A stretch of 64,000 nucleotides of DNA from an uncultured Schlesneria sp. GTDB taxonomy: Bacteria > Planctomycetota > Planctomycetia > Planctomycetales > Planctomycetaceae. Where the stretch lies: NCBI GenBank assembly GCA_903834925.1, contig CAILLA010000058.1, positions 1 through 64,000 of the forward strand, given 5' to 3'. The notes below the pieces were generated by a model. The model ran no database searches and was not told the origin of the DNA. It worked only from the letters and a program-made list of their open reading frames with translations. The translations under genes and the position numbers were made by a program. Below, in pieces: positions 1 to 64,000 of this stretch (position 1 is its first letter; every line of letters begins with the position of its first letter).

Positions 1-2
1 AA

Positions 3-701
3 AAACTTCCTCTGGCCGAAATGTTCACGATTTCTGGCGACGCCAGCGACAAGCGGTTTGAGCTTGAAGGAAATCTGGCAGGCGTACACTGGATCGGAGC
101 GCACATGGCCTCGGGCGAAATTCACATTCAAGGTTCCGTCGGTCGTCACGTCGGCAGCGATCTGAATGGTGGCAAAATCGTGGTTGAAGGAAACGCGAAC
201 GGCTGGGTCGGTGCCGAAATGCGGCGTGGCTTGATCCACGTGAAAGGGAATGCCGGTCATCTGACCGGAGCCGCATATCGCGGTTCTGTCAAAGGAATGA
301 CAGGCGGCACAATCCTCGTCGATGGCAACGCCGGAAACGAAATCGGTTTGACCATGCGTCGAGGAATGATCGCGATCGGAGGGACCGCAGGTGATGTCCT
401 CGGTTTCAACATGATCGCCGGGACGATTCTGGTCTTCGGTGAATGCGGTATCCGTCCCGGTGCCGGGATGCGTCGAGGAACCCTCGGTATCTTCGGCCCG
501 AATCCACCTCAGCTTCTGCCAAGCTTTCGGTACGGATCGACGTACCGTCCGCAAGTCGTACCCCTGATGCTTCGAACCCTGATCAACAAAGGCTTTCGAG
601 TCGACGAGTCATTGTTTGAGTCTGAGTTCGACCTGTACCACGGCGACCTGGTGTCAGTCGGTCGCGGCGAGATTTTGTTCCGCCATGTGATGGCGTCGTA
701 G
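3..701 (+). CDS. fhcC: Formylmethanofuran dehydrogenase/formyltransferase complex subunit C (5' partial)
   Basis: The reading frame is open to the left edge, and the residues before the first internal ATG (position 21) read KLPLAE followed by MFTISGD. This matches the usual start of the FhcC/FmdC core, so the true start lies upstream of the window. The protein shows the glycine-rich beta-helix repeats typical of the subunit (for example GNANGWVGAEMRRGLIHV and GNAGNEIGLTMRRG) and the conserved tail with FRYGSTYRPQ and GRGEILF. In bacteria FhcC is part of the FhcABCD complex, which converts formyl-tetrahydromethanopterin to formate via a methanofuran-like carrier. That is cytoplasmic C1 oxidation, known in methylotrophs and in planctomycetes. 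fhcA, B and D probably lie to the left, outside the window. The next gene is convergent. Confidence 0.9.
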   Translation, partial: KLPLAEMFTISGDASDKRFELEGNLAGVHWIGAHMASGEIHIQGSVGRHVGSDLNGGKIVVEGNANGWVGAEMRRGLIHVKGNAGHLTGAAYRGSVKGMTGGTILVDGNAGNEIGLTMRRGMIAIGGTAGDVLGFNMIAGTILVFGECGIRPGAGMRRGTLGIFGPNPPQLLPSFRYGSTYRPQVVPLMLRTLINKGFRVDESLFESEFDLYHGDLVSVGRGEILFRHVMAS

Positions 702-926
702 AAACAGGGGTCGGGCGATACATTGTGTCTTGCTCCTGGCACCCATTGACATAGATGTCAACATACGCCCCACCATCGGAATTTCTCTCGTGGGAGTCAT
801 TGTTGGTGAGATACACTCTGGATTGCTGACAAAGATGTAGACCTTCGCATCCTTCGTTTCTGACCAGGGCCCGCCTCCATCGAGCATTTTGATCTGTTCT
901 GCACCGAGTTCTGTCGCTATATACAA
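654..926 (-). other. Unassigned 90-codon open frame between fhcC and moeA
   Basis: An open frame begins MYIATELGAEQIKMLDGG and overlaps the fhcC 3' end on the other strand. The middle (LDGGGPWSETKDAKVYIFVSNPE) reads like protein, but a second minus-strand frame over the same bases is also open and also protein-like. I cannot tell a small gene from a decayed fragment. I recognise no family and see no clear ribosome binding site. The stretch also contains a small perfect palindrome, TTGACAT-AG-ATGTCAA, at 746-761. Confidence 0.15.
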
Positions 927-989
927 TGAGCGGAATCGCAGTGGGAAATCGGCGTACCACGGTTTTGGAACCTACGATTTTTCCGCACC

Positions 990-2903
990 TTACGGTCGAC
1001 AATTGAAGCCGAGTTCCGTCAGGCATTTTTTTGTGGCCTCTTCTGATAAGAGATTAATGAAGGCTTGTAATGCTGGTCGGTTGAATCGCGATTTGGGGAT
1101 GGCGAAGTCGTAGCGTTCTTCCTGGTAGGGGAGGAAGCCGAGATTGTTGGCTTGTGCTACGGACTGGATGGCGACGCCCCAGTCGGCTCGGCCTTGGTTG
1201 ATCGCGGCGGCGACGGCGTTGTGGTTACTCGGTTGAACGGCGTAACCGTTAGGTTTCTTTCCGGCGAGAAGTCGGTCGATCAGAATCCGAGTGCCACTCC
1301 CCTGGTTGCGGCTGACCATGACGCAATTCGTGTCGGCGATTAACGATGGAATCTCGGTGGCGGAGTGTCCTTCGATTCGAGTATCTCCCTGGCGGAACAG
1401 GATTCCCTGGGACCGTCCGTACCCTTCGATTAATTGAACGGAATCCGATAAGAAGGGGCGGTTGTACGTGCTCGTTTCGGGGTCGAGCAGGTGGATTCCC
1501 GCCAGGTCACATTCATTTCTTTTTGCGGCGGCCAGACCTGCGGAACTTCCGACTGTGAGCAGTTTAGACGTGACACCGCGCCGTTGGAGTTCAGACAGAA
1601 GATAATCCAGGCCGACACAATGGCTACCGATGACGATTAAATCGGCCACTTCGAGACCGCGACCGATGAGACGAACTTCGACGGGCTGGCCCGCTTCGAC
1701 AATCTCGGTATGGCGCGGGATTGTGACAAAGCCATCGGCTCGGCTGAATGTTGTCACCGAACCGGAACCGCGTCCCATCGGAAATGCAGAAAGGCATGAA
1801 TCGGTATTGACGAGTCCGACCAGTAAGTACTCGGTCCTGCCGACTTCGGAATTGGCTTTCACGGCTAATGTCGCTTTGACGGTTTCATGAGATTCGACTG
1901 ATCGGCCGGCCAATAGCCGGATTACCGGAGCGACGAATTCGTGGAACGTGAAAATCGCTGATGTCGGAAAACCAGGAAGGATTACGACAGGTTTTCCGCC
2001 GGTCACAGCCAAGCAAAGTGGTTTACCCGGTTTTAAGGCGACTCCGTGAGCGACGATTCCTGGATCGTTGAATTCCGAGACGACTCGAAAGCAGAGGTCG
2101 CCCTTTCCTTTGCTCGTTCCGCCGGAGAGCAGCACCAGATCGGATTCAGCGAGTGCTCGTTGAACCATGTCTCGGAGGGCTACGACATCATCGCGGACGA
2201 TGCCCCAGAAGTGTGGTTGACCTCCGAGTTCACGAACGGCATCAGCGAGGATTTGCGAATTCGAGTCGTAGACACAAGCGGGTCGGATGGGCTGACCAGG
2301 GGCGATGATCTCGTTACCGGTTGAGATGATGGCGACCCTTGGTCTTTTCCAGACGTCGACGTGGCTTTCCCCCAGAGCTGCAAGAACTCCCGTTTCGCGG
2401 CTGGTTAATACGGTACTAATTCGCAGGACGGTTTCGCCGGTCGAGATGTCTGTTCCGGCAAAGGAGACTCCAAATCCAGGTGTGACAGCTCGCTGAATCA
2501 ACACACGGTCTTGCTGCACGTCAGCCGATTCGATCATCAGGATCGCGTCGGCTCCGCGTGGAATCATCCCACCGGTTGAAATACCGATCGCTTCACCCGG
2601 CTGTAATTCAATGGTTGGTTCGGTCCCGGCATCCAGCGTATCGGGTAGAAGTCGGACGGACTTTGGCGACATTTCGGTCGCACCAAATGTGTCGCTCGCT
2701 TGGACTGCAAACCCGTCAAAGTTCGAACGATCGAACGACGGGACATCGACTCGGGCGATAAAGTCATGGGAAAGGACTCGACCAAGTGCATCCGCCAACG
2801 GGACTCGTTCGATACCGAGTGGGGCTAATGTGAGTGCCGTGCGGAACCGTCGTTCGGCTTCGTCTCGATCGATCACATTGAGAAACTGGTCTTGGCCAGA
2901 CAT
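990..2903 (-). CDS. moeA: Molybdopterin molybdenumtransferase MoeA fused to a C-terminal PBP-like (LysR-substrate/molybdate-binding-like) domain
   Basis: The 637-residue product has two parts. Residues about 1-410 are a full MoeA, with the FDGFAV motif near 62-67, the segment ISTGGMIPRGADAILMIES, and an SGGTSKG loop of the molybdopterin-binding domain. Residues about 416-637 form a periplasmic-binding-protein-like domain (VGSSAGLAAAKRNECDLAGIHL, then SRNQGSGTRILIDRLL). It lacks a signal peptide, so it is cytoplasmic. MoeA inserts molybdenum or tungsten into adenylylated molybdopterin. This fusion class is known, mostly from archaea and some bacteria, and the added domain is presumed to bind oxyanion or act as a sensor. 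It lies downstream of a second, unfused moeA on the same strand and converges on fhcC. The start is the ATG at 2903, giving MSGQDQF. The fold assignment of the C-terminus is firm; its ligand is inference. Confidence 0.9.
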   Translation of the reverse strand: MSGQDQFLNVIDRDEAERRFRTALTLAPLGIERVPLADALGRVLSHDFIARVDVPSFDRSNFDGFAVQASDTFGATEMSPKSVRLLPDTLDAGTEPTIELQPGEAIGISTGGMIPRGADAILMIESADVQQDRVLIQRAVTPGFGVSFAGTDISTGETVLRISTVLTSRETGVLAALGESHVDVWKRPRVAIISTGNEIIAPGQPIRPACVYDSNSQILADAVRELGGQPHFWGIVRDDVVALRDMVQRALAESDLVLLSGGTSKGKGDLCFRVVSEFNDPGIVAHGVALKPGKPLCLAVTGGKPVVILPGFPTSAIFTFHEFVAPVIRLLAGRSVESHETVKATLAVKANSEVGRTEYLLVGLVNTDSCLSAFPMGRGSGSVTTFSRADGFVTIPRHTEIVEAGQPVEVRLIGRGLEVADLIVIGSHCVGLDYLLSELQRRGVTSKLLTVGSSAGLAAAKRNECDLAGIHLLDPETSTYNRPFLSDSVQLIEGYGRSQGILFRQGDTRIEGHSATEIPSLIADTNCVMVSRNQGSGTRILIDRLLAGKKPNGYAVQPSNHNAVAAAINQGRADWGVAIQSVAQANNLGFLPYQEERYDFAIPKSRFNRPALQAFINLLSEEATKKCLTELGFNCRP

Positions 2904-2982
2904 CCGTCACTCGCATCATTTTGAATTCAGGGTTTGCCAAATGAAACCGCGACTCCGGCAACGATTGGTTCATTTTCGAGAA

Positions 2983-3050
2983 ATGCTCATCACGCGGAGC
3001 GATGATGGCTACTTTGGTCTAAGGTGAAACCTCGCTGGAGTCATCGGGAA
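2983..3050 (+). repeat. MATLEE-leader repeat, copy 1 (degenerate)
   Basis: This element carries GGAG, then ATGATGGCTACTTTGG, then an immediate stop (GTC TAA). Copy 3 at 37303 matches it beyond this core on both sides. Downstream both have TGA-N2-CCTC-N-CTGGA spacing, and upstream both have CCG-N3-CT-N-CGGCAA. It lies between the two moeA genes. It looks like a decayed copy of the short gene that is intact at 38429-38551. Confidence 0.7.
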
Positions 3051-3082
3051 TGAAGTGTCTGCTCTTTTTGCCGGGCGAAGAG

Positions 3083-3116
3083 CACTGCTTGACCGAAGAC
3101 GGTCAAGCAGTGGCAC
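3083..3116 (-). repeat. Two-hairpin repeat family, partial copy C (perfect 13-bp stem)
   Basis: The sequence forms CACTGCTTGACCG - AAGA - CGGTCAAGCAGTG (stems 3083-3095 and 3100-3112). The 34 bases 3083-3116 are the exact reverse complement of 42801-42834. It lies about 30 bases 3' of the stop of the minus-strand moeA at 3148, so in that gene's orientation it could act as a transcript-end hairpin. Confidence 0.85.
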
Positions 3117-3147
3117 TTTAGTTCAAAAGATTGACTTGGCGCAAGCA

Positions 3148-4398
3148 TCAATACAAAAAAACTTCGACTTCGGCGCCTTCGGGGAATCCTTCGCTGTCGG
3201 AAGGGACGATGACAAATCCGTCGGACCGTGTTGTGGAGCTGAGGATCGACGCTCCGCCGATCGCCATTGGCGTCGCGTCGTTTCCGTTGATTTGAACTCG
3301 TGCGTAATCGACTCGACCGACCGTTGATACCAGTTTGCGTGCCAGACGAACGAGGACTCGGCGATAGGGCCATTCTCGCGAGCGACCACCCATTGCCCGA
3401 ATCGCTCGGCCCGCGAAGAAATCGTATGCACACAGACATGAGACGGGGTTTCCGGGGAGCAGGAACACAAGTCGTCTTTGAAGTCGACCCATTCCAGTCG
3501 GGCTGCTGGGCCGCATGGCGATACCATGGATTGCGACCTCACCCAGTTCGGCAAGCAGTTTCGGTGCAAAGTCCTCCTGGCCGACACTTGACCCTCCGGA
3601 AACGAGAACGATATCAGCCGATTCCAGAAAGGCATGGCGCATCGCGTCCGGTTCATCTCGAACGATTCCGGGGAAAATCACGTCGCCGCCGTCCCGTTCA
3701 ATTAATGCGGCTAGCATCGGTCCGTTGGCATCGGCAATTTGATAATCAATGGGTGTGGTTCCCGCTGGAAGCAGTTCATTACCGGTAATCAGAATTCGCA
3801 CTTTAGGCCGTCGGACGACTGAAAGATGAATGACACCAATGGACGAGATGACTCCGATATCTTGCGGACGCAGCAGTCGGCCCTTTCGAAGGACGATGTC
3901 GCCGTTTCGGACATCCTCGCCAACGGTTCCGACATGTTTTCCCGACGAAACTTCTCCCAGGCTCAACATGATCTCGCCGTCCAGCTCGGTGTTCTCGACC
4001 GGAAGTACGGCATCGGCACCAGCGGGAAGCGGTGCCCCGGTCATGATGCGAACGGCCTGTCCGGTTCCAATCCGTCCCGAATACGGGACGCCGGGCAGGC
4101 AAGTGCCGATCACTTTGAAGGGAAGTCGGTTGTAGGAGGAGGCGCCGTAGGTCTCCTCGCTGTGTAAGGCAAAGCCGTCCATCATCGACCGCGCAAAGCT
4201 GGGGACATCCACGCAACTCGTGACGTCCTGTGCGAGGATACGAGTTGCAGCGTTGCTGGCGCTGATGACTTCGGTACCGAGGTGGTCAAAAACCGGTATC
4301 GCGGAATCGATCCATGCCAAAGCGGCTTCAACCGTGGCGCGATTGGCGAAGCCACGCATGCGGACGTCCGTCGGTGAATGTTCAGGCGTGGAGGGCAT
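3148..4398 (-). CDS. moeA: Molybdopterin molybdenumtransferase MoeA (second, unfused copy)
   Basis: At 416 residues this is normal MoeA length. Motifs in order: MDGFAL at 73-78, the segment VRIMTGAPLPAGADAVLPVE near 115-134, GNELLPAGT, an SGGSSVGQED molybdopterin-binding loop near residue 270, then MRPSSPTGMG and LLPGNPVSCL. It inserts molybdate into molybdopterin-AMP in the last step of cofactor synthesis in the cytoplasm. It lies upstream of the fused moeA on the same strand, with 244 bases between that hold two kinds of repeat, so co-transcription is uncertain. Carrying two different moeA genes may mean that one serves molybdenum and the other tungsten, as proposed for archaeal MoeA paralogues; nothing here proves that. 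Confidence 0.93.
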   Translation of the reverse strand: MPSTPEHSPTDVRMRGFANRATVEAALAWIDSAIPVFDHLGTEVISASNAATRILAQDVTSCVDVPSFARSMMDGFALHSEETYGASSYNRLPFKVIGTCLPGVPYSGRIGTGQAVRIMTGAPLPAGADAVLPVENTELDGEIMLSLGEVSSGKHVGTVGEDVRNGDIVLRKGRLLRPQDIGVISSIGVIHLSVVRRPKVRILITGNELLPAGTTPIDYQIADANGPMLAALIERDGGDVIFPGIVRDEPDAMRHAFLESADIVLVSGGSSVGQEDFAPKLLAELGEVAIHGIAMRPSSPTGMGRLQRRLVFLLPGNPVSCLCAYDFFAGRAIRAMGGRSREWPYRRVLVRLARKLVSTVGRVDYARVQINGNDATPMAIGGASILSSTTRSDGFVIVPSDSEGFPEGAEVEVFLY

Positions 4399-4647
4399 TA
4401 AAAAAGCGTTTCGGGTTCAGGGTAATGACTCAACTTGTTTGAGAATACCAAGTATACGAGCAACGATGCGAGCCGATTGGTATTCTTTGCGGGTGTTATC
4501 GAAAAATACGCCGGTCATTAGCCCGTGAACGGTTACCTCCTTTTGTTCTGCTCTGAGGTTTCATACAAGAACGCCGCAGATTGATCGGTTTTCGGATAGA
4601 ATTCGGGCAGTGATGGTTCGTGCAGAAATAGTAAGACGGGGATTTGG

Positions 4648-6546
4648 ATGGCGTTATTGAGTTTACGAGATGTCAGTTTTGGCTTCGGTTCTCCTCCTTT
4701 GATGTCGCACATCGATTTGCAGATCGAACGAGGCGAACGGGTTGGATTGCTCGGTCGTAATGGGACTGGCAAATCGACGCTGATGAAACTGATGGTGAAG
4801 GAATTACCGCCGGACCAGGGTCTGGTCGACCATCAACCGGGAATCCGGATTGCTCGACTGGTACAGGATGTCCCCGTCGGGCGGATCGGCACGATTTTTG
4901 ACGAAGTGGCCTCTGGCCTAGGGGAAGAAGGGATCGCCGTAGCGGCTCAGTTTCATTTGCACCATCCAGAGGCATCGCTTTCCGAGGCCGAACGAGTGGA
5001 ACTGGAGCGACGAGCCGAAACCTTGAATCACGACACCGGCTGGCAATTAGAACATCGAATCGAACAAATGCTGGAACGGATGCAGCTTGATCCGCTGACC
5101 ATGTTTGACAGTCTTTCGTCGGGGATGAAGCGCCGAGTCCTGCTGGGGCAATCACTGGTTTCTGAGCCAGACATTCTGCTGCTCGACGAACCGACAAACC
5201 ATCTCGACATTGACGCAATTCGCTGGCTGGAAGAATTCTTGCAGCGTTTCAGTGGGACATTGATTTTCGTCACACACGATCGAGTATTCCTGCAACGCCT
5301 GGCGACTCGGATTGTCGAACTGGATCGAGGTCGGCTGTTCGACTGGCCTTGCGATTACGCGACGTTTCTCGAACGCAAAGAGGCAGCGTTGGCAGCGGAA
5401 GAGCAGCAGCAGGCCCTGTTTGACAAAAAGCTTGCAGTTGAGGAGGCATGGATTCGTAAAGGGGTCAAAGCTCGTCGTGTCCGTAACGAAGGTCGTGTTC
5501 GAGCATTAAAAAAGCTTCGTGAAGAACGGAAAGCTCGTCGTGAGAAGGTTGGCAACGTCAAAGTCGAGATTCAAGAGGCTGAACGGTCAGGGGCTTTGGT
5601 TGTCGACGTTAAGGGGTTGTCGTATGAAATCGGTTCACGGCCGATTATTCGAGATCTGACGACGACCATCATGCGCGGTGACAAGGTTGGGATCATCGGT
5701 ACCAACGGTTCCGGAAAGACCACGCTCCTGCGGTTACTGTTAGGAGAATTGGCTCCGACGTCTGGCATCGTCAAACGGGGTACGAATCTGGAAGTAGCCT
5801 ATTTTGATCAATTGAGGGCTCAGCTCGACGAAGAAAAGACGGTCCAGGAAAATGTTTCGGAAGGGAAAGACATCCTGACGATCAATGGCCAGCAGCGGCA
5901 CATCATTGGTTATCTAGAAGACTTTTTGTTCACACCCGAACGGACACGCAGTCCCGCACGGTATCTCTCGGGGGGTGAGCGGAACCGATTGCTGTTGGCT
6001 CGGCTGTTTTCGAAGCCATCGAACGTGCTGGTGCTGGACGAACCGACGAATGATCTTGATGCTGAGACACTCGATCTTCTTGAAGAGTTGATTGTGAATT
6101 ATCCCGGCACGGTCCTATTGGTCAGCCATGACCGGGCATTTCTTAACAACGTGGTGACGAATACGCTGGTGTTCGAAGGAGACGGTTTCGTCAGGGATTA
6201 CACAGGTGGATACGATGACTGGTTAGCTCAACGAAAGGCGGTTGCCGAATCGTCAGTTGAACGAGCACCGTCAACAAGCACGAATCGTGTAAATGCCCCA
6301 TCCGTGACGTCCGACGCACCTCGGCGCAGAACATTTAAGGAGCAGCAAGAGTTGTCGCAATTGCCACGTAAGATCGAAAAACTTGAGATCGAGCAACGTG
6401 AACTGCATGCGACGATGGCTTCACCGGAATTCTATCAGCAGGATAAGATGGTAATCGCAAAGGCCACGAAACGATTGGAAGCCCTTGAACAGGAAATGAC
6501 AAAGACATTTGAGCGATGGGAGTTGCTTGAAGCGCTGGCAGAATAA
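4648..6546 (+). CDS. uup: ABC-F family ATPase, Uup-like
   Basis: The 632-residue protein has two ABC ATPase domains and no membrane segment, the ABC-F layout. Walker A motifs are GRNGTGKST (36-44) and GTNGSGKTT (about 351-359). Walker B motifs are LLLDEPTNHLD and LVLDEPTNDLD. The second signature is LSGGERN near 440. The first is SSGMKRRV, with serine in place of the usual first glycine. The arginine/lysine-rich interdomain linker (about 240-310, ending REERKARREKVGNVK) and the C-terminal coiled coil (about 565-632) point to the Uup branch, which acts on ribosomes or branched DNA intermediates. It is a single gene; a repeat element begins 8 bases after its stop. Confidence 0.92.
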   Translation: MALLSLRDVSFGFGSPPLMSHIDLQIERGERVGLLGRNGTGKSTLMKLMVKELPPDQGLVDHQPGIRIARLVQDVPVGRIGTIFDEVASGLGEEGIAVAAQFHLHHPEASLSEAERVELERRAETLNHDTGWQLEHRIEQMLERMQLDPLTMFDSLSSGMKRRVLLGQSLVSEPDILLLDEPTNHLDIDAIRWLEEFLQRFSGTLIFVTHDRVFLQRLATRIVELDRGRLFDWPCDYATFLERKEAALAAEEQQQALFDKKLAVEEAWIRKGVKARRVRNEGRVRALKKLREERKARREKVGNVKVEIQEAERSGALVVDVKGLSYEIGSRPIIRDLTTTIMRGDKVGIIGTNGSGKTTLLRLLLGELAPTSGIVKRGTNLEVAYFDQLRAQLDEEKTVQENVSEGKDILTINGQQRHIIGYLEDFLFTPERTRSPARYLSGGERNRLLLARLFSKPSNVLVLDEPTNDLDAETLDLLEELIVNYPGTVLLVSHDRAFLNNVVTNTLVFEGDGFVRDYTGGYDDWLAQRKAVAESSVERAPSTSTNRVNAPSVTSDAPRRRTFKEQQELSQLPRKIEKLEIEQRELHATMASPEFYQQDKMVIAKATKRLEALEQEMTKTFERWELLEALAE

Positions 6547-6554
6547 ACGGTGAT

Positions 6555-6716
6555 GCTAGTGCGTTGTCAAAGCTAAAGATTCGGGTGCCACTGGATGACC
6601 ATCTTCGGTCACCCATTGCTCTTCGTTTGCCTCGAAAATAGGGAAGACACTGCGTCGGAGAAGACTCCGATGCAGTGGCACACAACCCGAACATTGAGTC
6701 TTGACAACGCACTAGC
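6555..6716 (+). repeat. Two-hairpin repeat family, copy A, with perfect 16-bp terminal inverted repeats (MITE-like)
   Basis: The ends are GCTAGTGCGTTGTCAA (6555-6570) and its exact reverse complement (6701-6716). Inside are a weak hairpin starting GTGCCACTGGATGACC and a strong one with stems CACTGCGTCGGAG and CTCCGATGCAGTG (6648-6677). No transposase and no clear target duplication are visible. It follows the ABC-F stop codon by 8 bases. Confidence 0.8.
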
Positions 6717-6728
6717 CAAATGCGACTG

Positions 6729-6766
6729 ATAGGTCCTATAGGACTTATGGGACCTATTTGTCCCAT
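6729..6766. repeat. Overlapping palindromes of the ATAGGTCC/GGACCTAT type
   Basis: Three nested symmetries share these bases: GTCCTATAGGAC (6733-6744, perfect), ATAGGTCC with GGACCTAT (6729-6736 and 6750-6757), and ATGGGAC with GTCCCAT (6747-6753 and 6760-6766). Alternative stems exclude each other. It sits between the MITE-like element and the lipoprotein gene start. Confidence 0.6.
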
Positions 6767-6818
6767 GTCTTTTCCAACACAAACCACCTTGCGACACTTT
6801 CTTTAGAGGATTGACAAC

Positions 6819-7838
6819 ATGCGGTATCTGTTTTGTTCGATGATCTGTTTTGCCGCGGTGACAGGTTGTTCGGGAAATGCCGGAAAACAAGATCCGTTAA
6901 CATCCAAACAGGGGACTGGCCAGGCGGCTGATGGGATCAAAAGCAAACCATTGCGGATTGCGGTGATTCCGAAGGGAACGACTCATATCTTTTGGAAATC
7001 GGTTCATGCCGGAGCCGTTCAGGCCGCGAAAGATATGGGCAATGTTGAGATTCTCTGGAAAGGACCGTTGCTTGAGAATGACCGTGATGGTCAGATCAAT
7101 GTTGTACAGGATTTCGTAGCCAATCGCGTGGATGGAATCTGTCTGGCTCCACTCGATAAACAAGCTTTGATTGGGCCGGTCAAAGACGCGGTTGAAGCCG
7201 GTGTTCCGGTCGTGATTTTTGACAGCGCGCTTCAAGACGAATCAAAAATCAACAGTTATGTCGCGACCGATAATCGCAAAGGTGGCGAACTGGCTGCCCG
7301 TCACATGGCAAAGATTCTGGGTGAAAAAGGGAACGTGATTCTTCTGCGATACAATGCGGGAAGCGAAAGTACCGAACAACGCGAAGAAGGTTTTCTCGAC
7401 ACGTTGAAGGCGGAGTTTCCAGGTATCGAGGTGATTTCTTCCAATGAATATGCAGGGACAACCCCGGAATTGTCGCTCGACAAGGCGACTCAGGTGTTGA
7501 CCAATTTCAAGGATCGAGTGAATGGCATTTTCGCGGTTTGTGAACCAAACGCGAATGGAATTTTGATCGCCTTGAAAGAAACGCAACTGGTGGGCAAAGT
7601 GAAATTTGTGGCGTTCGATTCCAGCGAAGACTTAATCCGTGCGATGAGTGACGGAGCCTGCCACGGGATTGTTCTGCAAGACCCCGTCACGATGGGCTAT
7701 CAGTCCGTGCAGGCTCTTGTCAAATCGATTCGCGGCGAAAAGCTCGAAAAACGGATCGGTACCGGCGAATTTCTGGCGACCCCTGAAAATATGAAGTCAC
7801 CTGAAATGGATAAACTTCTGAATCCTGAGCGTTATTAA
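6819..7838 (+). CDS. Sugar-binding lipoprotein (RbsB/periplasmic binding protein type 1 family), orphan
   Basis: The 339-residue product starts MRYLFCSMICFAAVTGC, a lipoprotein signal with cysteine at 17. The mature part matches the ribose-type binding-protein family: IAVIPKGTTHIFWKSVHAGA, a DGICLAPLD segment, VVIFDSALQD, YVATDNRKGGELAARHMA, and FAVCEPNANGIL. Such proteins bind a sugar or similar small ligand outside the membrane. AGAGGA at 6805-6810 supports the start. No permease or ATPase gene is adjacent: the next gene is on the other strand and unrelated. It may serve a distant transporter or a sensor. Confidence 0.88.
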   Translation: MRYLFCSMICFAAVTGCSGNAGKQDPLTSKQGTGQAADGIKSKPLRIAVIPKGTTHIFWKSVHAGAVQAAKDMGNVEILWKGPLLENDRDGQINVVQDFVANRVDGICLAPLDKQALIGPVKDAVEAGVPVVIFDSALQDESKINSYVATDNRKGGELAARHMAKILGEKGNVILLRYNAGSESTEQREEGFLDTLKAEFPGIEVISSNEYAGTTPELSLDKATQVLTNFKDRVNGIFAVCEPNANGILIALKETQLVGKVKFVAFDSSEDLIRAMSDGACHGIVLQDPVTMGYQSVQALVKSIRGEKLEKRIGTGEFLATPENMKSPEMDKLLNPERY

Positions 7839-7902
7839 GTAGAACGAAGGGTTGGCGAGCTTCCAACGAACCTGAACTCATGCCTGACAGAGAATCAACT
7901 GG

Positions 7903-8751
7903 TTATGCTGCTCGTTTAACCTGTTTGATTTCATTGACCGTGTTATTGTGCGAGCTAAAATTGATCGACATGACTGGTTCGTTTGGGACGGGGGCGTCGT
8001 GTGTGACTGGGGTTTCCCGGACTCCTTCCAGGCCGAGCAGAAAGAGATCGCGTAATGAACGAACGACCTCGCTGAGATTGATCTTCGATTGGCCGACAAT
8101 CCGGTCTTCGAACACGATCGGCGTTTCGATGATTCGGCAATCATTTCGGGCACAGCGGTAAAGGAATTCTTCTTGAAACGCATAACCGCGTGAACGAATT
8201 TTTGCGAAATCCAATTCCTTCAATTTGCTGACCCGGTAACAACGGAAGGCACCGCTGCAATCTTTGGCTTTCAGGCCCAGCAAAATATGCGAGTACCAGT
8301 TGATTGCCTGGCTCATGAAATGACGAAGGAGGCTCCAACCGGTGATGCTGCCACCGGGAACGTAACGTGAGCCGATTCCGACATCGGCAAACTGCATGCA
8401 TTCGCTGAGAGCCGGCAGATACCGGGGATGGTGACTGAAATCGGCGTCCATGTTCTGGACGAAGTCATAATTGTGATCGATGGCCCATTGAAACCCCGCC
8501 AGCGTGGCGGCACCAAGTCCTTCTTTTTTGGTTCGGAGGAGTAATTTGACTCGTGAATCGGTCGACATCAGTTGTCGGACGACGTCGGCCGTGCCGTCGG
8601 GAGAACTGTCATCAACAACCAGAACGTGCGCAAACGGGAGTTTCTCAAGCACCTGAGGCACAAGCTTGGCGATGTTTTCTCGCTCGTTATACGTACAAAG
8701 CGTAACAACCAGACGAGGTGAATTTGCGGCGGCGATGGATGCAGGTGACAT
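7903..8751 (-). CDS. Family 2 glycosyltransferase, dolichol-/polyprenol-phosphate mannosyltransferase-like
   Basis: The 282-residue protein shows the GT2 fold of DPM1-type enzymes: CTYNERENI, the nucleotide-binding VVDDSSPDGTA (about 45-55), the metal-binding MDADFSHH (about 99-106), GSRYVPGGSI, and a late FEDRIVGQSKIN segment. There is no C-terminal membrane domain, so it resembles the soluble DPM1 class rather than the GtrB type. It probably transfers a hexose from a nucleotide sugar to polyprenyl phosphate at the inner membrane face, feeding GT-C enzymes such as those at 52.6 and 60.7 kb (inference). The last 35 residues are low in family motifs. Confidence 0.88.
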   Translation of the reverse strand: MSPASIAAANSPRLVVTLCTYNERENIAKLVPQVLEKLPFAHVLVVDDSSPDGTADVVRQLMSTDSRVKLLLRTKKEGLGAATLAGFQWAIDHNYDFVQNMDADFSHHPRYLPALSECMQFADVGIGSRYVPGGSITGWSLLRHFMSQAINWYSHILLGLKAKDCSGAFRCYRVSKLKELDFAKIRSRGYAFQEEFLYRCARNDCRIIETPIVFEDRIVGQSKINLSEVVRSLRDLFLLGLEGVRETPVTHDAPVPNEPVMSINFSSHNNTVNEIKQVKRAA

Positions 8752-8922
8752 TTGAGACTCCAGAGGCTCCGATGTAACTATGGGGGCTGAATGATCGTTG
8801 AAGAACGAAAAGACGTCTAGATCAACACGAGGCGGGTTGATTGTTGACCGGTTTGCGGCGTAGCATCTTTGAGGTAGGCCATCATTTATGCGAGTTTAGG
8901 TGGATTTGGTTGGGAACCCGCT

Positions 8923-9504
8923 TTGTCGAACGTTTCAGATCAGACGCTGATGGAACAACTCCGCCGAGGAGATCGGATCGCGTTTTCGCTGGTGATCGAA
9001 CGAAATCAGCGTTCTGTGTATGGTTATCTTCGGGCACGCCTGCAACAGGCCAGTGACGCAGATGATATGATGCAGGAAGTGTTTTTGCGGTTTTACTTAT
9101 CGCAAGCTCGGTTTGACTCGACGGCCCTGATCAGGCCATGGCTTCTTGGGATCGCCAGGAATCTGCTTCGTGAACATGTTCGCGACGTCAAACGACGTAA
9201 AGAGGTGGCATGGACAGAGCTTTGCCTTGAATTGGAATCGGTGTTACCTCCTGACGCGTTGTGGTCGGATGCCGACGATGTGATCCGGTATCTCCCGACG
9301 TGTCTGGAGGAACTCGGGCCAAGTGCCCGACAGGCGATCGAACTGCATTATCGATCTCAACGAAAGCTGGCGGACATTGGGCGCGAGTTGCATCGCAGTG
9401 AAGGGGCCGTCAAGCTCCTGATGCATCGTGCTCGCCAGGCTTTGAAGGATTGTCTCCATTTGAATTCGACACGAGCTGGCCCAAGAAAGGGCGACCAAGT
9501 ATGA
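8923..9504 (+). CDS. ECF-type RNA polymerase sigma factor
   Basis: The 193-residue protein has sigma region 2 (residues about 10-80, with DADDMMQEVFLRFY and RPWLLGIARNLLREHVRD) and region 4 (about 120-185, with LGPSARQAIELHYRSQRKLADIGREL then EGAVKLLMHRARQAL). The chosen start is TTG at 8923; an in-frame ATG at 8950 would remove nine residues. The stop overlaps the next start as ATGA (9501-9504), so translation is probably coupled. The next-but-one gene encodes a large membrane protein with a FecR/anti-sigma-like N-terminus, the likely regulator. Confidence 0.9.
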   Translation: MSNVSDQTLMEQLRRGDRIAFSLVIERNQRSVYGYLRARLQQASDADDMMQEVFLRFYLSQARFDSTALIRPWLLGIARNLLREHVRDVKRRKEVAWTELCLELESVLPPDALWSDADDVIRYLPTCLEELGPSARQAIELHYRSQRKLADIGRELHRSEGAVKLLMHRARQALKDCLHLNSTRAGPRKGDQV

Positions 9505-9749
9505 ACGTTCCAGAATTTATGCATCTCAATGATGTCAAACAGTTAAAAGACGATTTTTACGCCGACATCTGGCTAAGACGAGTTCAGATCAACGAGCAAC
9601 AAACGGTCTCGTTTCGACGGCCTGACGGATTGGACAGTCAACTGAATCTTACCCGCCAATTACGAGAAGGGACGATGTTGAAGTTGGTTGGAAAGGGAGT
9701 TGGCGGTCGAGGAAATCTGATGTTGCAAGTCCGATTGATAGACTTTTGA
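9501..9749 (+). CDS. Small protein resembling part of the DnaJ C-terminal substrate-binding domain
   Basis: This 82-residue protein starts at an ATG that overlaps the sigma-factor stop. The second half (GLDSQLNLTRQLREGTMLKL, then VGKGVGGRGNLMLQVRLIDF) resembles the DnaJ C-terminal pattern, in which a peptide-binding strand is followed by GT-x-LRL-x-GKG and GDL-x-VR. There is no J domain, zinc finger or membrane segment. A longer in-frame start at 9450 would overlap the sigma gene by 55 bases and is less likely. Its place between an ECF sigma factor and its presumed anti-sigma suggests an accessory in signalling, but the function is unknown. Confidence 0.7.
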   Translation: MNVPEFMHLNDVKQLKDDFYADIWLRRVQINEQQTVSFRRPDGLDSQLNLTRQLREGTMLKLVGKGVGGRGNLMLQVRLIDF

Positions 9750-9842
9750 CGTGGTTAGGGATGGCTAAGACTTTTAAGAAACTGCTTCCGCGAGTGGAAA
9801 GAAATCGTCCGTCGTATAATCCTTTGATACTTGAACTACTTC

Positions 9843-12800
9843 ATGACCGACCTTGAACTGATTGAACTGCTGCAACAGAAATCGGCTGGAGAATTGACGT
9901 CAGCTGAAGTCGATGCGATCCGTGCGCGCTGGACGCAGTCGCCCGGTCTACGGCAGGCATTGGTCGAGCATTTGCACCTGGAATCGCAACTGACAGGTGC
10001 TCTTAGTCCGGTCCACCTTGACGTTGATATGATCTTGAAGCGTGCTTCGGAACAGCGTCGAAAACAACCAGCCTCATCGTCTCGATGGAAGTGGTTGATT
10101 GGGGCAATCTGTCTGATCGCGGCTGGAGCAGGTCTCTTTGTAATCGTTCCAAAGCCGAGTGAACCGTTGCAGGTCGTCAATCAGGAGTCGCCGGAAACGT
10201 TGCGGACGCTCGAATATCCTGCCGATGCGTCGATGCCGAGTAACGTTGGAGAACAGTCCGCAGAATCGGCGCTCAGCGTTGCAATGGGCGAACAGCCGGT
10301 CGAACCAGAAAAGCCGAAACCGTCGCCGGTCGGAGAGTCTGTGCCCAAACCCGTGGCTGTCGAAGTTGTGGCGAACGAGCCTTGGTCAGCCGCACTGGCG
10401 AGCGACATTGCCCCGTGGGGACCCCATAGCCCGAATTTGACGGCCACATTTCGAACGGCAGGCCACAACGAATTTCCTGAATCAGAGGCGAGGCGGTGGC
10501 TCGCGCAAGTCGAAACGTTTCCATATAGCTGGTCGACCGACAACATGGGAAACCCTGTTCGCCGGATTGCAAAGTTTCATGGCCTGGCGAAGTTGAGGGC
10601 TCCCTGGCCAGATGACGCTCTGCTGCGTGTGACGCCGTTTGAAGTCACGGATATGACCTTTTATTTTTGGCGAGGTCCAACCGGGATTGCCCTTCGATTC
10701 TATACTCGTCGTGAACCTCATCTATGGGCCGCATTTGAGATTGCCCGAGAAAATTCCTCACCAAAGCCAACTCGATATGGACTGTTGACGACCGACAGCG
10801 GTGCGTATTTCCGGTCAACGCCGGGGACGTTTGATATTCGCCAGCAGGATGGCGAACTCGTGCTGGCTCGGGGTGGAATCGTTCTGCTATCTGCACCTTT
10901 TGCGGGACCTCCGCTAGAGGTCTATGTTGAAGGTCAATTTCGTTTGCGTGGACTTTCCATGCATCGGAGTGTTCCATTTCTCAGTCGACCGGAGAATTCC
11001 CATGCGCTGCTGGCCTCAAGTCCGGCCGCAAAAATGCCCTGGGCGATGTCAGTCGAATCACCTGCGAGTTTGACGTCCAACGACGATGGGTCTGTTTCGA
11101 TGTCGGTCGACTCACGTGAAAGAGCCGGGCTTGTCTGTTTTCCTTTCGGCTGGATATCAGCAATCGAAGATTCGCCACGGGCAAATGGATTGTTCGAAGT
11201 CATCGTGAATGTCGAATCCGCCGATCCAGGGACGGGAATCTTTCTCGGTGACCGGGATGGTCGACCTTTGCAACAAATCGGATTTTTTAAGGATTCAACG
11301 ACGCAGCGACCAACGTTTGGAATTTTGCGTCCGGGAGAAACAAGAGACGAATCGAATTTCAACATTGATGATTATCCTCCTCCTTATCTTGCCAAAACCG
11401 GATGGTTCAAGTTGATTGCCGGGCTGGGGATGCTTCATGTCCAGGTGAGTGGTGACGGACAGCATTGGGGTCATTTGATTGAGTCTCCTGGACGTGACTT
11501 ACCAGGCGCGGTTGGCTCAATGGGGCTCTTTGGATTAAAGGGGCCAACCGCCCGCACGATCCGAGTTCGCCAGGTTCAAGTTCGAGAGCTCACTGGAATC
11601 ACCAGTCTTGCAGATCCGCTACTGTTGTCGCAGGTGACTCCGTTTAAGAAAGAAGATTGGAGCGACGGAGCGACATGGAATCACCGAGTCCTTGATACGC
11701 AACCAGTCGACGTTGATTCAAAGGCTTGGTTCACGGCAAATGCTGTGGCGGCACTGTCTCAAGGTCCGCCAAAGGACCTGGGGTGGAACCTGCTTCGACA
11801 ACTGGTCAAAGTTGAGCTGCGATCAACACGTACCTTCGAACAGAAGCGGCAACTGCTCGACGATGCCTGTTCATTGAGTGATCTGTTCGATGACGGACAA
11901 TCAAAAACGTTGGGCGTCTGGTATGAGGAGCTGGGTTGGCAATTGGCCGCAGCGGGAGACTTAGGGCCACTGGGAAGGATTCGCCCTGCCTGGCTTTGGT
12001 CGCCGATCTGGACTTCAAGCAAAATGCGTTATGTTTGGGAACGATTGCATTCGCATGAGATCCTGCAAGCGGTCTATCGACGTGATTGGCATTTGGCATG
12101 GACATTATCTCAATCGGCTTCTTACTGGAATTTGCTTCCTCATCCAGATCAGCGACCGACGGAACGAGGTGAGGAACTTGATCGGCATGCCAGATGGGCG
12201 AAGGCTCTGGTTGCAGAAGCCGCACCCCAAATCGACGACGGAACTGGTGGTGTTCTGCCATTGGCACAACGGCATCCTTTTATCCCTGTCTTGAATAAAG
12301 AAGGTTATAATTTAAGGGCGGAATTAGAGTCGGCTCTCAGTGGTCAGAACTACGAAGATGCCTGCCGTATCGTGATGTCGATTGCTGAACGCGATGGGCC
12401 AGGGTTGTTGCCCGACTCGGATGATCGCCAACTGTTTGTTTCCATGTCGACTGCGATCGCTAGCGCCAGGAAGTCACATCCTGGATTTGTCGAAACGATG
12501 TCTGAAAAGTTTGAACCATTGGGTCAGATCCGGATCAGGTCAGCACTCAATCGTCACGATATCGCAGGCTTGCAAGCCGCTACACTTCAGTTCAAGGGGA
12601 CGGATGCCGCGCGAAACGCTCATTTATCTCTGGGTGATCTGGCAATGTCGATCGGCCAATTTGAATCTGCCGAACAACACTTTCATGACGCTCTGGTTGA
12701 TGCGGGGCTTCGTTGGCAGGAGACGCTCGAGCCGCGATTGCTAATGGCACGTGCGCTTGCGGGAAAACTCACTGCGACACAATGGGAGGCAATCTCGGCA

Positions 12801-14609
12801 CAAATCCCAATGCGCTCATTCGACCTCAATGGGACAACCGTTTCCCATTCCGAACTTCAAGGTCTGGTAACCAATCTTGTCGCTCGACCTGTAACGACAG
12901 GTGTGATCACCGAGGGACTTCGTCCGCCGATTGCACCCTTTCCACAGACCGCTCTAAAGCTGGAAACGAGAGCTCAGTTTGATGGCCATCCCGGCAATAA
13001 TCCGGGGCGGCATGAGTATCGATTTGGCGATCCATTCGGCAGGCAGTTATCGGTTGTCGCAGACGATCAGAGGATCTATGTCAGTAACCGTTTCCAGGTC
13101 AATGCCTATTCCGTCGTCGACGGACACCAGCTTTGGGCACAGGGACTGGGTAGCGAACAAGGCGAGGCCTATGCGTTGCCATTCACCCCGATGAAGCCTT
13201 TGCTCACGCCGTCTCATCTGTATGTTCGGCGTCTTACAAAAGCAGGGGCGGAACTGGCTTGCCTGAAGTTGGATGATGGTCAAGTCATTTGGCATCAACG
13301 TCCCACCCATAGCGTGTTGACTGACCCTGCAATCTGGAACGGGCGACTGTTTGCCGTGACACTCGCCAAGAATGAAGAAGATTTCGTCCAGATTGAGGCG
13401 ACCTGGTTTGATTCCAAGAATGGAAATGTCACGTCAACACGCCCCTTGTTTCGACTTCGCGAAGCATCGGATCGACAATTTGCAGGCCAATTGACGCTAA
13501 GCGATCGTATTGCCGTCTTGTCTGTCGCTGGCACAACAGCAAGCTTTGACTCTCGAGGCGAAATCCGCTGGACGCGACGGCAGACCTTGATGCAAAAGCC
13601 GACCGACGAACTGGCAGAGGATCAACGAGTGGCTGCACCGGTTATCAAGGCAGGGAGAGTCGTTCTCACCGTTCCAAGCGTTCGCGAAGTCAGTTGTCTG
13701 GATCTTGAATCCGGACGGAGTATCTGGAGTCGACCAGTAACCAACCTCCGTGGACTTCTCAGCGTTAGCGAAACTCGGGTGCTGATCGAAACCGTCACGG
13801 GCATCGTTGCCCTCAATGCCCAATCCGGTGACGTTGTCTGGGAGCGGCCAGTCGAACCTCGTTTAGAAGCCTTTAATGTAGAGGGGCCGACGCTGGTCGT
13901 TTCTCGCCGCGTTACATTTCCCAACAACCGTTCCAAGCCGGTGTTAATCTGGCTTGATTCTCAGACGGGTGAAGAGCGGGGCCAGTCGCTGATTGAGGTC
14001 GCGGATCGTGAGGAGTTTCAACTGGGTCCCATGTTCTCGGCAGGGAATAAGTGGTGGTCGTTCGTTGGTCAGTCGTGGAAAGAATCGAAGCGGGAATTGC
14101 AAGAATTTGTGAGAGTTCCTGTAGCAACTCCAAGACCCTATATCGATGAATCATTACAAGTCTGGAAGCCAGAATTGCCAGAGGCACAGATCGCTGAAAT
14201 CGAGCAAATTGTTCCCGGCTGGTTTCCGGCAGCCAATTATCGAGAACGACTCGTTGTTCAGCCAGGCGATGTTCGTGGTGAATCATTCGTACTTGTCAGC
14301 AAGCTCGATCAGCAGCATGTGGTTCGGTTCACCAGCCAGTTGCGTCTCGCTTCAGGTCGAAAGCAGACCTTGCAAATGCGCGTAGGAAATCAGCCCGGCC
14401 AAAAATGGAAATTGACACTTCGTACGATGACTAAAATTCTCATAGAGCAAGATATTGAAGACGCGGGAAATCATAACGGCTGGCGCGACGTTTCTGTCGA
14501 TCTCAGCTCGCTGGCAGACCAGAATGTTTCCGTGCAATTCATACAGGCTTCGGTTAATAACACCGCAGCCGAAGCGCTTGTGAAGCGGATTGACCTCATC
14601 GTTGAATAA
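9843..14609 (+). CDS. Giant single-pass membrane protein: FecR/anti-sigma-like N-terminus, PQQ-type beta-propeller and C-terminal beta domain
   Basis: About 1588 residues. Residues 1-75 (MTDLELIELLQQKSAGELTS and following) match the cytoplasmic segment of planctomycete FecR-like regulators. A membrane segment (WLIGAICLIAAGAGLFVIV) follows near 80-102, then a proline/glutamate-rich linker. Further on come a mixed, partly laminin/concanavalin-like region and a helical repeat-like region about 680-1000. A PQQ_2-type propeller spans about 1055-1440, with repeated V-x-GHQLW, DGQVIWHQ, SGRSIWSR and SGDVVWERP blades. A beta-sandwich-like tail occupies about 1455-1588. ATG 9843 is preferred over an in-frame TTG at 9831. 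Placed after the ECF sigma gene, it may hold the sigma factor inside and sense outside. The middle region is unassigned. Confidence 0.75.
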   Translation: MTDLELIELLQQKSAGELTSAEVDAIRARWTQSPGLRQALVEHLHLESQLTGALSPVHLDVDMILKRASEQRRKQPASSSRWKWLIGAICLIAAGAGLFVIVPKPSEPLQVVNQESPETLRTLEYPADASMPSNVGEQSAESALSVAMGEQPVEPEKPKPSPVGESVPKPVAVEVVANEPWSAALASDIAPWGPHSPNLTATFRTAGHNEFPESEARRWLAQVETFPYSWSTDNMGNPVRRIAKFHGLAKLRAPWPDDALLRVTPFEVTDMTFYFWRGPTGIALRFYTRREPHLWAAFEIARENSSPKPTRYGLLTTDSGAYFRSTPGTFDIRQQDGELVLARGGIVLLSAPFAGPPLEVYVEGQFRLRGLSMHRSVPFLSRPENSHALLASSPAAKMPWAMSVESPASLTSNDDGSVSMSVDSRERAGLVCFPFGWISAIEDSPRANGLFEVIVNVESADPGTGIFLGDRDGRPLQQIGFFKDSTTQRPTFGILRPGETRDESNFNIDDYPPPYLAKTGWFKLIAGLGMLHVQVSGDGQHWGHLIESPGRDLPGAVGSMGLFGLKGPTARTIRVRQVQVRELTGITSLADPLLLSQVTPFKKEDWSDGATWNHRVLDTQPVDVDSKAWFTANAVAALSQGPPKDLGWNLLRQLVKVELRSTRTFEQKRQLLDDACSLSDLFDDGQSKTLGVWYEELGWQLAAAGDLGPLGRIRPAWLWSPIWTSSKMRYVWERLHSHEILQAVYRRDWHLAWTLSQSASYWNLLPHPDQRPTERGEELDRHARWAKALVAEAAPQIDDGTGGVLPLAQRHPFIPVLNKEGYNLRAELESALSGQNYEDACRIVMSIAERDGPGLLPDSDDRQLFVSMSTAIASARKSHPGFVETMSEKFEPLGQIRIRSALNRHDIAGLQAATLQFKGTDAARNAHLSLGDLAMSIGQFESAEQHFHDALVDAGLRWQETLEPRLLMARALAGKLTATQWEAISAQIPMRSFDLNGTTVSHSELQGLVTNLVARPVTTGVITEGLRPPIAPFPQTALKLETRAQFDGHPGNNPGRHEYRFGDPFGRQLSVVADDQRIYVSNRFQVNAYSVVDGHQLWAQGLGSEQGEAYALPFTPMKPLLTPSHLYVRRLTKAGAELACLKLDDGQVIWHQRPTHSVLTDPAIWNGRLFAVTLAKNEEDFVQIEATWFDSKNGNVTSTRPLFRLREASDRQFAGQLTLSDRIAVLSVAGTTASFDSRGEIRWTRRQTLMQKPTDELAEDQRVAAPVIKAGRVVLTVPSVREVSCLDLESGRSIWSRPVTNLRGLLSVSETRVLIETVTGIVALNAQSGDVVWERPVEPRLEAFNVEGPTLVVSRRVTFPNNRSKPVLIWLDSQTGEERGQSLIEVADREEFQLGPMFSAGNKWWSFVGQSWKESKRELQEFVRVPVATPRPYIDESLQVWKPELPEAQIAEIEQIVPGWFPAANYRERLVVQPGDVRGESFVLVSKLDQQHVVRFTSQLRLASGRKQTLQMRVGNQPGQKWKLTLRTMTKILIEQDIEDAGNHNGWRDVSVDLSSLADQNVSVQFIQASVNNTAAEALVKRIDLIVE

Positions 14610-14705
14610 GATCTCTAGCCCAGATTGTTCACGCGATACATGCGTTTCGACGCACGATCAATATCGGTTAAGAGTTAAACCATTATCACAAAAAACACCG
14701 AGTAA

Positions 14706-14769
14706 CGTTAGCCCGAGGCGCAAGCGAGGGACAACAAAGCAAGACCCTCGCTTGCGTGTCGGGCTAACG
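14706..14769. repeat. Inverted repeat of the GTTAGCCCG...CGGGCTAAC class
   Basis: The left arm (14706-14730, starting CGTTAGCCCGAGGCGCAAGC) and right arm (14745-14769) pair with few mismatches around a 14-base loop. A related element lies at 33690-33750. It sits between convergent genes, where a bidirectional terminator would be useful. The 219-base gap it occupies shows no gene. Confidence 0.8.
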
Positions 14770-14828
14770 AATAAGAATGGGCGACTTAAGCGGCGCGGCC
14801 GTTTCAAGCTTCGATTGGCAAAACCTCG

Positions 14829-16553
14829 CTATTTTTCCGGCAGATGATGCTTTGAGTCAACTGGTAAGATCAGGGTGTTGGCAACACAGGCCACCGCAAG
14901 TAATCCGGCCATGAGATACATCGTCGAATTGTACAAAGTGGCTGACGGGTTGATCGTTCCTGTCGGAGCAATCACCATCAGTTTGGAAAGAGTTACGATC
15001 TTGTTGGCGATCAGGTTATCCAGTTGACCCATTGATCCTCCAAATGTCTCAGTGAACGTCGTGGGGTCGACGGTTTTGGCGAGGTCCTGAAGAGCGCGTC
15101 TTAAAGAGGATTCACGGAGTGAGGTGATTGCCCACGGGCCTAAAACACCAGCAACGCTCCATGCCGTCAGCAGGCGTCCATGAATTCCGCCAACGTATTT
15201 TGTTCCATATAAGTCAGCGATATAAGCCGGGATGGTCGCAAACCCTCCTCCATACGTGGTGAAAATCAACATCGTCGAGATATAAAAACAGACCAACCAG
15301 ATGACGGATGGGTCTCTGCTTTGCTGAACCGCGAAAAAAGGAAGCGAAAGGTAAAGTGGTATACCCAGCAGAAAGTAGATTGCATATGTTCGCTGACGAC
15401 CAAGGAGATCGGAAGCACTCGCCCAGAAGAAACGACCGATCATATTAAACACGCCAATCGCCAGAACAAACCCGCCTGCGAATCGAGCTGTGACAACCTG
15501 AGGTAGTGTTGATCCAAAGATCTCGGTCATCATCGTCTTGGCCACTCCCAGAACACCTATGCCGGCGGTCACGTTAAAGCAGAGGACGATCCATAACAAA
15601 TAGAACTGGGGTGTTCTCAGGGCCTGATTTGCATCGACTGTCCCCTGACTAATCATTCGCCGGTTTGCCGACGGCGTATTCGCCGGAACCCAATTTGTTG
15701 GTCTCCATTCGTCCGCTGGAAGTCGATAAGAAAAGGCAGCAATCATCATCATGAGGAAATAGCCGATTCCCAATACAAGAAAGGTCTCGGCAACACCGGA
15801 TGATCCCGTACCAACGACGTAGACGCCAGGTTCCGTTCGTTCCGAAAGACGTGTGGCTTCATTCTGCGTGATCACAATCACAAGCCGCTGTCCCGATTCG
15901 GTGGCGGCATACAAGCGGCCATCTTTCAACTGGGTTTTCACAGCGTCTTGTAACCCCAGATACTGCGGAGCACAGTAGAAGCGGTCGATCAGAAAGTCGT
16001 TGAGCGGTGCTCCAATTATGGCACCTCCGCCAAACCCCATGATGGCCATCCCAGCGGCCATTCCTCGACGATCAGGAAACCACTTGATCAAGGTGCTGAC
16101 AGGGGAAACATATCCTAAGCCCAATCCAATACCCCCGATGACCCCATAGCCCAGGTACAGAAGCCATAGTTGATGCAGCCAGATTCCGAGGGAGCCGATC
16201 AGAAATCCACCTCCCCAACAAACCGCAGCGATGCATCCAACCGCACGTGGTCCGACTCGTTCCAGCCAGTTGCCAGCTAACGCGGCCGAAAGGCCAAGAC
16301 AAACGATCGCCACGCTAAAGATCCAGACAACGCTTCCAAGGCTCCAGTCACCAGGCGCTGAGCCAACAACGCCCTGAACCTTGATTAGCGCGGGATTGAA
16401 ATTACTCCATGCGTAAACAGAACCAATGCAAAGATGAATGGCGATCGACGCGGGAGGGACTTTCCAGCGATTAAAGCCAGGAGGCGCGACGATTCGATCT
16501 TTGGTAAACATCCGGAACAAATGCATCGTGCAACGTCTCGTTATCAATGACAT
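14829..16553 (-). CDS. Major facilitator transporter of the oxalate/formate antiporter (OFA) type
   Basis: About 574 residues and around 12 membrane segments. The N-terminus (FNRWKVPPASIAIHLCIGSV and YAWSNF) is the OFA hallmark. GLGLGYVSPVSTLIKWFPDRRGMAAGMAI and later IGRFFWASASDLLGR follow the family. A loop of about 90 residues between the two halves (near 210-300) is longer than in OxlT. The ATG at 16553, 7 bases after the RDD gene stop, is chosen; in-frame alternatives are TTG 16568 and ATG 16526. OFA members exchange small carboxylates such as oxalate, formate or lactate. The substrate here is unknown, though a formate role would suit the fhc pathway nearby (inference). Confidence 0.85.
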   Translation of the reverse strand: MSLITRRCTMHLFRMFTKDRIVAPPGFNRWKVPPASIAIHLCIGSVYAWSNFNPALIKVQGVVGSAPGDWSLGSVVWIFSVAIVCLGLSAALAGNWLERVGPRAVGCIAAVCWGGGFLIGSLGIWLHQLWLLYLGYGVIGGIGLGLGYVSPVSTLIKWFPDRRGMAAGMAIMGFGGGAIIGAPLNDFLIDRFYCAPQYLGLQDAVKTQLKDGRLYAATESGQRLVIVITQNEATRLSERTEPGVYVVGTGSSGVAETFLVLGIGYFLMMMIAAFSYRLPADEWRPTNWVPANTPSANRRMISQGTVDANQALRTPQFYLLWIVLCFNVTAGIGVLGVAKTMMTEIFGSTLPQVVTARFAGGFVLAIGVFNMIGRFFWASASDLLGRQRTYAIYFLLGIPLYLSLPFFAVQQSRDPSVIWLVCFYISTMLIFTTYGGGFATIPAYIADLYGTKYVGGIHGRLLTAWSVAGVLGPWAITSLRESSLRRALQDLAKTVDPTTFTETFGGSMGQLDNLIANKIVTLSKLMVIAPTGTINPSATLYNSTMYLMAGLLAVACVANTLILPVDSKHHLPEK

Positions 16554-16560
16554 CAAGCCA

Positions 16561-17247
16561 TCACTCAAGAATGAAATCGTGATCGTTGAGAACTACAGAT
16601 TCAACGGGACTTTTGGAAATCCCGTCAGACTGTTGCCCAACCGACTCCATCGACTTTGGATGAACACGAGCATAGAAGATTGTGATACCTAATCCAGTAA
16701 AGAGACATCGAGAGACCTTGCCAATACCGATTGGTTTGGCTCGATTTCGAATCAGTCGAGTTTCGAAGATGAGATCTCGCAACATTTGACGTTCGCTGTT
16801 CATTGCCGTCCATACGAGGTCTACAAAAATATTAATGGACAAAAATGGTGAAAAATACATTACGGTCCACAGTAGTCGCTTGGTCATTCGCCATGGCGAT
16901 GGTGGCTTGCCATCAATCGTGATGATCCTGGCATCAGCAAGCCAATAGCCAACCGAGCGAAAACGGGACGGCTTCAAAACGGCGAGATACACCCAGCAAA
17001 GGATCACCCATGGCAGTAGCACAAACGGCATCGGATCATTGGAAAGCGAGTCACCGAAAGGCATCGCAATCAGTGCAAGTAGAAATAACAGGAAGTAAAG
17101 GACGCACGAATCGACGACAAAGATCAGAAGATGGCGAAACGCACCGATGTAGTCCTCACGGCGGTAAAGCATCGGTTTAGCGACGACCTCATTGGAAGCC
17201 GGCACCGAAGCGGGCTGCAATTGTTCGGGATTTTTCGATGCAAGCAT
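16561..17247 (-). CDS. RDD-family membrane protein
   Basis: The 228-residue protein has the RDD pattern: an arginine-bearing first helix (RHLLIFVVDSCVLYFLLFLL, where R and D fit the family), a second helix (FVLLPWVILCWVYLAVL), and the conserved loop SVGYWLADARIITIDGKPP leading to RMTKRLLW. Two more membrane segments follow. RDD proteins are poorly characterised; some act in ion exchange. It lies 38 bases downstream of the zinc-ribbon gene and just upstream of the OFA transporter, so these three may form an operon. Confidence 0.82.
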   Translation of the reverse strand: MLASKNPEQLQPASVPASNEVVAKPMLYRREDYIGAFRHLLIFVVDSCVLYFLLFLLALIAMPFGDSLSNDPMPFVLLPWVILCWVYLAVLKPSRFRSVGYWLADARIITIDGKPPSPWRMTKRLLWTVMYFSPFLSINIFVDLVWTAMNSERQMLRDLIFETRLIRNRAKPIGIGKVSRCLFTGLGITIFYARVHPKSMESVGQQSDGISKSPVESVVLNDHDFILE

Positions 17248-17285
17248 GATCGTCTTGTGCCGATGAAAGAGTGCGAAGCCGAGAT

Positions 17286-17597
17286 TCAGTCTTCCTGAAC
17301 TCTGAGGAAAACGACAACCATTCCCAGCTGAAGAAAGAAAGCGATCGGCCCGAGAACGAGCCCGTTAAAGAATTGTCCAGTCGATAATGAAATCAGCGAG
17401 AACCCGATCGCGATCAGGCACGCAATCGATCCTGCAAAAGTACTGATCATCAGTGCGATGTCGGCCAAGGGCGAATGCGCAATTCCACTTTTTCCAGGTG
17501 GGGAATCCGTAGTTGCCGTAGGAAAATCGAAGCCGCAACTCGGGCAGACGATTTCCGTCGCAGACATCTCAGCTTTGCATTTTGGACAAAACGCCAT
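17286..17597 (-). CDS. Small zinc-ribbon membrane protein
   Basis: This 103-residue protein begins MAFCPKCKAEMSATEIVCPSCGFDF, a zinc ribbon with two CxxC knuckles (4-7 and 18-21). Two hydrophobic helices follow (about 47-68 and 78-98, ending VVVFLRVQED). Such zinc-ribbon plus membrane proteins are common in planctomycetes and have no assigned role. It starts the run zinc-ribbon, RDD, OFA transporter on the minus strand. Confidence 0.75.
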   Translation of the reverse strand: MAFCPKCKAEMSATEIVCPSCGFDFPTATTDSPPGKSGIAHSPLADIALMISTFAGSIACLIAIGFSLISLSTGQFFNGLVLGPIAFFLQLGMVVVFLRVQED

Positions 17598-17710
17598 TTG
17601 TCAGATTCCTGTTGATCAAGAGAATTCTTTGCGAAATTGGCAGTGACTGGATTCAACCGCCGTAATTTTTGGCCGAACCTGCGGACTAACAACCTTTGCC
17701 CGATCAAAGT

Positions 17711-18661
17711 CTAATTTGCAGATTGCTTTGAGGAGATGGCATGGAACTGCTTCCAACTGATGATTTCGATCCCCAGCTTTTTGATTTCGTCGATGACATC
17801 AGGGTCAGTAAAGATGCGTCGGTCGCCATCCCGATTTGCGGAACTGTTCGTGATGGCCTGCAGTTCCTGATCATCAATGCCGCAATGAATGATGATTTCA
17901 CTGACGCCTGGTTTCAATTCCCGTAGTGCTTTCAGATAGCTTTCTTTACGCATTTCATGAGTCGTTCCGCCGTAGAACTGTGAAAGAGCATCAAGAATCG
18001 GCAGTCGCTTGGTATCCAGCGCCTTGGTCAATTCGGCGGCCTTCTCGGCTAAAGCGGGGTACTCCTTTGCAAGCCGACCATCTTTGTCCGCATTGCGAAT
18101 GAATAGCACCGGAAGATTGAATTCGAGTCCCAGATTGACATAGACCTCAACAAGATCCGGGCGGCTGACCAATGCCCCCATATGTGTATCGAGGTGGGTA
18201 ATCGGAACCTGAAACTGTTGCGCTCGCTTGATCTGAGCGCGAAGTTCAATCTCCACTTCGGTTGCTTTGACGCTGGCGGCAACGGCCGGGACATTCTGAT
18301 GAAGGAACCCATCTTTATCGAGCAGACTGGGGACTTGATCTCGTGGTGCTACTGGACCCCATCGGTAAATCTTCCATTCGGAATTGAGCGTCAGATGAAG
18401 GCCAAAATCCTTTTCGGGGTGCTCTTTCGCATAGAGGGCAATTTCTTGAAACCAGGGACAAGGGACCATGATGCTCGCCGACGAGACACATCCCTTTTCC
18501 ATTGCTTCGATCGTCGCCTCGTTCACCGAATGGGACATTCCTGCATCATCCGCGTGAATGATGACGTAGCGCTTTGAGGTCGGATCTGAGGCACGCAACT
18601 GCGACGTCACAAAGCTCAAGTAAACCAACGATAACAAACACGCTGTAGCACGAAGGAACAT
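17711..18661 (-). CDS. ChbG/YdjC-family carbohydrate deacetylase, exported
   Basis: The 316-residue product has a signal peptide ([20 protein letters not shown], cut near residue 24) and then the YdjC fold. Metal-binding motifs are [21 protein letters not shown] and HLDTHMGAL. The end shows [14 protein letters not shown]. ChbG removes an acetyl group from chitooligosaccharides; related enzymes act in hopanoid lipids (HpnK). The export signal differs from cytoplasmic ChbG and suggests action on external or cell-wall glycans. It is a single gene, divergent from the ytrA-type operon. Confidence 0.88.
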
Positions 18662-18932
18662 AGGTTAAGACCGTTCTGTTGTTGAATAAGCGAAAATGAA
18701 AATCAACGTTTGTGAAAGTCATTGTTGTCAGGAATCTGGTTGCGTCGAATTTGATCCGAAATTGGCCGCCTGCATGACACTTCGGCAGCGATGTCATTGA
18801 TCGTAAGCCATTTCTCTTTTCGACGGCAACACAGTCGTGCAGGCGATCAATTCAGGATGGGTCGTGAAATACATATTCGATCCGCTCTTTCCAAAAAATC
18901 ACATTTTCCCAATTGACAAACCATCCGCGCAT
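18662..18932. other. Intergenic region between divergent ydjC-like and ytrA-like genes
   Basis: I see no gene in these 271 bases. The right part leads into the promoter at 18913. An open frame antisense here is composed of intergenic sequence and was not accepted. Confidence 0.5.
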
Positions 18933-18952
18933 TGTATTAATGTGTTAATACA
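18913..18952 (+). promoter_or_regulatory. Sigma-70-type promoter overlapped by a perfect palindromic operator
   Basis: TTGACA (18913-18918) is followed after 16 bases by TATTAA (18935-18940). A perfect palindrome TGTATTAA-TGTG-TTAATACA (18933-18952) covers the -10 element. It lies about 40 bases upstream of a GntR/YtrA-family gene. Operators of this family are AT-rich palindromes in the promoter of their own operon, so autorepression is the natural reading. Confidence 0.8.
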
Positions 18953-18994
18953 CTTTCTCAGCTCGCAGCCGACGTTTTACGGCGAGGCATGCTC

Positions 18995-19390
18995 ATGCAA
19001 ATCCATATCACAACCAGCGACGGCGTGCCGATCTATCAGCAGGTCGTCAATCAGATCAAGTTCCTGATCGCGTCAGGTCGACTGAATTCCGGTGATGAAC
19101 TTCCTCCGATCCGTGTTCTGGCGGCACAGTTATTAATTAACCCGAACACTGTCGCACGGGCTTATCGCGAACTGGAAACTGCCGGTATCGTTGAAAAGCG
19201 ACGGACAGCAGGAACGTATGTTTCTGAACAAGGATCGCCATTGGCCCGACGCGAACGAGTCAAAATCCTTGCGGAACGAATTGACACGCTGCTCGCGGAA
19301 GCGATCCACATGGGTGTCTCGATCGACGATGTCATGAAACTGGTTCAGCAACGACATAACGCTATCCAATCAGCTCGAAATGAGGAGTAA
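18995..19390 (+). CDS. ytrA: GntR-family transcriptional repressor, YtrA subfamily
   Basis: About 131 residues with a winged-helix domain: GVPIYQQVVNQIKFLIASGR, LPPIRVLAAQLLINPNTVAR, AYRELETAGIVEKRRTAGTY. A short helical C-terminus of about 55 residues replaces the large effector domain of other GntR proteins, the YtrA layout. ATG 18995 is chosen because the SD-like GGCGAGG (18981-18987) suits it better than the ATG at 18989. It heads an operon with an ABC ATPase and a membrane protein, as in the acetoin/antibiotic-responsive ytr operon of Bacillus. Confidence 0.92.
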   Translation: MQIHITTSDGVPIYQQVVNQIKFLIASGRLNSGDELPPIRVLAAQLLINPNTVARAYRELETAGIVEKRRTAGTYVSEQGSPLARRERVKILAERIDTLLAEAIHMGVSIDDVMKLVQQRHNAIQSARNEE

Positions 19391-19394
19391 TCCT

Positions 19395-20294
19395 GTGCTC
19401 GATTCCATTCCGTCGTCAGCATCTCCGATTGTCGAAATTCGTCAGCTAACGCGTAAGTTCGGCGACAAAGCCGCACTGAATGATCTTTCGCTTGAGGTTC
19501 CTCGTGGGGGCGTGTTTGGGTTGATCGGGGGAAACGGAGCAGGAAAAACGACACTCATTAAACACATTCTCGGAATGTTAAAGGCTCAGCAGGGATCGGT
19601 TCACGTGTTTGGACTCGATCCCGTTCAGGACCCAGTCGGTACGCTCGGTCGAATCGGGTACCTCTCGGAAGAACGTGAACTCCCTGATTGGATGCGGGTT
19701 GGGGAACTCATTCGATATACACAGGCTTTTTTCCCCAATTGGGACGAATCTTACGCTGAAGAACTACGCGAGTCGTTCGATCTGGATAAGAAGGCTCGAA
19801 TTAAAACGTTATCACGAGGACAGCGGGCACGAGCCGGACTTCTTGTGGCGCTTGCTCATCGCCCGGAATTGCTGGTTCTCGACGAACCCTCGTCAGGACT
19901 CGACCCGGTCGTTCGTCGTGACATTCTCGGCGCCATCATTCGCACGATCGCTGACGAAGGCCGAACCGTTTTATTCTCGTCACATCTTCTCGACGAAGTC
20001 GAACGCGTCGCAGATCGAGTCGCCATCATTCATCACGGCCAGATTATGCTCACCGCTTCCATGGAAGAAATCAAAGAACAGCACCGTCGAGTGACACTCC
20101 GTTTCGAACAAACACTCGACCGCCCGCCAGAGCTTGTCGGAGCACTCTCGTCAACGGGGCAGGGAAAGGAATGGACATATGTTTGCAACGGAGAAACAAC
20201 TCAATTTCGAAACGCTGCCGAAGCGATCGGTGCCACAGTCGTGGAAGAAGCCGCTTTAACCCTGGACGAAATCTTCATCTCCCACATTCTTTAA
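19395..20294 (+). CDS. ABC transporter ATP-binding protein, YtrB-like
   Basis: About 299 residues. It has Walker A GGNGAGKT (45-52), signature LSRGQRARAGL, Walker B LLVLDEPSSGLD, and a switch histidine in FSSHLLDEVE. The C-terminus (about 220-299) is the regulatory tail seen in drug/antibiotic exporter ATPases. GTG at 19395 is preferred because GAGGAG (19382-19387) lies 7 bases before it; the upstream ATG 19380 would overlap the repressor gene. It probably powers the membrane protein encoded next. Confidence 0.9.
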   Translation: MLDSIPSSASPIVEIRQLTRKFGDKAALNDLSLEVPRGGVFGLIGGNGAGKTTLIKHILGMLKAQQGSVHVFGLDPVQDPVGTLGRIGYLSEERELPDWMRVGELIRYTQAFFPNWDESYAEELRESFDLDKKARIKTLSRGQRARAGLLVALAHRPELLVLDEPSSGLDPVVRRDILGAIIRTIADEGRTVLFSSHLLDEVERVADRVAIIHHGQIMLTASMEEIKEQHRRVTLRFEQTLDRPPELVGALSSTGQGKEWTYVCNGETTQFRNAAEAIGATVVEEAALTLDEIFISHIL

Positions 20295-20501
20295 CGCGCG
20301 TCGGAGGATGGGTTTAGAATAGGTGAATCGCTCTCGCGTTGGGCTGGGGCGTGGACAGGTAGGCTAAGAATAGGCGAGTTGCATCTCCCGATGCGGCACA
20401 TTCGTTTAATAGATTTTCATCTCAAGATTGTTTTTGTGGTTGATTGACTTTGGTTCTTCTGCGCATGTTTTATCGAAATGCGATAATTGAGAAAGAATAA
20501 T

Positions 20502-22088
20502 ATGCGATCGATTCCCTTGGCGATGACGTGGGAGATGCTTCAACGAGGGCGGTGGTATTTGATCGCCTATTTTCTTGGTGCTCAACTCATTATTTCGATT
20601 GTTTTTGGAGCCCTCGCCCGCGCTGGTGTGGACTTCGAAGACCCCAGCATTGTCGGCGTCGGTGCATCTTTTTTATTGACGTACATGTTTCTGTTTTCAG
20701 TTGGCACCTTAGCTTATCAGGGGCCGCCGTCCCGCTTATACACCTATCCGATTCCGTCGTCGACAATCGTGTCCGGGCATCTGTTGGTTTCGATGGCATC
20801 CGTAGGGCTCCAGATTTTGCTGAGCATTTTCCTGATGAATACTTTTTTCAAGACAAACTGGCCCCTGTGGGGGCCTACGTTGTTTGCGGCCGCCGCCGTT
20901 TGCTCAATTCAGGCGACCACTTGGTTCACCGAGAAATCCGCATGGGCACCGTTGGCAATCGCCGTCGTCGCGGGCCTTTTAGGGTTCTGGTATCACTTTC
21001 GATGTGGCGTTGGAGCTGGAAGTCATCGTTCGACGGTTCTATGGACATCGGTGACTCTCACGGATCTTGGTGGTTTTCTTGCAGCCACGGCGACCTCTTT
21101 CGCTGTCGGAAATATTGCGGTCGCTCGCAATCGCTGTGGCGAACAATTGAAACCACTTGGAATTCATGCGTGGCTCTGTCGCGTCCTGGACTTCGTTCCT
21201 GATGAAAAGGCTTTGCCATTCCGTTCGCCGGCGGAAGCACAGCTTTGGTACGAGTGGCGTCTGAAGGGTTGGGGCATGCCAGCCACCGTTATGCTTGGCC
21301 TGATTTTTGGGTTGGCGATTTGGCTGATATTCGTTCGCGACCCGAAACTGATTGGCACAGGGTTTCTCGTGCTCGGCGGATATCTTTCTGTGCCGGGTCT
21401 GGTTTGTGCTTTTATTATTGGAAATACGGGAAGGATCGATACGGATTTCGAGATGGGGCATTTTCTCGGTTCACGCCCGATGAAAAGCGATGAAATGGCT
21501 CGAACAATTCTAAAAATGACCGCACAAAGTTTGCTGCTAGCCTTTTCGATCTGGGCAGGAGCGTTTCTGGTTACCGGGGCAATTTTGCTAGCATGTGGCT
21601 TCGTTCCAACCGACATCATTCCGAAGGATGTCCCCTGGTGGTCTATTCTTGCAGCGCCTCTGGGATGCTGGGCGGTGATTACCGTTCTTGCGTCGATCGG
21701 GCTGACGGGGCGGCCCATTCTGTTCGCTCAAATCTGTTGTGCAGTTTTCGCATTGTATTTGGCATGCCTCTGTTTATCTCTCTTTGTTCTAACCGATAGC
21801 GGGCGTGAACAATTATCTCTCGGAGTTGCATATCTCTTTCCAGTCGCGATTTTAGGTGTTACAGCATGGCTGTACGTCACAGCATTGAAACGCCACTTGA
21901 TTGGTTGGTCATCGGCGGTTGCTTGTGCTCTCGTCTGGATCGCCATCAGTTCATTGTGCGTATTGATCGGGATGCAATATCCCAATGGGAAATTGGTGAG
22001 TTATCTCATTCTCGTGGGACTGTCTGCCTTGGTCGTGGCCCCCATCGCCGCCGCTTCGCTGGCTGTTTCCTGGAATCGAACGCGATGA
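20502..22088 (+). CDS. Large multi-pass membrane protein, probable ABC permease partner
   Basis: About 528 residues and roughly 12 hydrophobic segments, with a soluble stretch near 230-255. I do not recognise a named family. Its place 207 bases after the ytrB-like gene and the export-type ATPase suggest a permease. ATG 20502 is chosen over TTG 20487. The gap before it contains a short palindrome TTATCG-AAATG-CGATAA (20470-20486) and a possible TTGACT -35 box, so it may also have its own promoter. Confidence 0.7.
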   Translation: MRSIPLAMTWEMLQRGRWYLIAYFLGAQLIISIVFGALARAGVDFEDPSIVGVGASFLLTYMFLFSVGTLAYQGPPSRLYTYPIPSSTIVSGHLLVSMASVGLQILLSIFLMNTFFKTNWPLWGPTLFAAAAVCSIQATTWFTEKSAWAPLAIAVVAGLLGFWYHFRCGVGAGSHRSTVLWTSVTLTDLGGFLAATATSFAVGNIAVARNRCGEQLKPLGIHAWLCRVLDFVPDEKALPFRSPAEAQLWYEWRLKGWGMPATVMLGLIFGLAIWLIFVRDPKLIGTGFLVLGGYLSVPGLVCAFIIGNTGRIDTDFEMGHFLGSRPMKSDEMARTILKMTAQSLLLAFSIWAGAFLVTGAILLACGFVPTDIIPKDVPWWSILAAPLGCWAVITVLASIGLTGRPILFAQICCAVFALYLACLCLSLFVLTDSGREQLSLGVAYLFPVAILGVTAWLYVTALKRHLIGWSSAVACALVWIAISSLCVLIGMQYPNGKLVSYLILVGLSALVVAPIAAASLAVSWNRTR

Positions 22089-22299
22089 AATGTGAGCTTT
22101 CAGCGAAAAAAACGCGAATCCAATTGCAATCCTTGCGAAAAGTGACATTTTGTCTGTAAAAATGCTGTTGCGTGATCCAATTTGGCCTCCGCTTCGTTCC
22201 TTACAGTTCACAGTGCATTGGTGGTCGGTTTCCCTTTCGATTTTCATCGAAAACGACCCGCGTTTTCCTTGCTACTTGCCTCAAATAGAAAGGCCTGTC

Positions 22300-23211
22300 A
22301 TGTTCCGCAGATTTTGTTTTTCCGTGGTGGCGATCATCCTGAGCTCGACGATCGCTTCGGCTCAAGTCAAACTCGAAAACAAGTTTGCCGAAGAGACCAA
22401 GTCGGTTGTTCATCGTGATACCACAACGAAGCAGACGCTGACTTTGGCAGGAATGGATATCGACACGAAATCATCGACGTTTATCGTGGCAACGACTTCG
22501 ACCGGTAAGCGAGCTGCTGATGGAACGTTAAAGGTCGAAGAAAAAATTGACACGATGCAGTCCGAAATTACGATCCCTGGTGGGATGATCCAGTTCGATT
22601 CGGCCAATCCGGATAAAAAGGCGGACAATCCGCTATTGGAGCCCATTCTGGACATTTTCCGATCTGTGTTTCGCAATCCCGTGACGGTGGAAGTCGACGC
22701 CAAAAACAAGATCGCATCTGTCAAATTGCCCGACGGCGAATACGAAAAACTTCCGGATGCCGCGAAAGATCAACTGAGTTCCGAAGCGTTAAAAAAGACA
22801 GTCGAAAATGCGCTTCAATTTTTACCGGACGAACCGGTTAAAAAGGGCGATACTTGGGAGCGATCCTCAGAACAGAACCTTGGTTCTGGGCAGACGATGA
22901 GTTTTCGGACAAAGTACGAATATCAGGGGACCGTTGAAAAAGACGGCAAGACGCTCGACAGAATTACGGGAAAAGCGTTCGATGTCAGTTTTGCCATCAA
23001 CGGAAACGCGATGCTGCAGGTCACCAAGAGCGATCTGAAGATTATCGAATCGGAAAGTACCTTCCTTTTTGATCGCGAACGAGGTTCAGTAGTTTCAACT
23101 TCGTCGAAAGTGCAAATCGCCGGACCGTTAACGCTCGTAGTTAATGCCATGGAATTCGCTGGTAAGGTCGATCTGACGATCGAAGAAAAATCGTCCCGAG
23201 AGAATAAATAA
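22300..23211 (+). CDS. Secreted DUF6263-like protein
   Basis: 303 residues. The start at ATG 22300 is set by GAAAGG at 22288-22293 and gives a clean signal peptide (MFRRFCFSVVAIILSSTIAS, then AQVKLENKF). The mature protein is beta-rich with repeated K/T-rich strands, and shows QFLPDEPVKKGDTWERSSEQ and YEYQGTVEKDGKTLDRITGK, which match the DUF6263 pattern of planctomycete exported proteins. Function is unknown; a lipid- or ligand-binding barrel is possible. The histidine kinase gene is convergent 40 bases away. Confidence 0.75.
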   Translation: MFRRFCFSVVAIILSSTIASAQVKLENKFAEETKSVVHRDTTTKQTLTLAGMDIDTKSSTFIVATTSTGKRAADGTLKVEEKIDTMQSEITIPGGMIQFDSANPDKKADNPLLEPILDIFRSVFRNPVTVEVDAKNKIASVKLPDGEYEKLPDAAKDQLSSEALKKTVENALQFLPDEPVKKGDTWERSSEQNLGSGQTMSFRTKYEYQGTVEKDGKTLDRITGKAFDVSFAINGNAMLQVTKSDLKIIESESTFLFDRERGSVVSTSSKVQIAGPLTLVVNAMEFAGKVDLTIEEKSSRENK

Positions 23212-23250
23212 TCCGCCTCGGGACTCCCGATACCGGTTTGAACGGACGGG

Positions 23251-24165
23251 CTACTTGAAAACCGCGAGATGGCCGGGAAGCTCGACTTCAAAAATGCTGC
23301 CTGACTGGCCTGGTCGATCGTGAACACTGATGCGGCCGTTGAGTTGTTTGACGAGCGTATGAACGATGTACAGGCCGAGTCCCGTTCCCTTTTGACGCCG
23401 GGTTAATTCGCTTCCTGCTCGAAAGAACATACGAAAGATCCGCTTGCGCAGCTCGTGAGGAACGCCAAGCCCATTATCCAGAATGCGAATCACGGCTCGG
23501 CCTCGTTCGCCAATTCGAACGTGGACTTCGACTCGTGGCGGGTCGCCAGCGTATTTGATTGCGTTGTCGAGCAGGTTTCGGAAGACGGTTTCAAGGACGA
23601 GTGGTCTGGCAAAAACCGTAATCGGCTGAAAATCGTAAACGATCGTCTCGGCCTCGTCCTTTTTATGATGCGCACATGCGGCTGCCCCGCATTTCCGCAG
23701 CAGGGTTTCGAGCGAAATGTCTTCCGGTTCGGATTGCTCACCAATCGCATCAATCCGTCCGACTTCCAGCAGTTGCGTGATCAGGTGGTCCAGTCGTTCG
23801 AGTTCTTCTTCCATCACACGGTAGAATTTTGTCCGCTGTTCGTCGCTGAGCGCACGCATTTCTAGCGTTTCCAAATAAAGTCGTAGCGATGCGATTGGCG
23901 ACTTCAGTTCATGGGTCACGCTGTCAATGAAATTCGCCTGCCGTTGGTTGAGCCTGACTTCCTTGATCATTAGGAAGAGATAAAACGACAGACCTAAAAG
24001 GATCAAACCGAAAACAGCAACCCCGATGATGATGGCACTCCAACCCATCGAGCGAGCCAAGAGCGCTATCCAGAACACCATTAACGTCAAGTTAAGGGTC
24101 ATCAGGACAACACTAAGCGTAATCGGAAGTCCGATTGTCATCCGGGAACGAAGGGCGTTTGACAC
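23251..24165 (-). CDS. Membrane sensor histidine kinase, orphan
   Basis: About 305 residues. Two membrane helices (about 12-38 and 43-66) with almost no external loop between them suggest membrane or internal sensing. The HisKA domain has DSVTHELKSPIASLRLYLET (phospho-acceptor H85). The ATPase domain has NLLDNAIKYA, LDNGLGVP and KGTGLGLYIV. GTG 24165 is chosen, with AAAGGTG placed just upstream; longer starts add about 94 residues that read like non-coding sequence. No response regulator gene is adjacent, so its partner is elsewhere. Confidence 0.9.
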   Translation of the reverse strand: MSNALRSRMTIGLPITLSVVLMTLNLTLMVFWIALLARSMGWSAIIIGVAVFGLILLGLSFYLFLMIKEVRLNQRQANFIDSVTHELKSPIASLRLYLETLEMRALSDEQRTKFYRVMEEELERLDHLITQLLEVGRIDAIGEQSEPEDISLETLLRKCGAAACAHHKKDEAETIVYDFQPITVFARPLVLETVFRNLLDNAIKYAGDPPRVEVHVRIGERGRAVIRILDNGLGVPHELRKRIFRMFFRAGSELTRRQKGTGLGLYIVHTLVKQLNGRISVHDRPGQSGSIFEVELPGHLAVFK

Positions 24166-24305
24166 GAAGTCACCTTTGGAATCAATCGAGAGAACGATGC
24201 TGATAGAGCAGCATGTCAGGTCGAATCTCGATGTCAACCAATCGAGCCATCCAATTTGCGGGATGCTACAATAGTACCCCTGCAAAACAGTGGATTCTGC
24301 CAACG

Positions 24306-24339
24306 AAAAAACCGCAGTCATTCGACATGACTGCGGTTT
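24306..24339 (-). terminator. Rho-independent terminator
   Basis: A perfect 12-bp stem, AAACCGCAGTCA (24309-24320) and TGACTGCGGTTT (24328-24339), encloses a 7-base loop. Read on the minus strand the stem is followed by a T run (complement of 24306-24311). It lies about 70 bases past the stop of the lipoprotein gene at 24410 and should end that transcript before the kinase gene. Confidence 0.85.
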
Positions 24340-24409
24340 CGGGAGGCTGCGGAAGTTTGCCCCGTTTTTCCCGCCAGAGTTACAGGGGCTCCACAGCCGG
24401 GACGTTTTT

Positions 24410-25000
24410 TCAATGACCTGGTGGCAATAACAATGGCATGTCACCAATCGATGCCTGAGATGAAGGCGTTGATGGAGTTGCCATTGGCAAGACCTTTGAA
24501 CTCAATTTAGGAGGTATCACAGTAGGTGTGAATCGTGAACTGACCACTTCCTCTTCAAGGTCCGAAGGTTCCGCTTTGGGTACCGTTGGTAAGGATTTGA
24601 CACTTTTCTTAGAAGTGACGCTCGATGAATTCACTCCCGTTTGTCGCACATCAGTATTCGGACGGCTGAAAGTAGGGAATTTCAGCCCCGCATTATTCAG
24701 ATTCCACCGGGATTTCTTGGCGGATGGGGTCGGTGGCGAGGAGGGTTCAGAATAGCCTGGTGCCGGGAGTACCGAAGGAGGGTCTGGTTGTGGTGACTCG
24801 TACTGATCCGAATCTCCATCATCGTAGGGCTTCGCCGATTTTTCGTAAGAACGGTAAAACGACGGTCCACCCGCCGAACCAGGAGTCGGAGTGACTACGG
24901 GGGATGAATTGAGGGATGCGCTGCGACAGCCAACGACCAACAGAAAACCGGAAATGACGGTCGCAGCACCCAAGCGTTGATAGGCTTGAATGGTAAGCAT
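24410..25000 (-). CDS. Proline/serine-rich lipoprotein
   Basis: 196 residues from ATG 25000: MLTIQAYQRLGAATVISGFL then LVVGC, a lipobox with cysteine near 25. The rest is low complexity, rich in proline, serine and threonine (for example SPVVTPTPGSAGG and PQPDPPSVLPAPGYSEPSSP), without a recognisable domain. It may be an extended spacer or surface linker. An upstream in-frame start (25069) would bury the lipobox and is rejected. Confidence 0.65.
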   Translation of the reverse strand: MLTIQAYQRLGAATVISGFLLVVGCRSASLNSSPVVTPTPGSAGGPSFYRSYEKSAKPYDDGDSDQYESPQPDPPSVLPAPGYSEPSSPPTPSAKKSRWNLNNAGLKFPTFSRPNTDVRQTGVNSSSVTSKKSVKSLPTVPKAEPSDLEEEVVSSRFTPTVIPPKLSSKVLPMATPSTPSSQASIGDMPLLLPPGH

Positions 25001-25295
25001 GAGGAAAGACTTTCGAGCAAAGCCAAACGGTTCTGAGCGATCCTCCGTGACCGTTACGCAAACTATCAAAGTGTCGCGTCATTCAAACAATCGGCTGAAT
25101 TCGCCGAAGTCAAGTACCTGGTTCCATAGGAATCAGCAGATTTTGCCGTAAGACGTACGGCAAGTCCGTCTGGTGCGAAACTTCCGTGTAGTGAAACATT
25201 TCCGCGCGGTAGCCTGGAAACACTCGCTGTCCTGGGACCTGTCGGCGTAGAATCATGCGCAGATGGATAACACCACTGCTAAAGGAGTCTGCAAA

Positions 25296-26714
25296 ATGGT
25301 CACAGTTTCACAGCCTTCCAAGGATGCGGTCGCCGCGCTGACGGCTCATACCTGGACGCCACAGCCCGAACCCGCCCGGCTCGTGCATCGTTTGCTGAAT
25401 GAATGCCTTCAGAATTGCCCGTTTGCCGCGCAGCTTTCCCAACGAATGCTGAGTGAGACCGGAACACGGATGCTCGACTGGATCGACCACTTTGGCCTGG
25501 CAGTCAGTGATCCCGCAGTTTCGGAACTGGAGGGAGTTGGTTTTACCAAGGCGGCACCAATTCACGGCGATACCGTCTGGACCCACAAAGCAGGTTTGTT
25601 TCCCAGGGTGCGGCAGCTTCACACTGCCACACGTCAATTGGCCATCAAAGTCGATTCGGTTGCGGATTTTCTGTTCGCCCATGAATTGTCGGACGTGTCG
25701 ATCGACGGTGATCCGTTCTCTTCGCTGCGAACAGCCATTGTGGCGCGCGGAAATGGGGTTGAATTTCTGGTCGTTGAGCGGCACGGGTCTCTCGATTTTA
25801 CTCCTAGCGCGTTAACTTCATCCCCAGTGAAGTCGGGAATGACATTCCCCGTCGCCGTTCTGCATCATTTCGAACAGCTTCTGCTGCGTCGTCGCAATTT
25901 TGAAAGCGATGCCGACGGATTTGCCCTGGCTAACCAGTTGATAGATGGGGCCATTGCCGATCTGGGGCGTGACCGGGCATGTGATCTGTTTTTTACGGCT
26001 GAGCGGCTTAACTGGCAGCGCCGAAACCGTGCCGGGCGAATTCAATACGCACGACAAGCGTCGCTCGGTCTCGGCTGGGCCAACCACGATCATCATACTT
26101 ACCGATCCAGTCGCGAGTCGTTCGTTGCGCTGATCGCGTTCCTGGAAAAGTTGGGATTCCAATGTCGTGAGCGGTTCTATGCGGGTCGCGAAGCGGGGTG
26201 GGGAGCACAAGTCATCGAACACCCAGTAACCGGTGTGACGATTTTTGCTGACGTCGATATGTCGCCCGAGGAAGTGATTGAGGATTTCTCGCACCGGCCA
26301 ATGGTTCCGCGTGCGGAGCTCGGGACAGTTGGTTTGTGGTGTGCTCTGCATGGTGAAGCCTTCTTACAGGCGGGACTCCATCATCTTGAATGCCAGTTCG
26401 ACTTTGCCGCAACTCGCGATCAGCTCAAACTGGCAGGCATCGATACCATGCCTCCGTTTACAGATTTTTCCTATCTCAGGCAGGCATTTACCAGGGGCGA
26501 ACATTGGTCGGTCGACCCGGCTCGCGTGGAGCGAATTCGCTCGGCTAAGCGAATTACGGACGAACAAGCGACGAAGTTTTTGACACAGGGCGCTCTGGGT
26601 TCGCACCTGGAAATCCTGCAGCGGGACGATGGCTACAAAGGCTTTAATCAACACGGCATTAGCGAGATCATCTCAGCGACCGATCCTCGCAGTGCTGAAG
26701 CGGCAAGAGATTAA
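25296..26714 (+). CDS. Conserved protein of unknown function with a possible VOC-like fold
   Basis: 472 residues. The start at 25296 is set by AAAGGAG (25281-25287), 8 bases upstream; an ATG at 25263 lies before that site. The striking part is LGWANHDHHTYRSSR near 270-284 with HDHH. It is followed by FLEKLGFQCRERFYAGREAG, GAQVIEHPVTGVTIFADVD and LHGEAFLQAGLHHLECQFDF, which resemble vicinal-oxygen-chelate-type metal-site strands. I do not recognise an established family name. No signal peptide is seen, so it is cytoplasmic. The neighbour speA is convergent and gives no functional hint. Confidence 0.6.
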   Translation: MVTVSQPSKDAVAALTAHTWTPQPEPARLVHRLLNECLQNCPFAAQLSQRMLSETGTRMLDWIDHFGLAVSDPAVSELEGVGFTKAAPIHGDTVWTHKAGLFPRVRQLHTATRQLAIKVDSVADFLFAHELSDVSIDGDPFSSLRTAIVARGNGVEFLVVERHGSLDFTPSALTSSPVKSGMTFPVAVLHHFEQLLLRRRNFESDADGFALANQLIDGAIADLGRDRACDLFFTAERLNWQRRNRAGRIQYARQASLGLGWANHDHHTYRSSRESFVALIAFLEKLGFQCRERFYAGREAGWGAQVIEHPVTGVTIFADVDMSPEEVIEDFSHRPMVPRAELGTVGLWCALHGEAFLQAGLHHLECQFDFAATRDQLKLAGIDTMPPFTDFSYLRQAFTRGEHWSVDPARVERIRSAKRITDEQATKFLTQGALGSHLEILQRDDGYKGFNQHGISEIISATDPRSAEAARD

Positions 26715-26764
26715 GCTTAGAGAAATAGGGTTCTTCTGCGGTCGGGAGCAATTATTTGACAGAA

Positions 26765-28666
26765 TTACTCTAAATACGTCCCCTTCCCTGCCCCGGCTTC
26801 GTATTCTGCGGCTAGCTGATCGGCGGCTTCTTGCGTCAACGCCCCAGCTTCGACACGGGCGGCGAGTTGCTTTCGATAAGCCTCGAGCAATTGCGCCTTA
26901 TCGTATCTGGCGAACAGCAGCATGTCGCTGATGCGGCTTCCCTGCACCAGCTTCGTTACGTGATAGCGGCCGTCGCTATCGATCACCACTTGCGCTTCAT
27001 TGGGATTTCCAAACAGATTGTGATGGCTTCCCATCACCTCCTGATACGCGCCTGTCAGGAAGATGCCGAGATAATAGTCTTCACCATCCTTCCACTTGTG
27101 AAGCTCCAGCGTGTCTTTAACATCCTTCAGATCGACGAATTTGTCGATCTTACCGTCACTGTCACACGTCACATCGACTAGCGTTGCATAGTCTGACGGC
27201 AATTCGTTAAGCCTGTGAATCGGCACGATCGGGAAAAGTTGTTTGATCGCCCAGCTATCCGGTGCCGACCGGAAGAGCGAAAAGTTACAGAGATACTTCT
27301 GCGCCAGAATCGTTTTCAATGCCTCGAATTCATCGTCGGGAAAACTGTCCTCTTCCGATTCTTTCAATGCTCGGGCACACGTTTCCCAGAACAGTACCTC
27401 ACCCTTCGCTCGGTCTTCCAGGCTGATCAGTCCCAGATTGAATTGTGTGTGCAGTTCGTCTTTATGCTCCAGCGCGTCGTGATAGTACTCCGCGTAATTC
27501 TTGCCGTTAATCCCGTCAAACAATTCCTTCAGTTCTGTAATCACTTGAGGATCGTCATCGTCGATCGTCACCTCGGGTTTGTCTTCGGCAAATGTTTCAA
27601 TTTCATCGCGGATCGATGTGATAAACACGGTGTGGTAAGCGGTCATAAATCGCCCGCTTTCGGTCACAATATTTGGATGCGGCACGTCTTCGTCATCGCA
27701 GACGCCCTTTACGACGTAAATCACGTCGTTGGCAAATTCTTGAACGGTGTAATTGACACTCGATTCAAACCGTGTCTGCGAGCCGTCATAGTCGACACCC
27801 AACCCCCCGCCGATGTCCAGGAATTCAATTCCACACCCGATCTGCCGCAGCTTCGCATAGACCCGGGCTGCTTCCTTCATCGCATTTTTGACTCGTTTGA
27901 TGTCGGTAATCTGCGAGCCGATATGGAAGTGAAGCAATTTCAGTCGATGGTCGAGTTTTGTTTCTCGCAACAACCGGACGCAGTCGAGCAACTCCGAAGT
28001 GGTCAGTCCAAACTTGGCGGACTCGCCACCAGACGACGCCCATTTGCCGGACCCGCGTGAATATAGTTTCGCTCGCAAACCGATCCAGGGAGCGACCCCG
28101 GTCTGTTGTGCCAGCTTGATCACCATCTTCAGTTCGTTCAGTTTCTCGACAATGATCGTGACTCGCTTACCCGCCTGCACCGCCAGCAGCGCCGTCTTGA
28201 CGAACGCCTCGTCTTTAAAGCCATTACAGAGCAGAAGCGACTCGGACGTCTGATCTTGAGCCACGGCGGCATACAGTTCTGCTTTGGAACCACACTCCAG
28301 GCCGACGCGACAACGGCTGCTGTCTCGCAAAAACTCTTCCACAACTTCGCGCCGAGGATTAACCTTCATCGGAAAGACGGGGTAATGCTGACCTTGAAAG
28401 CCATACTGAGCAATCGCAGCCTGATAGGCCCCGGAAAGTGTCCGCAACTGGCTGGTCAACAGTTGAGGGAACCTGATCAGCAGCGGCAACTGCATCTTCT
28501 GTTTGGCGAGCAGGTCATCGACCAACCCTTTCAGATCCACATACCGTGGATCATCCTTGGCCGGATGGACGATGATATTTCCCTTGGGATTGATGTCGAA
28601 ATAACCGGCGGACCAGTTCTCGACACCATAAACCTGTTGGATTCGCTGCAGGATTTCGTCGTTCAT
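26765..28666 (-). CDS. speA: Biosynthetic arginine decarboxylase
   Basis: 633 residues, the usual SpeA length. The PLP lysine sits in FPMKVNPRREVVEEF (K101). Other motifs are LLCNGFKDEAFV, LLHFHIGSQITD, FLDIGGGLGVDYDG and NIVTESGR. The C-terminal third includes VDVTCDSDGKIDKFVD and YYLGIFLTGAYQEVMGSHHN, as expected for the decarboxylase fold. It converts arginine to agmatine, the first step of polyamine synthesis. No agmatinase gene is next to it. The 110 bases upstream carry short GGATGAAGG and CCTTCATCC repeats (28686-28773) of no known role. Confidence 0.96.
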   Translation of the reverse strand: MNDEILQRIQQVYGVENWSAGYFDINPKGNIIVHPAKDDPRYVDLKGLVDDLLAKQKMQLPLLIRFPQLLTSQLRTLSGAYQAAIAQYGFQGQHYPVFPMKVNPRREVVEEFLRDSSRCRVGLECGSKAELYAAVAQDQTSESLLLCNGFKDEAFVKTALLAVQAGKRVTIIVEKLNELKMVIKLAQQTGVAPWIGLRAKLYSRGSGKWASSGGESAKFGLTTSELLDCVRLLRETKLDHRLKLLHFHIGSQITDIKRVKNAMKEAARVYAKLRQIGCGIEFLDIGGGLGVDYDGSQTRFESSVNYTVQEFANDVIYVVKGVCDDEDVPHPNIVTESGRFMTAYHTVFITSIRDEIETFAEDKPEVTIDDDDPQVITELKELFDGINGKNYAEYYHDALEHKDELHTQFNLGLISLEDRAKGEVLFWETCARALKESEEDSFPDDEFEALKTILAQKYLCNFSLFRSAPDSWAIKQLFPIVPIHRLNELPSDYATLVDVTCDSDGKIDKFVDLKDVKDTLELHKWKDGEDYYLGIFLTGAYQEVMGSHHNLFGNPNEAQVVIDSDGRYHVTKLVQGSRISDMLLFARYDKAQLLEAYRKQLAARVEAGALTQEAADQLAAEYEAGAGKGTYLE

Positions 28667-28776
28667 GACGCAGGCCGATAAAAATAAGGATGAAGGGGAA
28701 AGGATGGATCAGAATGGATGAGGGGAATTCTCGACGGCTTCTTTCAGCCTTCATCCTTCCACCTTCATCCTTTGTT

Positions 28777-29724
28777 TTATTTGCAAGCCCAGGGAAGCGG
28801 TTTCCCTTGCAGGCCCGCTCGCAGATTTTCGACGGTCATCTGCATCATGCGATTTCGAGTTCGATTCGATGCACTGCCAAGATGCGGAGTGATGACCACG
28901 TTTGTCAGTCCGAGCAATGGATGATTACGCGGCAATGGCTCGGGTGCCGTTACGTCTAACCCCGCACCGGCGATTCGCCGTGAGTTCAAGGCCGCGAACA
29001 GCGCATCGTGATCGACAACCGGGCCGCGCGCGATATTCAGCAGAATTCCAGTCGGCTTCATCAGCCCGAATTCACGCTTTCCGATGAGATTTGTCGTTTC
29101 AAGCGTCAACGGACAATTGAGTGAAACGAAATCCGACTGACGCAGCAAATCGTCCAACGAAACGTAAGTGACACCCAGCTCGCGCTCAGCCTGTTCGTCC
29201 CGTTTCCTGTTGTGATAAAGGACCTTCATATCGAAGGCTAACGCACGTTTCGCAACCTGTCGTCCGATTCGTCCAAGTCCGACAATCCCGAGCGTACTTC
29301 CCGAGACTTCGTAGCCAATCAGTTGAGACGGGTCGTAATGAGTAAACTCGGGTGAACGAGCGAAATGATCACCGACGACGACATTCCGAGCTGTCGCCAG
29401 CATGAGTGCCATCGTCATGTCAGCGGTGGATCCATCGAGACAACCAGGCGTATTCCCGACAGGAATTTTTCGCGCCTTCGCTGCGCCGACATCGATGTGA
29501 TCGACGCCGACACCATGATTGCTGACTACTTTCAAATTTGGAACCCGGTCCATCAACTCGCCGCCCACATGCGGGTGACCATAGGTGATGATCCCCACCG
29601 CCCTGGCCAGCGCTGTCGATTGAGCAGACTCATCCCACTCCAGGATTTCAAATTCGGGACCGAGCATCTCCCGTAAGGCAGGAGGTAATCCGTCGCCCAT
29701 GATCGGAATTGTTGCGTCAGACAT
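28777..29724 (-). CDS. D-isomer-specific 2-hydroxyacid dehydrogenase (glyoxylate/hydroxypyruvate reductase type)
   Basis: 315 residues from ATG 29724; a longer start would overlap the upstream gene. The NAD-binding motif is LGIVGLGRIGRQVAKR. The catalytic residues are seen as R in NIARGPVVD, E in TAPEPLP and H in TPHLGSAS. It probably reduces glyoxylate or hydroxypyruvate with NAD(P)H. The upstream GlcD-like oxidase (gap 46 bases, same strand) makes glyoxylate from glycolate, so the pair would handle both directions of the glycolate/glyoxylate couple. Substrate choice is inference. Confidence 0.88.
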   Translation of the reverse strand: MSDATIPIMGDGLPPALREMLGPEFEILEWDESAQSTALARAVGIITYGHPHVGGELMDRVPNLKVVSNHGVGVDHIDVGAAKARKIPVGNTPGCLDGSTADMTMALMLATARNVVVGDHFARSPEFTHYDPSQLIGYEVSGSTLGIVGLGRIGRQVAKRALAFDMKVLYHNRKRDEQAERELGVTYVSLDDLLRQSDFVSLNCPLTLETTNLIGKREFGLMKPTGILLNIARGPVVDHDALFAALNSRRIAGAGLDVTAPEPLPRNHPLLGLTNVVITPHLGSASNRTRNRMMQMTVENLRAGLQGKPLPWACK

Positions 29725-29770
29725 CGAGTGCTTTCTCAAGTGTAAGGTCGTGAAATCGAGTTTTGGAGTG

Positions 29771-31246
29771 TTACATTGCGGCTCGGCGACCCGGTTTTTG
29801 CTTGACGACACTTTCGTTGCCACAACCTGCCGATGTGGGAAGCATTTTGCCGGGACTGCAGCGACCGGTTGGGTTGAAACAATCTCGAATCGACCTCATT
29901 ACCGCCAGGTCTTCGGGGGCAAACAAGCGATCCATGAAGCTGATTTTCTCGACACCGATCCCGTGTTCGCCAGTCACGCTGCCGCCAAGCTCAATACACT
30001 TTCCCAGAATCTCATCGCTGGCTTTTAACACGCGACCAACCTGTTCGGCGTTTCGCTCATCAAACAGCAGAATCGGGTGAATGTTCCCATCCCCTGCATG
30101 GAAAACGTTGACAATTCGAAGCCCGTGTCGTTCACCGCAAGCGATGATGAATTCCAGGATTTCTGGCAGCTTGGTTCTCGGCACGACCCCGTCTTGAGTG
30201 CAATAGCTGGGACTCAGTCGTCCGATGGCACCGAACGCCTGCTTGCGGCATTTCCAGAGCAACAGCCGTTCCTTTGTCGAATTCGCCTGGCGGACTTCCC
30301 GTGCTCCGTTTTGAGTACAAATGGAAATAATCCGTTGAGCCTCTTCGTCGACGGCCACTTCCAACCCGTCGACTTCAATTAACAGGACAGCTCCGGCATC
30401 GAGTGGAAAACCAAAGTGAAACGCCTGCTCGACCGCACTGACAATCCCTTGATCCATCATCTCCAGTGCGGCGGGAACGATTCCGGCACCAATGATTCCG
30501 CTGATCGCCTTTGTCGCATCGGAAACTGTTTCGAAGATTCCCAGCATGGTGCGATACGCGGCTGGATCGCGAGTTAACCGGACGATCACCTTCGTCGCAA
30601 TCCCCAGCGTCCCTTCATTGCCGACGAACAACCCGGTCAAGTCGTAACCGGGGTTCTCTTCCACAGGCCCTCCTAACTGAACGACTTCGCCATTGGGGAG
30701 CACGACTTCGGCCCCCAGCACGTGATTCACCGTGACACCGTATTTCAATGTATGAGGGCCACCCGAGTTGGTCGCGAAGTTTCCCCCGATCGTGCAGGCA
30801 CCCTGACTCGACGGATCAGGAGCGTAGTGATAACCACTCCCCTTCAGATGATTCGTCAGATGGACGTTGACCAAACCTGGTTCGACAATTGCGTAGCGGT
30901 CACGATAATTGACTTCCAGGATTTTTTTCATTCGCGTCAGGGCGATCATCACGCCGCCGCCGACCGGTAGGCAGCCACCAGCCAGACTGGTTCCCGCACC
31001 GCGCGGAACAAACGGAACGTCAAATTCGTTGCAGAGTTTAACGATTGCAACGACCTGCTCAGTCGTCGTCGGAAAGACAACCACGTCAGGCGACTTCTTA
31101 TCGACGACAAATCCATCGCACTCGTAAACGAGCAGTTCGTCAGGGTTAAATAACAGCGATTCGTCGCCGACGACCGCTCGCAAGCGATCAAGCAATTGCT
31201 TCGGACGGGAGGTCGGTCGAGCGGGTTCAGCGAGAGTTGTCGTCAT
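29771..31246 (-). CDS. FAD-linked oxidase, GlcD / D-lactate dehydrogenase type
   Basis: 491 residues from ATG 31246 (MTTTLAEPARPTSR); an upstream start at 31303 adds 19 residues. The FAD-binding PCMH domain (about 35-215) has VPFVPRGAGTSLAGGCLPVG, PDPSSQGACTIGGNFATNSG and VGNEGTLGIATKV. The C-terminal oxidase domain (about 250-465) has HAGDGNIHPILLFD and GGSVTGEHGIGVEK. No glcE or glcF follows, so whether it works as glycolate oxidase or as a single-subunit D-lactate dehydrogenase is open. The adjacent reductase gene favours glycolate/glyoxylate. Confidence 0.88.
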   Translation of the reverse strand: MTTTLAEPARPTSRPKQLLDRLRAVVGDESLLFNPDELLVYECDGFVVDKKSPDVVVFPTTTEQVVAIVKLCNEFDVPFVPRGAGTSLAGGCLPVGGGVMIALTRMKKILEVNYRDRYAIVEPGLVNVHLTNHLKGSGYHYAPDPSSQGACTIGGNFATNSGGPHTLKYGVTVNHVLGAEVVLPNGEVVQLGGPVEENPGYDLTGLFVGNEGTLGIATKVIVRLTRDPAAYRTMLGIFETVSDATKAISGIIGAGIVPAALEMMDQGIVSAVEQAFHFGFPLDAGAVLLIEVDGLEVAVDEEAQRIISICTQNGAREVRQANSTKERLLLWKCRKQAFGAIGRLSPSYCTQDGVVPRTKLPEILEFIIACGERHGLRIVNVFHAGDGNIHPILLFDERNAEQVGRVLKASDEILGKCIELGGSVTGEHGIGVEKISFMDRLFAPEDLAVMRSIRDCFNPTGRCSPGKMLPTSAGCGNESVVKQKPGRRAAM

Positions 31247-31450
31247 CGGGAGGGATTCGTTTCGAAAGACGCGGAGGTTACGGTGAACTTCACGAGACGG
31301 CATTTGCGAAAATTAACTTAGGAAATGCCGGACGAAATGTGAAGACACTCGCCATCCCGGAACGTGGTTTTCATTCCGCATCGAAGATACAATCCCGTGC
31401 CTTTGCGAAATAAATTGAACGTTATCGTTTTTGCCCTGTGAAAGTTGACT

Positions 31451-32686
31451 ATGTCCGTTGCCCTGCCTGATACCCCGCTTTCTGGTCACGCCACATCACA
31501 GGTCCCCGATGCAGAAGGCCGATTCGGTGAATTCGGTCGGCGATTCGTTCCTGAAACGCTGATGCATGCCCTGGAAGAACTAACCGTTGAATACGCTAAA
31601 GCGAAAGCTGATCCGTCGTTCCAGAAGCAACTTGATGGCTTGCTTCACACATTCGTTGGTCGGCCAAACCCGCTTTACTTTGCCGAACGACTGACTCACG
31701 AATGTGGCGGTGCCCAGATCTATTTCAAACGTGAAGACCTGAACCACACAGGTGCTCACAAGATCAACAATACAATCGGACAGACGCTGCTTACGCTGCG
31801 AATGGGGAAAAAGCGGGTCATCGCCGAAACAGGAGCTGGTCAGCACGGCGTCGCCACAGCAACAGCCTGTGCTCGATTCGGCCTCCCCTGCGTGGTGTAC
31901 ATGGGCGAAGAAGACATCCGCCGTCAAAAGCTGAACGTCTTCATCATGAGGACGATGGGTGCCGAAGTTCGGCCCGTTACCAGCGGATCACGCACGCTGC
32001 GAGACGCGATCAACGAAGCGATGCGAGACTGGATGGCTTCCGTCGAGAACACACATTACATCCTCGGATCAGTCGTCGGACCGCATCCGTTCCCGATGAT
32101 CGTTCGAGATTTTCAGTCTGTCATCGGCAAGGAAGCTCGGGCACAGTGCCTGGAGGCGACAGGACGCCTGCCCGATGAAGTGGTCGCGTGTGTCGGCGGC
32201 GGCTCGAATTCGGCGGGGATGTTTTATCCATTCGTCGATGACACGAATGTCGAATTGACTGGTGTCGAAGCGGGCGGACGAGGCCCCAAAGCGGGCGACC
32301 ACGCCAGCACGCTGACCTTCGGCAACAAAGGAATCCTGCACGGCACCTACAGCTATGTTCTGCAGGACGAAGACGGCCAGACCGCCGATGTCCATTCGAT
32401 CTCTGCCGGACTGGATTATCCCGGCGTTGGCCCGGAACACGCCTACTGGAAAGACACAGGTCGAGTTCGCTACGTCAATATCGGCGACAAGCGGGCACTC
32501 GATACAGTGCAGCACGTGGCCAGAACCGAAGGAATCCTGCCAGCTTTGGAAAGTTCGCATGCAATTGCCTACGCACTGGAACGGGCGAAACAACGCAACC
32601 CGAGCGATATCATCGTTGTTTGCCTCTCCGGTCGGGGAGACAAAGACGTCAACGAAGTCGCTCGACTGACAGGTCAAGAACTGTGA
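31451..32686 (+). CDS. trpB: Tryptophan synthase beta chain
   Basis: 411 residues. The PLP lysine is K104 in [10 protein letters not shown]; the catalytic glutamate is in [10 protein letters not shown]. The phosphate-binding GGGSN sits in [12 protein letters not shown], and SGRGDKD closes the fold. TrpB joins indole to serine. It forms a channel complex with TrpA, which is encoded 173 bases downstream. ATG 31451 is preferred over TTG 31445. The upstream GTGAAAG is the only SD-like element, and trpA has the same one. Confidence 0.97.
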
Positions 32687-32735
32687 TCGAGAACTGTATC
32701 AATGATTAAAGACCACCTGCCCTTTAAATGACACT

Positions 32736-32827
32736 GGCGAGCCGGGCGGCGTCAGCCCTCGGACTCTTCGGCAAACAGCGTGCGACAGTTGTCGTGCGAG
32801 AATCAAGGGGCTGACGTCCGGCTTGCC
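32736..32827. repeat. Inverted repeat GGCGAGCCGG...CCGGCTTGCC inside the trpB-trpA gap
   Basis: Left arm 32736-32760 starts GGCGAGCCGGGCGGCGTCAG; right arm 32807-32827 ends GTCCGGCTTGCC. The arms pair with a few mismatches around 46 bases. It takes up half of the 173 bases between trpB and trpA, an operon where spacing is usually short. Confidence 0.75.
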
Positions 32828-32859
32828 TAATACATTTTTCCGCCTTGTGAAAGTACATC

Positions 32860-33678
32860 GTGTCTCAAGCCTCTCGTATCACTGCCGTTTTTGCTGCCTT
32901 AAAGTCATCAAATCGCATGGCCTTCATGCCGTTCATCGCTGCAGGTGACCCGGATCTTCCAACCACTGCCAGGTTGCTGAAGGAACTAGCCGCAAGCGGA
33001 GCCGACCTGATCGAAGTCGGTTTTCCCTACAGCGACCCGATCGCCGACGGCCCGGTAATTCAAGCCTCGTACACGCGGGCATTGGCAAAGCACGTGAAGT
33101 TAAAAGAAATCTTCGCCACGATCACCGGTGTTAGCCGCGAAATCCAGGCCCCACTTGTAAGCATGGTCTCATACGCCATCATCTTCCGACAAGGGATCGA
33201 CGCATTCGTTCAAGAAGCCAAAGCAGCAGGCTTTGCAGGACTGATCGTTCCCGATTTGCCAGGCGATGAAGCGTCGGGTTTTGCTGCCCTGATGGCCAAA
33301 CACCAGATGGACCTGATTCAACTCGTCGCCCCGACAACACCACCCGACCGAGCAGCAAAAATCCTGAAGCACGCAACAGGCTTCGTTTACTGTATCGCGG
33401 TTGCAGGGACGACCGGAGTGCGAAAAGAACTCGCGCCGCAACTCGCCGAGATGTTGAAGTCGTTACGAACACAAACAACGCTTCCATTAGCAGTCGGCTT
33501 CGGAATCAGCGCCCCGGACCAGATCCACCACCTCAAAGGTAAAGCCGACGGAGTCATTGTCGGCTCGGCTATCGTCAAATTGCTTGAGAATCTGGCAAGC
33601 GATTCCTCGAAGACTGACGCAGTCCTGCGCGAGATAGGCAGTTTTGCAAAAACTTTGGCCGATGCAGCTCATACCTAA
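32860..33678 (+). CDS. trpA: Tryptophan synthase alpha chain
   Basis: 272 residues with the TIM-barrel motifs of TrpA: AFMPFIAAGDPDLPTT, LIEVGFPYSDPIADGPVIQ (catalytic E52 and D63), GLIVPDLP, and a GFGISAP phosphate site with VIVGSAIV. It releases indole from indole-glycerol phosphate. The start is GTG at 32860, 5 bases after GTGAAAG. The start depends on that weak SD, as in trpB. Confidence 0.96.
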   Translation: MSQASRITAVFAALKSSNRMAFMPFIAAGDPDLPTTARLLKELAASGADLIEVGFPYSDPIADGPVIQASYTRALAKHVKLKEIFATITGVSREIQAPLVSMVSYAIIFRQGIDAFVQEAKAAGFAGLIVPDLPGDEASGFAALMAKHQMDLIQLVAPTTPPDRAAKILKHATGFVYCIAVAGTTGVRKELAPQLAEMLKSLRTQTTLPLAVGFGISAPDQIHHLKGKADGVIVGSAIVKLLENLASDSSKTDAVLREIGSFAKTLADAAHT

Positions 33679-33689
33679 CCCGGATTATT

Positions 33690-33750
33690 CGTAAGCCCGA
33701 CGCGCGAGCGAAGGTCTTGGCTTTGTTGTCGCTTGCGCGTCGGGCTAACG
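33690..33750. repeat. Inverted repeat of the GTTAGCCCG...CGGGCTAAC class, second copy
   Basis: The left arm begins CGTAAGCCCGACGCGCGAGC (33690); the right arm ends GCGCGTCGGGCTAACG (33750). It is related to 14706-14769 and lies 11 bases after trpA, where it could serve as a terminator. Confidence 0.8.
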
Positions 33751-33792
33751 TTTCACGATACTTTATCCCGGAAACAATCGTCTCGCATTTCG

Positions 33793-34070
33793 CCGCGAAG
33801 CGGCACAGGAATACAGCCCGGGGTTTCAACCCCGGGGACGACCGTCAACAGGGGCGATTCAAGCTCCGAAGGAGCGCAGGAGAAACCTAACGTTGTCCCA
33901 GAAAATAAATTCAAGGTTCAATCGGCAAACCGTTCTTTTGTGACCATCCCGGCACGGTTATCGCGGAATCAGCCGCAGGAATCCTGCGCCCTTGCCAGGG
34001 CTGAACACCTTCCGATTCGGGGCTTTCCTGGGGTTGAAACCCCAGGCTGTATTCCTGCACCGCTTCGCGG
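33793..34070. repeat. Long-range inverted pair of a CCCCGGG/GGTTGAAACCCC repeat
   Basis: Bases 33793-33833 (CCGCGAAGCGGCACAGGAAT onward) and 34030-34070 (ending CCGCTTCGCGG) are near-perfect inverted arms about 41 bases long, separated by 196 bases. Each arm also has its own small palindrome (GGGGTTTCAACCCC type). Between them I see no gene, only a second weak pair around AGGAATCCTGCGC. The form suggests a small non-autonomous element or a pair of REP units. Confidence 0.75.
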
Positions 34071-34134
34071 TTAAAGACAACTCCATAAATGCGTCAACCA
34101 CGGAACAATCTCTAATGAGAGTGTGCCGCCTTTT

Positions 34135-34380
34135 TCATTGCAGCGTTTGGCTCAGGTGGATGTTCTAACGAATATATCGATCAGCATCTTCGCGAGAAAG
34201 CTGTATAAACCGCTCTTATTGAATGACCTCATCCGCCGCCTTAACTGCGGCTTCGCGGACAAAGTGGCTAATCGGAACACCTCGCCACGCCGCAGCTTCT
34301 TCGATCTTCTCGCGAATTTGAGACGTCACTGCGGCGGAAATCGATTCGGGCTATTTCTTTTCAGACGAACGGCCAGCCAT
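34135..34380 (-). pseudogene. Decayed DUF1778 (TacA-type) antitoxin gene
   Basis: One minus-strand frame from ATG 34380 reads MAGRSSEKK, stop, PESISAAVTSQIREKIEEAA, AWRGVPISHFVREAAVKAAD, EVIQ, stop, ERFIQLSREDADRYIR, stop, and then NIHLSQTLQ. This is the ribbon-helix-helix antitoxin pattern end to end (SQIREKIEEAA, ISHFVREAA, then IQLSREDADRY). Three in-frame stops interrupt it: TAG at 34351-34353, TAA at 34216-34218 and TAG at 34165-34167. No frameshift is needed. No GNAT-type toxin gene is left beside it. It looks inactive. Confidence 0.8.
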
Positions 34381-34529
34381 GATTCGTCCCTCTCGCATGA
34401 ACAGCAATCCTGCCCTCAAGTTTCAGAACATTCTGCGATGATATCCAAAATCAATCATGCAGCCTTCGTTGTTTTTCAAGAATTTGACACGAACAGCAGA
34501 AGCTTTGAAATTGAGATTCTTTTAGAAAC

Positions 34530-36818
34530 TTAAGGCGAGACTGAATACCCGCCGTGAACCATTCGTCTCGTCATCCAGGCTTCGACAGCCAGGCTGGCGA
34601 GAAACACGTAAAGGATCATCCACCAAATCTCGGTTCTTGAACTATCGGCAAACATATTTTTTCGCAGGTCGGGAAGGTCGGGGACGAATTTCATTCGGTC
34701 ATCCTTGGCGAGAACCTCACGCTCGGCTTCCGTTAATGGCGTCAAAACCGACTCGCCTCGATCGAAATTTGTCACGAAGTATTCTGGCCGATTTGGTTCA
34801 TTGGCTTTCAAGATCTTTCGCGTAAATCGATAAACCCCGGGCAATATTGTCGTTCGCAAGCGAACTGCGGGTTCGAACGATCCCTCAATCTTTTCGCCGG
34901 GCAACAGCTTGTTCGCGGGATTCAGAAACTGGTAATCGTCGATTCTTAAATCGGGTGAGACAATCAGGATCAACGGCGAACCAACCTCCAGATTTCGGGA
35001 TGCGGTTGGTGTCGCCAGCGAAAACAGTAACTCGTGCAGAAACGGCACGTAGTCCTGTTTGGCGGGAAGAGTATTCCAATCAGCATCCAGAGACGATGTT
35101 AGTAATGCCGTCACACCGCGACCGTAACGGCGAGTGATTAGCAGCGGATCGCCTGTCGTCAGCCGGGCTTCGACGATCGACGTACCGATTTTCAGTGATG
35201 ATTCTGGATCAAGTTTATCGACAAAAAGTTCGTCGCGATCCTCGTTTGGCAGCATTGAGCCAGCTTTGCCGGCGGCTTCTTTCGGTAACACGACTTTCCA
35301 CCAACGGGACCAGCGAGCGTCACTCAGTGTGCCGCCTCGGTCGGCTCGAAAGGGTTGCAGCCAGTTTTGTTCGAGACTGTTTCCCAACACGCGAACTCCT
35401 CGTTTTTCGTTCCCGTCCTCGGTCGCTGGCTGACCGAGTCGACAGGGGAGCAATCCCTTACCGTCCGCAAATAATTTGCTGCGATAATGATCCTTGTCGA
35501 CCTTGTCACCCAGCGTAAACAACACACCGTGACCGCTCGCCACAAATTGTCGCAGCGCGTCGATGGCCGCGTCATTCAGCGTGGCCACGTTGGCAATGAC
35601 GGCGATCGACATCGGCTTCAGGCGCTCAATCGTCAATTGATCAGGAGTAATCACCGTCGGCTTGATCCACGGTTGTTCGTCACCCGCTGACAATAATGCC
35701 GCATTGGTAAAAAATGTCTCACACTTCGTCGCGTCGAGTTTATGGTCCCCATCAACGAGTAATGCCGGAAGCGATTCTGTGACCGTCACGACAGCGTCAG
35801 CTCGATTGTCGCCGGGTAATGCGTCGTCATCCAGAACCAGGCTGATCAGATGAGACCCCGCCGATTCGAAACGATATTCAAAGTCGACAGTCGTTTCCCC
35901 TTGCGGCTGAAGCTTGATCTGAACACTTTGGTCAGGTAGCCGAAGTTGATCGATCTCGAGATGAACTTTACGAGCAATCGGAGTATCTCCGCCCGAGAAT
36001 TTCACTTTGCTGCTGATTTTGACTGGCACACCAACGATCGCCAATTCACGAGAAAGCTGCAGCCGATCGATTGTGAAATTGGCCGCCTCACCCAACTCGC
36101 CGCCCGATGCATCAATGACCCAGACTCGTGGAGCAATCGGCGACTGGCTGCGCACATCATCAAACCTCGCCCATAGGGTTTCATCCCCACCTTTCCAACT
36201 GAGTGCCTGCAGATCGGTGAAGACAATCACTTCCCGTTGCAGGTTTGTCCCCGACGATAGAAGCTGTACCCCTTTCTGGACGGCTGCAGCCAGATCGGCC
36301 GACCCCGATGGAGCTGCCAGATCATTCAGCGCATCTTTCGCGCGATAAGCATCTCGTGTTGCATCGGGCAATACCACCTGTGGCTGTTCCCGGGCATCGA
36401 TGATCTGGATTGAGTCGCCGGGCAACAGATCACCGAGAAACTCGCGAGCCAATTGCATGGATCGCGAATGAGGCGTCTTCCCATTTCCCAGTGGGTCCCA
36501 GCCCATGCTGTAAGAACCATCGACGATCAGAACGACGTCACGAGACTGGGTCGAGACAAATCCCCCCAGCCACTGGCTGCCGATCCAGGGCCGGGCGAGA
36601 GCGATAGCGATCATCGCCACCAGTCCGATACGGACAAGTAACAGCAGCAGTTCCTCCAGACGAATTTTCCGTTTGGCACTCGGATCGAGTTCCAAAAACT
36701 GCATCGCCCCCCATTCGACCAGATCGTATTTTTTACGACTGAGCAGATGCGCGATCACCGGCAGGGCAATGCCAGCCAGACCCACCAGCATCCAGGGATT
36801 CAGAAATGAACTCAGCAC
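34530..36818 (-). CDS. BatA-like membrane protein with von Willebrand factor A domain
   Basis: 762 residues. The N-terminal BatA segment (NPWMLVGLAGIALPVIAHLL, then KKYDLVEWGAMQFL) and a second helix (RIGLVAMIAIALARPWIG) anchor it. The VWA domain follows at about 94-250, with a metal-dependent adhesion site D-x-S-x-S in VDGSYSMG (D100, S102, S104). A beta-rich part and a C-terminal helix (IWWMILYVFLASLAVEAWMT, then a short tail) complete the layout. Such proteins occur with MoxR ATPases and DUF58 proteins, but none is seen beside it; those genes may lie elsewhere. The function is probably protein folding or complex assembly at the membrane. Confidence 0.87.
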   Translation of the reverse strand: MLSSFLNPWMLVGLAGIALPVIAHLLSRKKYDLVEWGAMQFLELDPSAKRKIRLEELLLLLVRIGLVAMIAIALARPWIGSQWLGGFVSTQSRDVVLIVDGSYSMGWDPLGNGKTPHSRSMQLAREFLGDLLPGDSIQIIDAREQPQVVLPDATRDAYRAKDALNDLAAPSGSADLAAAVQKGVQLLSSGTNLQREVIVFTDLQALSWKGGDETLWARFDDVRSQSPIAPRVWVIDASGGELGEAANFTIDRLQLSRELAIVGVPVKISSKVKFSGGDTPIARKVHLEIDQLRLPDQSVQIKLQPQGETTVDFEYRFESAGSHLISLVLDDDALPGDNRADAVVTVTESLPALLVDGDHKLDATKCETFFTNAALLSAGDEQPWIKPTVITPDQLTIERLKPMSIAVIANVATLNDAAIDALRQFVASGHGVLFTLGDKVDKDHYRSKLFADGKGLLPCRLGQPATEDGNEKRGVRVLGNSLEQNWLQPFRADRGGTLSDARWSRWWKVVLPKEAAGKAGSMLPNEDRDELFVDKLDPESSLKIGTSIVEARLTTGDPLLITRRYGRGVTALLTSSLDADWNTLPAKQDYVPFLHELLFSLATPTASRNLEVGSPLILIVSPDLRIDDYQFLNPANKLLPGEKIEGSFEPAVRLRTTILPGVYRFTRKILKANEPNRPEYFVTNFDRGESVLTPLTEAEREVLAKDDRMKFVPDLPDLRKNMFADSSRTEIWWMILYVFLASLAVEAWMTRRMVHGGYSVSP

Positions 36819-36821
36819 GAT

Positions 36822-37175
36822 TTACTTCAAGGGGTCGGGTGTTCTGATTTCAAAAAATGGCCGCGAAAACGATATGAACTTCGGAAGTCGCGCGTTCGGC
36901 CAATTTTTGAAATCTGAACGCCCGACCCCAGAACAGCGACGCATGTTGTCGGATTTGGCTCCGTACGATTGCCTTGACCGAAACCAACACAGCGATGCCT
37001 TAAGCTTAAGATGACGCATTGCGCCCCTCATTGCCAGTATCAACGCTCTGCGGAAACATGATCGATTAGCATCGGTCATGTAAGTGAGCCAAGCAATGTG
37101 ATTCCTTGAATTGTTCGCGGTTAAAGTCTGACTCAACGAGTCAAGTTTCACGATTTCTTCCAAAGTAGCCATCAT
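36822..37175 (-). CDS. Small hypothetical ORF starting MMATLEEIVK (MATLEE-leader copy 2)
   Basis: 117 codons starting at the repeated ATGATGGCTACTTTG. The first dozen codons (MATLEEIVKLDS) match the short gene at 38429 and keep the frame. The 3' half lies within the inverted repeat at 36831-36929 and is not likely to be native coding sequence. The leader has the same AGGAG as copy 5 and is preceded by about 40 AT-rich bases that could hold a promoter. Whether the protein is made is unclear. Confidence 0.35.
   Translation of the reverse strand: MMATLEEIVKLDSLSQTLTANNSRNHIAWLTYMTDANRSCFRRALILAMRGAMRHLKLKASLCWFRSRQSYGAKSDNMRRCSGVGRSDFKNWPNARLPKFISFSRPFFEIRTPDPLK
36831..36929. repeat. 99-bp imperfect palindrome GGGGTCGGGTGTTC...
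   Basis: Left arm 36831-36862 (GGGGTCGGGTGTTCTGATTT onward) and right arm 36898-36929 (ending CGCCCGACCCC) pair with few mismatches; the centre has a short further inversion (CGCGAA / TTCGGAAGTCGCG). It begins 12 bases upstream of the VWA gene start and would form a large hairpin there. Confidence 0.75.
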
Positions 37176-37198
37176 CGCTCCTGCGTGATGAGCATTTC
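37160..37198 (-). repeat. MATLEE-leader repeat, copy 2
   Basis: On the minus strand: AATGCTCATCACGCAGGAGC, then ATGATGGCTACTTTGG. It differs from the others by one inserted base in the SD (CAGGAG). It is divergent from copy 3, 104 bases away. Confidence 0.8.
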
Positions 37199-37302
37199 AC
37201 GAATGACTTACAATCGACGCTGCGCTATTATTTTAATCAAATTTATCATATACCGGGAAGAACCGAAGCTGCGGCAATGATCGGCGGGCGCTCGATAGAT
37301 GG

Positions 37303-37367
37303 TCATCACGCGGAGCGATGATGGCTACTTTGGTCTGATATGATTCCTCACTGGATTTTTCGCCCGG
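37303..37367 (+). repeat. MATLEE-leader repeat, copy 3 (degenerate)
   Basis: TCATCACGCGGAGCGATGAT, GGCTACTTTGG and then GTC TGA in frame, so the reading stops at once. Similarity with copy 1 continues on both sides. It forms a divergent pair with copy 2 and lies 165 bases before the NYN-like gene. Confidence 0.8.
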
Positions 37368-37531
37368 CGAGAGCGAGTTGCTTGATTCCTCGAATGTTCC
37401 TCTCGACAATCAGAATTTTCTGACGGCTCGAACGCGTTTTGGAATGCTTCACGCTTCCGAGCGGACACATATTGAAATCGCAACCAATCGAACATCGAAT
37501 GGCTCGCGGTTTACAAAAAATATCATCACCC

Positions 37532-38140
37532 ATGTCACAAACCACAACCTATATCCTGATCGACTACGAAAACGTCCAGCCCACCGATCTGGCGGCGATT
37601 CAGAATGGGGCGTTTAAGGTCAAGTTGTTCCTCGGTGCCAACCAAATAAAAATTCCTGTCTCGTTCGCCGTGGCGATTCAGCGGATGGGCGAAAATGCTG
37701 AATATGTGCAATTGGAGTCATCCGGCCCCAACGCCCTCGATTTCCACATTGCCTATTACATTGGTCGGATTTCGGCAGTTGAACCGAAGGCTGCATTTCA
37801 AATCATTTCGAACGATGCAGGATTTGACCCTCTGATCGTGCATTTGAAAGCAAAAGGAATCTCCGTCCAGCGTTCCGTTTCCATATCAAGTGCCGTAGTG
37901 GTTCCCGATCTCGATGCCTGGTTTGAAATCGTGGTTGACCATCTGGCCCGTCAAAATGGGTCAAAGCCGACAAACAAGAAGTCGCTACTGAATTTGATTC
38001 GAACATTGTTCAAGAAAAAACTCGGTGAAGGTGAAATCAATCTTCTTGTGCGGACGCTTTGCGATCGGAAAATCGTCAGAATTGAAGGATCGCGAGTCGG
38101 CTACGAAATTCCTGAGGATGGGAAAGATGTCCCGTTTTAA
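37532..38140 (+). CDS. PIN/NYN-like nuclease-fold protein
   Basis: 203 residues from ATG 37532. YILIDYENVQPTDL near residues 7-20 has the N-terminal acidic site of NYN/PIN-like proteins. LESSGPNALDFHIAYYIGRI and FQIISNDAGFDPLIVHLKAK carry the other acidic positions (DFH, SNDAGFD). These are the expected metal-binding aspartates of an RNase fold. The last 60 residues are helical and basic (KKSLLNLIRTLFKKKLGEGE, NLLVRTLCDRKIVR), which would suit nucleic-acid binding. Substrate is unknown. It is flanked by MATLEE-leader copies at both ends, and the stop lies in a hairpin CCCGTTT-TAATG-AAACGGG (38131-38149). Confidence 0.8.
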   Translation: MSQTTTYILIDYENVQPTDLAAIQNGAFKVKLFLGANQIKIPVSFAVAIQRMGENAEYVQLESSGPNALDFHIAYYIGRISAVEPKAAFQIISNDAGFDPLIVHLKAKGISVQRSVSISSAVVVPDLDAWFEIVVDHLARQNGSKPTNKKSLLNLIRTLFKKKLGEGEINLLVRTLCDRKIVRIEGSRVGYEIPEDGKDVPF

Positions 38141-38269
38141 TGAAACGGGCTGGCAAGCTCAGCAAGGATTGGAAATAAGATAATCGTGCTGGTTGACGGA
38201 ATATCCATCCACGCAGGATAGAAATACCACTGCATCGAAGCAAACTCCAGAGCGGCTTCGCCAAAGATC

Positions 38270-38302
38270 AAAGTAGCCATCATCGCTCCGCGTGATGAGC
38301 AT
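38270..38302 (-). repeat. MATLEE-leader repeat, copy 4
   Basis: On the minus strand: AATGCTCATCACGCGGAGCG, then ATGATGGCTACTTTG. Here the frame runs on as a 48-residue reading MATLIFGEAALEFASMQWYF..., ending at 38137 and touching the NYN-like stop. After TTTG the sequence no longer resembles copy 5. It is divergent from copy 5, 105 bases away. Confidence 0.75.
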
Positions 38303-38407
38303 TGTTCGAGCACCCGTCATATTCCTATCGGCTTGTTTTCAAAAAATGGAATTCAAACGAAGTATTTGTTCCGAAGGTATGGCGACGCTTGAATCGTTTC
38401 CGACACA

Positions 38408-38441
38408 GGCTCATCACGCGGAGCGATGATGGCTACTTTGG
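38408..38441 (+). repeat. MATLEE-leader repeat, copy 5 (start of an intact small gene)
   Basis: GGCTCATCACGCGGAGCGAT followed by GATGGCTACTTTGG. GGAG at 38420-38423 is 5 bases before ATG 38429, and the frame continues into the 40-codon gene listed next. Confidence 0.8.
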
Positions 38442-38551
38442 AAGAATTCGTGAAACGTGGCTCAGCAGTCAAGTTTCAAATCGAAGGACTCCGATACCTT
38501 GGAACACAACTCAAACGACAACTTAATAACGGCAAGTCGAATTCCAGCTGA
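38429..38551 (+). CDS. 40-residue small protein, MATLEEFVKRG
   Basis: A short reading frame too small for usual gene calls: MATLEEFVKRGSAVKFQIEG followed by LRYLGTQLKRQLNNGKSNSS. It has a good GGAG ribosome site at the right distance, a second ATG directly upstream (38426), and helical, charged content with a heptad-like spacing. Its 5' end repeats at four other places in the window, and copies 1 and 3 look like decayed relatives (their GTGAAAC-N3-GCT pattern aligns with codons 8-12). No homologue family is known to me. Confidence 0.5.
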   Translation: MATLEEFVKRGSAVKFQIEGLRYLGTQLKRQLNNGKSNSS

Positions 38552-38553
38552 CT

Positions 38554-39900
38554 TCACAGCGTGTAATCAACCGCCTCGAATCGTGCGCCTTCCGCTTCAG
38601 TCAATTCGCCTCGTCCCGAAACGCTGACCGCTTCCGCAGATAAATCATCAAGATTCATCAGTGCATCGTCGGCACTGTCGGCATGCGCAATCAAGTATGT
38701 CTGAACGGCCGACATTGGCAGCGTTCTTTCTGCCAAACTCTCGGCGAAATAGTCCGCCATCGACGGATCATTGTCTCCGAAAAACCGGACGAATAGTCGA
38801 CGCAACTGTTCTCGTTCCGCATAGTCGATCAGCTCTTTCCTATCGATTCGGCCGGGCCGAATCAATGCAGGATCAAGTCGCTCAATGTGATTCGTTGTCG
38901 CGAACAGAATTCGGCCTTCCCCCGCTGCGACTCCGTCGATCGCGTTCAAAAGACCGCTAAATGTCAACTTGTTGGGCTTATCTTCTGTAGCTTTTCGTTC
39001 GACGAAAACGCAATCGATGTCTTCGATCAAGACGATCGAGTTCACCGGACAGTTGGATAACAACTGGCACAGATCATCATCGTCCAGTGACGAATTGGCG
39101 AGACTCAGGATCGCAATGTCCATCTTCATGGCCGATGCGATGGCCAGCACGGCCGAGCTTTTTCCGGTACCTGGAGGGCCGTAAAGCAGGTAGCCACGTC
39201 GATAGGGAATCCCTCGCTCAACGTACCATTCGCGACGAACGAGAAAACTGCAAACGTCTTCGATCAGGCTTTCCATCAGGCCATCACGCAGCACAACCGA
39301 TTCCGGTGGACGAGGCAACCGCTTCATTTGCTCGTCCCAGGACGAATAGGACGCCCGATGGATCGCCAGACGGTTGTCCCCCGGCGGTAACGCCACGTCC
39401 CTGGCATCCTCAAGAAGTTGCTGAGCGATCTTTCGATCACGGCTGAAAATATGGATGGCGAATGATTCGCGCACGTTGAGTGGCTGAGCCTGACTTCCGT
39501 CAGGCTTTGGACGTTCGCGGTTCAGTATCACAAGTCTGCCACGATAGAAAAAAATGTGCTCGCCCGGCGCAGGCGAAAACAGGATACGCGGGCGGGCATC
39601 CATCGAAGGATCGGCCTGACGCTCGCTGTAGTCGACCGAGACCGTTTTCACCGTCAGGCTGCGAGCACGATCTTTGGCGTAGGTGTGCTGAGCCAGCCAT
39701 TTGTCGATCCATTCGAATGCCGGATCACGGTCCAGAATGTCGATCTCGATCAACCAGCGCCGCCTGAGCCATTGCCAGATTCGGCTGGGAACTTCCCTGA
39801 AGTAAGCGAGCAGACCGCCCCCCAGCATCAGGATCAAGCCTCCACCAAATAATTGGTTGTGTGCCAGTTGGTATTGAATAAATTCCCAGATCGCGTTCAT
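38554..39900 (-). CDS. BCS1-like membrane-anchored AAA ATPase
   Basis: 448 residues from ATG 39900 (a GTG six bases earlier is possible). One membrane helix (about 18-34, FGGGLILMLGGGLLAYF) is followed by a BCS1-type N-terminal domain (about 50-200). Then comes an AAA domain with Walker A YGPPGTGKSSA (about 240-250), Walker B SIVLIEDIDCVF, sensor ATTNH and arginine finger ALIRPGRIDRK. Mitochondrial BCS1 moves the folded Rieske protein across the membrane; the bacterial relatives have no proven substrate. The gene is divergent from ubiX and alone on its strand. Confidence 0.87.
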   Translation of the reverse strand: MNAIWEFIQYQLAHNQLFGGGLILMLGGGLLAYFREVPSRIWQWLRRRWLIEIDILDRDPAFEWIDKWLAQHTYAKDRARSLTVKTVSVDYSERQADPSMDARPRILFSPAPGEHIFFYRGRLVILNRERPKPDGSQAQPLNVRESFAIHIFSRDRKIAQQLLEDARDVALPPGDNRLAIHRASYSSWDEQMKRLPRPPESVVLRDGLMESLIEDVCSFLVRREWYVERGIPYRRGYLLYGPPGTGKSSAVLAIASAMKMDIAILSLANSSLDDDDLCQLLSNCPVNSIVLIEDIDCVFVERKATEDKPNKLTFSGLLNAIDGVAAGEGRILFATTNHIERLDPALIRPGRIDRKELIDYAEREQLRRLFVRFFGDNDPSMADYFAESLAERTLPMSAVQTYLIAHADSADDALMNLDDLSAEAVSVSGRGELTEAEGARFEAVDYTL

Positions 39901-40093
39901 TTTCACTCGTCAAAAACGGGGGAACCGAGTGGAAAGTTAATCCACGCCGGCAATAATCGGTTAAAACAACTGTACGAACGGAGTCAAGACGTTTCGGATC
40001 AAAAAGAACCGAATCCGAATTCCGTTTTGTTGAGGATTCAAGTTTCTCACATCGGTGAGGCATTCCAATTCAAATGGTTCAAAGGCGAATGTA

Positions 40094-40792
40094 ATGCGTG
40101 ATTTGGTGGTCGCGATGACCGGTGCCAGTGGTTCGGTCTATGCGGTTCGTCTTGTCGAAGTTCTGATTGCGGCGGGTCGAACTGTCCATTTGACGATCAG
40201 CCCTGCGGCTGTTGAAGTCTTCAAACGTGAACTAGATCTTTCACTGAATCTCGACAAATTTGACATACAACAGATTTTGCCAAGACAAGATCAGATCGAG
40301 CATGACGAAAAACTGAAATTGCTTAAGCCAAGTGGCGGGGCGGGATACGCCGCCAGTTCGGTTTTCAGCGACAGCGAAATCTTCTCGGGCAAGCTCATTT
40401 ATCATCACTATCGCGACTATTCTGCGGGCATCGCCAGTGGTTCCTTTATGACCGACGGAATGGTGATTTGTCCCTGCTCGATGGGAACACTCGCCAGCAT
40501 CGCCAACGGGATGTCTCAAAACCTGATTCATCGAGCGGCTGATGTCCATTTGAAAGAGCGTCGTAAGCTGATCGTGGTTCCAAGGGAAACGCCGCTCAGC
40601 GTGATCGCACTCGACAACATGAAGCGACTGGCAGAAGCAGGTGGAATCATCCTGCCGGCCATGCCGGGTTTTTATCACGAACCAAAATCGATTCCTGATC
40701 TGGTCGACTTCATCGTGGCACGAATTTGCGATCAACTAGGCGTCAAACACGAACTGATGTCCCGCTGGGGCGATGACACGGTGAACGAATAA
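40094..40792 (+). CDS. ubiX: UbiX-family flavin prenyltransferase
   Basis: 232 residues. AAAGGCGA (40081-40088) sets the ATG at 40094 (MRDLVVAMTGASGSVYAVRL). Family motifs are MTGASGS, ASGSFMTDGMVICPCSMGTL and VVPRETPLSVIALDNM. A segment of about 30 residues near 75-115 (LLKPSGGAGYAASSVFSDSE) makes it somewhat longer than the usual 190-200. UbiX makes prenylated FMN for UbiD decarboxylases, which act in ubiquinone or menaquinone synthesis or aromatic breakdown. No ubiD is adjacent. Confidence 0.93.
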   Translation: MRDLVVAMTGASGSVYAVRLVEVLIAAGRTVHLTISPAAVEVFKRELDLSLNLDKFDIQQILPRQDQIEHDEKLKLLKPSGGAGYAASSVFSDSEIFSGKLIYHHYRDYSAGIASGSFMTDGMVICPCSMGTLASIANGMSQNLIHRAADVHLKERRKLIVVPRETPLSVIALDNMKRLAEAGGIILPAMPGFYHEPKSIPDLVDFIVARICDQLGVKHELMSRWGDDTVNE

Positions 40793-41279
40793 AAGAAAGA
40801 CTGGAACATTAATCGGCACTAATCTCCGCTAATTAGAAAATTCAAAATTGTTTTCACTCCCGCCGACTCTTATTCGTGCGATTCGTCAGATTCGTGTTTA
40901 CCCTCTTCTTCTTTAATTGAGTTGCTGGCGAAGCCTGCGCCGTGTGCAACTGTGGCAAACTCTCGTCGCTTTCGAGGGATTGTTTCCTGATTTTTCGTCC
41001 ATGAAAACGTGAGTAAGGACATGGCCACATTGCACAGGTTCGCGACTTTTTGTGGAATTTGAAAAAAAAGAGTTCGAAGCAGTTCCTGCGACGCCAAACA
41101 TCTACACTGCGACTCTTCGGTTAAGGAATTTATGACGGTTTTCCACAATTCCAGGGGTTGTTGCCGCAAGGCTGCTCTCGGAATTGCGAAGAGGGTTGTC
41201 GGCGACATACAACTTGGATGCCGGCAAGCTTCAAGCTTTTCGAAGTTTCAGTTGATTGCGATTTGAAGGATAAAATTAC
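40793..41279. other. Gene-poor gap between ubiX and gcvPB
   Basis: The 487 bases hold no gene I can support. A minus-strand frame of 112 codons (40870-41208) has a starting M but no recognisable protein pattern and unlikely composition. I looked for a glycine riboswitch before gcvPB and saw none of its conserved blocks. AAGGA at 41266-41270 serves as the gcvPB ribosome site. Confidence 0.5.
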
Positions 41280-42776
41280 ATGCGAAACCGTCAGGCCACT
41301 CAACTGCTTTCAGAGCTTTCGCATTCTGGTCGCCGTGCGGCAGAGTTTCCGAAATCGGATGTCCCAGACTGGCCGCTTGAAGATTTGATCCCCATCGAAT
41401 TCCAAGCCAACTCGATGCCCAAACTGCCGGAACTGGCTGAACCGGATGTGGTGCGTCATTTCGTCAATCTGTCGACACTCAACATGTCAGTCGATACACA
41501 TTTTTATCCGCTTGGCAGTTGTACGATGAAATACAACCCGAAGCGACACGAACGACTTTCTCGGTTGCCGGGAATTGTCGACGTGCATCCCCACCAGACC
41601 GCTGGCAATATCCAGGGCCTGCTGGAACTTTTATTCGAGATGCAGCAGATGCTGGCTGAAATCTCAGGGCTTCCCGCGGTTTCACTGCAACCCGCCGCTG
41701 GTGCTCATGGTGAACTGACTGCACTGTTTGTTGCAGCTGCCTATTTTCGCGATCGAGGCGAAAACCGGACAAAAGTGATTTTTCCCGCGAGTGCTCACGG
41801 AACCAACCCTGCCAGCGCCGCCATGGCAGGATTTGAGTGCATCGAGTTAAAGGGGACGGTTTCAACGCCAGGTGAAGATCCAAGCAAAAGCGGTTTTGTT
41901 GATCTCGAAGAATTGAAACGCCACGTCGATCACAAGACTGCCGTGTTCATGGTGACCAATCCGAATACGCTCGGTCTGTTTGAAAAAGAGATCGCTGCAG
42001 CCGCCAAAATTGTCCACGACGCGGGAGGGCTCGTTTACATTGATGGTGCGAACATGAATGCCATCATGGGGATCACACGACCGGGTGACTTCGGCGGTGA
42101 CATGATGCATTACAACGTCCACAAGACGTTCACAGGTCCACACGGTGCGGGTGGTCCCGGTTCCGGTCCGATCTGCGTTCGAGACTTTTTGGCCGATTAC
42201 CTTCCCGGCCCTGTCGTTTGTCCGCGAGAAACAGATTCCCACGAAAAGCGATTTGATCTCACGATCCCTGGCAAGACGATCGGCCGAGTCCGTTCATTTT
42301 TCGGCAACGTCGGAATTCTGGTTCGAGGTTACTGCTACCTGCGAACATTGGGAGCTGCAGGAGTTCGCTCAGCCGCCGAAATGGCGATTCTGAATGCAAA
42401 CTACCTGAAAGAACTCTTGGCAGACGTGCTTCCTTCGGCGCACGGAAAACACTGCCTGCACGAGTTTGTGGCGTCGGCGGACAAGCTCGCGAAAGAGCGT
42501 GGAATCACCGCCATGGATATCGCCAAACGGTTGCTTGATTATGGCTTTCACCCGCCGACGGTTTACTTCCCGCTCGTTGTCCCACACGCCATGATGTTCG
42601 AGCCAACCGAAACGGAATCCAAAGCCACACTCGATGCATTTTCGGACGCCATTCACAAGATCGTGGCTGAAGATGCGGAGTTATTGCACACGGCACCGCA
42701 TACCGCTCCGGTCAGCCGGCCTGAGGAAGTGAAAGCAACTCGAACTCCCGTGCTGACCTGGCCGATTGGCTCGTAG
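41280..42776 (+). CDS. gcvPB: Glycine dehydrogenase (decarboxylating) subunit 2
   Basis: 498 residues, normal for the split form of the P-protein. Motifs: YPLGSCTMKYNPK, LQPAAGAHGELTAL, HGTNPASAAMAGF, VYIDGANMNAIMG and the PLP-lysine motif in HYNVHKTFTGPHGAGGPG (near 281). The protein pairs with subunit 1 (gcvPA) to split glycine into CO2 and a methylene group on the H-protein. gcvPA, gcvH and gcvT are not beside it and may lie elsewhere. The stop codon lies in the left end of a repeat element. Confidence 0.95.
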   Translation: MRNRQATQLLSELSHSGRRAAEFPKSDVPDWPLEDLIPIEFQANSMPKLPELAEPDVVRHFVNLSTLNMSVDTHFYPLGSCTMKYNPKRHERLSRLPGIVDVHPHQTAGNIQGLLELLFEMQQMLAEISGLPAVSLQPAAGAHGELTALFVAAAYFRDRGENRTKVIFPASAHGTNPASAAMAGFECIELKGTVSTPGEDPSKSGFVDLEELKRHVDHKTAVFMVTNPNTLGLFEKEIAAAAKIVHDAGGLVYIDGANMNAIMGITRPGDFGGDMMHYNVHKTFTGPHGAGGPGSGPICVRDFLADYLPGPVVCPRETDSHEKRFDLTIPGKTIGRVRSFFGNVGILVRGYCYLRTLGAAGVRSAAEMAILNANYLKELLADVLPSAHGKHCLHEFVASADKLAKERGITAMDIAKRLLDYGFHPPTVYFPLVVPHAMMFEPTETESKATLDAFSDAIHKIVAEDAELLHTAPHTAPVSRPEEVKATRTPVLTWPIGS

Positions 42777-42919
42777 TGCATCGTCAATCTTCAGAATCAT
42801 GTGCCACTGCTTGACCGTCTTCGGTCAAGCAGTGGCACTTTGATCACAAGCAGGAGAAGACACTGCTTTTCCGAAGACCCCAAAGCAGTGGCACAGAATC
42901 CTTATTGAGACGTCAAACG
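42774..42919 (+). repeat. Two-hairpin repeat family, copy B
   Basis: It starts at the gcvPB stop (TAGTGCATCGTCAA), then a perfect hairpin with 17-bp stems (42801-42817 and 42822-42838) GTGCCACTGCTTGACCG / CGGTCAAGCAGTGGCAC. A second weaker hairpin follows near 42861-42894 and the tail reads TTATTGAGACGTCAAACG. The order of parts matches copy A at 6555-6716; bases 42801-42834 match copy C exactly in reverse complement. Confidence 0.85.
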
Positions 42920-42938
42920 AAACTGTGCAAAACACGCA

Positions 42939-44237
42939 TCAAGCCAAAAGTTCGGGAATGCCTTTGGAAGACGGGTCGGCGATTGGTATCGGTCGGCCGT
43001 CGACATCGAATGACTTGGATGTATCGACACCCACGGCCTGCAGGTACGTGTGGAACAGGTTCGCATGATCGACTTTGGCGTCGGTCACTTCGGTCCCATT
43101 GGCGTTTGTCTTGCCAATCACAGCACCAGGCTTGACCCCAGCACCACCCATCAGCACCGACCACGATTTGCTCCAGTGATCTCGGCCATACAGGTGATTG
43201 ATATTCGGGGTCCGGCCAAACTCGGATAGAACGACGATCAGCGTACTTTCCAGCATTCCCCGATCAGCAAGATCGCCTACAAACGTCGCGAACGGGCTGT
43301 CGAATTCACCGAGTTGTTCAATATGAAAATTGAAGTTCTCGTTGTGAGTATCGTAGTTGGAATGGCTGACCTGAACGTAGGTGATTCCGTTTTCCAGTAA
43401 TCGCCGTGCGAGCAGGCAATGACGTCCAAAGTCGTGCTTGCCATAACGAGCTTGATCCTGTTCCGACTCTTTTGTCGCATCGAAAACATCTCTCTGCGCC
43501 ATCAATTGCTGTGCCTGCTCGTAACTGTAGGTATAAGCATCAGTCAGGGCGGTTCGGCGACGTATCAGGAAACGCTCATTCGCAGCACGGCGAAGTTGAT
43601 TACGTTGTTCGTCCGCAGCCTGATTGATCGCTTCGGGTCGAGCCGAATTCTGCGGCGGTTGGCCATTTCCCATGATGACCCCGGCATATTTCGGACCGAG
43701 ATAGGCCGAGTCATTGGTTCGTCCGCCACCGCCAGCAGTGATCTGAATATGACCCGGAAGTCCACTTGCTTCGGGAGCCAGGGCCTTCGCGGTGACGGCT
43801 CCGAGTCGCGGAAAATCGTTGGCCGGGGTCTGACGACGCCCCGTCAACATCATATACGCACCTTTTCCATGGTCGTCTTCGCTCGTGTCGACACTACGGA
43901 CGATTGCCAGTCGATGCATCTGCTTGGCGGTCTCAGGCAGCAGCTCACAAATGTGAGTTCCCGGCACGGACGTTGGAATCGCCCGGAATGGTCCACCTGT
44001 CGGTGCTCCCGGCTTGGGGTCCCAGCTTTCCATTTGGCTGAGTCCCCCATGCATGTTGAACACCATCACCCGTTTTTGCTGCTTAGCCAATTCAGCTGCG
44101 GCAGCAGGTTGGGTCAGTACCGACAATCCCCCCACCGTGATGCCACCGGCAGCGACGGCCCCCGTAGTGAGAGCACCGAGGAACTGACGCCGAGCCATCA
44201 AATGGTCCATTGACCCACATGAGTAATTACATCGCAT
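42939..44237 (-). CDS. DUF1501 protein with Tat signal
   Basis: 432 residues. The N-terminus has MARRQFLGALTTGAVAAGGI, a twin-arginine signal. The mature part matches DUF1501 (sulfatase/alkaline-phosphatase-like fold): VMVFNMHGGLSQMESWDPKP, LGPKYAGVIM, HCLLARRLLENGITYVQVSH, YDTHNENF, STLIVVLSEFGRTP and YGRDHWSKSWSVLMGGAGV. It lies 16 bases after the DUF1549/DUF1553 gene upstream, making a two-gene unit; this pairing is widespread in planctomycetes and is thought to act at the cell surface on complex polysaccharides. Confidence 0.9.
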   Translation of the reverse strand: MRCNYSCGSMDHLMARRQFLGALTTGAVAAGGITVGGLSVLTQPAAAAELAKQQKRVMVFNMHGGLSQMESWDPKPGAPTGGPFRAIPTSVPGTHICELLPETAKQMHRLAIVRSVDTSEDDHGKGAYMMLTGRRQTPANDFPRLGAVTAKALAPEASGLPGHIQITAGGGGRTNDSAYLGPKYAGVIMGNGQPPQNSARPEAINQAADEQRNQLRRAANERFLIRRRTALTDAYTYSYEQAQQLMAQRDVFDATKESEQDQARYGKHDFGRHCLLARRLLENGITYVQVSHSNYDTHNENFNFHIEQLGEFDSPFATFVGDLADRGMLESTLIVVLSEFGRTPNINHLYGRDHWSKSWSVLMGGAGVKPGAVIGKTNANGTEVTDAKVDHANLFHTYLQAVGVDTSKSFDVDGRPIPIADPSSKGIPELLA

Positions 44238-44253
44238 AATTGAATTCTCGCAA

Positions 44254-47100
44254 TCAATGGTTAAATCGAAACTCGGCTGAAGTCACCAGCGACCAGATCA
44301 ATTCTCGAATCGCTTGAGGCCGTTCTGCGGGCCGTGAGGCCAGGTACTGAGCAGCCTCATTTACTTCAATTTCTGATGGATATCGAGTCAAAGTCGAAAG
44401 ATACAGTTCGTCGGCGAAAGCCTTGGCGTCAGTCAGTGGTGCAAGCCTTTGTGACAAAGTCCCGCCCGATGCCCATCCAATCACAGTACCCGCATTCGCA
44501 ACAAACAAGGCCTGATCAGGCGTCGCGAAGAAGTCATCTTGTGGCTGTCCTGCTGATGCCGCGTAAAGGCTAACGAATGGTGTAACGTTACCCCGCATCG
44601 CTTCGTTCAGTTGTTGTTCGACCCGCACATCGCGCGACTTTGCCAGGGCCGCGTCGTTTGCGACACTGGCCTTGGGAACAGTTTTTTCGATTTCCGCATC
44701 AGCGGCGGGACGCTGCGGGTCCAGGACTCCTGTCGATTGCATCAACGCCCAGGCTAACTGTTCTGGCGAAAGCTGTTTCAGCGAACGAACGCCGGAAGCC
44801 ACAGTCCACTGATCAACCAGTTTTTCACGACCTGATGCAACTGCTAATTCTGCGTCTCTCAAGCCCTCTGTTGTGCGATTCAAAACAGCCGTCTTTTCAC
44901 CGACCAAATGTTGACGATTGGTCAATTCTGTCGATGCGGTCGACATCGCTAATTTCGCAGCTGACAATTTTGACTCCACTTCTGTCATCGCAGAAGTGCG
45001 ACCAGTCATCGTTTGCTCAAGCACGGTCGCTTCCTTGACTAGAGGCTCGAGCCGTTCTTTTAGTTTCTGAACTGCTGACGTCAATTCAACATCGCCAGGA
45101 ATTTTTTGAAGAGCAAACTCGGTCTTAGCAAACGCGTCCGTCACCGCCTGCACGACAGTCTGCTTTTCGGCGAGCATCGCCTTGGATTCGTCCAAAAGCT
45201 TCCTGGCTTCCACGACAGCCTTTTCGACTTCTGCTACGGCGTTAACCTTACTGTTCACGTCAAGTTGCTGCTGCTCGACGGCACTCACCGCAGCGGCAAG
45301 TTCTGTTTTTCGCAGGTCGATTTCTGCTTTGGTTTTCGCGACACTTTCCAGCGTTGACAGAAACGCAACATGAGCCTCGTCCGCTTCCAGCCGCTTCTTG
45401 CGAATGGCTGCGGCAAGCGTCTCAGCCTTATGTCGGTTCCAAACGGTGATCAAGTTCGCTTTCGCGGCATCGACCGGCTTACGAGCTTCAACGTAAGCGG
45501 AATAGGCCGCATCGGCTGGAACATATGCTTCGACAAGCTTGGATTGGATTGGCGGCATTGCTGCTGTCTGGTCTGCAATCGACTTCTGGACACCCGCCAG
45601 TTCACCTGCCAGTTGAGTCTGTTTTGCCGTCAATGTTGCGACGGCACCTGCAACGTCTTTGTCGTTCGGCAGCAGTTTACCGGCTTCCGTCGATTTCCCG
45701 ACAGCTTCCGCAATTGCGGTCACCGCCGCTTGTTTGGCTGTCGCATCTTTTTGCAGTTTGGCAATTGCTGTCAGCAAATCGTCGACCGGCTTCTTCGCCG
45801 CAGTAACTGCGGTTTCGGTAGCTCGCCAAGCCGCTTCTGCCGTTGCCAAGGCTGCACGAGCGGCTTTGAATTCCGTTTGAGCCGCCTCGACAAGCTTTTG
45901 TGACTCGCCTGCAACCCCCTTGAGACTGGAATACTCCGCAGTAAGACCCGGAATCTGTCCCGCAGCCGCTGCTAGCTGAGGTGTCAATTCCGTGGGAGGT
46001 TCAATCGATCGCTGATACGTTTGCGTGAGCGCAAGTTCTCGCAGAAGCCTTCGCAAGTCATATTTCATCGCCACAAATTCGCTCGTAACCAGATCGAGAA
46101 CCGCAGGATGAGTTGGTGGATTCAAGGGATGATGCAGGTCGACGGGATGGACTAAGCCGCGTCCCATCATGTGACCCCACAATCGATTAGCGATATTCAG
46201 ATTGAACTGCCGGTTTGCACCATTGGTGGCGAGTTCTGCCAGCTTCGCACGACGGCTGTACTTGGGGACGGGCCGCACGCCTGGAAGCGGCGGGGCGACG
46301 TAATCTTCACCCTGTCGAAATCGAGGTTCGTCGATTTCATTCTCGCCGGGAAGCTGAGGCCGGATATGCCCCGCATCCTGAGTGAATACAGATTTATAGC
46401 TCGCTTCGCCGTCAGATTTTTCCCCGAGAACGGACTTCTTGGCAGCTTCATCAGCAAACACGACGGTTCGATTCATGAATGCATATAGACCGTAGTAATC
46501 GGTTTGCAGATAGTGATCGACGAGGGGATGGTCGTGACATTGAGCACACTGCAGGTCCATTCCAAAGAAAATGCGCCCGACATCACGAGTCATGATATTC
46601 GGCTCAGCATCCCGATCCAGAAAGAATTTCGCCGCAGGACGAAGAGTTGGATCCACTCCGTCGGAGGAAAGGATTTCCCGAGCCAACTGGTCAAACGGAA
46701 CATTGTTCTGAAAAGCCGCTTGCAGATATTTCTGCCAATCCGGAGTCGTCACATGCTTATCAGGACGTCGTTCCATCAGCATCACATCGAAAACACTCGC
46801 CATGTGAACGGCATATCGAGGACTCGACAAGAGCCGGTCGACAAGAATTTCTCGCTTGTTCGGTGAGGCATCATCCAGAAAGGCGCGAGCTTCTGCCGAT
46901 GTGGGAACGATCCCGTGCAGATCGAGTGTCACACGCCGAAGAAACTCAGCATCGCCAGCAACCGCAGCAACAGGGCCGACCTGATCCGCTTCCACCAGCG
47001 AATCGATCCGTACAGACAGCGACTCCGCCGCCGGTAACACCGAAGCAGTGAGACAAAACAGCATCAGGCCAAATGGCAGCACGAACCGGGGCGGGAGCAT
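44254..47100 (-). CDS. DUF1549/DUF1553 protein with heme motif and a long coiled-coil insertion
   Basis: About 948 residues from ATG 47100 (GAGGAT lies before it), with a signal peptide ending near LPAAES. DUF1549 covers about 25-235 and includes the heme-binding CAQCH (near 185). The start of DUF1553 (NRQFNLNIANRLWGHMMGRG, then LALTQTYQRS) is near 310-370. Then about 400 residues of alanine/lysine-rich coiled coil (such as AKQAAVTAIAEAVGKSTEAG) interrupt it. The rest of DUF1553 resumes near 790 and ends in SLVTSAEFRFNH. The typical family lacks this insert. No N-terminal cytochrome domain is present, unlike the paralogue at 48831. Confidence 0.87.
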   Translation of the reverse strand: MLPPRFVLPFGLMLFCLTASVLPAAESLSVRIDSLVEADQVGPVAAVAGDAEFLRRVTLDLHGIVPTSAEARAFLDDASPNKREILVDRLLSSPRYAVHMASVFDVMLMERRPDKHVTTPDWQKYLQAAFQNNVPFDQLAREILSSDGVDPTLRPAAKFFLDRDAEPNIMTRDVGRIFFGMDLQCAQCHDHPLVDHYLQTDYYGLYAFMNRTVVFADEAAKKSVLGEKSDGEASYKSVFTQDAGHIRPQLPGENEIDEPRFRQGEDYVAPPLPGVRPVPKYSRRAKLAELATNGANRQFNLNIANRLWGHMMGRGLVHPVDLHHPLNPPTHPAVLDLVTSEFVAMKYDLRRLLRELALTQTYQRSIEPPTELTPQLAAAAGQIPGLTAEYSSLKGVAGESQKLVEAAQTEFKAARAALATAEAAWRATETAVTAAKKPVDDLLTAIAKLQKDATAKQAAVTAIAEAVGKSTEAGKLLPNDKDVAGAVATLTAKQTQLAGELAGVQKSIADQTAAMPPIQSKLVEAYVPADAAYSAYVEARKPVDAAKANLITVWNRHKAETLAAAIRKKRLEADEAHVAFLSTLESVAKTKAEIDLRKTELAAAVSAVEQQQLDVNSKVNAVAEVEKAVVEARKLLDESKAMLAEKQTVVQAVTDAFAKTEFALQKIPGDVELTSAVQKLKERLEPLVKEATVLEQTMTGRTSAMTEVESKLSAAKLAMSTASTELTNRQHLVGEKTAVLNRTTEGLRDAELAVASGREKLVDQWTVASGVRSLKQLSPEQLAWALMQSTGVLDPQRPAADAEIEKTVPKASVANDAALAKSRDVRVEQQLNEAMRGNVTPFVSLYAASAGQPQDDFFATPDQALFVANAGTVIGWASGGTLSQRLAPLTDAKAFADELYLSTLTRYPSEIEVNEAAQYLASRPAERPQAIRELIWSLVTSAEFRFNH

Positions 47101-47308
47101 AGGCGGGATCCTCGGCATCACGGGGATGCGGACCGAGGGCACAATTCTCTCATGCCCGATGACACCGCTGAGTTACTTTATCGTCCCAGCGCGACAATCC
47201 ACATCACCGAAACGCATCGGTAATCATGAATACATAGCACCACAAAGCCCGCCGCGTCAACCGAAATTGCCTAAGTGGACCAAAAACTGGCGGAAAGAAT
47301 ACGTTCAT

Positions 47309-48820
47309 TCACGTGCTAACGAGGACCTCGCTGATCACTCGACCATGATCGATATCCAGTCTTTTGCGGCCTGGGATTTCCAAACGCCGGTTATCAAGTC
47401 CCATTAAATGCAAGACTGTCGCATGTAGATCGGTAACGTAGTGACCTTCTCCCAGCGCGTGATACCCCAGTTCATCCGTTGCACCATGTACGAAACCACG
47501 TTTGATCCCTGCTCCGGCCAACCAGATTGTAAATCCGTTTGGGTGATGATCGCGGCCATCTTTTCCCCCGCCGCGTAATTCCAATCCAGGAGTTCGGCCG
47601 AATTCCGTGCAAAAGACCACCGTCACATCGTCGAGCAACCCCCGCTGCTTGAGGTCCTGAATTAGTCCCGCAACCGGCTGATCGACGGTCGCGCACAATC
47701 TTGTATGGTTCTCCTTCAGTTTCTGGTGCGAGTCCCACACGCCATAGGCGGACGGAAAGACCTGCACGAAACGCACTCCGCGTTCAACCAGTCGCCGAGC
47801 CGCCAGCAGTTTTTGTCCCGCTCCCTTGGTGGCATCATTATCGAGCCCATAAAGTTTTGTCGTCGCCTCGGTTTCCGCACTGAATTCAATCGCTTCAGGA
47901 ACGGCCATCTGCATACGGAAAGCGAGTTCGTAGGCACGAATTCTCGCTCGCAGGTCCTGGTCATCGGGGTATTCCACGGCGGACAGTTCGTTCAATCGGC
48001 CAATCAGTTGATACTCGCGCTGCTGATCCGTCGCCGTCTGTTTTGACGAACGACGGCCGAAGGGAAGCGGGTCTTTCGGATCGAGGACAATCGGGACCCC
48101 GGCGTATTGTGGGCCAAGATAATACGAATCAATTGAAAGTCGAGTATCCGACCGCGTCGGACCGCCGAGCACGACAAACTTAGGCAAGTTTTCGTTCAAC
48201 GTTCCCAGCCCGTAGTTGACCCAGGAACCGACGCTTGGTTGTGGTTCGTCAAGGCGGTGTCGGCCCGTGTGAATCTGATTTTCGGCGGCGTGATCATTAT
48301 CCGTCGTCCACATATTTCGGACGAAACATAAATCATCGACGCATTTCGAAAGGTGCGGCCACCAGTCGGTGACCTCGATACCGCTTTCGCCATGCTTCTT
48401 CCAACCAACTTGCATGGGATAAATCGTCGGATAGACATCTCGAATATTGATCTCTTCGGCGGCGACAGAGCGAAACCTCTTTTTATGGAGCGGCGAGTTC
48501 ACGGGATTTTCAAATGGCGTCTTGTCAAACGTCATGCCTGCATACTGGTTCAACGCAGGCTTGGGGTCGAATGTCTCAACATGGCTGTATCCGCCTGAAA
48601 GAAAAATCCAGATCACAGATTTCGTTTTCGGAGCAAAATGGGGTTCATTTGACGGTGGACCCATCGTCCCCAAACGAACTGCTTCCTCACCTCGCGTAAT
48701 GCCGTCGTCCGATAGCATCGCCCCAAGTGCCAGCCCTGTGAATCCCATGCCAAGATCCGACAGGAATGAACGTCGTGACGGGCAATCGCAGATATTTAAT
48801 GACTCATCTTTTGCGACCAT
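47309..48820 (-). CDS. DUF1501 protein with twin-arginine signal (second copy)
   Basis: 503 residues. SRRSFLSDLGMGFTGLALGA near 15-35 is a Tat signal. DUF1501 features: VIWIFLSGGYSHVETFDPKP, HTGRHRLDEPQPSVGSWVNY, LAARRLVERGVRFVQVFPSA, VVFCTEFGRTPGLELRGGGK, RDHHPNGFTIWLAGAGIKRG. It is longer than the paralogue at 42939 and only distantly similar. It follows the large DUF1549/DUF1553 gene by 10 bases, so the two are almost surely co-transcribed and cooperate outside the cytoplasm. Confidence 0.92.
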   Translation of the reverse strand: MVAKDESLNICDCPSRRSFLSDLGMGFTGLALGAMLSDDGITRGEEAVRLGTMGPPSNEPHFAPKTKSVIWIFLSGGYSHVETFDPKPALNQYAGMTFDKTPFENPVNSPLHKKRFRSVAAEEINIRDVYPTIYPMQVGWKKHGESGIEVTDWWPHLSKCVDDLCFVRNMWTTDNDHAAENQIHTGRHRLDEPQPSVGSWVNYGLGTLNENLPKFVVLGGPTRSDTRLSIDSYYLGPQYAGVPIVLDPKDPLPFGRRSSKQTATDQQREYQLIGRLNELSAVEYPDDQDLRARIRAYELAFRMQMAVPEAIEFSAETEATTKLYGLDNDATKGAGQKLLAARRLVERGVRFVQVFPSAYGVWDSHQKLKENHTRLCATVDQPVAGLIQDLKQRGLLDDVTVVFCTEFGRTPGLELRGGGKDGRDHHPNGFTIWLAGAGIKRGFVHGATDELGYHALGEGHYVTDLHATVLHLMGLDNRRLEIPGRKRLDIDHGRVISEVLVST

Positions 48821-48830
48821 GGGAAACCTC

Positions 48831-51800
48831 TCAGCGGATCGACAGAAAATCGTTGTGATTCAGCAGGACTCTGACCAGACTCTCTCGCAATTGTGCGGTA
48901 TCAACAATTTGATCTGCCGTTGCGGTAAGAAATTCGGAGCATAAAGTCATTTCCGAATCGGTTGGCCTCCGCCCCAGAATCTGTTCATGTGCGGCAACGA
49001 TAAACGAGGAAGGATTCGCTTGATGATCTGGTGAAAGAGATTGCCACAAACTGATCGCCAATTCCCCACTTAGATCATGAACCAGATCGCTATTCGTCAA
49101 CGCCAACGCTTGCTGAGGGATGATACTGCGGGTGCGCCGGTAACAGTCTGCTGGTTCGGGAGCGTCGAATAACATCCCAAACGAACTCTTCCCGTCGATT
49201 TCCGGCTGACAACTGTAATAAAGCGTTCTGCGTCGAGTGGTCAGCGCCTGACTGTTTTCCAGTTCCTGACCACCCATCTGCAAATCGAGTCGCCCTGCAC
49301 AAGACAACAAACTGTCACGCACCACTTCGGCTTCCATCCGTCCGCGATTCATACGCCAAAGAAACCGGTTTTCCGGATCGATATTCTGCGACGGATTTTC
49401 CGTTGATCCTGGCGAAAGTTCATTTGCTGTTCGCGTTGCAGCATTATTTCCTGAACCTTCGCTCGAAGGATTCATCAGTCGACCGGAACTGGATGACATC
49501 CCGTAGGTATTGCTGGAAACAATTAACCGGTGAATGTGCTTCATGCTCCAAGCCGATTCCATCAGTTCGACCGCTAACCAATCGAGTAACTCGGGATGAG
49601 TCGGCTCCGCCCCATTTCGTCCAAAGTCGGATACAGTAGCAACTAGCGGCGAATGAAAATGTCGCAACCAGATATGGTTTACGGCGACACGAGCCGTCAG
49701 CGGATTACTTCGGCTGGCGATCCATTCAGCCAACGCTCGGCGTCGACCCGTACTTGTTGGGGGATATGTCGGACTGAACGCCGGATAACTGCTGGCCTGA
49801 TTCGGATCAGCCAGCATCGATCGAGCAGCCTCCAAAGCCGCTTTCGCTTTCGATAATTGCTGACTGGCAGCCTCAACTTCTTTCGCTCGATTCGGGTCAT
49901 CCATCGGCTTCAGTTCAGCTACGGCAAGCTTCTGATCCTTTTCGATCACTTCAGCCTCGGCGAGCAGACAGGCTGCATCGCGGAATTTTCGACTGGCGGT
50001 TTGGGTTAGCATATTAACGTCGGAATCTGACAATTCACCATACTTGACCCGATCTGCCATGATCCGTGCATTTGTACTTTCGAACTGTGCAAGAGCGGCC
50101 GTTCGTTTCGCTTCAAGCGACTTTCGCTTTAAAACGTGAACATCAATCGCACGTCGAGCCATGTTCAATTTCTGCGATAAGGGCTTCAGCGTCTCATCCC
50201 CAAATGTTCCTGAAATAAGAGATGATGCTCCGGCCTGGCTGAATGACGATCCGATCCAACCATCGACACCAATAATTTCATCTCCCTCGCGATAAATCGG
50301 CAACTCGAAATCGACATAGGCCACACGAGATGCCTCTAATTTCCCATCTACCGCACTCGAATTGCCAACGGTCAATTCAAAATCGTCGAATGCTGCAATC
50401 GCACCGGTCTGAACGTCAAACGTCACCGCTTTGGTTTCAACTCCCACAGGGTTCCAGCCATTTCTCGCAACGGCCACGTTATCCGCGAGAGTTTTCTTGT
50501 CCGAGATCGAACGAACCGTCAACTGGCAAACGTCATCTTTCGCGTGGAGAACCAATACGACTTCAAACCGATTTTGTCCCGCAGTCATATCGTATTGACC
50601 GACCTCAAACTCGGTAAACGAGGCTGGCTGGTAAGATATGATTCTGCCATTTTTAAATCCGACGTAACCCGCTGTCAGACCTTTCAGGTGGTCTTTCGCT
50701 AATTGAAAATTGACGTGAGCATCCTTCAGAATTTGCAGTTGGAAACGAATCGTCGCCTGTTCGCCCAGCGACTTTACGTGTTGCAACCGGTGCTGGATCA
50801 GCCGACGTCCGGTTGTGGAATCGACCAGTAACGATTGCCGACCCGCCAGAGCACCGGATCGCCCCGCTTCCGCGGCAAGCTTCCGAGCTTGTTCAAATTC
50901 TGTTTCTGCCAAAGTCAGCTTGGACTGCAATTCCGGAAGTGCCGTATCGACTTCAGCAATCACGGTGGGAAGTTGCGATTCCACTGCCAATAGCGCCGCT
51001 CGATGTTCCGCGAGAATCGTTTCATGAATCGAAGGCCGTAGCCCCGGATACCAGGCGCGCGCCGGAAGCTGTACGGGTTCAATCTTGAGCGATTCAACGA
51101 TTATCGCCGAGGGGAGACCCGGTGCGATTGAACCACGATCCGCCACTCGGTTTCGCTCGTCGCCCCCCGTATAAAACCATGTCGGGGCATCCGGAGTCTT
51201 ATCAAAGATACTGACCGCCCCCAATCGCACGATTTTACGAAGCGACGAGTATTGATATTCCTGAAACGGCCCGGGATCGGCCTCACCAGGAACACGTTCC
51301 TGGCGGATGGAAATCGGCTCGAAAAATGCCCGAAATCGAAAATAGTCCTCTTGAGAGATCGGGTCGTACTTATGATCGTGGCAATGGGCACAATTAAAAG
51401 TCAAACCCAGAAATGCCTTGCCGACATGCTCAACGTTACTTCGCATCCAGTCGTTCGGATTCAGTGCGTACCAGTTCCGAATCAGGTATCCGGTGGCATG
51501 ACCTGCTTCGTCATCCTCGGGTGAGATCTCATCGGCAGCCAGCATCTCGGCAACCATCTGACCGTAACTTTGGTCGTCGTTAAGCGACTTCACGATCCAA
51601 TCGCGCCAACGCCAGATCTGAGGAGCACTATTCCAGACATCGGGGACATATCGACGGCCATACCAATCTGCGTAACGCCAGATATCCATCCAATGCCGAC
51701 CCCACCGCTCGCCGTACTGAGCAGAATTCAAAAGCCGGTCCACAACCTTGGCAGAGGCTTCAGGAGATCCATCGGCCAGAAACGCATGCAATTCCTGTCG

Positions 51801-52388
51801 AGTTGGCGGAAGGCCGATCAAGTCGAGAGTGACTCGACGCAACCACTCCTGCTTCGCAGCCGGCGGCTGAGAGATCAACTTGTGACGTTCATGCTCATGG
51901 GAAATAAACGCGTCAATCGGGTTTTTAACCCAGCCGGAATTGGCAACCTCGGGGACCGAGGGACGAACAGGGGGCTGAAACGCCCAGTGAAGTCGCGGAT
52001 CGCGTTCGGGTAGCTCATCGTCGGGTGACCTCGCCCCCTGCTGCAGCCATGCGGTGATTCTTGCGATCTGCACAGCAGAAAGAGGTTCGCCTTCTGGAGG
52101 CATCCGATGAGCACTAGATCGGATTCGCTCAGTCAATACTCCGTCAGCTTGCCCGGGTTGCAGGACCAGACCGTTGCGGCTTCCCTCACGGATCAGTTTT
52201 CCCGTATCAAGACGAAGACCCGCCTCTTGCTTCAGCCCGCCATGACAGGCGTAACACCGCGCTTTGAGCAACGGCTTGATTTCTTTCGCATATTCGACAC
52301 GCTCGACCGCCTCTTCCGCGCGAGAGCCGACTGAGCAGAATGAGAAAACCACAAACATCGATGGCAGGAGCCACGAGAATCGATTCAT
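48831..52388 (-). CDS. Planctomycete cytochrome-c/DUF1549/DUF1553 surface protein
   Basis: About 1185 residues from ATG 52388, where GAAAGAA is upstream and a signal peptide follows (MNRFSWLLPSMFVVFSFC). The order is: cytochrome-c-like domain with CYACHGG (45-51) and HRMPPEG; DUF1549 (about 160-370) with GLTFNCAHCHDHKYDPISQEDY; a middle beta domain (about 560-720) that resembles a carbohydrate-binding/laminin fold; a helical stretch; and DUF1553 (about 880-1180) with RRALAEWIASRSNPLTARVAVNH. It is the standard partner of DUF1501. Heme c sites suggest redox work in the periplasm or paryphoplasm. Confidence 0.9.
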   Translation of the reverse strand: MNRFSWLLPSMFVVFSFCSVGSRAEEAVERVEYAKEIKPLLKARCYACHGGLKQEAGLRLDTGKLIREGSRNGLVLQPGQADGVLTERIRSSAHRMPPEGEPLSAVQIARITAWLQQGARSPDDELPERDPRLHWAFQPPVRPSVPEVANSGWVKNPIDAFISHEHERHKLISQPPAAKQEWLRRVTLDLIGLPPTRQELHAFLADGSPEASAKVVDRLLNSAQYGERWGRHWMDIWRYADWYGRRYVPDVWNSAPQIWRWRDWIVKSLNDDQSYGQMVAEMLAADEISPEDDEAGHATGYLIRNWYALNPNDWMRSNVEHVGKAFLGLTFNCAHCHDHKYDPISQEDYFRFRAFFEPISIRQERVPGEADPGPFQEYQYSSLRKIVRLGAVSIFDKTPDAPTWFYTGGDERNRVADRGSIAPGLPSAIIVESLKIEPVQLPARAWYPGLRPSIHETILAEHRAALLAVESQLPTVIAEVDTALPELQSKLTLAETEFEQARKLAAEAGRSGALAGRQSLLVDSTTGRRLIQHRLQHVKSLGEQATIRFQLQILKDAHVNFQLAKDHLKGLTAGYVGFKNGRIISYQPASFTEFEVGQYDMTAGQNRFEVVLVLHAKDDVCQLTVRSISDKKTLADNVAVARNGWNPVGVETKAVTFDVQTGAIAAFDDFELTVGNSSAVDGKLEASRVAYVDFELPIYREGDEIIGVDGWIGSSFSQAGASSLISGTFGDETLKPLSQKLNMARRAIDVHVLKRKSLEAKRTAALAQFESTNARIMADRVKYGELSDSDVNMLTQTASRKFRDAACLLAEAEVIEKDQKLAVAELKPMDDPNRAKEVEAASQQLSKAKAALEAARSMLADPNQASSYPAFSPTYPPTSTGRRRALAEWIASRSNPLTARVAVNHIWLRHFHSPLVATVSDFGRNGAEPTHPELLDWLAVELMESAWSMKHIHRLIVSSNTYGMSSSSGRLMNPSSEGSGNNAATRTANELSPGSTENPSQNIDPENRFLWRMNRGRMEAEVVRDSLLSCAGRLDLQMGGQELENSQALTTRRRTLYYSCQPEIDGKSSFGMLFDAPEPADCYRRTRSIIPQQALALTNSDLVHDLSGELAISLWQSLSPDHQANPSSFIVAAHEQILGRRPTDSEMTLCSEFLTATADQIVDTAQLRESLVRVLLNHNDFLSIR

Positions 52389-52642
52389 CGCGTTCTTTCT
52401 TTCACATTGCCACCAGACAGCGATTGTCACAAAATTCAAGACGAAAGGCCATCCATAAACGGTAGAATATATGAAAAACGCAATCATCGACCACGGTGTC
52501 GGCGCTCCATTCTGCGTTTATGCGAGTCACGCTGAATAACGTCAAGTTGCCGCTCGTTTCAATTAGAGTGTACAAAATGGCGATCGTGGCACGATGATGT
52601 CGACCTTCAGATCGCCAAAGTAACGCTTACTGAAAACCTTTG

Positions 52643-54400
52643 ATGAACTACTCCACCGCTGCCGACGATTCGTCTCGCCCGAAGAGTATCTGGCCGGTTG
52701 CTGTCATCGCCTTGCTCAGTTGGTTCAGCATCGTGTGCTGCCTTGATCCCGCCGGAAGTTACCCCAGCATGCCCGAAGGGCCGGGTCTGACTGTCGATGA
52801 AATCTTTAACGTCGAACAAGGTGTTTACCTTGTCGAGCAGGCGAAAGCTCTGGGATGGTTGAACCTAATTCCCGGGTCATCTCAGGAAGCCTACCGCAAA
52901 AAAAACGGCTATAACCCTGACCACCCTCCTCTGGGACGCTGGTGGCTGGGAGTGCATCACCATCTGACATGGTGGCTCGCCCCTCCTTATGACCCTGATG
53001 GTTACTGCGTCACCACATGTGCTCGAACAGGATCGGCAACGGCTTTCGCGTTGACGGTCTTCTTAATTGGCTGTGTGGCGAATGCATGGTCGGGCCGAAC
53101 AACCGGACTTCTGACAGCCATTTCGCTGGTCTTGATGCCACGCGTGTATGGTCACGCTCATCTGGCGTCGCTCGAAACAATCACAAACCTCACGTGTACT
53201 ACGGCAGTTCTTTCGGTCGCAGCATGGTGGAACGGCCCTGCTCCACCCACACGCCGTACAGCCATCTTCACCGGAGTTTTGATGGGACTGGCACTGCTTA
53301 CCAAAATTCAGGCGGTCCTGATTCCGATTCCAGTGATCGCCTGGGCATTATGGCGTTGGCGAGAGAAGTCGATTTTGCCGCTGATGATTTGGGGCATCAC
53401 CGCATATTTCGTCTTTTTTTCCAGTTGGCCCTACCTGTGGTTTGATCCGCTTGAAAAAACGGCAGAATACCTCGGACGGACGACAAATCGATCGACGATT
53501 CAGGTCTGGTATTTGGGACAAAAGTACGCGGACAAGAACGTCCCCTGGCACTACCCGTTTGTCATGTTTGCATTGACCGTCCCCGTTGTTCTGCACGGAC
53601 TTGGCCTGCTAGGTTTATTCTGCAGGCCAAAACGAACCGCCAGCGATTCAGACGATTCGCGCGCCGACCAGATTTCGAACAACGATTCCACGATTGCCAT
53701 CGCGCAAACGCATCCAAAACCTCCAGGACAGTCCGCAGGATTCGGAACCGCGAAAAGTCGCGATCTTTTGCTGTTGGCATGCATGCTTTTTCCGCTCGTT
53801 ATTTTCTCTCTACCGGGCGTCGCCGTCTATGACGGCGAAAGACTTTTCCTCAACTGTTTTTCACTCTTGGCGATCTTCGTCGGCCGAGGATGGGTGGTTT
53901 GCTGGCAGTGGCTATCGCTCCGTATTCAGCCTCAGCCAACGGTTCTCGCCATCTGGACAGGATTACTTCTGCTTGCGGCTAGTCCACTGGTCACGATGGC
54001 ACCCTGCCATCTCTGTTATTACAACGGACTGGCCAGGCTGATCATGATTGCTGACGGAAATGACAAGCGATTCGAAGTCGACTATTGGGGCGTCGGAATG
54101 ACTCGAAGTCTGTTGCAACAAATGGTCAAAACCGTACCGAAAGGAGCCTCGGTCGCGGTCACACCAACGCTTCATCAGTTCCAGGCAGACGACTACCGAC
54201 GCCAATCCCCTCTATTAAGAGCCCACGGCATAAATACCGTCGAATTTATAGCAGGTCATAACGAACCGGATGCCATTCTGATCTATCGTCGACTCGCCGA
54301 TCTATCAGAACCGTGGAACAGAGTGAATCGAGTCGAGACCGTTAGAACAACTTCGTGCGAAGGTCGCATCTTGGCGTTTTTTCTTCTAGGCAAAAAATAG
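52643..54400 (+). CDS. GT-C-fold membrane glycosyltransferase (PMT/ArnT-like)
   Basis: About 585 residues and around 10-11 membrane segments. The first external loop has the acidic motif GLTVDEIFNVEQGVYLV, where D and E fit the GT-C catalytic site. Then come NPDHPPLGRWWLGV and MGLALLTKIQAVLIPIPVIA. A cytoplasm-like loop of low complexity near 330-370 is unusual. The enzyme probably uses a polyprenyl-phosphate sugar as donor. The family is clear; acceptor and sugar are unknown. The start is ATG 52643, three bases after an in-frame TTG. Confidence 0.83.
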   Translation: MNYSTAADDSSRPKSIWPVAVIALLSWFSIVCCLDPAGSYPSMPEGPGLTVDEIFNVEQGVYLVEQAKALGWLNLIPGSSQEAYRKKNGYNPDHPPLGRWWLGVHHHLTWWLAPPYDPDGYCVTTCARTGSATAFALTVFLIGCVANAWSGRTTGLLTAISLVLMPRVYGHAHLASLETITNLTCTTAVLSVAAWWNGPAPPTRRTAIFTGVLMGLALLTKIQAVLIPIPVIAWALWRWREKSILPLMIWGITAYFVFFSSWPYLWFDPLEKTAEYLGRTTNRSTIQVWYLGQKYADKNVPWHYPFVMFALTVPVVLHGLGLLGLFCRPKRTASDSDDSRADQISNNDSTIAIAQTHPKPPGQSAGFGTAKSRDLLLLACMLFPLVIFSLPGVAVYDGERLFLNCFSLLAIFVGRGWVVCWQWLSLRIQPQPTVLAIWTGLLLLAASPLVTMAPCHLCYYNGLARLIMIADGNDKRFEVDYWGVGMTRSLLQQMVKTVPKGASVAVTPTLHQFQADDYRRQSPLLRAHGINTVEFIAGHNEPDAILIYRRLADLSEPWNRVNRVETVRTTSCEGRILAFFLLGKK

Positions 54401-54566
54401 CTGCTGTGTTTTGAAGCGACTCGCCGCGTGTTCGCAGCCGACGCTTCAATTCTTCGTCTTTTCCGATAGTTGAAATTCGTCCAAAATCATCACTTCTCGT
54501 GCGGTCGGCTTGAAAATAACCCAGAGCGCTCGTACTCGCGATATCGGCCAAACTGACGCGTCTTTC

Positions 54567-55559
54567 TTAATTTGCTCTGGGCATTTGATACAATTCCGAC
54601 CCCATCTTCATCACATAGATGATGTCATGAACCGAATCGTATTCAACCCAGCTCAGATGATTGGCCCCTTTCATCGCAGACGGTAATGCAATCGGCGAAA
54701 GCCAGGTGAATCCTCCATCCGTGGATTCCCGGACACCGCCTGAGGTCAAGATAAAAAGCTGTTGCGTATCCTTTCCAAAGACCGGTCCGCAAATGCCTTC
54801 CTTGACGTCTGAAAGCCTTTTCCACGTCTGGCCTTGATCGCTGGAACGGATTAATCCCGTCGTTGTCAACCAGAACAACGTCCCTGATTTGAATCGAGGC
54901 AAAGCCCGGGCATAGTCGTCGCCACAGCGATGAAACGTCTTGCCTGCGTCAGTTGTTCGCAACAATCCCGGCTGCTGGTTTTCCTTCGACTTTGCTTGTG
55001 CCACGACAGCAGTTTTACGGTCAAAGATCCAGGCAGGACCATAGCCCTTTCCGACTTCTTCAAAGTTCTTTCCCCCGTCGCGTGAAACCAGCAGCAGATC
55101 ACCTGATTCATGTTTTAATGTGAGAATGAAACCGAGTTCTGGGTCATTCCAATCGACGGCACACCAGTCGACATGAGTCGATTTCACATCAAGCGTTTTC
55201 CATCCTTTACTCAATTGTGGACTGACGATGATCGGAGACCCGTACACGAATGCTGACACCAGCCGCTTGTGTTCCAACGGGTCAAGCATCATGCACAACG
55301 GAGTCTCGGTCCGTCCCTTTAGTTCCGCCGATTCCAGACGTTGCCATGTCGTCCCCTGGTCGCCGGAACGGAACAGACCGCAATCGCTTAAATTGACGAT
55401 AACGTCGCCGCTCGGCGGGTGGATAATGACACCACACAATCCGCCATATCCTGTCTTTTCCGACTTGAGTAATTCGACCGTGACGGGTTTCCATTCCTGT
55501 CCGAAGCCAGGAATCGACAAACCGACCACCAGAATAAGGACGCAAGTCAATCGGAACAT
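54567..55559 (-). CDS. Secreted BNR/sortilin-type beta-propeller protein
   Basis: 330 residues from ATG 55559, set by AAAGG (55569-55573) and a signal peptide MFRLTCVLILVVGLSIPGFG. Repeated Asp-box-like motifs are seen: LFRSGDQGTTWQRL, LLLVSRDGGKNFEEV, LLRTTDAGKTFHRC, LIRSSDQGQTWKRL and VRESTDGGFTWLSP. This is a six- or seven-blade propeller of the sialidase/VPS10 type. No catalytic residues of sialidases are visible. Function unknown, perhaps binding glycans or proteins outside. Confidence 0.83.
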   Translation of the reverse strand: MFRLTCVLILVVGLSIPGFGQEWKPVTVELLKSEKTGYGGLCGVIIHPPSGDVIVNLSDCGLFRSGDQGTTWQRLESAELKGRTETPLCMMLDPLEHKRLVSAFVYGSPIIVSPQLSKGWKTLDVKSTHVDWCAVDWNDPELGFILTLKHESGDLLLVSRDGGKNFEEVGKGYGPAWIFDRKTAVVAQAKSKENQQPGLLRTTDAGKTFHRCGDDYARALPRFKSGTLFWLTTTGLIRSSDQGQTWKRLSDVKEGICGPVFGKDTQQLFILTSGGVRESTDGGFTWLSPIALPSAMKGANHLSWVEYDSVHDIIYVMKMGSELYQMPRAN

Positions 55560-55683
55560 ATAATACCTTTCTGGAATGTGGTCATTCATTACCTTGGAGT
55601 CGAGTGCATATCTTACACCGCCTCTGATTTGGACAGACTCACCTTTTTGGAAGCCCGAGACCATCATATCGCTGATCGGAGAC

Positions 55684-56529
55684 TTACCGCCCTGGCCGTT
55701 TCAACGAATGAGGTTCAACCAGCTTTCCGTACATCTCAGGACGGCGATCCGCGATCCGGTTGACTTCGTTCACGCCCGCCTTGCGGATCAAATGCTTGTT
55801 CCGCGATCGAGCGACATCAATGTCCGCATAAAGAATGGCCTCTTCTGTGTGATCAGCGAAGGCGAGTGTCTTACCGAGCGGATCGCAAATTTTGCTTTTG
55901 CCAATGAACGGGACACCTCGCTCCACGCCGACTCGATCGGCTGCGGCGTAATAGACCGTGTTCTCCATCGCCCGGGTATTGATGGCGAAGTCGGCTGCGG
56001 ATTCGGCACCCGGCGGCCAGTTCGTTGGCAAGACGATCAGGTCGGCACCTTCCAGCGCCAAAATGCGACCCGATTCGGGGAATCCCCCGTCGTAGCAAAT
56101 ATTCATCCCGATTTTCACTCCGTTGATTTCATGCACTGCGAATGGCCGGTCGCCAAAGTCGGTGTGCATGTCGATTCCCAGATAAGGGAGATGAATCTTC
56201 CGGTACGAAGCCACAAGTCCCTGCGGTCCGACCAGAGCCAACGCGTTAAAAATTCGACCCGCGTTCTGTTCCAATAGCCCGAACACGACGAACCCACCCA
56301 ATTCCCGGCAGATCGCTGCTATCTTTTCTACGGAAGGACCGGGAATGGTTTCGGCATAGGGGCGAGCTTCGTCGAGACCGGTAAAGCAGTAACCGGTCAA
56401 CGCACATTCGGGGAAAATCGTCAGTTCAGCACCTGCGGCCCGAGTCTCACGAGTTTTCGAAATCATTCGAGCCAGGTTGCCAGCCACGTCGGCCAGCGTC
56501 ACATCCATCTGTACGACGGCTATTCGCAT
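55684..56529 (-). CDS. Carbon-nitrogen hydrolase (nitrilase superfamily)
   Basis: 281 residues. The catalytic triad of the superfamily is visible: glutamate in IFPECALTGY (E41), lysine in ASYRKIHLPYLG (about 111) and cysteine in GMNICYDGGFPESGR (about 144). The pattern fits amidases such as N-carbamoyl- or omega-amidases, which hydrolyse an amide to acid and ammonia. The C-terminal 30 residues (HLIRKAGVNEVNRIADRRPE) are common in this branch. The substrate cannot be read from sequence. It is a cytoplasmic single gene. Confidence 0.9.
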   Translation of the reverse strand: MRIAVVQMDVTLADVAGNLARMISKTRETRAAGAELTIFPECALTGYCFTGLDEARPYAETIPGPSVEKIAAICRELGGFVVFGLLEQNAGRIFNALALVGPQGLVASYRKIHLPYLGIDMHTDFGDRPFAVHEINGVKIGMNICYDGGFPESGRILALEGADLIVLPTNWPPGAESAADFAINTRAMENTVYYAAADRVGVERGVPFIGKSKICDPLGKTLAFADHTEEAILYADIDVARSRNKHLIRKAGVNEVNRIADRRPEMYGKLVEPHSLKRPGR

Positions 56530-56796
56530 GTCATCTCTTTCAAAACCGGGTTTGAGAATCGCAGCATCTTAGCAAAGAAGCGGGTTACACTTCAGGGAAC
56601 GCGGCGCTTTTCGTTGGCAGGGACATGGCCTATAGTCTTCATGCTCGCGAAGATTTGAAACCGACACCCTATTCCAGGCACCTGGATTGATCGACCGGAT
56701 CGCTATTTCACTGACATTTCCGACAATGCAAACCGTGCTGCCAAGCCTGCTTCAACAGGTCGCTGCCCTCAAGACAAATCCCAAAAAGGACTGACA

Positions 56797-59220
56797 ATGC
56801 AAGACTATGAAAAACTGGGGGTGTTCTATCTTGGTAAGTCCTATGACATGGAAACGCGAAAGGTCCAGGATGACCTGTTGCTGTACGACGCCAAAGATCT
56901 GACGACCCATGCGGTCTGCGTTGGGATGACAGGAAGCGGCAAGACCGGCCTGTGCCTGTCGCTATTGGAAGAAGCCGCCATCGACGGCATCCCGGCCATC
57001 TGTATCGACCCCAAGGGTGACCTTGGCAATCTGCTGCTGGCGTTTCCAGATCTGCTGCCCGAGAATTTCCGACCCTGGATTGATCCCGCCGACGCCACAC
57101 GAGCGGGTCTCAGCCCCGACGATTACGCCAAGAAAATGGCCAAGGTCTGGAAAGACGGACTCGCCGCCTGGGGGCAACCACCGGAGCGAATCAAACGGTT
57201 TCGCGACGCGGTGGACATCTCGATCTATACCCCCGCCAGCAATGCGGGACTTCCGCTGACCGTAATGAAGTCGTTTTCCGTCCCCAACGAAAAAATTCTG
57301 AATGATACGGAAGCAATGCGTGAGCGGATCGCGTCCGCCGCATCGGGACTCCTCGCATTGCTCGGTATCGATGCCGATCCGTTGCAAAGCAAAGAACATA
57401 TCCTGCTCTCGACGATTCTCGACCGGTCGTGGCGAGAGGGAAAAGATGTCGATCTGGCGGGATTGATCCGACTGATTCAAAAGCCGAACTTTACGAAAGT
57501 CGGCGTGATGGATGTCGAAAGCTTCTATCCTTCCAAAGAACGTTTCGGGTTCGCGATGAAGCTGAACAATCTGATGGCGTCACCAGGATTTCAAGCCTGG
57601 CTGGAAGGAGAATCGCTTGATATTCAGCGATTGCTTTACACATCCGAAGGAAAGCCACGCTTAACAATCATCTCGATCGCCCATTTGAGCGATAGCGAAC
57701 GAATGTTCTTCGTTACGATCCTGCTCAACGAAATGGTCTCGTGGATGAGATCTCAATCAGGGACGTCCAGTCTGCGAGCAATCCTGTACATGGACGAGAT
57801 CTTCGGCTACTTCCCGCCGTCGGCAAACCCTCCTTCAAAAACCCCCATGCTACGATTGCTGAAGCAGGCACGTGCATTCGGTCTTGGAGTTGTCCTGGCA
57901 ACACAAAACCCGGTCGACCTCGACTACAAAGGGCTATCGAATGCAGGAACCTGGTTCCTTGGCCGGTTGCAGACCGAACGGGACAAGGCTCGGGTTCTTG
58001 AAGGTCTTGAAGGAGCATCCGCAGCGGCAGGTGCACAATTTGATCGCGGGAAAATGGAAAAGATCCTGGCTGGACTTGGCAATCGCGTTTTCCTGATGAA
58101 CAACGTTCACGATGATCACCCGGTTGTATTCCAAAGCCGCTGGGCGTTGTCGTTCCTGCGAGGCCCAATCGATCGCGATCAGATCGCCACGCTCATGGCC
58201 GAAAAGAAAAGCGATATGCCAGCGAACGAAGGCCCAGCGATCGCTGCATTAGGGAAAAACGCAGCAGGGGGCAGCCATCCCGTTGTCCCCCCCGGCATCA
58301 ACGAGACATTTCTCGTCCGCCAGACAAGCCTGCTTGGTGATGCAAAACTTTTATACCGACCAGGTCTGTTGGCGTCTGTCCGAGTTCGATTCGCGCAGGC
58401 TTCGGCGGGAATCGACACCCAGCAGGACATGACCGTCTTCATGTCGTCGGTCGACAAAGTTTCGCCGACGATGTTCGACGACGCAAAGATTGAAGTCGAG
58501 GAAGAACCCGATCAACAGGAACACCCCGACAACGAAGGGGGCTTTGCACCACTTCCCGCCGATTTAAATCGAGCAAAAACATTTACAGAACTGCAATCCG
58601 CCCTGAAAGATTACATCTACAAGAATCAAAAACTGTCGTTATGGAAGTTTGCTGAATTGAAGGAAACATCCCAGCCGGGCGAGACCGAAGGTGATTTCCG
58701 CGCAAGAATCGCTCATCGAATGAAAGAAGAACGAGATCTCGCCGTGGAAAAACTTCGCAGCAAATACGCGCCGAAAATGACGACCGTTCAAGAACAATTG
58801 CGAAAGGCGATGCAGAAGGTCGAGAAGGAAAAGCTGGAGGCCAAAAACCAGTCGATGCAGGCGGGCGTGACCGTTGTCACTTCAATTCTTGGAGCGGTAT
58901 TCGGTCGCAAGCTAACGTCGGCTGCCAACATGGGAAAGATCGCCACAGGTGCCCGCACGGCGGGACGTTTAGGCGCCCAAAAGCAGGACGTGGCACTTGC
59001 GGAAGAATCCGTCGAAGCAATTACGGTTCGCATGGAAAAACTGGATCAGCAATTCCAGGACGAAGCGACGGCACTGCTGGAAGGGGCTGCTGCCGAAAAC
59101 CTGAAGTTGGACGAAACCAACATTTCGCCAAAGAAAACAGATATTACCATCGATAAGTTCGTATTGTGTTGGACGCCGTGGATCGTTAACGAAAAAGGCG
59201 ATGCCGAACAAGCATGGTAA
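56797..59220 (+). CDS. HerA/FtsK-superfamily ATPase with coiled-coil C-terminus
   Basis: 807 residues. Walker A is GMTGSGKTG (43-51), followed by ICIDPKGDLGNLLLAFPDLL. Walker B is AILYMDEIFGYFP near 327-339, then the QNPVDLDYKGLSNAGTWFLG segment of HerA-like ATPases. The last 200 residues carry a charged coiled coil (about 640-700) and a glycine-rich hydrophobic patch (TSILGAVFGRKLTSAANMGK). Related proteins are widespread as single genes and annotated only as ATP-binding. HerA kin act in DNA translocation with NurA-type nucleases. No nuclease gene is beside it. Confidence 0.82.
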   Translation: MQDYEKLGVFYLGKSYDMETRKVQDDLLLYDAKDLTTHAVCVGMTGSGKTGLCLSLLEEAAIDGIPAICIDPKGDLGNLLLAFPDLLPENFRPWIDPADATRAGLSPDDYAKKMAKVWKDGLAAWGQPPERIKRFRDAVDISIYTPASNAGLPLTVMKSFSVPNEKILNDTEAMRERIASAASGLLALLGIDADPLQSKEHILLSTILDRSWREGKDVDLAGLIRLIQKPNFTKVGVMDVESFYPSKERFGFAMKLNNLMASPGFQAWLEGESLDIQRLLYTSEGKPRLTIISIAHLSDSERMFFVTILLNEMVSWMRSQSGTSSLRAILYMDEIFGYFPPSANPPSKTPMLRLLKQARAFGLGVVLATQNPVDLDYKGLSNAGTWFLGRLQTERDKARVLEGLEGASAAAGAQFDRGKMEKILAGLGNRVFLMNNVHDDHPVVFQSRWALSFLRGPIDRDQIATLMAEKKSDMPANEGPAIAALGKNAAGGSHPVVPPGINETFLVRQTSLLGDAKLLYRPGLLASVRVRFAQASAGIDTQQDMTVFMSSVDKVSPTMFDDAKIEVEEEPDQQEHPDNEGGFAPLPADLNRAKTFTELQSALKDYIYKNQKLSLWKFAELKETSQPGETEGDFRARIAHRMKEERDLAVEKLRSKYAPKMTTVQEQLRKAMQKVEKEKLEAKNQSMQAGVTVVTSILGAVFGRKLTSAANMGKIATGARTAGRLGAQKQDVALAEESVEAITVRMEKLDQQFQDEATALLEGAAAENLKLDETNISPKKTDITIDKFVLCWTPWIVNEKGDAEQAW

Positions 59221-59248
59221 AATGGAATTCGTCAACAAGGTAAATAAC

Positions 59249-60613
59249 ATGCAAAAGATTCTTCAGTGGTCGCTGGCTTTAATCATCATCACAGCAGTGA
59301 TACCGCTTGATACAACTCGTCTCCACGCTGATGATTGGCCGCAATGGATGGGACCGCAGCGAGACGGCGTCTGGCGCGAAAAGGGGATCGCAAAATCGTT
59401 TCCTGCCGAAGGACCAAAAGTTCGCTGGCGAACGAAAATTGGTGGCGGTTACGCGGGCCCCGCTGTCGTTAAAGGCCGAGTCTACGTCACCGATAAACAA
59501 CTTCCTGCTGGGGAACGTGACCCCAGCAATCCGTTCGAACGGGGTCGCCGACAGGCAACCGAACGAGTGCTCTGTCTCGACGATGCAGACGGTTCGATTA
59601 TTTGGAAGCACGAATACGAGTGCCCCTATACGGTCAGCTATCCGGCTGGTCCACGAACAACCCCGGCCATCAAGGACGGTCGCGTTTATACACTCGGATC
59701 TGAAGGACATCTGTTCTGCCTTGAAGCCGATTCGGGCAAAGTTGTCTGGTCCAAATCATTTCAGAAAGATTACGGACGTGAGCAATCACCCGTCTGGGGA
59801 TATTCGTCGAACCCACTGCTCGACGGCGATCGGCTGATCTGCTTCGTGGGAGGAAAGGGCACAGCCGTTGTGGCGTTCCACAAAGACACGGGAAAAGAAA
59901 TCTGGCGAGCACTCGATTCTCAAGGCGAACATGCCTCGGGATACAGCTCACCCATCATCATCGAAGCGGGTGGACAACGTCAGTTGATCACGTGGCTTCC
60001 GACAACAATCAGTTCACTCAATCCGGAAACGGGTCAGTTACTGTGGGAGCGCCCTTTCACCTCGCAAAGCGGGCTCTCCGTGGCCACGCCCCGATTGAAA
60101 GACGACTTGCTCTTTATCAGCGCGTTCTACAACGGTTCGTTGCTCTTGAAACTGGATGGCGCCAAACCGGCTGTCACTGAAGTCTGGCGACGGCACGGCC
60201 AGAACGAAAAAATCACTGATTCGTTGCACTGTCTGATCAGTACACCCGTAATCGAGGGGGATCACATCTATGGAGTTTGCAGTTATGGTGAACTGCGATG
60301 CCTCGACCTCAAAACCGGGGACCGGCAGTGGGCGACATTTGAAGCCACCAGCGGAGAATCCGCACGTTGGGGAACTGCGTTTCTGGTGAAACACGAAGAT
60401 CGTTATTTCCTGTTCAGCGAAAAGGGTGACCTGATCATCGCCAAACTATCGCCTGAGAAATATCAGGAACTCGGTCGCGCCCATCTGCTCGAACCAACCG
60501 GCCCTTCTCAGCGACGCGAAGTCGTCTGGACTCATCCCGCTTTCGCCAACCGTAACGTTTACGCCAGAAACGATCGCGAAATCGTTTCTGTCTCGCTTGC
60601 AGAGAAAGAATAA
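59249..60613 (+). CDS. Secreted PQQ-type beta-propeller protein
   Basis: 454 residues. AAGG at 59237-59240 sets ATG 59249; the signal peptide is MQKILQWSLALIIITAVIPL. Propeller blades are seen as repeats: VRWRTKIGGGYAGPAVVKGR, DDADGSIIWKHEY, EADSGKVVWSKSF, KDTGKEIWRAL, NPETGQLLWERP and LKTGDRQWATF. Unlike PQQ dehydrogenases it has no obvious active-site aspartate. Proteins of this kind are abundant in planctomycetes; their role is unknown, possibly scaffolds. It follows the HerA-like gene by 28 bases. Confidence 0.88.
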   Translation: MQKILQWSLALIIITAVIPLDTTRLHADDWPQWMGPQRDGVWREKGIAKSFPAEGPKVRWRTKIGGGYAGPAVVKGRVYVTDKQLPAGERDPSNPFERGRRQATERVLCLDDADGSIIWKHEYECPYTVSYPAGPRTTPAIKDGRVYTLGSEGHLFCLEADSGKVVWSKSFQKDYGREQSPVWGYSSNPLLDGDRLICFVGGKGTAVVAFHKDTGKEIWRALDSQGEHASGYSSPIIIEAGGQRQLITWLPTTISSLNPETGQLLWERPFTSQSGLSVATPRLKDDLLFISAFYNGSLLLKLDGAKPAVTEVWRRHGQNEKITDSLHCLISTPVIEGDHIYGVCSYGELRCLDLKTGDRQWATFEATSGESARWGTAFLVKHEDRYFLFSEKGDLIIAKLSPEKYQELGRAHLLEPTGPSQRREVVWTHPAFANRNVYARNDREIVSVSLAEKE

Positions 60614-60688
60614 AGCGATCGACTCCTACTTGATTGAGGGCTTGTTTTGTAACGCGATTGATTCCATCGGAAACGGGTTTTCGAACTT

Positions 60689-62758
60689 ATGTCCCACAGT
60701 CAAATGGAAACCCCAGACTCAGAACGAGCTTCGTCGAAAACGGGTACAGTAGGCGCCGCGCCCGAGTTCCGTTGGCACATTCTGCTTCTCGCGGGAATCA
60801 CACTCTACGCCATTTTGATGGCGGCCCGCTTTTACCAGGTCATTAATGACCCAACTGTGTTCCTGCTTTCAGACGACGAGAAAGCCAAATGGATTCGTCG
60901 TGGACGGCCCTTTGAAATGCGGGCGCATTATCAACTTGACCCACAAGACAAAAAGAAATTCGAACCGATCCAGGTCGCGTTTCGATATCAATTTGATTTA
61001 CCAAAAACGGTTTTGCAGGGGCAGCTCAATCTCCAGGCATTCCGGCAATGTCAGATTTGGCTGGATGCCGACCCAAGAACCTCTGCGGCATTCTTCACCA
61101 GTGAACGCGACCTCGGCGAATGGAAACAAGAATACAACATTCGCCTTCCTGATCTGACACTGGGTCGTCATGAGATCTGGATTGTTGCTCTCAATCGAGG
61201 GGCCTATCCTGCGATCAAAGTCTCCAGTGAACAGCTTGGTATTCACACGAACTCCGACTGGGAAACGACGGTCAACGGTCGGGAATGGACGCGAGCCGTG
61301 CTGGCCAGCGACACCAAGGCAGATCTGGGGCCGCTTTTCGACGATTACCCAAGCGTCGCGAAATCGTTTCGTCTGCTGTGGCCCTGGCTGGCAGGCGTGT
61401 TTGGACTGACATTTCTCTGTTTTTACCGGCCGTTTCAACCACCGGAACAGCCGAATCGCTGGACATTATCGCCACCCATGTTCCGATGGGGATTATTTGG
61501 CTTTTGGCTCATCATGGCGATCAATAACATCGGGCGCGTCCCCTGGACCATCGGATTCGATGTTAATGAACACATTAACTATGTGAAATTCGTTGCGCAA
61601 CGTGGAAAGCTTCCGCTGGCCACAGATGGCTGGCAGATGTTTCAATCGCCTTTGATTTACGCTCTGGCGGCACCGTTTTACGCCCTGTTCGCTGAGAACC
61701 TGGGGCCGGAAGGGATCGTAAAACTTTTGCGATTCTTACCGTTACTTTGTGGTCTGGTTCAAATTGAGATTTGCTTTCGTGCCGGCCGTGTTGTCTTTGC
61801 GGAACGGCGAGACTTGCAGGTTGTCGTCACCACGGTTGGCGGTTTAATGCCGATGAACATTTACATGTCGCAAGCATTTTGTAACGAACCCCTGGCAGCG
61901 TGCTTTTCATCACTCGTGCTGTTGTTCTGCTTTTCGTTGATCATTGATCCTGATCGACCTCGCGGCTTTCGTTATTTTGGTTTGATGGGATTTGTGTGGG
62001 GGTCAGCCCTGTTATCCAAAGTGACACCGATCCTTTTGGCCCCGCTGATTTTGACAGCGGTCTTCATCGCAGGTCGACAAAGCAATCACTGGGTCCGATC
62101 GGGGATCGCACGGGCATCAACTCTCTTCGCAACAAGCTTTCTCGTTGCCGGATGGTACTACATTCGCAACTGGCTATTGCTCGGCAAACCCTTCGTCGGG
62201 GGCTGGGATCCAGCAATCGGTATCCCCTGGTGGCAGGACCCCAGTTATCGCACGTGGAATCAAATCGGTTCCTTTGGCAATGCACTGCAACAACCGGTCT
62301 ATTCCGGCTTGCAAAGTTTCTGGGATGGATTCTATTCCTCAATGTGGACCGACGGATTTACATCGGGCCTCATCGGCCCACCGACGTCGATCCCGTGGAA
62401 TGTCACGTGGATGGCAGTCGGATCGTGGCTGGCCTTGATTCCCCTTGTCTGTATTTTTGCGGGGTTTCTCACGGCTTGGAGACACAACGTCGAGGCTTCT
62501 CGAAATTGCCTCGTCTTTTCGGCAGCTGCGGTCATTTTGTACTTGACTGCAGTTCTCGACCTTTACATGCATGTGCCGGTCTACAGTCAGGTAAAAGCGT
62601 CATACACGCTGGGAATTCTTCCGTGTTATGCAATTCTTGCGGGCGCCGGAGCGGAACCGCTGTTGCGCATCCGATGGCTGCGGGCCGCGTTCTTCGCGGC
62701 ACTCAGCAGTTGGGCAGTTGCCGCCTACGCGGCCTATTTCTGTTTGACCCGCCAATGA
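60689..62758 (+). CDS. GT-C-fold membrane glycosyltransferase with large N-terminal extramembrane domain
   Basis: 689 residues. After one membrane segment (about 28-47) an extramembrane domain of about 180 residues (50-235) follows, then roughly 10 membrane segments. The GT-C acidic motif is FDVNEHINYVKFVAQRG, near 290-306. Other features are KLPLATDGWQMFQSPLIYAL and SKVTPILLAPLILTAV. Its partner enzyme for the sugar donor may be the GT2 at 7903 (inference). It is 75 bases after the propeller gene and 79 bases before the OleA-like gene. Confidence 0.82.
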   Translation: MSHSQMETPDSERASSKTGTVGAAPEFRWHILLLAGITLYAILMAARFYQVINDPTVFLLSDDEKAKWIRRGRPFEMRAHYQLDPQDKKKFEPIQVAFRYQFDLPKTVLQGQLNLQAFRQCQIWLDADPRTSAAFFTSERDLGEWKQEYNIRLPDLTLGRHEIWIVALNRGAYPAIKVSSEQLGIHTNSDWETTVNGREWTRAVLASDTKADLGPLFDDYPSVAKSFRLLWPWLAGVFGLTFLCFYRPFQPPEQPNRWTLSPPMFRWGLFGFWLIMAINNIGRVPWTIGFDVNEHINYVKFVAQRGKLPLATDGWQMFQSPLIYALAAPFYALFAENLGPEGIVKLLRFLPLLCGLVQIEICFRAGRVVFAERRDLQVVVTTVGGLMPMNIYMSQAFCNEPLAACFSSLVLLFCFSLIIDPDRPRGFRYFGLMGFVWGSALLSKVTPILLAPLILTAVFIAGRQSNHWVRSGIARASTLFATSFLVAGWYYIRNWLLLGKPFVGGWDPAIGIPWWQDPSYRTWNQIGSFGNALQQPVYSGLQSFWDGFYSSMWTDGFTSGLIGPPTSIPWNVTWMAVGSWLALIPLVCIFAGFLTAWRHNVEASRNCLVFSAAAVILYLTAVLDLYMHVPVYSQVKASYTLGILPCYAILAGAGAEPLLRIRWLRAAFFAALSSWAVAAYAAYFCLTRQ

Positions 62759-62837
62759 CAGCGGCGCGAACAATGGGTACAGTTAACATCAATACTGTGT
62801 CCTGCTGCGACCCGATTAATTGACTGACCGACGTCAC

Positions 62838-64000
62838 ATGAAATATTCCCGCGTTTACATCGATGCAATTGGATACGAACTGGCTCCCGTCATCGTGACT
62901 TCGGCCGAGATCGAACAACGTCTCGAACCGCTTTACGAAAAGCTCAAAATCCCCGCAGGGCAGCTCGAAGCCTGGACCGGAATCAGCGAACGACGCTGGT
63001 GGCCTGCCGGGCATCGACTCAGCGACGGAGCCACCGAAGCGGCTCGGCGAGCCCTGGAGCACTCCAATGTTGCAGCACGTGATATCGGAGTGATGATCTA
63101 TGCCGGCGTCTGTCGCGAGCAGTTTGAGCCAGCCACCGCGTGCAGCGTGGCGGCGAATTTGACAATCAGCCCGGATGCATCCGTATTCGATGTCAGTAAT
63201 GCATGCCTGGGTGTTCTGAATGGAATGGTCGACATTGCGAACCGAATCGAACTCGGCCAGATTCGTGCCGGAATGGTTGTGTCGTGCGAAACCGCTCGGG
63301 AAATCATCGACTACTCGATCCAGCGGTTGCTGGAAGACATGACGATGGATTCCTTTACAAAGTCACTGGCAACGTTGACCGGTGGTTCCGGTGCCGTGGC
63401 TGTGCTTTTGACCGATGGATCGTTTTCACGAGAAAAATGCCATCGTTTGCTGGGTGGTGCGACGAAAGCCGCACCAGAACATCACGCGTTGTGCCGTTGG
63501 GGCTTTGAATCGTTGTTGCCCGCAGCGGTCAGCAAAGTTGACGCGATTCTGCCACCCGTCGTAACGCATACAAAATTCGGAAACCTTCTTCCAAACCTGA
63601 TTCAACAGAAGGTCAGCGGCCTGCTTCCAGCAAAGCTATCGCACGCATTTACGCAGTTCATGCAGACCGATTCGATCAGCGTCCTCAAACACGGGGTCGA
63701 CCTGGGCCTGAATACCTGGCGGGCGTTTCTGACAAAAGTCGGATTTTCGTCAGAACAAATCGACAAAGTCATCTGCCATCAGGTCGGCAAGGGACACCGT
63801 GAACAGGTATTGAACGCGCTCGGAATCTCGCCCGACAAAGATTTCAACACTTACCCTTATCTCGGCAATATCGGAACTGTGTCGCTGCCGCTCACCGCCG
63901 CAATCGCTGATGAACGTGGCTTCCTGGTGAAAGGAGACCGAGTCGGTTTCCTGGGAATCGGCAGCGGACTCAATTGCCTGATGCTCGCGATCGACTGGTA
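62838..64000 (+). CDS. oleA: Thiolase-fold 3-oxoacyl synthase III, OleA-like (3' end at the window edge)
   Basis: 387 residues are visible, ending LMLAIDW followed by TA at the window edge, so probably only the last stop base is cut. Active-site residues are present: Cys123 in DVSNACLGVLNG, His314 in KVICHQVGKGHREQV and Asn344 in YLGNIGTVSLPL. The family layout EWTGI/ERRWWPAG-type N-terminus (here WTGISERRWWPAGHRLSDGA) matches OleA rather than FabH. OleA joins two fatty acyl-CoAs head to head; the product feeds OleB, OleC and OleD to make long-chain olefins, known in Planctomyces. Those genes should lie just right of the window. Confidence 0.85.
   Translation, partial: MKYSRVYIDAIGYELAPVIVTSAEIEQRLEPLYEKLKIPAGQLEAWTGISERRWWPAGHRLSDGATEAARRALEHSNVAARDIGVMIYAGVCREQFEPATACSVAANLTISPDASVFDVSNACLGVLNGMVDIANRIELGQIRAGMVVSCETAREIIDYSIQRLLEDMTMDSFTKSLATLTGGSGAVAVLLTDGSFSREKCHRLLGGATKAAPEHHALCRWGFESLLPAAVSKVDAILPPVVTHTKFGNLLPNLIQQKVSGLLPAKLSHAFTQFMQTDSISVLKHGVDLGLNTWRAFLTKVGFSSEQIDKVICHQVGKGHREQVLNALGISPDKDFNTYPYLGNIGTVSLPLTAAIADERGFLVKGDRVGFLGIGSGLNCLMLAIDW

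Follow-up and report, generated by a model that had tools for sequence, protein, structure and literature searches.

The sequence that recurs five times in the 64,000-nucleotide stretch of DNA from an uncultured Schlesneria sp. that was analyzed here (the window), and that an earlier note had taken for the start of a short gene, is very probably a REP. The copies occur mostly as REPINs, that is, non-autonomous mobile DNA, probably copied by a RAYT (REP-associated tyrosine transposase) of the type found in related bacteria. The REPINs are inverted doublets of REPs some 153 bp apart, with their GTAG tags outermost. In the mechanism that we propose, a RAYT (an HUH, IS200-like enzyme) would recognize the folded pair of REPs in single-stranded DNA and copy or move the REPIN in trans. 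In its own genome the REPIN is usually embedded in another palindromic repeat. The resulting composite of about 345 bp has spread there, and the REPIN population may now be without a cognate RAYT.

All five copies of the core are present in the window, each with an exact ATGATGGCTACTTTG, at 3002 (+), 37161 (−), 37318 (+), 38269 (−) and 38426 (+). Four of them match the 23-mer CTCATCACGCGGAGCGATGATGG with up to three mismatches, against 0.00 expected from shuffled sequences. The fifth (copy 2) departs from it by the insertion of one base, reading CGCAGGAGCG. The own genome is 9.0 Mb in size, and its assembly is fragmented into 307 contigs. It contains 201 copies of the 15-mer defined in the earlier note (at most one mismatch), 101 forward and 100 reverse, and none of the reversed 15-mer used as control. 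Exact matches to the core in named genomes come mostly from Schlesneria MAGs, and the remainder from other Planctomycetota and from Verrucomicrobiota (for example Prosthecobacter and Phragmitibacter MAGs). There are 223 REP copies in genome G002, which has more than any other relative.

On the opposite strand the core reads 5′-GTAG-CCATCA-t-CGC-TCC-GCG-TGATGAGC (full sequence GTAGCCATCATCGCTCCGCGTGATGAGC), a GTAG tag plus an imperfect palindrome, which are the defining features of a REP. Folded as single-stranded DNA (z = −2.9), it gives a hairpin with TCC as its loop and a bulge of one base. The GGAG that had been taken for a ribosome site corresponds to the TCC loop and stem, while the ATGATG that had been taken for start codons is the lower stem. 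Stem pairs are kept at a level of at least 95% among 300 distinct copies from several genomes. One pair, 7-24, is variable, being A-T in 262 copies, G-C in 24, T-A in six and another combination in eight, so that 292 of the 300 retain pairing. Among unique sequences there are 16 double changes at this pair, compared with 3.3 by shuffling (largest shuffle 9). As judged from these sequences, the variation in the stem fits a conserved palindrome and not a codon frame. With its tag, its short imperfect palindrome and its high copy number, the core is a GTAG-type REP.

Copy 1 is a singlet with the exact consensus (2985..3012, − strand), located by the 23-mer match and comparison of copies. The other four form two inverted pairs, copies 2/3 and 4/5, as the earlier note had recognized; the distances between the 28-mers are 107 and 108 bases, where it gave 104 and 105. 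REPIN 1 (GTAG...CTAC, 37165..37328), defined by its core copies, has an alternative type of spacer. Its left REP carries the one-base insertion (37165..37193, +; core match), its right REP lies at 37301..37328 (−; core and 23-mer match), and an arm-A palindrome recognized from the element consensus and locus inspection adjoins it at 37123..37149. Close to this REPIN there is also a long inverted repeat, GGGGTCGGGTGTTCTGATTTCAAAAA ... TTTTTGAAATCTGAACGCCCGACCCC, at 36831-36929, one arm of which has nine more matches elsewhere in the genome. REPIN 2 (GTAG...CTAC, 38273..38436) has the exact consensus in both its left REP (38273..38300, +; 23-mer match and fold) and its right REP (38409..38436, −; 23-mer match). 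In single-stranded DNA this 164-base doublet folds as a single hairpin, with z = −10.0. The GTAG tags are outermost in the doublets and face outward, as they do in REPINs. With inverted REPs at a typical spacing, outer GTAG tags and one hairpin, the doublets are REPINs.

An inverted partner was found for 56 of 72 copies (those with enough upstream DNA). The 36 full elements of the own genome have a common consensus of about 345 bp. In it, GTGCCACTGC and the palindromic arm A are followed by a first REP, some 107 bp of spacer and the REP in inverted orientation, and then by arm B, which contains one more hairpin, and GCAGTGGCAC. The REP-to-REP spacing is identical in 27 of the 36, the doublets being about 153 bp apart. 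Arm B is part of a dispersed repeat in its own right (repeat 2), and the REPIN is therefore nested in repeat 2. The latter is a palindromic sequence of about 100 bp, GTGCCACTGCTTCGGAGTCTTCGGAGAAGCAGTG...CACTGCTTGACCGAAGACGGTCAAGCAGTGGCAC, that is found in tandem at about 120 bp in some places. Its hairpin has 177 matches in the own genome (at most three mismatches), and the REP core is missing from most of the 30 repeat-2 loci inspected. Repeat 2 is present in the window at 42801-42834 and 3083-3116, the second being the arm-B hairpin CACTGCTTGACCGAAGACGGTCAAGCAGTGGCAC (+ strand; repeat search, locus inspection and fold); further loci are L251-L280.

Evidence of mobility comes from the surroundings of copy 1. 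A segment at 2919..3150 lies between two moeA-like genes, and contains half a REPIN (a single REP) with arm B, as well as the outer end of repeat 2. The sequence CATCA is present at both ends of the insert, at 2914-2918 and 3146-3150. The segment is also present in G001, and the filled site, with about 247 bases including the half element between the moeA-like genes, is seen in G000 and G001. In G002 and G005 the site is empty, with the two genes joined by about 15 bases (of the CAC, CGCTCAC and CATATCAATAC types). A blastn search for empty sites among individual loci gave nothing usable; it was the moeA comparison that yielded them. The element is thus present or absent at an orthologous site, and the unit that has moved is a composite half-element. 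Since the insert includes the end of repeat 2, what moved at this position was the composite, either whole or truncated. Being larger than a REP, and a truncated composite, the moeA segment taken alone is no proof of RAYT-mediated REPIN movement.

As regards the transposase, in a first look at the own genome we found ten Y1_Tnp loci, none of which is flanked by the core, and using the RAYTs of relatives as queries we found no RAYT flanked by this REP; as the assembly is in 307 contigs, the missing RAYT may correspond to a gap in it. The nearest RAYT of the own genome, on contig C154, is 58-60% identical and is flanked by another class of REP, GTAGCCYTCTCGCTCCGCCGAGA, which has 65 copies in that genome. 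In relatives, the core REP does surround a RAYT gene. G040, from a different genus of the family, has a RAYT of 220 residues with an inverted pair of the core REP on either side, GCGGAGCGATGATGGCTACTTTGG included (locus L223). The same arrangement is found in G001 (L228) and G002 (L229:1486-2148), whose RAYTs are 93% identical to each other. A Prosthecobacter MAG (L139) also encodes a RAYT (54%), flanked on one side by a core pair and on the other by a lone core. Against the NCBIfam model REP_Tyr_transpos (NF047646) these proteins give E values of about 1e-14 and 52-58 bits, below its 80-bit equivalog cut-off, and on these scores they are relatives of the model family and not equivalogs. Against Pfam Y1_Tnp they score 20-29 bits, where the cut-off is 23. 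The HUH motif and the catalytic tyrosine are seen as MPNHVHLL and YIANNP/YIADNP in G040 and G002. In the RAYT of G001 (L228:1486-2148) HVQ replaces the HVH (HUH) metal-binding motif of its relatives; its REPs persist, but the enzyme itself may have no activity. In a tree of RAYTs, the core-flanked proteins of G001, G002 and G040 cluster with support of 89/88, while that of the own genome joins a second RAYT of G001 (100/99) and the Prosthecobacter protein is unplaced. Most related RAYTs, in the family and the class, have nearby GTAG hairpins with other stems, such as CATCACGC, CATCACTC, CCTGTCGC and CTTCTCGC; these were picked by a script seeking GTAG plus a stem, and are supportive only. By analogy with work on Pseudomonas and E. 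coli, we infer that a RAYT would act on the core REP. The lack of a core-flanked RAYT in the own genome, the scores below the NCBIfam cut-off and the HVQ of G001 count against this reading.

Could the copies nevertheless be genes? The earlier note had envisaged a small protein (MATLEE), a translation leader or a non-autonomous element. A small-protein family that brings along its ribosome site and has been duplicated across the genome would account for a GGAG shortly ahead of ATG ATG, for the open frame in one copy, and for an arm-A consensus frame that is open across the element. We regard it as almost certainly wrong. Among 37 distinct copies with arm A the length of the frame varies between 5 and 117 codons and the stops are scattered, and variability at codon positions 1, 2 and 3 is 0.31, 0.25 and 0.25, with no excess at the third. 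On the arm-B side a stop follows after six codons in 27 of 33 copies. There is no sign of purifying selection on a conserved reading frame, and the GGAG is part of a hairpin with compensatory changes on both sides. The open copy itself, at 38426-38551 (+), is clean as described, with 41 codons where 40 had been counted; it crosses the REP and arm A into host DNA, and its product has no family match in Pfam or NCBIfam. It is a chance opening and not a gene. GTC TAA and GTC TGA are indeed found in copies 1 and 3. Neither is a decayed gene, since the GTCTGA arm is what the element normally has as its second flank. The neighboring gene fares no better as a partner. A gene does lie between the two pairs, and its match to PIN7 (PF18475, 1.2e-29) is much stronger than that to NYN (0.005), to which it had been likened. 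A link between it and the copies is rejected on the evidence of relatives: this PIN7-type gene is absent from G002 and G001, both of which have many REPs, and present in G010, which has one REP with three mismatches. A structured RNA or leader, such as a cis-regulator or terminator copied before or behind genes, would be consistent with strong hairpins showing compensatory changes, and with the intergenic position of all three sites in the window. It is nonetheless highly improbable, because the genes neighboring REP copies are divergent, convergent and co-directed alike, Rfam gives no family at gathering score within 36000-39500, the element is present or absent at the moeA site, and the REP surrounds RAYT genes in relatives. 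The single Rfam hit, MIR4416 with 22.8 of 70 bits, reflects a chance resemblance to a long hairpin. A secondary role of the REP in mRNA ends is possible, by analogy with the REPs of E. coli. Neither the protein nor the leader is supported, and of the three options it is the non-autonomous element that is right.

A more serious competitor is a MITE that an unrelated transposase would mobilize by way of the outer GTGCCACTGC inverted repeats, with the REPs as mere passengers. The consensus of the composite has such outer inverted repeats, repeat 2 is also found without a REPIN, and the insert at moeA includes repeat-2 ends together with a 5-base repeat. Yet the REP pairs around the RAYT of G040, spaced by about 94 bp, have no match to arm A or arm B. 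Moreover, in the elements of the own genome the REPs are at least 90% conserved and most of the spacer and arms 50-90%; this difference is partly biased by the search pattern, and 17 REP bases that were not selected are exact in 58 of the 72 copies. We consider the MITE rather unlikely, and prefer REPINs served by a RAYT. Tentatively, and with more doubt than conviction, we suggest an extension of this reading, whereby a REPIN fixed in a palindromic repeat spread as a composite element of about 345 bp to some 200 copies and persists without its cognate RAYT, perhaps served by a paralogous RAYT that has another REP, with the hairpin loops as TCC landing sites for a third repeat.

That third repeat is MITE-like, about 135 bp in length with ends GAGGTTGTCAGTTTTTGTA...TACAAAAACTGACAACCTC and internal GTAG...CTAC hairpins, and has 29 matches in the own genome. 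At nearly every locus inspected it sits in the TCC loop of a REP hairpin, with an apparent 3-base duplication of TCC. The insertions are in class-1 REPs at L334, L335, L338, L339, L340, L341, L042 and L044, and in another REP class at L333 and L336. They resemble the mobile elements and IS elements that target REPs (Tobes and Pareja, 2006; PMC1525189) in that insertion occurs in the REP palindrome, and differ in that this repeat is short, has no gene and lands in the TCC loop, in REPs of two classes. An unusual REP array was observed in G028 (contig C221, 6204-6371), where five copies of GTAGCCATCATCGCTCCGCGTGATGTCG are arranged head to tail in 35-base steps.

The closest parallel is with the REPINs of Pseudomonas fluorescens SBW25, described with their doublets, hairpins and RAYT neighbors (Bertels and Rainey, 2011; PMC3116915). 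Common to both are inverted doublets of typical spacing, hairpins, hundreds of copies, an extragenic location (here at the three window sites) and the same REP beside a RAYT (here in relatives). In contrast to SBW25, the host is a planctomycete, the REP is CATCA-t-CGC-TCC, the spacing is about 153 bp as against 71 or 110, the REPIN lies within another palindromic repeat, and no cognate RAYT was found in the own genome. GTAG REPs are known in Planctomycetes and Verrucomicrobia, and in Rhodopirellula baltica there are several families of them and numerous genes for tyrosine transposases (PMC3733652). Like the families of R. baltica and Opitutus terrae, the present one has the GTAG tag, a short stem, a short loop, HH dimers and several families per genome (PMC3733652). 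In REPtrons the transposase gene lies between two inverted single REPs (Nunvar et al., 2010; PMC2817692), whereas whole REPIN pairs stand on each side of the RAYT in G001, G002 and G040. In the literature we found no REPINs described for Rhodopirellula under that word, and no repeats described for Schlesneria. The REPIN/RAYT family is an addition to Planctomycetota, probably new and of a kind already described, the comparison with the 24 listed GTAG families (PMC3733652) being by description.

A supposed family of small genes is thus replaced by a described kind of mobile DNA, which avoids false gene calls at up to about 200 sites. The planctomycete family has its REP in common with Verrucomicrobiota. 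In some relatives it has transposase neighbors and in others the population looks orphaned, which offers a natural test of the persistence of REPINs without a RAYT.
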